From Calditrichota bacterium (GTDB taxonomy: Bacteria; Zhuqueibacterota; JdFR-76; BMS3Abin05): DNA of 33,367 bases. Shown here piece after piece: positions 1 to 33,367 of the stretch (positions within the stretch are counted from its first letter, which is position 1; every line of letters begins with the position of its first letter). The notes under the pieces are model-generated. The model saw only the letters and a list, made by a program, of their open reading frames with translations, searched no databases and had not been told where the DNA came from. The stretch is from positions 1 to 33,367 of the forward strand of contig JAADHR010000217.1 of NCBI GenBank assembly GCA_013151735.1, in the 5' to 3' direction. The position numbers and the translations under genes were made by a program.

Positions 1-915
1 GACCCAACCACCGGCTGGGATTCCTACTGGTACGAGGCGCACTACACGCCGCTGGGATATTATCACAGCCAGGGCGTTCCGAATACGGATAATGTGGGTG
101 CCGAATGCTACGTGCAGTTGGGTTTAAAAGAAAACTGGTCTCCTCCGAAGGAAGACGGAGCGGTTAAGGAAATTTCCTATTACGCAGAAGATGTCCACGA
201 AAAGGATTATCACATGGGAACCGGAAACGGCTACGATATTTTCGGATGCCAGCCGGACAGTCTGGATACCAATAAAACCCGGATGCGCCATGGTGCCATG
301 AGAGAAACAGAAGTCGGCGATGACACACTGCGCCGGTTCTGGGGCGGCCACGCCTGGGGATATGATTTCCTCGAATACGGCGTAGAATTGACCATGATTC
401 AGGAGTACTACAAAAAGGCTGGCTTTAATTATTTTAATGCCGGCGATACGATTGGCGTGGCCGGTTTTGTTGAAACGCCCATGGATCATTGGGCCACTGA
501 GATGACCCCGAGAGGCCAGATTATTGTTCCGCAAATGCCGGAACGCCCCTCAAGCATCGCGTTTGATGGAGACAGCACGGATTGGAATGCCCATCCTATT
601 CTGGCAACGGCCCTGAATAACCAACCCAACTATTTCCCCTCGGAAGTAGGCGCAGCGGTTGATGATCGAATCGATTTGAAAGAGATCAAAGCCTTCTGGA
701 ATGAAAAAGAAGACTGCTTTTACTTCTTTATGAAATTCTGGGGCGGCCCGGTTTGGCCGAACCATGCATATGAGGAAGATGATCCGGTTTACGGGCATGT
801 GACGCGGAAACCGCGGGTATTATCACATGCTGTTGGATCTGGACAACGACCCAACCACCGGCTGGGATTCCTACTGGTACGAGGCGCACTACACGCCGCT
901 GGGATATTATCATAG
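1..915 (+). CDS. CBM9/DOMON-like surface protein, 5' part (partial, frameshifted)
   Basis: The reading frame is open from the first base, so the gene starts upstream of the window. It encodes most of one CBM9/DOMON-like beta-sandwich repeat (DPTTGWDSYWYE ... MDHWATEMTPRG) and then the start of a second repeat (IAFDGDSTDWNAHP, the usual strand 1 of these sugar-binding-like domains). Real homology ends near base 815. After that the frame reads the following repeat out of register and stops at 913-915. Removing one G from the GGG at 815-817 would join it to the next entry as K-P-R-Y-Y-H-M-L-L-D. The two entries are therefore almost certainly one gene, split by a one-base insertion or a sequencing error. 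The likely role is an extracellular glycan- or ligand-binding protein. The exact ligand cannot be read from the sequence. Confidence 0.75.
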   Translation, partial: DPTTGWDSYWYEAHYTPLGYYHSQGVPNTDNVGAECYVQLGLKENWSPPKEDGAVKEISYYAEDVHEKDYHMGTGNGYDIFGCQPDSLDTNKTRMRHGAMRETEVGDDTLRRFWGGHAWGYDFLEYGVELTMIQEYYKKAGFNYFNAGDTIGVAGFVETPMDHWATEMTPRGQIIVPQMPERPSSIAFDGDSTDWNAHPILATALNNQPNYFPSEVGAAVDDRIDLKEIKAFWNEKEDCFYFFMKFWGGPVWPNHAYEEDDPVYGHVTRKPRVLSHAVGSGQRPNHRLGFLLVRGALHAAGILS

Positions 916-1087
916 CCAGGGCGTTCCGAATACGGATAATGTGGGTGCCGAATGTTACCTGCAGTTGGGTTTAAAAGAAAACTGGTCTCCTCCGAAAGAA
1001 GACGGAGCGGTTAAGGAGATTTCCTATTACGCAGAAGATGTCCACGAAAAGGATTATCACATGGGAACCGGAAACGGTTACGATATG
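1..1087 (+). repeat. Tandem 847-bp intragenic duplication (copies at 1-240 and 848-1087)
   Basis: Bases 1-240 recur at 848-1087 with only seven differences by direct comparison. Beyond about 240/1087 the two copies diverge sharply, although the encoded domain is the same. The offset of 847 is one base more than 282 codons, which matches the frameshift near 815-817. Confidence 0.9.
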
Positions 1088-1696
1088 TTTGGTTTTCACC
1101 CGGGTGAATTGGATACACTGGAGACCAAGCGCTTCGATGGCTACATGCATGAGGTCGAAGTTGGTGACGATCCTGCCTCCCTGCATTGGGCTGCTCATGC
1201 CTGGGGATATGATTTCCTCGAGTATGGCGTATCTCTGGATGAATTCCGGAAATATTGGGAAAAACAAGGCAAAGATTACATGAAACCCGGTGACGTGATC
1301 GGTGTGGCGGGCTTTATCGAAACGCCTATGGATCACTGGGCCACGGAAATGACCCCCAGAGGTGAAATTACATTGGGTACATCGGCTGTTTCCGAAAAAG
1401 CCGGAAGCAAAATGCCGACTCGCTTTGTCCTGAAAGACAATTATCCCAATCCGTTCAATCCTGAAACCCGGATTGAATACAGTGTTCCGAAACAGGCAAC
1501 TGTAACCCTCGAGGTGTACAACACCATCGGGCAGAAAGTACGGACGCTGGTGAACCAAACGGTTCAAGCCGGTAATCATGTGGTTACCTGGAACGGACGG
1601 GATGATGCCGGACGAATGGTTTCAAGCGGCGTCTATTTCTACAAATTGCATTCCGGTTCAACTCAGATTACAAAACGCATGACATTTCTCCAGTAA
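827..1696 (+). CDS. CBM9/DOMON-like surface protein, 3' part with C-terminal sorting domain
   Basis: This continues the gene above in the +1 frame. The ATG at 827 is internal and is probably not a real start: no Shine-Dalgarno sequence precedes it, and codons upstream back to about 803 (…RGYYHM) already match the domain. It holds the C-terminal part of a CBM9/DOMON-like repeat (LDLDNDPTTGW, GTGNGYDMFGF, MDHWATEMTPRGE). A linker follows, then a Por/type IX-like sorting domain of about 85 residues (FVLKDNYPNPFNPETRIEYS … GRDDAGRMVSSGVYFYKL … MTFLQ). In FCB bacteria this tail directs export through the type IX system and is often removed at the surface. The protein at 3437-4624 has the same architecture with one binding domain. 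Function beyond surface binding is unknown. Confidence 0.75.
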   Translation: MLLDLDNDPTTGWDSYWYEAHYTPLGYYHSQGVPNTDNVGAECYLQLGLKENWSPPKEDGAVKEISYYAEDVHEKDYHMGTGNGYDMFGFHPGELDTLETKRFDGYMHEVEVGDDPASLHWAAHAWGYDFLEYGVSLDEFRKYWEKQGKDYMKPGDVIGVAGFIETPMDHWATEMTPRGEITLGTSAVSEKAGSKMPTRFVLKDNYPNPFNPETRIEYSVPKQATVTLEVYNTIGQKVRTLVNQTVQAGNHVVTWNGRDDAGRMVSSGVYFYKLHSGSTQITKRMTFLQ

Positions 1697-1714
1697 AAAA
1701 CGCGTTTTAAAAAG

Positions 1715-1753
1715 AAGGGGTTGCCTTTTTACAGGCAATCCCTTATTTTTATT
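1715..1753 (+). terminator. Rho-independent terminator
   Basis: An 11-bp stem, 1715-1725 with 1734-1744 (one G-U pair), has an 8-nt loop and is followed by ATTTTTATT. It lies 18 bases after the stop codon of the sorting-domain protein. Confidence 0.85.
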
Positions 1754-1876
1754 AGGGAACCTTTTATGACCAGTCAGAAGAGTCAGAACTTTTCCGAACG
1801 GGGAATAAATGATTCGTTGGTCTGTTTCAGGGGGAAAGTCAGTGGTTCAAAGGAAGATTCGTTCGTTAAGAATTTG

Positions 1877-1889
1877 GGAGGTCTGGTTG
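1877..1889 (+). promoter_or_regulatory. Shine-Dalgarno GGAGG with TTG start
   Basis: GGAGG at 1877-1881 lies five bases before TTG at 1887. Starting there gives a clean lipoprotein signal peptide. The in-frame ATG at 1809 has no such site and would put 26 extra residues in front of the signal. Confidence 0.65.
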
Positions 1890-3335
1890 AGTAAGCGATT
1901 TATTTCAGCGGTATTGGGTGGGGTTGCAATTTTGATGGTAACCGGCATCTGGGGATGTGGTTCCCACATAAACAATAGCGCACCTCTGGCCGTTTTTGAC
2001 GGGGGGAGAGTAACGATTGCCGATTACGTGGATCAATTTCTCAAAAGCACCAAGTATAAACCCAAGGTGATGCCCACAAAGGCCAATTTAAAGAAGATTG
2101 TTTTCAACAAGGCCATGGAAAAGATGGCCACACGGGAAGCGGTTGCTGAAGGTTTGGAAAAGGATTCCACGCTTGCCCGTCAATTAAAGAACCGGGAATC
2201 GCTTTTACTTTTTCAAAAATATGTTCAGAAAGAGATCATCGATTCGGTGATTACGGATAGTTTGGTCCGAAAGTTTTATCGGGAGTTTACGCCGCAATAT
2301 CACATGTATTACATTTTACGAATGATTCCCGAAAATGCCTCCAAACGCTATGCCCGGGCACAGAAGGATACCATCCAATGGATTTACCGGTTGCTGGAAG
2401 AAGGGAAAGATTTCAAAACGCTGGCAAAAACCTATTCGCAGGATGTCTCGACGTCTAAAAAGGGCGGGGACGTTGGGTTTGTAATTGAAGAATCCCTGGG
2501 TGATGAAAATTTACGGCGCGTCATGCGGACATTGTCCCCGAACAGCTACTCGAAGCCGTTTCGGGGGGTGGCCGGTTACTACATCTTGTACAAAGGAGAA
2601 ACACGCACGGTCCCCGTTCCGGATTTCAATGAGGTGCGGTCGCGGATTTGGCAGACGCTCTACCACACCCGACGCCACGACATCCAAAAGCGGATTGACA
2701 AGCGTTTTAATGAATTGGCTCCCCGGTATCACTATCGGATTAGCCCCGGCATCACGGATTTTGTAATCAAGAAGAGCGGAACCTGGGAAAATCTGGGAGG
2801 ACAGCGGTACATTTCACTGCATGTGTCTCGTTTTTCGCCGGCCGATTTTTCACGCGTGGCAGCAACATACGACGGAGGAAAAATCACCCTGGGGGATATT
2901 TTTTCCGGAGGAAAGGAAAGTCCTGAAGATATGTGGGAATTCAGAAAGCGTCTTTATGAGATTGCCCAGGAACGCCTGTTTGCTCTGGATGCGAAGAAAA
3001 AAGGTTACGACCAATCTCCCGCCATTCGGAAAGAATTAGAGACGATGCGGAATTCCCTGCTTCGACAGGCCATTTATCAACGGGAGGTTATGAAACCGGT
3101 TAACGCCGTTCTGGATTCTATCCGCTCCGTCAAGGGAAAGATCCTTTCAAAATCGGCTTTGCATGACTTGATCGTACAAAAGCGTGCGGAACAAGAGCAA
3201 CTTTTCAGGGGCCGGTTTGAGGATAAAATGATCCGCAACTATCATTTCAAATACGTCACGGCGAATTTCAAACCCGCGCTTCAGGTGGCCAAAGAGAAAA
3301 AGCTCAAAGTGGTTTCTGAGCGCCGGAAGAGCTGA
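1887..3335 (+). CDS. Parvulin-type (PpiC/SurA-like) peptidyl-prolyl isomerase lipoprotein
   Basis: Predicted periplasmic foldase of 482 residues that catalyses cis-trans isomerisation of prolyl bonds in exported proteins. The N-terminus (SKRFISAVLGGVAILMVTGIWGC) is a lipoprotein signal with the lipid-bearing Cys near residue 24. A SurA-like helical region follows, then a PpiC domain at about residues 135-235 with the hallmark run YSQDVSTSKKGGDVGFV and a GYYILYKGE end. The C-terminal half again carries a DGGKITLGDIF segment and a helical block (residues about 325-420), resembling the DGGRVTIADYV start of the N-terminal region. This suggests an internally repeated chaperone arm. It sits between two sorting-domain surface proteins and may help fold them; that is inference. 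An upstream ATG at 1809 is the alternative start. Confidence 0.85.
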   Translation: MSKRFISAVLGGVAILMVTGIWGCGSHINNSAPLAVFDGGRVTIADYVDQFLKSTKYKPKVMPTKANLKKIVFNKAMEKMATREAVAEGLEKDSTLARQLKNRESLLLFQKYVQKEIIDSVITDSLVRKFYREFTPQYHMYYILRMIPENASKRYARAQKDTIQWIYRLLEEGKDFKTLAKTYSQDVSTSKKGGDVGFVIEESLGDENLRRVMRTLSPNSYSKPFRGVAGYYILYKGETRTVPVPDFNEVRSRIWQTLYHTRRHDIQKRIDKRFNELAPRYHYRISPGITDFVIKKSGTWENLGGQRYISLHVSRFSPADFSRVAATYDGGKITLGDIFSGGKESPEDMWEFRKRLYEIAQERLFALDAKKKGYDQSPAIRKELETMRNSLLRQAIYQREVMKPVNAVLDSIRSVKGKILSKSALHDLIVQKRAEQEQLFRGRFEDKMIRNYHFKYVTANFKPALQVAKEKKLKVVSERRKS

Positions 3336-3436
3336 TCCCGTTTGGCTGCCGAATTCCCGAAAGCAAACGATTAAATTGCTGATTTAAACAGGTGCTTTCC
3401 GCAGGCCTTTAACCCATTTCAATTAGTGGAGGTCCC

Positions 3437-4624
3437 ATGCGCATTGTGGTCATTCTATTTATGCTTCTTTTAAGTTTTCCCTTACTGGCTCAAAGAACGA
3501 TTGTAATTGACGGAAATTTTGATGATTGGGCGGATTTGCCTGTTCTGGTCACAGACCCGCCCCATGATGAACATGATACGGATTGGTTCGGGGATGGTCT
3601 TTCACAGCCCAGGCCGAGAAAATATGCCGATGTGGATATTCTGGAAGTCAAATTTACCCACGATGCGGAGAACCTTTACGGCTATGTAAAAGCACGGGGC
3701 GTTATCGGCCGCACATCCCGTTCGGCTGACGGGCAAAAAGCCGGTCGCTATTATTTTATTATTACAATTGATGTGGACAATAATGACTCAACCGGATACG
3801 CCCTTCAGGAGGGCAACTACTGGCCCAATTCAACCGGTTACGATATGAACATGGAGGTGGAATTCTACGATGGGGCCTTCAATACGGGGCACTACATCAA
3901 TCATGAATTCCTGAGCGAAGCTGCATTGACTCAGGGGCGCGTCGATTTGGCCAATCATATTATTCGACTGGCGCCGGGCACGTACGATTATTATTTGCAA
4001 TGGGTAACCTTCCCGGACACGTCATTTGTTTATGTGGAGGATAAAGGGCCGGTTGTCAACGGCGGGATTATTGAGGTAGCCGTGTCGCCGGATGGCCATG
4101 AGGCGGAGATGAAAGCCCCCATGTGGGGGTTTTTCTGGGATGAAAAAGGGACGCCCATCGTGAAATTGGGAAATACGATTGACATTTCATTTTCGCTGGA
4201 AGGCAGCGGCGAATTGTCTGAAAGTGCAGTTGAACGCGGGTACACCGGCACCAAATCGGTGTGGGGGTCCGATACGGCCGATCCCATTGTGGGGTACTAT
4301 CTAAATGATCCGACGAAAGTGGCGGACTCCCGTCCAACGCGCCCGAACGCATTTGAATTGGAACAAAATTACCCGAACCCGTTTAATCTGAAAACGACCC
4401 TTCGCTATTCGCTTTCGCGCAGCGGGTGGGTGTCGTTGACTATCTTTGACGCTTCAGGACGCCGCATTCGTACGCTGACTCACGGTAATCAATCAGCCGG
4501 ATCGCATCAGGTGGTTTGGGATGGCGCGGATTCCCGGGGCCGAATCGTGTCCAGCGGTCTCTATTTTGCCGTTTTACAGCAGGAAAGTTTCAAAACCACA
4601 CGACAACTTTTGTTGTTGAAATAA
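3437..4624 (+). CDS. Secreted CBM9/DOMON-like protein with Por/T9SS-like sorting domain
   Basis: Exported protein of 395 residues. It starts at ATG 3437 behind GGAGG (3428-3432). A signal peptide (MRIVVILFMLLLSFPLLAQ) is followed directly by a CBM9/DOMON-like domain: IVIDGNFDDWADLP, a long insert, then RYYFIITIDVDNNDSTGY and STGYDMNMEVEFYDG. The last 80 residues form a sorting domain (FELEQNYPNPFNLKTTLRYS … DSRGRIVSSGLYFAVLQ). The fold and the GYD motif match the duplicated protein at the window start, so the two are paralogues separated by the isomerase gene. The family binds sugars or haem-like ligands in characterised relatives. The ligand here is unknown. No catalytic domain is visible. 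Confidence 0.85.
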   Translation: MRIVVILFMLLLSFPLLAQRTIVIDGNFDDWADLPVLVTDPPHDEHDTDWFGDGLSQPRPRKYADVDILEVKFTHDAENLYGYVKARGVIGRTSRSADGQKAGRYYFIITIDVDNNDSTGYALQEGNYWPNSTGYDMNMEVEFYDGAFNTGHYINHEFLSEAALTQGRVDLANHIIRLAPGTYDYYLQWVTFPDTSFVYVEDKGPVVNGGIIEVAVSPDGHEAEMKAPMWGFFWDEKGTPIVKLGNTIDISFSLEGSGELSESAVERGYTGTKSVWGSDTADPIVGYYLNDPTKVADSRPTRPNAFELEQNYPNPFNLKTTLRYSLSRSGWVSLTIFDASGRRIRTLTHGNQSAGSHQVVWDGADSRGRIVSSGLYFAVLQQESFKTTRQLLLLK

Positions 4625-4694
4625 GGAAGAACGCCGGAAAAATACCAACGTGTCTGCCCGCCTGTTGCGGGATTGCCACTTTCTAAAGGAGGGA

Positions 4695-6152
4695 TTACCG
4701 CCCCTTCTTTACGATTTTCAAGAGCGTCCCGGCCTGTACGGTATCCGTTAATTTCATGCCGTTCAGCAGGGCCAGTTTTTCCCTATCCTTTCCCGAAACA
4801 CCAAAGGCCTTCAGCGCCTGTTCCAGTGAAGAGGTCCTGGCCACTTTTCGGATGTAAATGCGATTGGGTTTTATTTGAATGCGCCGCGGATTGGTCATTC
4901 GGTTGAATTTGAACATCGTGGCTTGAAAGGTTTTCCGGTAGCCCGGGAAAAGATCATCCTGAGTGTAGCTGTGGAATACAAAAATGTGCGTCCCTTTTTT
5001 AATGAAAAGTGACATAATTTTTAACTTTCCCGTATCGGTTTCGATGGTTTCAATCACCCGGTGGGCAGGATAACCCTGAAGGCGCATGGGGTCTGATGAG
5101 AGAACACTCCCCTTGCTTTCCTTGATGAAGGCGTCCGCGGCTTGCTGGGGCGTTTGTCCTTTGGCCAGCGTGAATAAAATAACGGCATCTTTTTTGGGAC
5201 TGACCATCTGAACCTGGGCGTGGGTGTTGACCAGTTTCCAGCCGGCCGGAACCGGAAAGTAGAAGCGCATGGCCGGATGGTAAAAAATCCCGTCCTCCAC
5301 GAACCCCTGACGCGGATCATCACCAAAAACAAGCCCGTTTAGACGCTGTAAATAGGCATTCCGATGAATGATCCAGTGTTTCTTCCCCAATTTGGCCTGC
5401 CACTGCCGGGCCAGTTTTCGCACATTTTGAATCCGTTCTTTTGGATTGGGATGTGTGGTAAACCAATCGGGGAGCGCTTGCTGGCCGGAAGGCTGCATGC
5501 GGTCCAGAGTCTTGAAAAAATCCGCCATTTCCAGAGCATTGTAGCCCGCTTCGGAGGAATATTTAACACCGAGCTGATCGGCCTGTCGTTCGTTGTCGCG
5601 GCTGAATTTTAAAAACAGCATATTCACGCCCAAATTGGTCAAACCGGCGTATTTTCGAAATTCTTCTGAGAAGGTGTAAGCCAGCCCAAATCCCAGTTGA
5701 ACCAGCTGGGATTGGCTGTATTGTTTGGCCGAATGCCGCGCGGCGATATGGCCGATTTCGTGCCCAAGTACACCGGCCAGCTCGGCTTCATTGTTCAAAT
5801 AGGCCAGAATCCCCCGGGTGATGTACACGTAACCGCCCGGAATGGCAAAGGCATTCACCACCGGTGAGTCCAACAGGCGAAAATGAAAGGCCAGTTTGGG
5901 CCGGTCCGAAAGCCTGGCCAGTTTTTGTCCCAGTGATTCAATGTACGTTTCCAGTTTGGGGTCCTTGTACAAGCCGTACGTTTGAATGACGCTCTGATCG
6001 CTCTGCTTTCCGAGTTGAATCTCCTGGGACTCGCTCATCAACATGAGCTCTTTTTTACCGGTCACGGGATTGACGGCACAGGAAACAATCCAGGCAAACG
6101 AAATGAGTAAAAACAGAAATATAGCGATTTTTGTTCTTGTGCGATTCCACAT
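4695..6152 (-). CDS. M48 family zinc metalloprotease lipoprotein (BepA/LoiP-like)
   Basis: Predicted periplasmic zinc protease of 485 residues, likely for quality control of envelope proteins. The signal (IAIFLFLLISFAWIVSC) ends in a lipobox-like VSC followed by AVNPVTGKKELMLMS, typical for this family. The zinc site is HEIGH at about residues 131-135, and the third ligand is probably E188 in NERQAD. The C-terminus (from about residue 425: YIRKVARTSSLEQALKAFGV … LNGMKLTDTVQAGTLLKIVK) looks like the LysM-like tail seen in the longer members. A Shine-Dalgarno GGAG lies seven bases before the ATG, and a good promoter lies at 6180-6207. It is transcribed alone, convergent with the surface-protein gene. 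Confidence 0.92.
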   Translation of the reverse strand: MWNRTRTKIAIFLFLLISFAWIVSCAVNPVTGKKELMLMSESQEIQLGKQSDQSVIQTYGLYKDPKLETYIESLGQKLARLSDRPKLAFHFRLLDSPVVNAFAIPGGYVYITRGILAYLNNEAELAGVLGHEIGHIAARHSAKQYSQSQLVQLGFGLAYTFSEEFRKYAGLTNLGVNMLFLKFSRDNERQADQLGVKYSSEAGYNALEMADFFKTLDRMQPSGQQALPDWFTTHPNPKERIQNVRKLARQWQAKLGKKHWIIHRNAYLQRLNGLVFGDDPRQGFVEDGIFYHPAMRFYFPVPAGWKLVNTHAQVQMVSPKKDAVILFTLAKGQTPQQAADAFIKESKGSVLSSDPMRLQGYPAHRVIETIETDTGKLKIMSLFIKKGTHIFVFHSYTQDDLFPGYRKTFQATMFKFNRMTNPRRIQIKPNRIYIRKVARTSSLEQALKAFGVSGKDREKLALLNGMKLTDTVQAGTLLKIVKKGR

Positions 6153-6179
6153 GGGAAATCTCCTGTTTTGAAGGATGAG

Positions 6180-6207
6180 ATTAAAATGAAAAATGATCTG
6201 CTGTCAA
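6180..6207 (-). promoter_or_regulatory. Sigma-70-like promoter for the M48 protease gene
   Basis: On the minus strand, TTGACA (6207-6202), a 16-nt spacer and TTTAAT (6185-6180). The start codon is at 6152, which leaves a leader of roughly 20 bases. Confidence 0.6.
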
Positions 6208-6653
6208 AACGGGTTCGAAAAATGCCGCTACTTCGCTCAATGCGATTCAGGTTTGTTAATCGAAACATAAAAATTTAATTATTTTCAGGAAATGAATCAA
6301 GGTAAAATTTTACGCCTGATTTTATCCCTGGAAAGGATGAAAAATTATGACTGAAGGAAAATGATCCCAAATAAAATTTTGAGTAGAATTAAAATCTTCA
6401 AGAAATCGCTTGCTTTTAAAAATAGAACGGTTTAAATTTTAGTAAATGTTTTCTCTATTTTAAAATACAGGTGGACTTTCCCTTGCGAGCTCTTTCTGAA
6501 AAAACAGTTCATTTCCTCATTTTTTTCTTTGGCGCCTGTCAAAAAATCCCAAATACTTAATACTTATTTCTTATTTCTCAATTGCCCGATTTACAGGGTA
6601 TTGCTATTGTGCGTATATCTTTCTTTGTCACCAGTCTTTATCCATAAATTGAA

Positions 6654-6665
6654 ATTCCCGGGAAT
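6654..6665. promoter_or_regulatory. Palindrome ATTCCCGGGAAT, candidate operator
   Basis: A perfect 12-bp palindrome 85 bases upstream of the acyl-CoA ligase start. The same 12 bases occur upstream of the class I aldolase at 31745-31756. Both are in non-coding DNA. Confidence 0.5.
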
Positions 6666-6735
6666 AGTGTGTCGCCAAAATATTCTGGCAGATCATATTG
6701 TCCAAATGGCCGGGAATAATAATTCGTTTGAGACA

Positions 6736-6753
6736 AAGGAGGAAAAAATCATG
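6736..6753 (+). promoter_or_regulatory. Shine-Dalgarno AAGGAGG that fixes the ligase start
   Basis: AAGGAGG at 6736-6742 lies eight bases before ATG 6751. This favours [10 protein letters not shown] as the N-terminus over the ATG at 6529, 74 codons upstream in the same frame. Confidence 0.85.
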
Positions 6754-8370
6754 ATGAATTATCCTTTAACATTAACGAACCTCATGAAACGAGGGGCGGC
6801 TTTATTTCCCAAAAAGGAATTGGTTTCACGGGAATTGGATGGAACCGTTGTTCGCCTCAATTACGGGGAATTTTACACACGAACCGCACAACTGGCCAAT
6901 GCCTTGCGCGAAATGGGCATTGCCAAAAATGATCGGGTGGGTACATTGGGCTGGAACACCCACCGGCATCTGGAACTCTATTTTGCCATACCCTGCATGG
7001 GGGCAACTTATCACACGGTGAATATCCGCCTTTCACCCGCGGATATCATTTATATTATTAATCATGCAGAAGATGAAATCCTTTTTTTTGATGCCGATCT
7101 GCTGCCCCTGGTGGAAGCCATCAAGGATAAAATCCATGTGAAAAAACTGGTCATTATGGGAAATCAAAAAAAATACGATACGAAACTGCCGGTTTTAAAT
7201 TATGAAGAGCTGATTTCGGATCAGCCCAAAAATTACAATTGGCCCGAATTGGATGAGTGGGATGTGGCGGGAATGGCTTACACCTCCGGGACAACGGGTG
7301 AGCCCAAGGGTGTGCAGTACACCCACCGGGGGCTGGTTTTGCACAGCATTGTGGCCGGTTTGCCGGATATTATGAACATCTCCGAAAGTACGGTTATGCT
7401 GCACATTGTTCCCATGTTTCACGCCAACGCCTGGAGCATTCCCTTCGTAACGACGATGTTGGGCTCCAAGCAGGTGTTTCCGGGGCCGCGGGCAATGCCC
7501 GAAGACATGATTCGGCTGATTGAAAATGAGCGGGTCACATTTACGGCAGCAGTTCCGGTAATTTTCAGAATGTTGTATGACTACCTGAAGGCGAACCCCG
7601 GCCATGACATCAGCTCGTGGAAACACGCGGTTTGCGGCGGATCGGCGCCTCCCGCCAGTTTAGTGAAGGCTTTCAAGGATGATTTTGATGTGGAAATTTA
7701 TCACGCCTACGGATTGACTGAAACCACCCCATTGCTTACCTGGAATGTTCCCAAGAGTACTATGAAGCTGGATGAAAAGAGCTACTACGAATTGAAAACC
7801 AAGCAGGGTCTTCTGGCACCCTTGCTGGACATGCGCGTGGAAAAAAGTGATGGAACCGAAGCAAAATGGGATGGTAAAGAAATGGGAGAACTTCTGGTTA
7901 AGGGGCCGTGGATAGCCAAAAACTATTACAAAGATCCCGACGAAACGTTTCGAAGAATGACAAACGGCTGGTTTCGAACAGGCGACATTGTGACGGTCGA
8001 TGAAGAAGGCTACGTTAAGATCGTGGATCGGATAAAGGATGTGATTAAGACCGGCGGCGAGTGGATTTCTTCGGTCGATCTGGAAAATGCCATTATGGCA
8101 CATCCCGGCGTGCAGGAGGCGACGGTTATTGGTTTACCGCATCCGAAATGGGACGAGCGCCCGCTGGCCTGCGTGGTTCCCAAGCCCGAAGCAAAAGGCA
8201 AATTGACAGAACAGGAAATTCTCGATTTTCTAACGCCAAAATTTGCCAAATGGTGGCTGCCGGATAAGATTGTTTTTATCGATGAAATACCCAAAACAAG
8301 CGTGGGCAAATTCGATAAAAAGGTGCTTCGGAAAAAGTACGAGAATCTGTATCAGAAAAGTGATAAATAG
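6751..8370 (+). CDS. Fatty-acyl-CoA ligase (AMP-forming, FadD/AlkK-like)
   Basis: ANL-superfamily enzyme of 539 residues that activates a carboxylic acid to its acyl-CoA through an acyl-adenylate. Visible motifs are A3 [11 protein letters not shown] (about 176), A5 YGLTETTP (about 320), A8 [20 protein letters not shown] (about 407) with [15 protein letters not shown], and A10 [11 protein letters not shown] (about 513), which keeps the catalytic lysine. WISSVDLEN is typical of the medium/long-chain AlkK-type group. It is the first gene of the beta-oxidation cluster and supplies its CoA thioester. Chain length and branching cannot be read from sequence. It differs clearly from the second ligase at 26423-27979. 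Confidence 0.92.
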
Positions 8371-8387
8371 CTATCTTTGAAGAATAG

Positions 8388-8416
8388 CCTTGCGAAGGTT
8401 CTAACCCTTCGCAAGG
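8388..8416. repeat. 11-bp perfect hairpin between ligase and dehydrogenase
   Basis: CCTTGCGAAGG (8388-8398) and CCTTCGCAAGG (8406-8416) enclose a 7-nt loop. No T-tract follows, so it is not a standard terminator. It may be a processing or stabilising hairpin, or a dispersed palindromic repeat. Confidence 0.8.
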
Positions 8417-8452
8417 TTGATGTAATCAAACCAAACAAAAAGGAGACATTCA

Positions 8453-9589
8453 ATGGATTTTGAATTGACGGATGAGCAAAAAATGCTTCAGGATATGGCG
8501 TATAAATTTGCGGTCAACGAATTCACCCCCATTGCCAAAGAATGTGATCGTGAGGAGAGATATCCGCGCGAGGTGTGGAAAAAGGCCTGTGAGAACGGGC
8601 TCATCGGGGCATTTATCCCTGAGGCCTATGGCGGTGCGGGTGTGGGAGTTTTTGAGAATGCCCTGATCACGGAGCAATTTTCTCGGGTTGATCTGGGGGT
8701 GGGTTCAATTGGAGCGGCTACATTTGGAGCGGAAAATATCATTCTTTTTGGTACGGAGGAGCAAAAGAAAAAATATCTTCCGCCTCTTGTAAATGGAGAG
8801 GCCATATCGGCCGGCGCCTACACCGAGCCGGATGCCGGAACGGATGTGGCGGGTATCAAGACCACGGCAAAAAAGGACGGCAGTGATTATGTGATTAACG
8901 GCAGTAAAATGTTTATCACCAACGGGACGATTTGTAATTTTATGATTGTGCTGGCTGTCACCAATCCTGAAGCGGAGAAGCGCCATCAGCGCCAGAGCCT
9001 GATTCTGGTGGAAGCGGATCGGGAAGGAATCACGCGGACCAAAATTCACGGTAAAATGGGCATTCGGGCTAGCGATACCGCGGAAATTGTGTTTGACAAC
9101 GTGCGGGTTCCCCAGTCCAATTTGATCGGCCAGGAGGGACGAGGGTTTTATGAAGTCATGCAGTTTTTCGATGTAACACGCCTTATGGTGGCTGCTCAGG
9201 GCGTTGGGTTGGCTCAGGGAGCGCTGGACCTGGCACTGAAATATGTTCAGGAACGAAAAACCTTCGGCCAGCCAATTATTGCCAATCAGGCCGTGCAGTT
9301 TAAACTGGCAGAAATGGCCACACACATTGAACTGGCACGAACCCTGACCTACCGGGCCGCCTGGCTGGCGGATAAGGGAACACCGGATCCCAAGTTGAAT
9401 GCAATGGCCAAATTTTACTCCGGCCAAACGGCCGTCTGGGTGGCCAATGAGGCGCTTCAGCTTCACGGAGGCTACGGGTACATTGACGAATATGACATCC
9501 AGCGCTTTTACCGCGATGCCCGGATTCTGGAAATTTACGAGGGCGTCCGGGAAGCCGAACTGATGACCATCGCCCGCCGGCTGGTGTGA
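8453..9589 (+). CDS. Acyl-CoA dehydrogenase
   Basis: FAD-dependent enzyme of 378 residues that forms the 2,3-trans double bond of acyl-CoA and passes electrons to ETF. It begins MDFELTDEQKML, typical for the family. Domain order is N-terminal helical, middle beta (AYTEPDAGTDVAGIKTTA, FITNG) and C-terminal helical (LQLHGGYGYIDEYDIQRFYRDARILEIYEG). The catalytic base is predicted as E363 in IYEG. The sequence after it, VREAELM, differs from the common TSEIQ. It starts behind AAGGAG. It has exactly the length of the second dehydrogenase at 12401-13537, but the sequences are well diverged. No ETF genes are in the window. Confidence 0.93.
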   Translation: MDFELTDEQKMLQDMAYKFAVNEFTPIAKECDREERYPREVWKKACENGLIGAFIPEAYGGAGVGVFENALITEQFSRVDLGVGSIGAATFGAENIILFGTEEQKKKYLPPLVNGEAISAGAYTEPDAGTDVAGIKTTAKKDGSDYVINGSKMFITNGTICNFMIVLAVTNPEAEKRHQRQSLILVEADREGITRTKIHGKMGIRASDTAEIVFDNVRVPQSNLIGQEGRGFYEVMQFFDVTRLMVAAQGVGLAQGALDLALKYVQERKTFGQPIIANQAVQFKLAEMATHIELARTLTYRAAWLADKGTPDPKLNAMAKFYSGQTAVWVANEALQLHGGYGYIDEYDIQRFYRDARILEIYEGVREAELMTIARRLV

Positions 9590-9608
9590 CATTTGAGTTT
9601 TAGTAGGG

Positions 9609-9637
9609 TGGAAGGACAAACGCGCTTTGTCCTTCCA
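9609..9637. repeat. 12-bp perfect hairpin between dehydrogenase and HMGCS-like gene
   Basis: TGGAAGGACAAA (9609-9620) pairs with TTTGTCCTTCCA (9626-9637) around a 5-nt loop, CGCGC. No T-run follows. It fills most of the 75-bp gap. Confidence 0.8.
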
Positions 9638-9664
9638 ATATAAATCTTTGAAAGGAAAAATCGC

Positions 9665-11062
9665 ATGGTTGGAATTTCAAAATACGGCGTCTATTTACCT
9701 GTGAAGCGTTTGAAGGCCGAAGAAATGGATCGGGCAGCAGGCGGCCCGGGCAGGGGAAAGGGCGAAAAAGCCGTGGCCAGTTTCGATGAAGATTCCCTCA
9801 CGCTGGGGGTGAATGCCCTTTACGAAGCAGGGGTTCTGAATGAGACGTCGGTGGATGCACTCTTTTTTGCCAGCACAACGGCTCCCTATCTGGAAAAATC
9901 CTCGGCGGCTCTGATGGCAGAAACCCTGCCGCTGACTTCGCCCCAATTTACGGTGGATTTTTCAGGGACCCTTCGGGCGGCCAGCAACGCCCTGATTTTG
10001 GGCATGCATCACATTCAGGCAAACGGTGCACGAATGGCACTTGCTGCAGCGGATACCCGCCTGGCGGATGTCTATTCAGCCGATGAACGCGCTGTTGGCG
10101 ACGGCGCGGCGGCCCTGCTTCTGGATTCCGGTACGGATCACGTGGCCGAGCTTACATTTGCAACCTCGACTTCCCAGGAAATCCTGGATGTCTGGCGAAA
10201 ACCGGGCGATCGCTTCTTAAAGATGACCGAGCCCCACTTTCGTCTCAAGTTCGGATTTAATAATGTGATTACAAGCCTGTTCAGGCAGTTCCTGAAAACG
10301 TCCGGAGTGAATCCGGGAACCATTCATCACATTGCTGTGAATGCCCCCAATGCGAAGCTGTTAATAGGATTGCTGAAACAGGTTAATCTCGAACCGGCAC
10401 CCCTCACCCTGCGGCTGTATCAGGAAATTGGCCACACGGGGGCCTCCTTCGGACTGCTGAATTTTCTGGCAGAATTGGAATCGGCTAAAGTGGGCGAGAC
10501 CATTCTCTGGCTGGATTACGGGGACGGCGCCAATGCGTTGCTGTTTCAGAAAACGGGGGAGGCTGAGACGCCTCAAATAGAAAGAGCCATCGGGCAAAAA
10601 CTCTATCTGAAATCGTATGAGGACTATTTGCGTTTAAGGAATTTGGTGGTTTCCGAGACCCCTCCGATGGAACCCTTTACCTCGGCCGTTATGAATTTTC
10701 GCGAGAAGCGGCAGAATTATGCGTTGGTAGCCCAGAAATGCAAGACTTGCGGGGAGGTGACCTATCCGCACAACCGCATTTGCCGAAAATGCAATGCAAA
10801 AGATAATTTTGAGTACCTGCCCATTAGTCTGGAAGGAAAGATCTTTACTTTTACGAAAGAATACTTGTACCCCTCACCGGAGGGTGTGGCGGTGACCGCC
10901 AGCGCCGATATGGACTCCGGTGTGCGTTTGTTTTTGCAGGTCACCGATTCGGATTACGACAAAATTGAGGTGGGACAGCGGGTCCGGCGTACCTTCCGAA
11001 AACTGCACGATGCAGGCGGGTTTCACAATTATTTTTGGAAATTTCGGGTAATTGAAGGGTAG
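9665..11062 (+). CDS. HMG-CoA-synthase-like / DUF35 (zinc ribbon-OB) fusion, catalytic residues missing
   Basis: A 465-residue protein. Residues 1 to about 320 have the KAS-III/HMG-CoA-synthase form of the thiolase fold (YGVYLPVKRL, VGDGAAALLLD, GHTGASFGLLNFL). Residues about 340-465 are a DUF35 module with a zinc ribbon C359-x2-C362 … C373-x2-C376 and an OB-like domain. The first 358 residues contain no cysteine. By my alignment the nucleophile region reads VDFSGTLRAASNAL, the Glu site of archaeal HMG-CoA synthase (SES) reads STT (70-72), the His site reads NAPN (226-229), and the KAS GNTG Asn is H257. It therefore cannot use the normal Cys-Glu-His chemistry. In archaea HMGCS, thiolase and DUF35 form a complex; here the next gene is a thiolase. 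It could be an aldolase-like enzyme or a scaffold. Substrate unknown. Confidence 0.8.
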   Translation: MVGISKYGVYLPVKRLKAEEMDRAAGGPGRGKGEKAVASFDEDSLTLGVNALYEAGVLNETSVDALFFASTTAPYLEKSSAALMAETLPLTSPQFTVDFSGTLRAASNALILGMHHIQANGARMALAAADTRLADVYSADERAVGDGAAALLLDSGTDHVAELTFATSTSQEILDVWRKPGDRFLKMTEPHFRLKFGFNNVITSLFRQFLKTSGVNPGTIHHIAVNAPNAKLLIGLLKQVNLEPAPLTLRLYQEIGHTGASFGLLNFLAELESAKVGETILWLDYGDGANALLFQKTGEAETPQIERAIGQKLYLKSYEDYLRLRNLVVSETPPMEPFTSAVMNFREKRQNYALVAQKCKTCGEVTYPHNRICRKCNAKDNFEYLPISLEGKIFTFTKEYLYPSPEGVAVTASADMDSGVRLFLQVTDSDYDKIEVGQRVRRTFRKLHDAGGFHNYFWKFRVIEG

Positions 11063-11063
11063 A

Positions 11064-11145
11064 AGCCACGGATTCACGAATTAAAATAAAAATAAGCCGC
11101 TAATTCGCGAATGAAAAGAAAACCTATTGGCGCATTCGCGGCCAA
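11064..11145. repeat. Dispersed intergenic repeat (ATTCGTGAAT type), copy 1
   Basis: AGCCACGGATTCACGAATT is the reverse complement of the start of the copies at 13600 and 15826. It is followed by GCCGCTAATTCGCGAATGA and GGCGCATTCGCGGCC. It fills the gap before the thiolase, whose GGGAG ribosome site follows directly. Confidence 0.7.
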
Positions 11146-11166
11146 AAAATCATTCGGGAGTAAGAA

Positions 11167-12351
11167 ATGAGCCTAAAAAATAAGGTCGCCATTATTGGCG
11201 TGGGATGCACAAAATTTGGCGAGAATTTCGATCTGGATTACAAAGACATGCTGGTGGATTCCTACACAGAGGCCCTGGAGGATGCCGGTATCGAGCCGAA
11301 GGACATCGATGCCGCGTGGCTGGCAACGGCCTTCCCCGATATGGCGCATTTCGAAGGCAACAGTGGGAGTTCCCTGGCCGAACCCTTAAATCTTTACAAC
11401 AGGCCGGTCACCCACGTTACCAATTACTGCGCCACCGGAATGGACGCCGTCCGGAATGCGGCCATGGCCGTGGCCTCTGGTAACGCGCGGTTTGCCTACA
11501 TCGGCGGCGTGGAAAAAATGCGGGACGTGGGTCCGCGGGAAAGCCTGATTGCCCAGGTGGTAAAGACCGGCCACCCGGTCGTGGGAAAAGGGGCCACGGC
11601 TCCGGGCATGTTTGCCATGCTGGAAACCCGCTACATGGCCAAATACGGCGTAGACCGCACCCCCTTTGCGGAGGTGTCGGTAAAAAATCACGCCAACGGC
11701 AGCCTGAACCCAAAAGCGCATTTCGGCCGTCCGGTTACCCTTGAAGCCGTTCTGAAGGCTCCGATGATCGCCTATCCCCTGAGCCTTTACGAGTGCACGC
11801 CGGTGAGCGACGGCTCGGCCTCGGTCATCATCACGACGCCCGAAATTGCAAAAAGTCTGAAAAAGGATTACATCCTGGTGAAGGCCATGAGCCTCTCCAT
11901 CGATGCCGGCTACACCCCGCAATTCGACAAATACAATGAGTTTCTTGGGTTTAAAGCCACCCAGCACGCGGCCGTTATGGCGTACCAGGAGGCCGGAATT
12001 AAAAATCCCCATGACGAAATCGATTTTGCCGAGGTGCATGACTGCTTCACCATCACGGAAGTCGTGAATTACGAGGATTTGCAGTTCTGTTCCCGCGGCG
12101 ACGGATGGAAATTTATCCACGAGGGGCACTCCTCACTGGAAGGCGACTTGCCGGTGAATCCCAGCGGCGGACTGCAGTCCAGCGGACACCCCATTGGCGC
12201 AACCGGGGTGCGGATGGTTTACGAACTGGTGACCCAGTTGCGGGGAAAGGCGGGCAAGCGCCAGGTGAAAAACGCCCGCGTGGGATTGGCTCACAACCTG
12301 GGCGGCCCCGGCTCTGTGGCCAGCGTGGCGATTCTGGCGCGGCCGGATTGA
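11167..12351 (+). CDS. Thiolase, SCP2/SCPx type
   Basis: A 394-residue thiolase-superfamily enzyme, predicted to cleave 3-oxoacyl-CoA with CoA. Features seen are the nucleophile C88 in NYCATGMDAV, EVHDCFT (H291, C293), NPSGGLQSSGHPIGATG (H341) and a C-terminal HNLGGPGSVASVAIL where classical FadA thiolases have a CxG motif. HDCF and NLGGPG are characteristic of the SCP2/SCPx-like group, which in animals acts on branched acyl chains. Start ATG 11167 lies behind GGGAG. It follows the HMGCS-like/DUF35 fusion, an arrangement like archaeal thiolase-HMGCS-DUF35 systems. A complex between the two is inference. Confidence 0.88.
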   Translation: MSLKNKVAIIGVGCTKFGENFDLDYKDMLVDSYTEALEDAGIEPKDIDAAWLATAFPDMAHFEGNSGSSLAEPLNLYNRPVTHVTNYCATGMDAVRNAAMAVASGNARFAYIGGVEKMRDVGPRESLIAQVVKTGHPVVGKGATAPGMFAMLETRYMAKYGVDRTPFAEVSVKNHANGSLNPKAHFGRPVTLEAVLKAPMIAYPLSLYECTPVSDGSASVIITTPEIAKSLKKDYILVKAMSLSIDAGYTPQFDKYNEFLGFKATQHAAVMAYQEAGIKNPHDEIDFAEVHDCFTITEVVNYEDLQFCSRGDGWKFIHEGHSSLEGDLPVNPSGGLQSSGHPIGATGVRMVYELVTQLRGKAGKRQVKNARVGLAHNLGGPGSVASVAILARPD

Positions 12352-12400
12352 GAACCTGGGCTGTTTTGATTTTGTTATCTGAATGAACGAGGCGATTCAA

Positions 12401-13537
12401 ATGGATTTTTCATTAACGGATGAGCAGAAGGCGCTGCGGGAGATGGCCCGGAAATTTGCGGCGAAGGAAATCAGTCCCATTGCGGCGGAATACGACGAAA
12501 GGGAGGAGTTCCCTTTTCAGGTGGCGGAAAAGGCCTTTGCGGCCGGTCTGATGAACGCGTTGGTGCCGGAGGCCTACGGAGGCGGCGGATTGTCCCTTCT
12601 GGATACGCTGGTTCTTCAGGAGGAACTGGCCTACGGATGCGCCGGAATTGCGTCCATGCTTTTTATCAACAATATTGCCCTGACCCCTCTGGTGCTGGCA
12701 GGGACGGAGGCACAAAAGGAAAAATTCCTGCGCCCCATCTGCGAAGCCCCGAAGTTTGCAGCCATCTGCATCAGCGAACCGGGTTCCGGCTCGGATGTGG
12801 CCAGCATCTCCACCACAGCCCGAAAGACGGGCGACCGCTACATCCTGAACGGGACTAAAATTTTCATCACGGCCGGGGGAGTGGCCGATTTTTACACCGT
12901 TCTGGCCTATACGGACAAGTCGAAACGCCACCACGGCATGAGCTGCTTTGCGGTTCCGCGATCCACACCCGGCATTACCATCAGCAAAAAGTTTGACAAG
13001 ATGGGCCAGCGCGCCGCCAATACCGTGGAAATGGCATTTGACGATGTGGAAATCCCCGCCGAAAATCTCATCGGGCAAGAGGGCGAGGGTTTCAAACTGA
13101 TCATGCAAACATTTAACGAAAGCCGCCCCGGCGTGGCAATTTCTGCCATTGGCATTGCCCGGCGCGCCTTTGACGAGGCGCTCCACTACAGCCAGACCCG
13201 CCAGCAGTTCGGGCGGCCGATTTTCGAGTTCCAGTCGCCGCAGTTTTTGCTGACGGATATGACCACAAAGATCGCCGCCGGCCGGTGGCTGGCCTACCAC
13301 GCAGCCTGGCTTTTCGATCAGGGGAAAAACAACGCCCGGGAAGCGGCGATGGCCAAAGCCTTTTGTGCGGATGCCGTCATGGAAATCACCACCAACGCCG
13401 TGCAGATTTTTGGCGGTTACGGCTACATGCGTGAATATCCCGTGGAAAAGCTCATGCGCGACGCCAAGGTGGTTCAAATTTACGAAGGCACCACACAGAT
13501 TCAGAATGTTCTGATTGCAAAAAGTTTGAAAAAATAA
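12401..13537 (+). CDS. Acyl-CoA dehydrogenase (second)
   Basis: A 378-residue FAD-dependent dehydrogenase. I chose ATG 12401 (MDFSLTDEQKAL) because CGAGG at 12388-12392 lies eight bases before it and the N-terminus matches the family. The in-frame ATG at 12383 has no ribosome site. Motifs are SEPGSGSDVASISTTA, FITAGG, QIFGGYGYMREYPVEKLMRDAKVVQIYEGTTQIQN and the catalytic base E362. The ending is the classical short/medium-chain form, unlike the first dehydrogenase. Both paralogues keep the catalytic Glu, so they look like two separate homo-oligomers rather than an alpha2-beta2 pair with one dead subunit. Different chain lengths or branching are a likely reason for having two. Confidence 0.93.
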   Translation: MDFSLTDEQKALREMARKFAAKEISPIAAEYDEREEFPFQVAEKAFAAGLMNALVPEAYGGGGLSLLDTLVLQEELAYGCAGIASMLFINNIALTPLVLAGTEAQKEKFLRPICEAPKFAAICISEPGSGSDVASISTTARKTGDRYILNGTKIFITAGGVADFYTVLAYTDKSKRHHGMSCFAVPRSTPGITISKKFDKMGQRAANTVEMAFDDVEIPAENLIGQEGEGFKLIMQTFNESRPGVAISAIGIARRAFDEALHYSQTRQQFGRPIFEFQSPQFLLTDMTTKIAAGRWLAYHAAWLFDQGKNNAREAAMAKAFCADAVMEITTNAVQIFGGYGYMREYPVEKLMRDAKVVQIYEGTTQIQNVLIAKSLKK

Positions 13538-13599
13538 CGATCAATTGAAGAGAGAATTAGTGCCGCGAATTGACGCGTTGCGTTTTTTATTCAATTAAA

Positions 13600-13646
13600 A
13601 TTCGTGAATTCGTGGCGCAAGAAAACGGCCGCGAATGCGCGAATGA
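13600..13646. repeat. Dispersed intergenic repeat (ATTCGTGAAT type), copy 2
   Basis: Reads AATTCGTGAATTCGTGGCG, a short A-rich link, then GGCCGCGAATGCGCGAATGA. It is nearly collinear with the copy at 15826-15872. It ends just upstream of the GGAGG site of the SDR gene. Confidence 0.8.
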
Positions 13647-13664
13647 AAAAATACGGAGGGTTCA

Positions 13665-14480
13665 ATGGAGCTGCTCAAAAATAAAACGGCATTGATCACC
13701 GGCTCCGGCCGGGGAATTGGAAAAGCAACGGCGCTGGCATTTGCTCAGAATGGCGCCAATGTGGTGATTAACGACTTGGATGAAGATGTGGCGGTAGAAA
13801 CGGCCGCCGAAGTGGAAAAGTGGGGTGTGGGTACGGCTGTTTGTGCCGGCGACGTGACGGCTGAAGATTTTCCGGAACGCTTTCTGAAAACAGCCCTTGA
13901 GAAATTTGGCGGGATTGACATCCTTGTGAACAATGCGGGTTTTACCTGGGATGCCATGATCCACAAAATGACCGATGAGATGTGGGATGCCATTCTCAAT
14001 GTTCATCTGAAGGCGCCGTTCCGGATTTTGCGGGAATTTGGAAAATATCTGCGGGAAAAAAGCGACACCGAAAAGCCGATGACCCCCCGAAAGGTGGTGA
14101 ATGTAACGTCCGTAGCCGGATTGGGCGGAAACATCGGGCAGTCCAATTATGCCTCGGCCAAGTCCGGCGTGGTGGGACTCACCAAAACCCTGGCCAAAGA
14201 ATGGGGGCGCTACAACGTCACTGTGAATGCGGTGGCGTTCGGTGCCATCGAAACCCGTTTAACCATGGAAAAAGAGGGCAGCGAAACGGCCGACATCCAT
14301 GGCATCAAAATCCCCATTGGCATTCCCAAAAATGTACGCGATATGTTTATCAAGATGATTCCCCTCGGCCGCATCGGCCGTCCGGAAGAGGCTGCCAATT
14401 CCATTTTGTACCTGGCCTCGCCGTTGTCCAGTTACATTACGGGACATGTTCTGGAGTGTACCGGGGGGTTGAAACTTTAA
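13665..14480 (+). CDS. SDR-family 3-hydroxyacyl-CoA dehydrogenase (FabG/MFE-2-like)
   Basis: Short-chain dehydrogenase/reductase of 271 residues. The Rossmann motif is TGSGRGIG (about 11-18), then NNAG (about 88-91), the catalytic Ser in NVTSVAG (about 149) and YASAK (Y162, K166). NDLDED after strand beta2 places an Asp where the NAD(H) ribose sits, which favours NAD over NADP. The family includes FabG and the (3R)-hydroxyacyl-CoA dehydrogenase half of peroxisomal multifunctional enzyme 2. With a MaoC hydratase in the same cluster and no FadB-type enzyme, oxidation of (3R)-3-hydroxyacyl-CoA is the best guess. It starts behind GGAGG. Confidence 0.88.
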   Translation: MELLKNKTALITGSGRGIGKATALAFAQNGANVVINDLDEDVAVETAAEVEKWGVGTAVCAGDVTAEDFPERFLKTALEKFGGIDILVNNAGFTWDAMIHKMTDEMWDAILNVHLKAPFRILREFGKYLREKSDTEKPMTPRKVVNVTSVAGLGGNIGQSNYASAKSGVVGLTKTLAKEWGRYNVTVNAVAFGAIETRLTMEKEGSETADIHGIKIPIGIPKNVRDMFIKMIPLGRIGRPEEAANSILYLASPLSSYITGHVLECTGGLKL

Positions 14481-14552
14481 AAAGATGATTCTACTGAAAT
14501 TTTTGTGGAAAAGACACTCTTTTTGGAAATAGAACCCGGCCTTTTGAACCCA

Positions 14553-14602
14553 CCCCCTGACTCTCCCTCCCTGATCTCAGGGAGGGGGCCGGAGGGAGGG
14601 TC
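14553..14602. repeat. GC-rich palindromic element between SDR and racemase genes
   Basis: CTCCCTCCCTGA (14563-14574) pairs with TCAGGGAGGGGG (14577-14588) apart from wobble ends. It is flanked by CCCCCTGAC and GGAGGGAGGGTC. No T-tract follows. It looks like a dispersed palindromic repeat and is strand-biased (pyrimidine-rich, then purine-rich). Confidence 0.75.
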
Positions 14603-14655
14603 ACAAATAGAACCAAAAAAATTTAGATGCACCGATCTCATTTCCGGAGAATAGA

Positions 14656-15801
14656 ATGCCACTTCGTGATTTGAAAATTCTTGATGTGTCCCGGCTGCTG
14701 CCTGGCCCCTATGCTGCTATGATTCTTGCGGAATTCGGGGCGCGTGTAATTAAAATTGAAGATCCGGCCGGAGGAGAGCCCCTGCGCGCCACAACCCCCA
14801 AGCTTCAGGGCGAAAGTATCTATTTTTCGGCTCTGAATCGGGGGAAAAGGAGCCTTACGCTCAACCTGAAATCGGAGGAAGGGCGGGCTATTTTCCGCCG
14901 GCTGGTGGCCTCGAGCGACGTGCTGGTGGAGGGCTTTCGGCCGGGGGTGATGAAAAAACTGGGGCTGGATTTTGACTCGTTGAAAGAAACCAACCCCCGG
15001 CTGATTTACTGTGCGATCACCGGATACGGACAGTCAGGTTCCGATGCCGGCCGGGCCGGGCACGATTTGAATTATCTTGCAAAAAGCGGTCTCCTGGATT
15101 TCCTTCAAAAGGACGGGCAGCCCATTGTGCCGGGCTTTCAATTGACAGACATTGTCGGCGGCACCCTTCAGGCACTGGTAGGGATTCTTCTGGCACTGAT
15201 TCAGCGGGAAAAAACGGGTCTCGGGCAGATGGTGGACGTCTCGATGGCCGACGGGGCGCTGTTGTTTCTGCCCCTGATTCTGGCCGAATTCGGCCTGCCG
15301 CACCTGCCGCCCAACCCGGTCGGCGGGTTCTTTGCCTGCTATTCTCTTTACCCCACACGGGATGGGCGGACACTATCTGTGGCCTGTTACGAGCGAAAGT
15401 TCTGGGAGGGCTTCTGCCGTGCGCTGGGGCACGAGAAGTGGATTTCTTTGCAATTTAATCCTGATCCGGCAGTGCAGGAAAATCTAAAAACACAAATTTC
15501 AAAAATTATTGCGTCCAAGCCCCTGGCCCATTGGGTGGATATTTTTACCCCGTTAAACATTTGTGTGGAACCCGTACAATCCCTGGATGAGGTAGTAGAC
15601 GATCCCCATTTTCGGGAACGGGGCGATCTGTTTCGGGAAAACGGCATTTTCAATCTGCATTTTCCGCTTCACGGAAGCCAATTGAAAAAGCATCCCGGCA
15701 TCCGGCCGCCGAAATTGGGAGAGCACACGGAAGAGATCCTGGGCGAATTGGGTTTCTCATCGGAGGAAGTACGGAAGCTAAAAGAAACGGGTGTTGTTTG
15801 A
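14656..15801 (+). CDS. CaiB/BaiF family, alpha-methylacyl-CoA racemase-like
   Basis: A 381-residue class III CoA-transferase-family protein. Two features favour the racemase branch: GHDLNYLA (H136, D137), which matches the GHDINY histidine motif of alpha-methylacyl-CoA racemase, and D165 in LTDIVGG, 29 residues later, against a spacing of 30 in the mycobacterial enzyme. The N-terminus has the family's LDVSRLLPGPYAAMILAEFGARVIKIE. The racemase converts (2R)- to (2S)-2-methylacyl-CoA so that dehydrogenases can act on branched chains. A formyl- or succinyl-CoA transferase cannot be fully excluded, but the cluster already has a ligase. It starts behind CGGAG. Confidence 0.82.
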   Translation: MPLRDLKILDVSRLLPGPYAAMILAEFGARVIKIEDPAGGEPLRATTPKLQGESIYFSALNRGKRSLTLNLKSEEGRAIFRRLVASSDVLVEGFRPGVMKKLGLDFDSLKETNPRLIYCAITGYGQSGSDAGRAGHDLNYLAKSGLLDFLQKDGQPIVPGFQLTDIVGGTLQALVGILLALIQREKTGLGQMVDVSMADGALLFLPLILAEFGLPHLPPNPVGGFFACYSLYPTRDGRTLSVACYERKFWEGFCRALGHEKWISLQFNPDPAVQENLKTQISKIIASKPLAHWVDIFTPLNICVEPVQSLDEVVDDPHFRERGDLFRENGIFNLHFPLHGSQLKKHPGIRPPKLGEHTEEILGELGFSSEEVRKLKETGVV

Positions 15802-15825
15802 GGGGCAATACGCAATCCATTTTTA

Positions 15826-15872
15826 CAATTCGTGAATCCGTGGCGAAAAAACAGCCGCGACTGCGCGAATGA
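15826..15872. repeat. Dispersed intergenic repeat (ATTCGTGAAT type), copy 3
   Basis: Reads CAATTCGTGAATCCGTGGCG, an A-run, then CAGCCGCGACTGCGCGAATGA. It is the third copy of the element seen at 11064 and 13600. Confidence 0.8.
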
Positions 15873-15877
15873 TTTGC

Positions 15878-16011
15878 TCGTCTCGATACGATCCGCTAAG
15901 GCGGATCACTCGACGACCGGCAATTTGAGAGTAGTTCGTTTTGGCAAAAACTTTCAATGAATCTCAACTGGTCACCGAGTGTCAGCCGTAGGCTGATGTA
16001 TCGAGGTGACC
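15878..16011. repeat. Composite palindromic element before the MaoC gene
   Basis: It contains GATCCGC/GCGGATC (15890-15896 with 15901-15907) and a larger structure in which GGTCACC (15970-15976) pairs with GGTGACC (16005-16011) around a small CAGCC-GTA-GGCTG hairpin. With the preceding copy 3 it fills the 283-bp gap. I see no coding in it. Confidence 0.65.
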
Positions 16012-16084
16012 TGGAACGAAGCTCGAATTTAAAAAACAAAAAAAAGCCGCAAATGGACGGCTTAAGAAAAAAGGGAGAAAACAG

Positions 16085-16546
16085 ATGAAGTTTAAAAAAT
16101 CGGGAAAGTATTTTGAGGATTTTGAAATCGGTGAAGTGTTTGAAACCGTGGGGCGGACGATTACTGAAACGGACATCGTTAATTTTTCCACCTTTTCGGG
16201 GGATTTCAATGCCATTCACACCAATGAAGAATTTGCCAAAACCACACTTTTTAAACGGCGGGTCGCCCAGGGAGCGGCCATCTTTTCAATTCTGACAGGA
16301 CTGTTGTACCGCGAGGGATTTATGGAGGGAACCGTGATCGCTTTTCTGGGTGTGAACGACTGGAAATTCCTGGCTCCGGTTTTCGCCGGGGATACGATTT
16401 ACGGTCGGGCGGAGGTAACAAATTCCCGCAAATCGTCCAAGCAGAATACCGGAATCGTGACATTCGCAGTAGAGGTTCTCAATCAGAGAGACGAGGTCGT
16501 TCAAAAAGGGACGTTTGTGCTGATGTTTGAAGGAAGGCCTGCCTGA
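16085..16546 (+). CDS. MaoC-like (R)-specific enoyl-CoA hydratase
   Basis: Hot-dog-fold hydratase of 153 residues that adds water to 2-trans-enoyl-CoA, giving (3R)-3-hydroxyacyl-CoA. The catalytic pair is D40 and H45 in GDFNAIHTN, the usual MaoC/PhaJ motif with Ala in place of Pro. The length is that of a single-domain PhaJ-type enzyme. The typical start FEIGEVFETVGRTITETDIVNF is present. It starts behind GGGAG and is the last gene of the cluster, followed by a probable terminator. It is the only enoyl-CoA hydratase candidate in the window, so it probably serves the whole spiral. Confidence 0.9.
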   Translation: MKFKKSGKYFEDFEIGEVFETVGRTITETDIVNFSTFSGDFNAIHTNEEFAKTTLFKRRVAQGAAIFSILTGLLYREGFMEGTVIAFLGVNDWKFLAPVFAGDTIYGRAEVTNSRKSSKQNTGIVTFAVEVLNQRDEVVQKGTFVLMFEGRPA

Positions 16547-16576
16547 TTCTTCTGTTTCAGGACTTTCCTTTTTTTT
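16532..16576 (+). terminator. Probable imperfect terminator after the beta-oxidation cluster
   Basis: CCTGA (16542-16546) pairs with TCAGG (16557-16561) and GGAA (16532-16535) with TTCC (16565-16568), with an internal loop. Eight T residues follow (16569-16576). The stem overlaps the MaoC stop codon. Confidence 0.5.
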
Positions 16577-16642
16577 GCTTGAATTTTATCTCTCAATTAT
16601 TTAACTTGTGTCCATTCTGCAAAAAGAAGGAAAGGATTTCAA

Positions 16643-18085
16643 ATGAATTTTAGTCCGTTGGATATTGTAGCTCTTGTCGCTTATTTGATTCTTGTGGTGG
16701 CTCTGGGTTCCTGGTTTGGACGAAAGCAGAAGGACGCAAAGGACTACTTCCTGGGTGGAAAGCGGATTCCCTGGTATGCGGTCGGGTTGTCCGTGGTAGC
16801 GACGGAGACCAGCACCCTCACCTTCATCGGGGTTCCGGCGCTGGCATTTTCTACCGACATGACATTTTTGCAGCTGACATTCGGCTATTTTATTGCCCGA
16901 ATAATCATCAGTCTGCTCTTTTTGCCGGCCTATTATCGCGGCGATATGGTAACGGCCTATGAATTAATCGACCGCCGTTTCGGGCCGAATATGCGGAAGT
17001 ACACAACGTTTGTTTTTATGATCACCCGTGTGCTGGCCGATGGCGTTCGCCTGTTTGCAACGGCTATTCCACTAAAACTGGCTACTGGTTTTTCCTACCC
17101 CACTTCGATTGCCATTATTGGAATTGTAACGCTTATTTACACCTATTTTGGGGGAATTAAGGCTGTCGTCTGGATGGATGTGATTCAGTTTTTCCTTTAC
17201 ATTGGCGGAGCGCTCGTGGCATTTTTCATCATTTTACACCTTCTGCCAAACGGCTGGCAGGATGTTGTGGCGATCGCCGGACCCGCCGGGAAGTTTAAAT
17301 TTTTCGATTCAACCGTCAGTGTCAGTGTTCCCTATACGATTTGGGCAGGTATTCTGGGAGGTACGTTTCTGACGATGGCTTCTCACGGAACCGATCAGCT
17401 CATGGTGCAGCGCTTGTTATCCTGCCGAAAATTAAAGGATAGTCAGACCGCACTCATCAGCAGCGGTTTTGTGATTATCCTCCAATTTGCCTTTTTCCTC
17501 CTGTTGGGCGTTATGTTGTACGCCTTTTACCAGAAATTTCCGCTGGTGCATCCTCTGGCCCGAAGCGATGAAATTTTCCCCCGGTTCATTGTAACCCACA
17601 TGCCCCACGGGGTTTCGGGATTGGTGATTGCCGCGATTTTTGCCGCCGCCATGTCCTCGCTCAGCGGGTCGATCAATTCCCTGGCATCCTCCAGCATGTG
17701 GGATATTCTCAAACCGATTCTGGGAAAGAAATTGAGTGTTTCCGGAGAGCTTCTCACGTCGCGCCTCATTACGTTGGGATGGGGTATTTTGTTGATTGTC
17801 ATGGCGGGAGTGGCTGCCAGTTGGGGGAACGTGTTGGTTGTGGGATTGACAATTGCCTCCTACACCTACGGGGGCATGCTGGGGACCTTTTTGCTGGGGC
17901 TTCTCTCAAAAAACACCAATCAATGGGACGCCATGATTGCCATGACGGTCGGGCTCATTGCCATTCTCATTGTACAATCTCAAAATATTGCCTGGCCGTG
18001 GTTTGTGTTGATTGGAACCATTTTTACCTTTGTAACGGGGCAGATTGCAGCGGGCGGCCGCCAGTTGCTTAGACCGCGAAATTAG
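16643..18085 (+). CDS. Sodium:solute symporter (SSS/SLC5 family)
   Basis: Inner-membrane protein of 480 residues with about 13 hydrophobic helices. It starts ALVAYLILVVALGSWFGRKQKDAKDYFLGGKRIPWYAVGLSVVATETSTLTFIGVPALAF, a pattern typical of Na+-coupled sugar, amino-acid or carboxylate symporters. YTYFGGIKAVVWMDVIQF and AAAMSSLSGSINSLASS (the Na+ site region of TM8) are also family hallmarks. The substrate cannot be deduced. The next gene encodes a GxGYxYP lipoprotein, a putative glycan-active family, so a sugar-related substrate is plausible. It starts behind AAGGA. Confidence 0.9.
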   Translation: MNFSPLDIVALVAYLILVVALGSWFGRKQKDAKDYFLGGKRIPWYAVGLSVVATETSTLTFIGVPALAFSTDMTFLQLTFGYFIARIIISLLFLPAYYRGDMVTAYELIDRRFGPNMRKYTTFVFMITRVLADGVRLFATAIPLKLATGFSYPTSIAIIGIVTLIYTYFGGIKAVVWMDVIQFFLYIGGALVAFFIILHLLPNGWQDVVAIAGPAGKFKFFDSTVSVSVPYTIWAGILGGTFLTMASHGTDQLMVQRLLSCRKLKDSQTALISSGFVIILQFAFFLLLGVMLYAFYQKFPLVHPLARSDEIFPRFIVTHMPHGVSGLVIAAIFAAAMSSLSGSINSLASSSMWDILKPILGKKLSVSGELLTSRLITLGWGILLIVMAGVAASWGNVLVVGLTIASYTYGGMLGTFLLGLLSKNTNQWDAMIAMTVGLIAILIVQSQNIAWPWFVLIGTIFTFVTGQIAAGGRQLLRPRN

Positions 18086-18262
18086 CCAGGGGATGCAAAT
18101 ATGCACTGGATTGCCAGAGACTTATGATGCTTTTTGTCCTTAATTATGTAGTTTGTGCGGAATGTATGTTGTAAATAACAAGCTTGTAAAAACACAACGG
18201 GAAATGACTGATTGGGAACAGACCCTATTTACGCGAAAAATCCAGGCGACTTGAAAAAAGCC

Positions 18263-19849
18263 ATGATGAAATCCGCAAAAATGGCGGTTTTAATTTTTGC
18301 CTTGCTAACAGTTGGCTGCCATGCAAATAAAAATCCCCTGAAGGCCGAGGGGGCGCACACCGGCAAAGTTGTCAGACTGCCGGGAAGCCCCTATCCGGTT
18401 TCACAGAGTCCCCAAAGGCTTTTTGTTGTGGATGATGCGCAGTTTAGCCGGGCGCAGATTTTGGCAATTGAAACCCTTCAGGGCGTGGTGGCACAAACCC
18501 GTCCCGAAATTTACCGTGTGCGCGGGCCCGGGTACGCCCGGTGGCTGCAGAATTTTCAGGACGATCTCGGCGTGCGGATTGACGAAACGTACCGGTCGGA
18601 TTTTGAGGGGCTCTTTTCTCATTTTAAAAACAGAATTTCGGGCTATTTTCTTTGCAATCCGAACGATGCCTCGGTCAATGTGGCCATTTCTCTGTGCGGA
18701 GTGCGTCAGGGCGTTGCAGCCACTCCGGAAACACGGCCTGTTCTGGATCGTCTTGGCATTCCCCTGCTCGGGGATGTGCGCGGGGAAGGCATAAACAATT
18801 TGATTCAGGGCTATTCCGCTGAATTTTCCAGAAAAGGCGTTTGCTATCAGCGGGAATCGATGGCTTTCAATTTAGCCGATTTTGCAGTTTTCGGGAGATT
18901 TATTTCCTTTTTCGCGCCGATTTCGGGAGCAATCACGAAGGAGGTTTTTGATCTTCTGGAACCAAACAGCCCGCTTTTGGGGTGGGGAGATGATGAATTC
19001 CAACTTGTTCAGCAGAGCAGCCGTCACGCACTTTTCGTGCATCCGGCTGACTGGGCAATTAATTTGTCCACGTTAAGCAATTTTTCGGCGGAACTGCACC
19101 AGCAAACACCCGTTTTACCGCAGGAAAACACGGCAGGCGATTTCCACACCGTTTGTTTTGTTATGACCGACGGCGACAATATCCAGTGGCTGTTAAATGA
19201 TTTTTCAACGGATGTCCGCTGGTACGGAAGCCCGGATCGGGGGAAAATCCCTCTGGGCTGGACGATTTCTCCGGCAATGTCTGAGCTGGCGCCCACTGTT
19301 ATGAAATTCTTCTACGAAACCGCGGCGAATTCAAAACGTGGCCGGGATTATTTTATTGCGGCTCCCTCCGGTTTGGGGTACGTCTACCCCGACAGGTACT
19401 CGGATTTGGCCGGATTTAGTCAATTGACGGCCCGATTCATGAAAAAATCTGATTTGCATATTTTAAATATCATTGGAAATGACCGCTCAACCGCTTTCCT
19501 GAAGCCCTTTTTGCAGTATCCTGAAGTTGACGCCATTTTCTACTACGATTATTCAAATTACTCGGGGGGAAACGGGCGCATCGATTGGATTGCCGGCAAA
19601 CCGGTCATTTCCGGACGCTACAATTTGTGGAAGGGATTTGAAACGCCCGCTTCGCTCTCGGCCAAGCTCAATGCACTGCCCAAAAACAGCCATTCCCCGG
19701 ACGGTTACAGCCTGATCCCGGTTCACGTGTGGTCAAATGGGGTCGCAGAAGTCCTGGCCTGCGTGAAACAACTGGGCACAAATGTGCAGGTAGTGGCACC
19801 GGACAGATTTGTTCAATTGATTGTGCAAAATCTTAAACCAGGCAAATAA
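18263..19849 (+). CDS. GxGYxYP-family putative glycoside hydrolase, lipoprotein
   Basis: A 528-residue exported protein. It carries SGLGYVYPDRYSDLAGF, the motif that names the GxGYxYP family, a putative glycoside-hydrolase fold of unproven activity. VMTDGDNIQWLLNDF and IFYYDYSNYSGGNGRI are further conserved acidic segments. The N-terminus MMKSAKMAVLIFALLTVGC is a lipoprotein signal with Cys at residue 19. I chose ATG 18263 for that signal. No clear Shine-Dalgarno is present and the frame is open to an ATG at 18212. The upstream neighbour is a Na+ symporter. Two bases separate its stop from the next gene, an ABC exporter, so translation may be coupled. Confidence 0.8.
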   Translation: MMKSAKMAVLIFALLTVGCHANKNPLKAEGAHTGKVVRLPGSPYPVSQSPQRLFVVDDAQFSRAQILAIETLQGVVAQTRPEIYRVRGPGYARWLQNFQDDLGVRIDETYRSDFEGLFSHFKNRISGYFLCNPNDASVNVAISLCGVRQGVAATPETRPVLDRLGIPLLGDVRGEGINNLIQGYSAEFSRKGVCYQRESMAFNLADFAVFGRFISFFAPISGAITKEVFDLLEPNSPLLGWGDDEFQLVQQSSRHALFVHPADWAINLSTLSNFSAELHQQTPVLPQENTAGDFHTVCFVMTDGDNIQWLLNDFSTDVRWYGSPDRGKIPLGWTISPAMSELAPTVMKFFYETAANSKRGRDYFIAAPSGLGYVYPDRYSDLAGFSQLTARFMKKSDLHILNIIGNDRSTAFLKPFLQYPEVDAIFYYDYSNYSGGNGRIDWIAGKPVISGRYNLWKGFETPASLSAKLNALPKNSHSPDGYSLIPVHVWSNGVAEVLACVKQLGTNVQVVAPDRFVQLIVQNLKPGK

Positions 19850-19851
19850 CG

Positions 19852-21603
19852 GTGAAATATTCGGTTTTTTCAGCTCTAAAGAAATACGTAATTCGCTACA
19901 AATGGAACTATCTCGCAGGCCTGTTTTTCGCCGTTTTGACGATTGGTTTTCGCGCGACCATTCCACTCTTATTGCGCTATCCCATTGATAAACTTCGTGA
20001 GGGTACCTCCAGTGAGGTGGTGGCCCAATTTGCCCTTTTGATTTTCCTTGCGGCCGTGCTTGCTGCTGTTTTTCGCTTTGGCATGAGACGAACGCTTATG
20101 GGAATATCCCGCCGAATAGAATTTGATATTCGAATAGACTATTTTTCTCACTTGCAGAAACTTTCACCGGCATTTTATCAGGGGGTGCGTACCGGCGATC
20201 TGATGGCACGCGCCACCAACGATCTAAATGCCATTCGCAACCTTCTGGGGCCGGGAATTGCTAACCTTATGAACACGGTGATTTTTTCGTTTGTGGCGAT
20301 CGCGATGATGATCAAAATCGATCTCAGACTGACCCTTTTGGCGCTCATTCCGTTTCCCTTTGTTTCTATTCTGGCCGCGCGGGCCATGAAACAGATTCAT
20401 AAACTTTTTGATGAAATTCAGGCCCAATTCTCGAAAATTTCGGCCAAGGCCCAGGAAAATTTTTCGGGAATTCGTGTGGTTAAAGCGTATGTTCAGGAGA
20501 AAAATGAGATCAATCGCTTTCATAAACTCAGCCGCGGATTTTTTCAAAAAAACCTGCGTCTGGCGCGCGTTCGAAGTATTCTAATTTCGGGAATGACCTT
20601 CCTGACGGGACTGGGTGCCGTTATTGTTCTCTGGATCGGCGGTACGATGGTTGTAAAGGGACGGATCACACTGGGTGAGTTTGTGGCATTTAATACCTAT
20701 CTGATGATGCTCACCTGGCCTACCATTGCACTGGGTTGGATCATCAACCTTTACCAGCAGGGGACGGCCTCCATGAAACGAATTCTCGAAATCATGAATC
20801 GCAAACCCCTCATTCAGGATTCTCCCGATACGCGATGGGACATCCGGAAGCTTAAAGGCGCCATTCAGCTTGAGGATGTGTCATTTGCTTACCCGGGAAC
20901 GGAAACGCCTGTTCTTAAGAATGTAACGCTTCGCATTTCCGCCGGCAAAAAGCTTGGAATTGTCGGAAATATCGGCTCCGGGAAAACCACCCTGGTCCGA
21001 TTACTGACCCGCCAGTACGATGTAACCACCGGGTGCATTTGTTTGGATGGGGTGGATATCCGCCGCATCCCATTGAAGGTGCTCCGCCAGTCCATTGGCT
21101 ACGTGCCCCAGGATAACTTTTTGTTTTCGACCACGGTCCGGGAGAATATCACATTTGGTCTGGAGACCGCTTCGGAAGAGGAGGTACAAACCGCAGCGGA
21201 AATGGCCGCAATTGCCGATGAAATCAGGGCGTTTCCGCACGGATTTGATACGGAGCTTGGCGAGAGGGGCATTAATCTGTCCGGGGGACAGAAGCAGCGC
21301 GTGGGGCTGGCTCGTGCGCTGATCAAAAATCCCCCTATTTTTATTCTGGATGATGCCTTCTCGGCTGTTGATTCCAGCACGGAACGGCGTATTCTGGAAA
21401 ACCTGAAGCAGACATTTGAGGGCAGTACGGTGATCATGATTTCTCACCGCATTTCGTCGCTGACGGGATTTGATGAAATCGTCGTGCTTTCCGGAGGGAA
21501 AATTGTGGAGCAGGGGAATCATCAACAGTTAATGGAACGCAACGGCATTTATGCCGATTTGTTCCGAAAACAGCAGCTGGAAAAGGAACTGGAAGAAATT
21601 TAA
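19852..21603 (+). CDS. ABC exporter half-transporter, degenerate-site subunit (MdlA/BmrC-like)
   Basis: A 583-residue ABC type IV exporter subunit. Six membrane helices (about 20-300) are followed by an ATPase domain with Walker A GNIGSGKTT (372-380), signature LSGGQ (476-480) and Walker B FILDD (D500, D501). The catalytic glutamate after Walker B is Asp (DDAFSAVD), which marks a low-activity site. The partner is the next exporter gene, which has a normal Glu but a degenerate signature, as in heterodimers such as BmrCD or TM287/288. It starts with GTG, two bases after the upstream stop, without a good ribosome site. Substrate unknown; lipids, peptides or drugs are typical. Confidence 0.9.
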   Translation: MKYSVFSALKKYVIRYKWNYLAGLFFAVLTIGFRATIPLLLRYPIDKLREGTSSEVVAQFALLIFLAAVLAAVFRFGMRRTLMGISRRIEFDIRIDYFSHLQKLSPAFYQGVRTGDLMARATNDLNAIRNLLGPGIANLMNTVIFSFVAIAMMIKIDLRLTLLALIPFPFVSILAARAMKQIHKLFDEIQAQFSKISAKAQENFSGIRVVKAYVQEKNEINRFHKLSRGFFQKNLRLARVRSILISGMTFLTGLGAVIVLWIGGTMVVKGRITLGEFVAFNTYLMMLTWPTIALGWIINLYQQGTASMKRILEIMNRKPLIQDSPDTRWDIRKLKGAIQLEDVSFAYPGTETPVLKNVTLRISAGKKLGIVGNIGSGKTTLVRLLTRQYDVTTGCICLDGVDIRRIPLKVLRQSIGYVPQDNFLFSTTVRENITFGLETASEEEVQTAAEMAAIADEIRAFPHGFDTELGERGINLSGGQKQRVGLARALIKNPPIFILDDAFSAVDSSTERRILENLKQTFEGSTVIMISHRISSLTGFDEIVVLSGGKIVEQGNHQQLMERNGIYADLFRKQQLEKELEEI

Positions 21604-21629
21604 ACCTGAATTCGGAATGGGATCTTAAA

Positions 21630-21732
21630 TTTCTCTGTGGTACTCTGTGCTTCTCAGTGGAACTCGGTGTAACCTGAAAAAAAGTAACACAGAGAACCCC
21701 AGAGAGAAAAAGAGAGAACCACTGAGAAAAAA
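21630..21732. repeat. Imperfect palindromic repeat between the ABC genes
   Basis: TTCTCAGTGG (21651-21660) is the exact reverse complement of CCACTGAGAA (21719-21728), and TTCTCTGTG (21631-21639) that of CACAGAGAA (21688-21696). The unit is rich in CTCTGTG/CACAGAG words. It lies inside a likely operon and has no T-tract. Confidence 0.75.
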
Positions 21733-21784
21733 CATCCCGTAAATAGAATATTAATAAAAGAATAAATTACCAAAGAGAGACCCC

Positions 21785-23602
21785 ATGCGGCACGGAGTCG
21801 GAAAAAGTTTTCTGGAAGAAGATGTAGTTGGAAAGGCCTACGATAGCCGGATTGTCAAACGGCTTTTTGCCTATTTGCATCCGTACCGTTTGCAGGTGGT
21901 TGCGGCCGTGGTGGTGTTGGTACTGCTCTCGCTGGCTCAGCTTGCGGGCCCGCTTCTGACGAAAATTGCCATCGACCGTTTTATTGTTCCCAAAAATATT
22001 CCCGGACTTTTTCAAATATCCCTGGTTTTCTTTTCGATTCTTCTCCTGGAGCTTATCCTTCAATTGATTCAGATCAATCTTATGGAATGGATTGGCCAGA
22101 ATGTGATGTTTGATATCCGGATGGCCACATTTTCCCATCTCCAGAAAATGGACATTCAATTCTTCGATCGAAATCCGGTGGGACGGCTGGTTACGCGCGT
22201 AACAACCGATGTGGCCGCTCTCCAGGACGTGTTTACCTCGGGCGTCGTGGCTATTTTCGGGGATTTGTTCATGCTTTCCGGGATCATTATTGTCATGCTG
22301 GTGCTCAATTGGAAACTGGCCCTGGTCACCTTCAGCGTTTTACCCCTCTTGATTTATGCCACGTTTTTGTTTCGCAGAAAAGTCCGGGATAATTACCGGC
22401 GCGTGCGGTTTCTCATTGCAAAATTAAATGCCTTTCTTCAGGAAAATATCTCCGGAATGGTCATTGTTCAGTTATTTAATCGGGAAAAACGGAACTTCCA
22501 GCAGTTTAAAGAACTCAACCAGGAAACCCTGCAAACACAATTAAAAACGATTCTCTACTTTTCAATGTTCGGTCCCAGCGTGGATGCAATCAGTTATTTT
22601 GCCATTGCTCTCATTATCTGGTTTGGGGGCATTCAATACAATGCCGGAGGCTTGACCCTTGGCATACTGGTTGCATTTATTCAATACGCCCAACGCTTTT
22701 TCCGGCCCATCAGCGATCTGGCTGAGAAATACAATATTTTGCAGAGTGCCATGGCGTCTTCGGAACGCATTTTTAAGATCCTCGATGAAAAGCCGCAGAT
22801 TATTTCACCGGCGAAACCGGTACCGTTTCGGCATTTTGAAAATCGAATTCAGTTTGATCACGTGTGGTTTGCCTACAAAGATGAAGACTGGGTGTTGAGG
22901 GATGTTTCGTTCGAGGTAAAGAAGGGGCAGAGGGTAGCACTGGTGGGAGCAACGGGGGCAGGCAAAACGTCGATTATCAGTTTGCTGGCCCGTTTTTATG
23001 ATGTCCAGCAGGGGCGTATTCTTATTGATGGAACAGACATTCGCCGGTTTGCCATTCCCGATTTACGACGGAAAATTGCCATTGTGTTACAGGATGTGTT
23101 TCTGTTTTCAGGGAGTGTGGCAGACAACATCCGTCTGGGCGAAAATTTACCCGAGGAAACCGTGCATGAAGCTGCAAAAATCGCCAACGCCCATGAATTC
23201 GTTCAATCCCTGCCGGCCGGTTATCTAACGGATGTAAAGGAGCGCGGCACCTCCCTTTCGCTGGGACAGCGGCAGCTTCTCTCTTTTGCCCGGGCCCTGG
23301 CCTTCAACCCGGAGATTCTTGTTCTGGACGAAGCCACCTCCAGCGTGGACACCCAGACCGAAATGATGATTCAGGACGCGCTGGAGCGCCTTCTTGAAAA
23401 TCGGACGGCCATCATCATTGCCCATCGGCTGTCGACCATTCAACATTCCGATAAGATTTTGGTCATTCACAAAGGGGAGATTCGGGAATCCGGAACGCAT
23501 CAGGAGCTCCTGGCGCAACACGGCATTTATTACCGGCTTTACAAACTTCAGTTTGAAGAACAACAAATGGGAGAGATTCGGATTGAAGATTCGCAGGCAT
23601 AA
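21785..23602 (+). CDS. ABC exporter half-transporter, catalytic subunit (MdlB/BmrD-like)
   Basis: A 605-residue ABC type IV exporter subunit with six N-terminal membrane helices and an ATPase domain. Walker A is GATGAGKT (388-395), the signature is LSLGQ (491-495) instead of LSGGQ, and Walker B is LVLDE with catalytic E516, followed by an H-loop in IIAHRLST. In a dimer with the preceding subunit, this Walker B/Glu pairs with the intact LSGGQ of the partner, giving one active and one degenerate site. It starts at ATG 21785 behind a weak GAGA. The final codons and the stop lie inside a tandem repeat that begins at 23584. Confidence 0.9.
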   Translation: MRHGVGKSFLEEDVVGKAYDSRIVKRLFAYLHPYRLQVVAAVVVLVLLSLAQLAGPLLTKIAIDRFIVPKNIPGLFQISLVFFSILLLELILQLIQINLMEWIGQNVMFDIRMATFSHLQKMDIQFFDRNPVGRLVTRVTTDVAALQDVFTSGVVAIFGDLFMLSGIIIVMLVLNWKLALVTFSVLPLLIYATFLFRRKVRDNYRRVRFLIAKLNAFLQENISGMVIVQLFNREKRNFQQFKELNQETLQTQLKTILYFSMFGPSVDAISYFAIALIIWFGGIQYNAGGLTLGILVAFIQYAQRFFRPISDLAEKYNILQSAMASSERIFKILDEKPQIISPAKPVPFRHFENRIQFDHVWFAYKDEDWVLRDVSFEVKKGQRVALVGATGAGKTSIISLLARFYDVQQGRILIDGTDIRRFAIPDLRRKIAIVLQDVFLFSGSVADNIRLGENLPEETVHEAAKIANAHEFVQSLPAGYLTDVKERGTSLSLGQRQLLSFARALAFNPEILVLDEATSSVDTQTEMMIQDALERLLENRTAIIIAHRLSTIQHSDKILVIHKGEIRESGTHQELLAQHGIYYRLYKLQFEEQQMGEIRIEDSQA

Positions 23603-23800
23603 AGCCTGCGGTTACACGATTCTCAGCAGGAGTGACCTGTAACCGCACCCTTTATGGGTGCGCTTGTGTGAAGGTTCGCAGGCGTAAAGCCGCAGTTACA
23701 CAATTTTCAGCGGGAGTGACCTGTAACCGCACCCTTTATGGGTGCGCTTGTGTGAAGATTCGCAGGCGTAAAGCCGCAGTTACATGATTTTCAGGCGAGA
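23584..23800. repeat. Tandem 84-85-bp palindromic repeat (two full units and a partial one)
   Basis: Units begin at 23584, 23669 and 23753. Each carries GCAGGC…TAAAGCC…GC and a second hairpin GCACCC-TTTAT-GGGTGC. The first unit has a perfect CGCAGGC/GCCTGCG stem (23592-23598 with 23604-23610), which the later units have lost through a small deletion. It overlaps the last six codons of the ABC gene and runs up to the stop of the convergent gene. Confidence 0.9.
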
Positions 23801-23801
23801 C

Positions 23802-24224
23802 TTACCGGAACATGGCCTTTATACTTCCCCAGGTGTGGTGCACCCCGGAAATCTGCGGACTCACAGTGACTTCCGTCGAGTAAGATACCACCCCTTCGCG
23901 GTCGGTTTCTTTAATCCCAAGCCTGTAATAAAAGGTCTTTCCGGTTGGCTTAAAAATGGATCGGTCTACGAAAGTGTAGGTTTTCGGGTTCGCAGGGGTC
24001 GCAATTGCGGATGTGGCCTTTACAAGTTCCAGAGGCATATAGGGCTGGTTGTCGGTTCGCCTTTCAACCACATATCCTTTCACGTTCGTCTCTTGTGAAA
24101 CACGCCATGTGAGTTCTACCCGGTTGAACCCGGGAGTGGCGTGAAATTCCACAATAACAGCATCGGCAAAAATGAAACCTGAAACGGCAAAAAGTGAGAT
24201 GAAAATAAAAAGAATCTTGCGCAT
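23802..24224 (-). CDS. Small exported fibronectin III-like protein
   Basis: A 140-residue protein with a signal peptide (MRKILFIFISLFAVSGFIFA). The mature part looks like one fibronectin type III or purple-acid-phosphatase-N-like beta-sandwich: FHATPGFNRVELTWRVSQETNVKGYVVERRT … KTYTFVDRSIFKPTGKTFYYRLGIKE. Such modules often sit in larger FCB surface proteins; here it stands alone. I chose ATG 24224 because of the signal peptide and an AAGGG upstream. The frame is open 24 codons further. A strong promoter lies about 30 bases upstream. Function unknown. Confidence 0.75.
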   Translation of the reverse strand: MRKILFIFISLFAVSGFIFADAVIVEFHATPGFNRVELTWRVSQETNVKGYVVERRTDNQPYMPLELVKATSAIATPANPKTYTFVDRSIFKPTGKTFYYRLGIKETDREGVVSYSTEVTVSPQISGVHHTWGSIKAMFR

Positions 24225-24253
24225 GAGGTGAACCCTTTGATTTACATCTTTAT

Positions 24254-24281
24254 AATATAAACATAATTTGTGGAATGTCAA
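24254..24281 (-). promoter_or_regulatory. Sigma-70-like promoter of the FN3-like gene
   Basis: Minus strand: TTGACA (24281-24276), 16-nt spacer, TATATT (24259-24254). The start codon is at 24224, so the leader is about 20-25 bases. Confidence 0.65.
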
Positions 24282-24409
24282 GAAATATTTTGTCAAAATT
24301 AAGGAAAAAATTCAAAAAGGGGTCGCCTTGTTTTCTTGTCTGAAAGAACATCCGTTTTACATCCCCCCGTTTGTACCAAAGGATTCTAACCAATTTAATT
24401 AATTAGAAC

Positions 24410-24438
24410 TTGATATTTGTCCCGGGATTTGCTATTTT
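24410..24438 (+). promoter_or_regulatory. Sigma-70-like promoter for the methyltransferase
   Basis: TTGATA (24410-24415), 17-nt spacer, TATTTT (24433-24438). The spacer contains the palindrome TCCCGGGA, which is the core of the two ATTCCCGGGAAT sites. Confidence 0.5.
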
Positions 24439-24680
24439 TAAAAGTTATGGCCGCTGGATGCAACATTTTGTGTCCCGGTTTTGTTAAATTGTAAATCGGG
24501 CAGTTCCGTTCAAAAACCATGAAGGATACCTGCTGTACCCGGCTTCTTTAATTGGAGTCAATTTGTGGGGATTCGCGGGGTTCGCAAAAAGGGTTTTCTA
24601 AAGCAGACGTATTCATTCGCGAAAATATGGGAGCAAAATCCCAAAGAACAAATGAGCCAACAGACGGCGAAATTAAAAAA

Positions 24681-24699
24681 AGAGGTGACAAGCAACATG
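24681..24699 (+). promoter_or_regulatory. Shine-Dalgarno AGAGGTGA supporting ATG 24697
   Basis: AGAGGTGA (24681-24688) lies eight bases before ATG 24697. It favours this start over GTG 24565 and ATG 24652. Confidence 0.6.
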
Positions 24700-25338
24700 G
24701 GTTCCCCAAGGACAAAAGTTGAAGTAAAGGGTCTGGAAGCCAGACATTACGATTTTTTCATGAATGTGCTGACCCTGGGGCTGTATCCCCGGTTTATTCG
24801 GAACGCGATTTCGGGAATGGAATTAAAACCCGGGGAATCGGTACTGGATTTTGGCTGTGGAACGGGTCGGAATGATTGTTTAATGCGTGCTCATATTGGA
24901 AGCAGTGGCCGGATTTTAGGATTGGATATTTCAGACGAAATGATCTCTCAGGCCCGAGACAAATGTGCACCTTATCCCAATGTATCTTTTGATTTTAAAC
25001 GGATTGAAGAACCGTTACCCTACGAAAATGAATTTGATGTGGTGTTTATGTCATTTGTGCTTCATGGGTTTGAGAATGATGATAAGGAAACCATTGCAAA
25101 AAATGCCTACCGTGCGCTGAAACCGGGAGGCCGGTTTGTTATACTGGACTACAACGAATTTCAGGTGCAGCAGATGTTTTTTCCATTGAGACAGGCATTT
25201 GTGCACGGCGAATGCCCGCTGGCCCTGGAGTTTGTGGAGATGGATTTAAAGAAATTTCTGAAAGAATTCGGTTTTCGCGAATTCAAAGAAAAGTATCATT
25301 TTAAAAAATATGTCCGTCTCCTGATGGCGTACAAGTAA
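24697..25338 (+). CDS. Class I SAM-dependent methyltransferase (UbiE/MenG-like)
   Basis: A 213-residue methyltransferase. Motif I is VLDFGCGTGRN, the acidic residue ending strand beta2 is in ILGLDISDEMI, motif II is FDVVFMSFVLHG, and motif III is ALKPGGRFVILDYNEF. The pattern resembles the UbiE/MenG and lipid methyltransferase group, but the N-terminal UbiE signature is absent, so I give no substrate. The start at 24697 follows the best ribosome site; GTG 24565 would give 257 residues. The gene is followed by SfsA with a 148-bp gap. Confidence 0.82.
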   Translation: MGSPRTKVEVKGLEARHYDFFMNVLTLGLYPRFIRNAISGMELKPGESVLDFGCGTGRNDCLMRAHIGSSGRILGLDISDEMISQARDKCAPYPNVSFDFKRIEEPLPYENEFDVVFMSFVLHGFENDDKETIAKNAYRALKPGGRFVILDYNEFQVQQMFFPLRQAFVHGECPLALEFVEMDLKKFLKEFGFREFKEKYHFKKYVRLLMAYK

Positions 25339-25486
25339 TTGCTCAAATCGCAACTTTCTCAACATTCAGGATAGTTGACTGGACGGGTCTTGACGGGACG
25401 ATTCCTGATGCCAATCTGCCCGGAGGTATTGGCATCAATCCAAAAAATTATGACGGGATTACGGGTTAGTTTTAAGGATTATTTTT

Positions 25487-26179
25487 ATGGAGTTCCAGGT
25501 TCCCCTGGTAGAGGGGGTTTTGGTGAAGCGCTACAAACGATTCCTGGCGGATATTCGGCTGAATACGGGGGAAATGGTAACCGCCCATTGCCCCAATTCC
25601 GGAAGCATGATGGGCCTGGTGAACCCCGGAAGCCCCGTGCGCCTTTCCGTCAGCCGCAACCCAAAGCGAAAATTAAACTACACGTGGGAGATGGTGAAAG
25701 CGGATGGGGTCTGGGTGGGAATCAACACAAATTATCCCACCCGCCTGGTAATAGAAGGTTTTGAACAGGGGAGTATTCCGGAATTTGCGTCGTATCGTTC
25801 CGTGCGCAAGGAAGTAACTGCGGGAAACAGCCGGCTCGATTTGCATTTCACCGGTCCCCGGGGAACGCTGTGGGTAGAGCTGAAAAATGTGACCCTGGTC
25901 TCAGATAATGTGGCCCGGTTCCCGGATGCCGTAACAGTCCGCGGCCACAAACATGTACGGGAATTGACAGCGCTTTGTAAACGCGGGGAACCGGCCGCGA
26001 TCTTTTTTGTAATTCAGAGGGAAGATGTTGATTGGTTTACGCCGGCTGATGCCATCGATCCGCAATTCGGACAGCTTTTGCGAGAGGCCGCCCGACAGGG
26101 CGTGTCCCTGTGGGCCTATCGCTGGCAGGTGAGTCCGGCGGGAATCCAAATGCTCGGAAAAGTACCGGTTCATTTGTAA
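25487..26179 (+). CDS. sfsA: SfsA family protein (DNA/RNA nuclease SfsA)
   Basis: A 230-residue protein of the usual SfsA length. Recognisable blocks are HCPNSGSMMGLVNPGSPVRLS, YTWEMVKADGVWVGINT, VELKNVTLV and FPDAVTVRGHKHVRELT, which hold the conserved Asp/Glu/Lys residues of a restriction-endonuclease-like core. SfsA was first described in E. coli as a sugar-fermentation stimulation protein and is annotated as a DNA- or RNA-binding nuclease. The physiological role is unsettled. It starts at ATG 25487 behind AAGGA. It is probably co-transcribed with the methyltransferase. Confidence 0.93.
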   Translation: MEFQVPLVEGVLVKRYKRFLADIRLNTGEMVTAHCPNSGSMMGLVNPGSPVRLSVSRNPKRKLNYTWEMVKADGVWVGINTNYPTRLVIEGFEQGSIPEFASYRSVRKEVTAGNSRLDLHFTGPRGTLWVELKNVTLVSDNVARFPDAVTVRGHKHVRELTALCKRGEPAAIFFVIQREDVDWFTPADAIDPQFGQLLREAARQGVSLWAYRWQVSPAGIQMLGKVPVHL

Positions 26180-26304
26180 CAGAGCCATTTTATTCCGGGG
26201 GGCTAAATCCGGTCAGATATTTTGAACGTGGGCAGAGAACCCGGCCGCGTTCTGATAGGTATTTTTCTGGAGCCGTTCCTATTGCATTTTTCTGTAAAAA
26301 AATC

Positions 26305-26333
26305 TTGATTAAAAGATAAATTATTTGTAAAAT
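26305..26333 (+). promoter_or_regulatory. Possible promoter of the second acyl-CoA ligase
   Basis: TTGATT (26305-26310), 17-nt spacer, TAAAAT (26328-26333), about 90 bases before ATG 26423. The region is very AT-rich, so chance matches are likely. Confidence 0.4.
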
Positions 26334-26422
26334 AAATAGATAATTTCGAGTCAGGTTTTTGCGATTCTGCTCTTTATGAAAAGTAATCTTCGACGTATAA
26401 CGAATTTTTAAATAGAAAGAAA

Positions 26423-27979
26423 ATGTTGAGTAAATATCCGGTCGTAAAAGATTTAAATTCCCTGATTGAACATTCAACCCTTAATAATTTTGAGAAAGTT
26501 GCTCTTACCTACGAACAGTCCACTTTGACTTATAAGGATCTGTACAATTCGGTTTTGCGTTTGGCAGCAGGGCTTCAAAAGTTGGGTATTCAAAAAGGGG
26601 ATCGGGTTGCGCTTATGCTGCCCAATATTCCCCTGTTCCCCATTGCGTATTACGCCATTCTAAGGATCGGCGCGATTGTGGTGCCCATTAATACCATGTT
26701 TCGGGAACGGGAAATCCGCTATATTTTGGAGGATTCTGAAAGCTCGGCGGTGCTTACTTGGGATGATGCTCTGGAGGAAGTCGGACGGGCGGTTGAAGAC
26801 ATCGATTCCTGTGCGCATCTCATTGTTTCCGGCAGGGACCTCCCGGAGGAGGTTGTAAATCTGGATGCCCTGCTTTCAGAGAATCCACCCAATCCCGGCG
26901 GTACCCGGATCACATCGGAGGATTCGGCGGTTATCCTCTACACCTCCGGAACAACCGGAAGGCCCAAAGGCGCCATCCTGACGCACGGGAATTTGGCTTC
27001 CAACGCTTACGCCTCGGCCATTATCGGACAGATCACTTCAAAAGATATTTTCCTGGGTGTACTGCCGTTCTATCACTCATTTGGCCAGACCGTTTCCATG
27101 AACGCCGCCTTTTACTCGGGTGCACGAATTGTCCTTCTCCCGAAATTTGACCCCGAACGCGTCTTGCAGGCGATATCCCGCGAGAGAATTTCGATTTTTG
27201 CGGCCGTACCCACTATGCTCAAAATGTTGGTGGATTATGACGCCCCTGTCCCCGATTTGTCGTCCATCCGGCGCCTTCTTTCGGGAGGTGCCAAATTGGA
27301 GACGTCCCTTTTGGAAGAATTCGAATCAAAATTCGGCATTCCGATTCATGAAGGATACGGCTTAACGGAGGCCTCTCCCGTTGTGACCTTTAACCTGGAG
27401 GGATTTGCCCGAAAGGAGGGGTCCGTGGGGGTTCCGTTACGGGATATTTACGTGAAGATCGTGGATGCGTCCGGTAATGAATTGGTGCCCGGGCAGGAGG
27501 GAGAAATTCTGGTGCGGGGCCCGAATGTAATGAAAGGATACCTTAATCGTCCCGAGGCAACCAAAGAGATTTTGAAGAACGGGTGGTTGTACACGGGTGA
27601 CATTGGATATCTGGATGAAGAGGGCTACTTGTACATTGTGGACCGGAAACGGGACATGATTATTAAGGGGGGATTTAATGTGTATCCGCGTGAAATAGAG
27701 GAACTGCTTCTTCATCACCCCGCCATTTCAGAAGTAGCCATTGTGGGCGTTCCCGATCCGGTACAGGGGGAGGAAGTCAAGGCATATATTGTTCTCAAAA
27801 GGGAGGCCAATGTGTCGTCAGACGAAATTATCGACTATTGCATCTCTCAAATTGCGCGCTACAAATGTCCAAAATATGTGAGCTTTTTGCAATCGCTTCC
27901 GAAAAACTCTCTGGGGCGTGTGCAGAAGCATCTTTTAAAACGGGGTAAAGCAACACGATACGGAAAAGGACGATCGTAA
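26423..27979 (+). CDS. Long-chain fatty-acid-CoA ligase-like (AMP-forming), A10 lysine replaced by Arg
   Basis: ANL-superfamily protein of 518 residues. A3 is LYTSGTTGRPKG (about 171), A5 is EGYGLTEASP (about 309), A8 is GWLYTGDIGYLDEEGYLYIV (about 387) with DRKRDMIIKGGFNVYPREIE. In A10 the sequence is LPKNSLGRVQKHLLKR (about 490), so the lysine normally in GK is arginine. That lysine positions the carboxylate for adenylation in studied members. A nearby Lys might take over, or adenylation may be weak. It lies outside the beta-oxidation cluster and upstream of EF-G2. A typical role is activation of fatty acids for lipid synthesis or storage. Confidence 0.88.
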   Translation: MLSKYPVVKDLNSLIEHSTLNNFEKVALTYEQSTLTYKDLYNSVLRLAAGLQKLGIQKGDRVALMLPNIPLFPIAYYAILRIGAIVVPINTMFREREIRYILEDSESSAVLTWDDALEEVGRAVEDIDSCAHLIVSGRDLPEEVVNLDALLSENPPNPGGTRITSEDSAVILYTSGTTGRPKGAILTHGNLASNAYASAIIGQITSKDIFLGVLPFYHSFGQTVSMNAAFYSGARIVLLPKFDPERVLQAISRERISIFAAVPTMLKMLVDYDAPVPDLSSIRRLLSGGAKLETSLLEEFESKFGIPIHEGYGLTEASPVVTFNLEGFARKEGSVGVPLRDIYVKIVDASGNELVPGQEGEILVRGPNVMKGYLNRPEATKEILKNGWLYTGDIGYLDEEGYLYIVDRKRDMIIKGGFNVYPREIEELLLHHPAISEVAIVGVPDPVQGEEVKAYIVLKREANVSSDEIIDYCISQIARYKCPKYVSFLQSLPKNSLGRVQKHLLKRGKATRYGKGRS

Positions 27980-28033
27980 CTGGAAATTATGGGTTTTTTG
28001 CAGAAAATTCAATTCAAACGATGGAGGTGAATC

Positions 28034-30127
28034 GTGAAAGATTATTCAATGGAAAAACTCAGAAATGTGGGGTTGATTTCTCATGGGGGTGTCGGTAAAA
28101 CCTCCCTCGCCGAAGCCATGCTTTTTGATGCAGGCGAAACCAATCGGTTGGGGAAGGTTGATGACGGCACAACCCTTTCTGATTATCATGATGACGAAAT
28201 TGAACGAAAAATCTCAATCAGTACCTCCCTTTTACACTGCGAATGGAAGCACCATAAAATCAACATATTGGATACCCCGGGCTATTCAGACTTCCTCGGT
28301 GAGGTCAAGGGTGCCATGCGGGTTGTTGAAACCGGCGTGGTTCTTGTTAATGCCGTTTCCGGAGTGGAAGTGGGAACAGAGCAGGTCTGGGAATACGCGA
28401 AAGAAGAAAATGTGTCAAGAATTATTTTCATTAACCGGATGGATAAAGAAAATGCCAATTTTGACAAAACGCTGGCCATGTTGCAGCAGCGGTTTGGAAT
28501 GAAGGTTGTTCCGGTTCAATTTCCCGTGGAAGAAGGTGAACAATTTCATTCATTTGTTGATCTCATTCACATGAAGGTTATCTCCTACACAGCCGATGGT
28601 TCGGGCAAAGCGACGGAATCTGACATCCCGGATAATTTGAAAGCAAAGGCCGATGAACTCCGGGAGAAATTGGTCGAGGCCATTGCAGAGAGTGATGATG
28701 AGATCCTTGAAAAATATTTTGAAGAGGGAGAAATTTCTGCCGACGATTTTAAAAAGGGCCTGCTGAAAGGCATAAAAGAACAAAACATTTTTCCGGTACT
28801 GGTGGGTGCCGCAACAGCAAATGTGGGCGTAAAAGAGCTGATGGATTTTATTATTGATTTTGCACCGTCGCCGGCAGAATATCCTGAAATTGTGGGACAG
28901 GACGTAAAAACGGGCGAGGAAGTTGTTCGAAAGGCCTCTCCCGATGCACCCATGGCGTCCCTGGTATTCAAGGTGATCTCTGAACTTCACGTCGGCGAAT
29001 TTTCCTGTTTCAGGGTTTTTTCGGGTGTGATGCATGTGGGGGATGAGGTCATGAATCCCAATCAGAAAGCGACTGAAAAGATCGGACAGATTTACATGTT
29101 AAATGGGAAAAATCGAAAAGAAGTACCGCAGGTGTCTGCCGGTGATATTGCCTCCGTCGTTAAATTAAAAAATACACACACTGGCGATACACTTTGTGAT
29201 AAAAAAGAACCCATTTTACTCCGTGGAATTCAATTCCCGGATCCGGTGATTCGGGTAGCCGTTGAGCCCAAATCAAAGGGTGATGAGGAAAAAATCGGCG
29301 TCGGATTGCAAACGATTCATGAAGAAGACCCCACCTTTGTTTCGGCATTCGATCCTGAACTTCGGCAGACCATCATTCAGGGGCAGGGTGAACTCCATCT
29401 AACCATTGTTGTCAAACGGCTAAAAGATAAATTCGGCGTTGAGGTGGATCTGACCGAGCCCAAAATCCCTTACCGTGAGACGATTAAGGGGAAGGCGGAA
29501 GTTCAGGGAAAATTTAAGCGGCAGTCCGGCGGGCGCGGCCAGTACGGCGACGTCTGGATTCGTCTGGAACCGAAAGGCCGGGGTGAAGGGTATGAATTCG
29601 TTGATGCCATTGTGGGCGGGGTGGTCCCCGGCAAATATATCCCGGCCGTCGATAAGGGAATCCAGGAGGCCATGGCCGAAGGCGTTCTGGCGGGGTATCC
29701 GGTTGTGGACGTTAAGGCCACGCTTTACGATGGGTCGTTTCACCCGGTAGATTCATCCGATATGGCCTTTAAAATCGCGGGTTCGATGGCTTTTAAAAAA
29801 GCGTTTCTGCAGGCGAATCCCATCCTGCTGGAACCCATTTACGATGTCGAAGTCAAGGTTCCGGAAGAATATCTGGGCGATGTGATGGGCGATTTGTCCA
29901 GCCGGCGCGGCAAAATTCAGGGCATTGATTCAGAAGGCCCGTTCCAGATTATTCGGGCGAAAGTTCCCCTGGCAGAGCTTTACCGCTATTCTACTGCACT
30001 GCGTTCCATGACTCAGGGACGCGGCATTCACCGGAGGAAATTCAGCCATTATGAAGAAGTTCCTCATGACATTGCAGAAAAAATCGTCGAAGCGGCAAAG
30101 CAGGAAAAGGAAAACGAAAACAAATAG
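28034..30127 (+). CDS. Elongation factor G paralogue (EF-G2 type)
   Basis: A 697-residue translational GTPase with all EF-G domains. G1 is SHGGVGKTS (16-24) instead of the canonical AHIDAGKTT, the switch I region reads ERKISIS instead of RGITI, G3 is DTPGYSDF (D80) and G4 is NRMDK (N134). Domain IV (GGRGQYGDVWIRLEP … VVPGKYIPAVDKGI) and domain V (YDVEVKVPEEYLGDVMGDLSSRRG) are intact. This pattern is that of the second EF-G found in Thermus, Thermotoga and many FCB genomes, whose cellular role is not settled. It starts with GTG behind GGAGG (28023-28027). The HIT gene follows 10 bases later. Confidence 0.92.
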   Translation: MKDYSMEKLRNVGLISHGGVGKTSLAEAMLFDAGETNRLGKVDDGTTLSDYHDDEIERKISISTSLLHCEWKHHKINILDTPGYSDFLGEVKGAMRVVETGVVLVNAVSGVEVGTEQVWEYAKEENVSRIIFINRMDKENANFDKTLAMLQQRFGMKVVPVQFPVEEGEQFHSFVDLIHMKVISYTADGSGKATESDIPDNLKAKADELREKLVEAIAESDDEILEKYFEEGEISADDFKKGLLKGIKEQNIFPVLVGAATANVGVKELMDFIIDFAPSPAEYPEIVGQDVKTGEEVVRKASPDAPMASLVFKVISELHVGEFSCFRVFSGVMHVGDEVMNPNQKATEKIGQIYMLNGKNRKEVPQVSAGDIASVVKLKNTHTGDTLCDKKEPILLRGIQFPDPVIRVAVEPKSKGDEEKIGVGLQTIHEEDPTFVSAFDPELRQTIIQGQGELHLTIVVKRLKDKFGVEVDLTEPKIPYRETIKGKAEVQGKFKRQSGGRGQYGDVWIRLEPKGRGEGYEFVDAIVGGVVPGKYIPAVDKGIQEAMAEGVLAGYPVVDVKATLYDGSFHPVDSSDMAFKIAGSMAFKKAFLQANPILLEPIYDVEVKVPEEYLGDVMGDLSSRRGKIQGIDSEGPFQIIRAKVPLAELYRYSTALRSMTQGRGIHRRKFSHYEEVPHDIAEKIVEAAKQEKENENK

Positions 30128-30137
30128 TGAAGGCATT

Positions 30138-30632
30138 ATGAAATATCTTTGGGCCCCGTGGCGCTTGCAATATATTCAAAATACGAATGCCGAAAAAGGA
30201 GAGGGCTGCATATTTTGCACCATTCCAAAAGACCCTCCCGCGAATGATCAGAGGAACCTCCTCTTGTTTCGCGGAGAAAAGGCATTTGTGATGCTCAATA
30301 AATTCCCCTACAATAATGGGCATCTGTTGATTATCCCTTATCGTCATCTGGCTGATTTTGAGAACCTGGATGGTGAAGAGAAATTGGAAATGATGGATTT
30401 GATTGAAAAGTCCGTTCGTGCCCTTAAAGCGGCCTTTCATCCTCAGGGATTCAATGTCGGGATGAATCTCGGCCGTGTGGCCGGTGCAGGAATTGATGAT
30501 CACCTGCATTTTCATGTGGTTCCCCGCTGGAACGGCGATACCAATTTTATGCCGGTTCTGGGGCAAACAAAGGTCATCTCCTCCAGTCTGGAAGATACGC
30601 TGCTGGCCCTGAAAACGTATTTTGAGAAATAA
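30138..30632 (+). CDS. HIT-family nucleotide hydrolase/phosphorylase (Ap4A-type)
   Basis: A 164-residue HIT protein. The histidine triad is H122-L-H124-F-H126-V-V, where H124 is the expected nucleophile, with a zinc-type C24-x2-C27 (GCIFC) near the start. MKYLWAPWRLQYI and the total length match the Ap4A-phosphorylase-like subgroup (such as Rv2613c) rather than short HinT. The likely reaction is cleavage of diadenosine polyphosphates or nucleoside-phosphoramidates. It starts at ATG 30138 behind GAAGG. The frame is open further upstream inside the EF-G2 gene, but without a site. It shares an operon with EF-G2. Confidence 0.92.
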   Translation: MKYLWAPWRLQYIQNTNAEKGEGCIFCTIPKDPPANDQRNLLLFRGEKAFVMLNKFPYNNGHLLIIPYRHLADFENLDGEEKLEMMDLIEKSVRALKAAFHPQGFNVGMNLGRVAGAGIDDHLHFHVVPRWNGDTNFMPVLGQTKVISSSLEDTLLALKTYFEK

Positions 30633-30651
30633 AAATCAACGTGTATCACCC

Positions 30652-30685
30652 AAAAAGGCCATCCCGTTTTGAGATGGCCTTTTTT
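30652..30685. terminator. Bidirectional terminator between HIT and aldolase genes
   Basis: AAAAAGGCCATC (30652-30663) and GATGGCCTTTTT (30673-30684) form a 12-bp stem with a 9-nt loop. T-tracts are present on both strands, which serves the two convergent genes. Confidence 0.93.
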
Positions 30686-30751
30686 GTCGATTTAAAATAC
30701 AATTTGCTGCAGATTAAAAAAATCCCCTTGCGCCTGCGGATTGCCTCTCAA

Positions 30752-31687
30752 TTAATCCATTGAAAAAGATTTTTTGCCAAGATAGATGGCATAGGCATCG
30801 TCAACGCTCATATCCTTCAATGTAATGGCTGAAATCGCATTGCACATGCGCACGGCCTCTTCAAAGGATTTTTGGTGGATGTTCCGCCCGGTGGCATTTC
30901 CGCTGGCTCCCGAAACAAAAATCTGATCGTGGAGCTGCTGAAGGAAGGCTTTTGCATCCATGGAAGATCCGCCGGCGCAAACAACCTTGGTTCGTCCGGC
31001 AGCCAGAATCGCTTCCTTGAAGATCTCCTTGGATTCCGCGCCCTCTTTTTTGGGATAGTTCACTTTGACGAAATCGGTGCCCAGGGCCGCGGCTACCCCC
31101 GTGGCGCCGGCAATCAGGTGCGGGTCTTTTTCATCCCCTACCGCTTTTCCCCGGGGGTAAATCCAGAGAACCGTGACCAACCCAACCCGATGGGCCTCGT
31201 ACACGATCTGCGCGGCCTGCCGCAGCATATCCGCCTCAAATTCACTTCCCAGATAAATTGTGTAGCCCACACCCAGAATGTTTAACCGGGTATTGTTTTT
31301 GAATTCGGCGACCTGATGAATGTCAATCCACTGGTTGCTGAAGGGATCCATCTGGTCGGTTTTGACAAGATTGGTTTTGGAATTCAGTTTTACAAGATAG
31401 GGCACATCCGCATAATCTCTGCCATAGCGGGAAATGAGTCCCAACTGGGTGGCAAATACGCCAATTTCTGCGGCCTGCGCGATCCGGAATAAATGTTCGG
31501 GGGTGTTATCGTCGGGAGAAATACCATCGCCGTAAAAATCCTTGTTTAAATGTTCCACTTTTTGATCCCCCGCAAACAACATTAAACGTCCTGTCCCCTT
31601 TGTGAGGGTTAAATAATTATCGATGTACGTATTTTCAGCGTCTTTGGGCACATCGAATGGAACCTGCACACCTTTTGTGGATATCAT
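30752..31687 (-). CDS. Class I fructose-bisphosphate aldolase (DhnA/archaeal type)
   Basis: A 311-residue TIM-barrel aldolase of the DhnA/DeoC-LacD superfamily, predicted to interconvert fructose 1,6-bisphosphate with dihydroxyacetone phosphate and glyceraldehyde 3-phosphate. The Schiff-base lysine is predicted as K208 in DFVKVNYPK. LFAGDQKVEHLN near the start and CAGGSS / SGASGNATGRNI (phosphate-binding loops) fit the family. It starts behind GGGAGGG nine bases upstream. A 14-bp palindrome lies 56 bases upstream. Substrate specificity among related phospho-aldolases is not certain from sequence. Confidence 0.88.
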   Translation of the reverse strand: MISTKGVQVPFDVPKDAENTYIDNYLTLTKGTGRLMLFAGDQKVEHLNKDFYGDGISPDDNTPEHLFRIAQAAEIGVFATQLGLISRYGRDYADVPYLVKLNSKTNLVKTDQMDPFSNQWIDIHQVAEFKNNTRLNILGVGYTIYLGSEFEADMLRQAAQIVYEAHRVGLVTVLWIYPRGKAVGDEKDPHLIAGATGVAAALGTDFVKVNYPKKEGAESKEIFKEAILAAGRTKVVCAGGSSMDAKAFLQQLHDQIFVSGASGNATGRNIHQKSFEEAVRMCNAISAITLKDMSVDDAYAIYLGKKSFSMD

Positions 31688-31743
31688 AATTCTGGCCCTC
31701 CCTTTTTTGTCGTTGGGTGTAGTGAGGAAATGTGTTACTGATC

Positions 31744-31757
31744 CATTCCCGGGAATG
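31744..31757. promoter_or_regulatory. Palindrome CATTCCCGGGAATG, candidate operator
   Basis: A perfect 14-bp palindrome upstream of the aldolase gene. Its 12-bp core is identical to the site at 6654-6665 upstream of the acyl-CoA ligase. Confidence 0.5.
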
Positions 31758-31947
31758 AATCGTGCAAAAACAGTAATTCCTGTTTCTGTGCAAAGACAAG
31801 AGTTACTAACTCGGTCAGTCTGAGCATCAGTAAAAATATAGGATATTTAAGTAAATTATGCCATGATAAATGAGATTTGGATGCGAGTGAGCGAAAAAGG
31901 AGGGAGAATAATTCGCTGAAGGCAAAAAAAATCCCTGCTCTGGTAGT

Positions 31948-32061
31948 GGCCTGACGAAAGGGCCGTGTAAATCACGGTGGGCACCGCCTGAGGCATTTCA
32001 TGCGTCCTCCGTTGCGTACGAAACGCAACCCTTTCGGGTGAGGCCTGCATTCCATGTCCAG
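31948..32061. repeat. Structured GC-rich element, probable dispersed repeat
   Basis: It contains CCGTG-TAAAT-CACGG (31963-31977), GTTGCGT-ACGAA-ACGCAAC (32011-32029) and GGCC repeats (31959-31963 region, 32042-32045). It is sharply more GC-rich than its surroundings and has no supported coding frame. Confidence 0.5.
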
Positions 32062-32463
32062 AGCTAAGCTCCCTTTCTCAAAGTGTTGGCTCTTTGTCTC
32101 AATAGCCACGTTCCAACGAGCAGGGAAATCTTTTACACATATAAGATGTCAAAAAAAACAGGAAAAGTCAAGTGAAAAAAGTAAAATTGAAAAATTCCCT
32201 GGATTTTTTTTCAGCGCGGATCTGTGTGCTAAATTCCAGAGGATCAAACTATTATCGCACGTCATCCACGAAAAGGAGCAGAAGATGATGACGTCAATTC
32301 AACGGTTTCGCATCCGCTTACCGGGTACTGTTCCCAATTTAGGCAGAACAGCCGCATACTCCGGGTTGTGGATAAATGATATTTTAAAGGGTCTTGAATT
32401 CCCCCTGCCTTTTTATCGGAAATTCCCCCAAAATCCTTTAATTCAGATTTCACAAATTAAGTG

Positions 32464-32492
32464 TTGACCTAAATTGATTTTATGGGTATATT
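32464..32492 (+). promoter_or_regulatory. Sigma-70-like promoter of the DUF6786-like gene
   Basis: TTGACC (32464-32469), 17-nt spacer, TATATT (32487-32492). The ATG is at 32622, giving a leader of about 120 bases. Confidence 0.6.
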
Positions 32493-32621
32493 TCATAGAA
32501 AAAACGGATCTGAATGGTTTTTGTTCAACCCTTGCATCAATCCGTCATCATTTCTGATAAAATTACAAAATAATACAACCCATTTGACGCATACGTTTTG
32601 TTTTTGAGAAAGGAGAGTGTG

Positions 32622-33367
32622 ATGAATTCTTCAAATCTGATTCGGCATACCGTTTTTTATACCCTGTTGCTTGGATTTGCAGCGCTTTTTATTTTTTGTT
32701 CGTCGGATAAAAAGGGAGAAGAGAAAATGGTATCCAATAATCGTCCGGGGAGCTTTGGCTATGACGTGGCTTTCCTAAAGAGCAAAGGACAGATGGTTGT
32801 TCTGAAGGATGAGACGGGAGAGCGGCAGGTCATTGTTTCGCCTCAATATCAGGGCAAGGTTTTTACAAGTACCGCAGATGGGCCTTCGGGTAAAAGTTTT
32901 GGCTGGATCAATTATAAATTATTTGAATCCGGGACGATTCAGCCACATATTAATGCCTATGGCGGAGAAGACCGTCTCTGGCTGGGGCCGGAAGGCGGGC
33001 AATTCTCGATCTTCTTTAAACCCGGGGCAAAAATGGTTTTTGACAATTGGTTCACTCCCGGTATGATGGATACAGCAGCCTTCACGTTGCTTTCAAAAAC
33101 CAACACCCGCGTTACGATGGAGAAATCGGCGCGGTTAACAAATTATGCGGGAACGGAATTTGACTTTCGGATTAACCGCGATGTCACATTGCTTCCTGTT
33201 GATTCCATTGAAGCCGATTTAAACATTCCCCTTCCAAAGGGTGTGAAAGTGGTAGGATTTCAGTCAAAGAACATTTTGACCAATACCGGAAACGCTGCCT
33301 GGACCCCGGACAAAGGTACGCTGTGTATCTGGATATTGGGGATGTACCGGCCGTCGCAAAAGGCCAC
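32622..33367 (+). CDS. DUF6786-like lipoprotein (partial, runs off the window)
   Basis: The frame is open from ATG 32622 to the window end (248 complete codons). AAAGGAG (32609-32615) lies six bases before the start. The N-terminus (MNSSNLIRHTVFYTLLLGFAALFIFCSSDKKGEEK) is a membrane-export signal ending in a Cys followed by Ser-Ser-Asp, so probably a lipoprotein, though the residue before Cys is Phe, which is unusual. The mature part shows GSFGYDVAFLKSKGQMVVLKD, QYQGKVFTSTADGPSGKSFGWINY and NAYGGEDRLWLGPEGGQFSIFF, which I recognise as the DUF6786 pattern of Bacteroidota- and Planctomycetota-type proteins. A beta-rich fold is likely. No function is known, and the C-terminus is missing. Confidence 0.75.
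   Translation, partial: MNSSNLIRHTVFYTLLLGFAALFIFCSSDKKGEEKMVSNNRPGSFGYDVAFLKSKGQMVVLKDETGERQVIVSPQYQGKVFTSTADGPSGKSFGWINYKLFESGTIQPHINAYGGEDRLWLGPEGGQFSIFFKPGAKMVFDNWFTPGMMDTAAFTLLSKTNTRVTMEKSARLTNYAGTEFDFRINRDVTLLPVDSIEADLNIPLPKGVKVVGFQSKNILTNTGNAAWTPDKGTLCIWILGMYRPSQKA

Follow-up and report, generated by a model that had tools for sequence, protein, structure and literature searches.

On its forward strand, the window (the whole stretch of DNA analysed, 33,367 nucleotides from a Calditrichota bacterium) carries an operon that is a β-oxidation set of the MaoC/SDR/SCP2-thiolase type, in the midst of which a single gene fuses an HMG-CoA synthase (HMGCS)-like domain to a DUF35 module (Table 1). 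Such sets often process branched or bulky acyl-CoAs, and the substrate of this operon probably belongs to the same class. The operon enzymes shared with the sister species (G001), the fusion aside, are 82–89 % identical between the two, compared with 60 % for the CoA-transferase encoded at 14656–15801; as such, the latter may not be the same gene in the sister species. Further along the window lie a putative GxGYxYP glycoside hydrolase gene (18212–19849) and then two ABC exporters (19852–21603 and 21785–23602), which are unrelated to the fusion.

Table 1. Position and supporting evidence of the fusion gene, its sites and the surrounding operon genes (G001, sister species)
Feature	Position	Strand	Evidence
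Acyl-CoA ligase (AMP-binding), first gene of the cluster	6751..8370	+	PF00501 2.5e-78; synteny in G001 and locus L012
Acyl-CoA dehydrogenase 1	8453..9589	+	Pfam; synteny in G001, 86 % identity
Pseudo-HMGCS–DUF35 fusion gene, 465 aa	9665..11062	+	Single unbroken ORF
HMG-CoA-synthase-like (thiolase-fold) domain, residues 1–328	9665..10648	+	NF003274 1.5e-40; family profile against PDB
T71, position of the HMGCS catalytic Glu	9875..9877	+	About 90 % of fusion homologues have Thr, 0/74 have Glu
L103, position of the HMGCS nucleophilic Cys	9971..9973	+	Cys in 0/74
N226, position of the catalytic His	10340..10342	+	Variable, His in 2/74
H257, position of the Asn of GNT	10433..10435	+	Variable in homologues
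DUF35 module (ChsH2-type zinc ribbon and OB fold), residues 339–465	10679..11059	+	PF12172, PF01796
Zinc-ribbon cysteines C359, C362, C373, C376	10739..10792	+	Each present in 72/74 homologues
SCP2-type thiolase (putative partner), 394 aa	11167..12351	+	PF22691 2.7e-48; NF004810 over cut-off; motifs
Acyl-CoA dehydrogenase 2	12383..13537	+	Pfam; synteny in G001
Short-chain dehydrogenase (SDR; 3-hydroxyacyl-CoA dehydrogenase-like)	13665..14480	+	Pfam, NCBIfam; synteny in G001
Class III CoA-transferase	14656..15801	+	PF02515 9.3e-104
MaoC-type (R)-enoyl-CoA hydratase	16085..16546	+	PF01575 2.7e-27

The fusion had been proposed in a first-pass annotation of the sequence, and was confirmed here by its ORF and by Pfam and NCBIfam matches. 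In its C-terminal part, zf-ChsH2 (PF12172) was matched over the cut-off (5.7e-8), and OB_ChsH2_C (PF01796) scored 26.7 of 27.1 bits (5.4e-6), 0.4 bits short, in one Pfam run and passed the cut-off in a second; the protein has the Cys4 zinc ribbon followed by an OB fold that characterizes DUF35. For residues 1–328, the NCBIfam HMGCS model NF003274 returned 139 of the 244 bits needed and TIGR00748 returned 89 of 353, placing the fusion below both curated equivalog cut-offs for active archaeal-type HMG-CoA synthase. A structure prediction, for which the alignment consisted of the window protein and two relatives, reached a pLDDT of 42, too low to be of use.

As a homologue set we extracted 74 fusions, the sampling being biased towards one phylum and plasmids. 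A single-protein scan of genome contigs found two relatives only, with the rest coming from whole-genome searches, and a scan of viral contigs found none. An orthologue of 67 % identity exists in the same genus (whole-genome search), another, in the MAG Anaerolineae S014_12, is 71 % identical, and many further matches share 30–39 % identity. In the phylum to which a Desulfobacteraceae MAG belongs, 107 of 395 sampled genomes contain a match at E ≤ 1e-35, frequently more than one; matches also occur in 36 plasmid records, from Rhodococcus, Mycobacterium, Sphingobium, Azoarcus, haloarchaea and others. The fusion is uncommon in the window's own phylum, where 3 of 82 genomes carry it and the one further match is to a canonical HMGCS that is not fused. 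The family is large, and some of its members lie on catabolic plasmids of actinobacteria, proteobacteria and haloarchaea. The Desulfobacteraceae MAG (G082, 2.3 Mb) encodes six paralogous fusions (L015, L016 and L018–L021), each with its own adjoining thiolase. Additionally, two relatives have four domains, L090 (5428–8244, + strand, 939 aa) and L096 (951 aa), in which pseudo-HMGCS and DUF35 parts are succeeded by an SDR and an SCP2 part and the gene is directly followed by a thiolase; Pfam, run on L090, placed the SDR at residues 526–714 and the SCP2 sterol-carrier domain at 849–936.

The genome from which the window derives keeps a separate canonical HMGCS operon on another contig (G000:C213; loci L004, L005 and L085), which thus served as an internal ruler for the catalytic positions of the fusion. 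Its synthase has Cys, Glu and His intact, and is accompanied by a thiolase, a stand-alone DUF35 protein and an enoyl-CoA hydratase-like gene. We placed the catalytic sites by alignment to this protein (GSESHPY, FACKAG, HMPN and IGNTYS), and the Cys column was the same whether MAFFT or a profile alignment against archaeal HMGCS 6esq_I was used. The Glu, His and Asn sites fell where they had first been mapped, at T71, N226 and H257, whereas the Cys site is L103, the earlier T102 being one residue off. The fusion therefore lacks the Cys, Glu and His of an active archaeal-type HMG-CoA synthase. It had also been noted that the protein contains no Cys before residue 359 and only four in total, all in the zinc ribbon, and the translation bears this out (residues 359, 362, 373 and 376). 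At the Cys frequency of the neighbours, their absence from 358 residues has a probability of about 0.04, which is mildly improbable taken alone, and the HMGCS-like domain is entirely free of Cys in just 4 of the 74 homologues. This rules out complete absence of Cys as a trait of the family; in the window protein it is incidental. Loss at the catalytic positions, in contrast, with neither Cys nor Glu in any of the 74, is far beyond chance.

The first-pass annotation had named free variation of the substituted positions, as in a pseudoenzyme under no constraint, as an outcome that would speak against its reading. This is so for two of them: the Cys position is occupied by Leu (41), Thr (11), Gln (7), Ile (5), Val (4) or Ala, Met, Gly, Pro or Arg, and the His position by eleven residues (P, Y, S, A, N, D, F, T, C, V and H). 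The Asn position holds a mixture of residues (N 28, D 17, Y 8, F 7 and H 5, with Q, E and V also present), and at the Glu position Thr is fixed in about nine-tenths of the family. Across the 74 fusions we saw neither a conserved replacement nucleophile nor, within the HMGCS-like domain, any conserved Cys, His or Tyr that canonical HMGCS does not also have. Conserved among the fusions and different from canonical HMGCS are T71, S102, R104, R132, G145–D146 and G259. As T71, S102, R104, R132 and G145–D146 are both conserved and specific to the family, the old catalytic site is remodelled and still constrained, rather than simply abandoned, a point that counts against the partner model proposed below; the substitution pattern is that of a pseudoenzyme under structural constraint.

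An unrooted tree of 43 fusions, 16 canonical HMGCS and three PhlA-type chains (one of these on a long branch) placed each group on one side of a branch, with support of 99/96 for the fusions, 100/99 for canonical HMGCS and 100/98 for the PhlA-type chains. The fusions form one clade (bootstrap 99) apart from canonical HMGCS, and when canonical HMGCS is assumed as the root, the Cys-less PhlA-type chains group with them as sister. The HMGCS-like domain of the fusion evolves faster than its neighbours, with 63 % identity to the sister species compared with 89 % for the thiolase and 91 % for the canonical HMGCS. It nevertheless stays under purifying selection: dN/dS is about 0.08–0.13 for this domain, 0.046 for the thiolase and 0.03 for the canonical HMGCS, these being rough NG86 values with saturated dS.

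The product of the thiolase gene directly downstream has its catalytic residues intact (C88, the H291-D-C293-F motif and H341) and carries the nucleophilic Cys, HDCF and GHP by which SCP2-type thiolases are recognized; its relatives in the PDB are 7yvy, 4yzo and 6esq_A. A thiolase gene adjoins the fusion in 51 of the 52 longer loci, usually directly downstream with a small gap or none and, in haloarchaeal plasmids, upstream. Counting canonical HMGCS as well, 76 of 78 homologues have a thiolase neighbour on the same strand. Where the sequences could be read, these thiolases retain the nucleophilic Cys (71/73), HDCF (71/71) and the GHP His (70/70). Distances for the HMGCS-like domain and the thiolase are correlated (mirror-tree r = 0.74, permutation p 0.0005, 68 pairs). 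Adjacency and correlated distances may equally reflect shared operon inheritance without contact, and are therefore to be taken as support for a partnership and not as proof; some loci, in haloarchaea and at L061, have no intact thiolase, or none at all, on the downstream side, which counts against it. At one of the Desulfobacteraceae loci (L018, G082:C251) the thiolase nucleophile is itself lost, with Ser in NASGTG and HDCF and GHP kept, such that a catalytic Cys is found in neither the fusion nor the thiolase.

When the family profile was compared with the PDB, the best matches were a PhlA homologue (9skh_A, 1.7e-71), PhlA (5m3k_A, 4.2e-69) and archaeal HMGCS (6esq_I, 4.8e-66), whilst the DUF35 half matched 6esq_E, PhlB (5m3k_B), BbsA (7pxp_A) and ChsH2 (6ok1_B). 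The PhlABC Friedel–Crafts acyltransferase of Pseudomonas (5m3k, 9skh) resembles the window in combining an HMGCS-like subunit devoid of Cys and Glu with a DUF35 protein and an active thiolase-type subunit. PhlA, which had been termed an inactive member of the thiolase superfamily in 2010 (PMC2954200), has neither the Cys nor the Glu found in archaeal HMGCS. Dimers of PhlA and PhlC are connected by PhlB, and their sites together line a single continuous cavity; acyl transfer involves residues of PhlC alone, and the enzyme is active only when all three subunits are co-expressed (PMC6392133). The fusion shares with PhlA the same Glu-to-Thr change and the co-encoded DUF35 and thiolase-type parts, and groups with it rather than with canonical HMGCS (in the unrooted tree, with its three PhlA-type rows). 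PhlA and PhlB, however, are separate chains of low sequence identity to the single chain of the window, and PhlABC is a CoA-independent acyltransferase from a biosynthetic operon, whereas the window has an SCP2 thiolase of catabolic type in a β-oxidation operon. The archaeal acetoacetyl-CoA thiolase/HMGCS/DUF35 complex (6esq) has the same three modules and gene neighbours, and its HMGCS aligns clearly and has the same fold; according to papers citing the work on this complex, its HMGCS is active, with Cys, Glu and His, and its DUF35 is a chain of its own, whereas the synthase of the window is dead and fused. Benzoylsuccinyl-CoA thiolase BbsAB (7pxp) likewise pairs a catabolic thiolase with a DUF35-type zinc-finger partner, and both parts match the window, but it has no HMGCS-like part.

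Taken together, we consider it probable that the fusion is a catalytically dead HMGCS-like and DUF35 protein acting as a non-catalytic partner of the adjacent thiolase, much as PhlA and PhlB do for PhlC. Support for this comes from the loss of the catalytic set, the conserved zinc site, the intact thiolase next to it, the correlated distances, the purifying selection and the grouping with PhlA, and from the separate canonical HMGCS, thiolase and DUF35 genes of the same genome. The simplest reading would be that the window protein unites PhlA and PhlB in a single chain and serves the thiolase encoded at 11167–12351. The two would form a physical complex, and the fusion would itself have no activity: through its DUF35 part it would attach to the thiolase and supply one wall of the acyl-CoA cleft of that enzyme, its HMGCS-like part, a dimer, would keep the assembly in one piece and line a shared cavity, and bond cleavage would be carried out entirely by Cys88, His291/Cys293 and His341 of the thiolase. 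The substrate would be a 3-oxoacyl-CoA supplied by the ligase or CoA-transferase, the acyl-CoA dehydrogenases, the MaoC hydratase and the SDR.

A more specific proposal, which we advance only tentatively, is that the dead synthase domain has been remodelled into a chamber that binds acyl-CoA, forming part of the pocket or channel of a catabolic thiolase, and that this is a widespread device. If so, the thiolase could accept bulky or branched 3-oxoacyl-CoAs, and the fixed Thr at the Glu site would be a binding residue, together with the family-specific Arg, Asp and Gly. We regard as rather unlikely the related explanation that the domain is a ligand-binding or gating subunit, holding the acyl group or CoA of a bulky substrate in the manner of chain-length factors while the thiolase performs the chemistry. 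Consistent with it are the conserved, family-specific residues at or near the old site, from T71, S102, R104 and R132 to G145–D146 and G259, and the Gln found at the Cys position in seven homologues, a residue known from chain-length factors. It would also fit the fusion of two relatives to SDR and SCP2 domains and the cavity shared by PhlA and PhlC (PMC6392133). Against it, the Cys and His positions themselves are freely variable.

The first-pass annotation had put the scaffold idea beside another, an aldolase-type carbon–carbon cleavage as in Ltp2. The prevalence of intact adjoining thiolases, the correlated distances and the nearest solved relatives, PhlA and archaeal HMGCS, favour the former, and the latter found no support. 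Thiolase folds that have lost the Cys can still support aldol chemistry, as in Ltp2 and Sal (PMC12329534), and T71 and a few Arg and Asp positions are strongly conserved, so that the HMGCS-like domain might have gained some other activity, such as retro-aldol cleavage or hydrolysis, through other residues. In the steroid aldolases Ltp2–ChsH2 and Sal–Shy (6ok1; PMC12329534) a DUF35 protein is docked on a thiolase-fold partner as proposed for the window, but that thiolase-fold chain is the counterpart of the neighbouring thiolase, and an HMGCS-like domain is absent from these systems. The fusion matches only the DUF35 chain (6ok1_B), whilst Ltp2 (6ok1_A) matches the thiolase, which has HDCF and Cys88 as in true SCP2 thiolases in place of the YDHF of Ltp2; the fusion is thus not closest to the Ltp2 chain, and the catalytic Tyr motif (YDHF/YDCY type) is missing from the window thiolase. 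Once Ltp2 had been mapped to the neighbouring thiolase the aldolase reading was rejected, as the fusions are freely variable at their Cys and His positions and we saw in them neither a new conserved Cys, His or Tyr nor a conserved nucleophile to replace the lost one. Given also that the adjoining intact thiolase already supplies a cleavage step, a Cys-independent enzyme of any kind appears highly improbable. A decaying HMGCS gene, with which the faster evolution of the domain would agree, can be dismissed almost outright, as the first-pass annotation had judged: full-length open frames throughout the 74 homologues from several phyla refute a pseudogene, and dN/dS is about 0.1 with the zinc site and synteny kept.

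The concept of an inactive partner is already published for PhlA (PMC2954200, PMC6392133). We came across no account of the fused catabolic family in the literature searched, a body that most subscription journals fall outside, and within it the fused, catabolic version of a PhlA-type partner is apparently new. Recognizing the fusion as a non-catalytic thiolase partner suggests that PhlABC is one case within a wider class of thiolase assemblies, most of them degradative. It would also correct the database names now given to the family ('HMG-CoA synthase', 'OB-fold domain-containing protein' and 'synthase III C-terminal'), and separate it from the real enzymes of the mevalonate pathway. Furthermore, plasmid p3 of Novosphingobium sp. 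ES2-1 encodes a member of the family (L073, 6995–8392) that has Leu in place of the Cys, Thr in place of the Glu and an adjoining thiolase, in a cluster whose gene order matches the estradiol edc operon OpA of Novosphingobium tardaugens. By gene order alone, its counterpart there is EGO55_13555, an edc 'HMG-CoA synthase' to which no step has been assigned and for which thiolase activity was suggested (PMC7793797). On this basis EGO55_13555 very probably belongs to the fusion family, and a role as thiolase partner would give a candidate function to a gene that the published estradiol pathway leaves unassigned.
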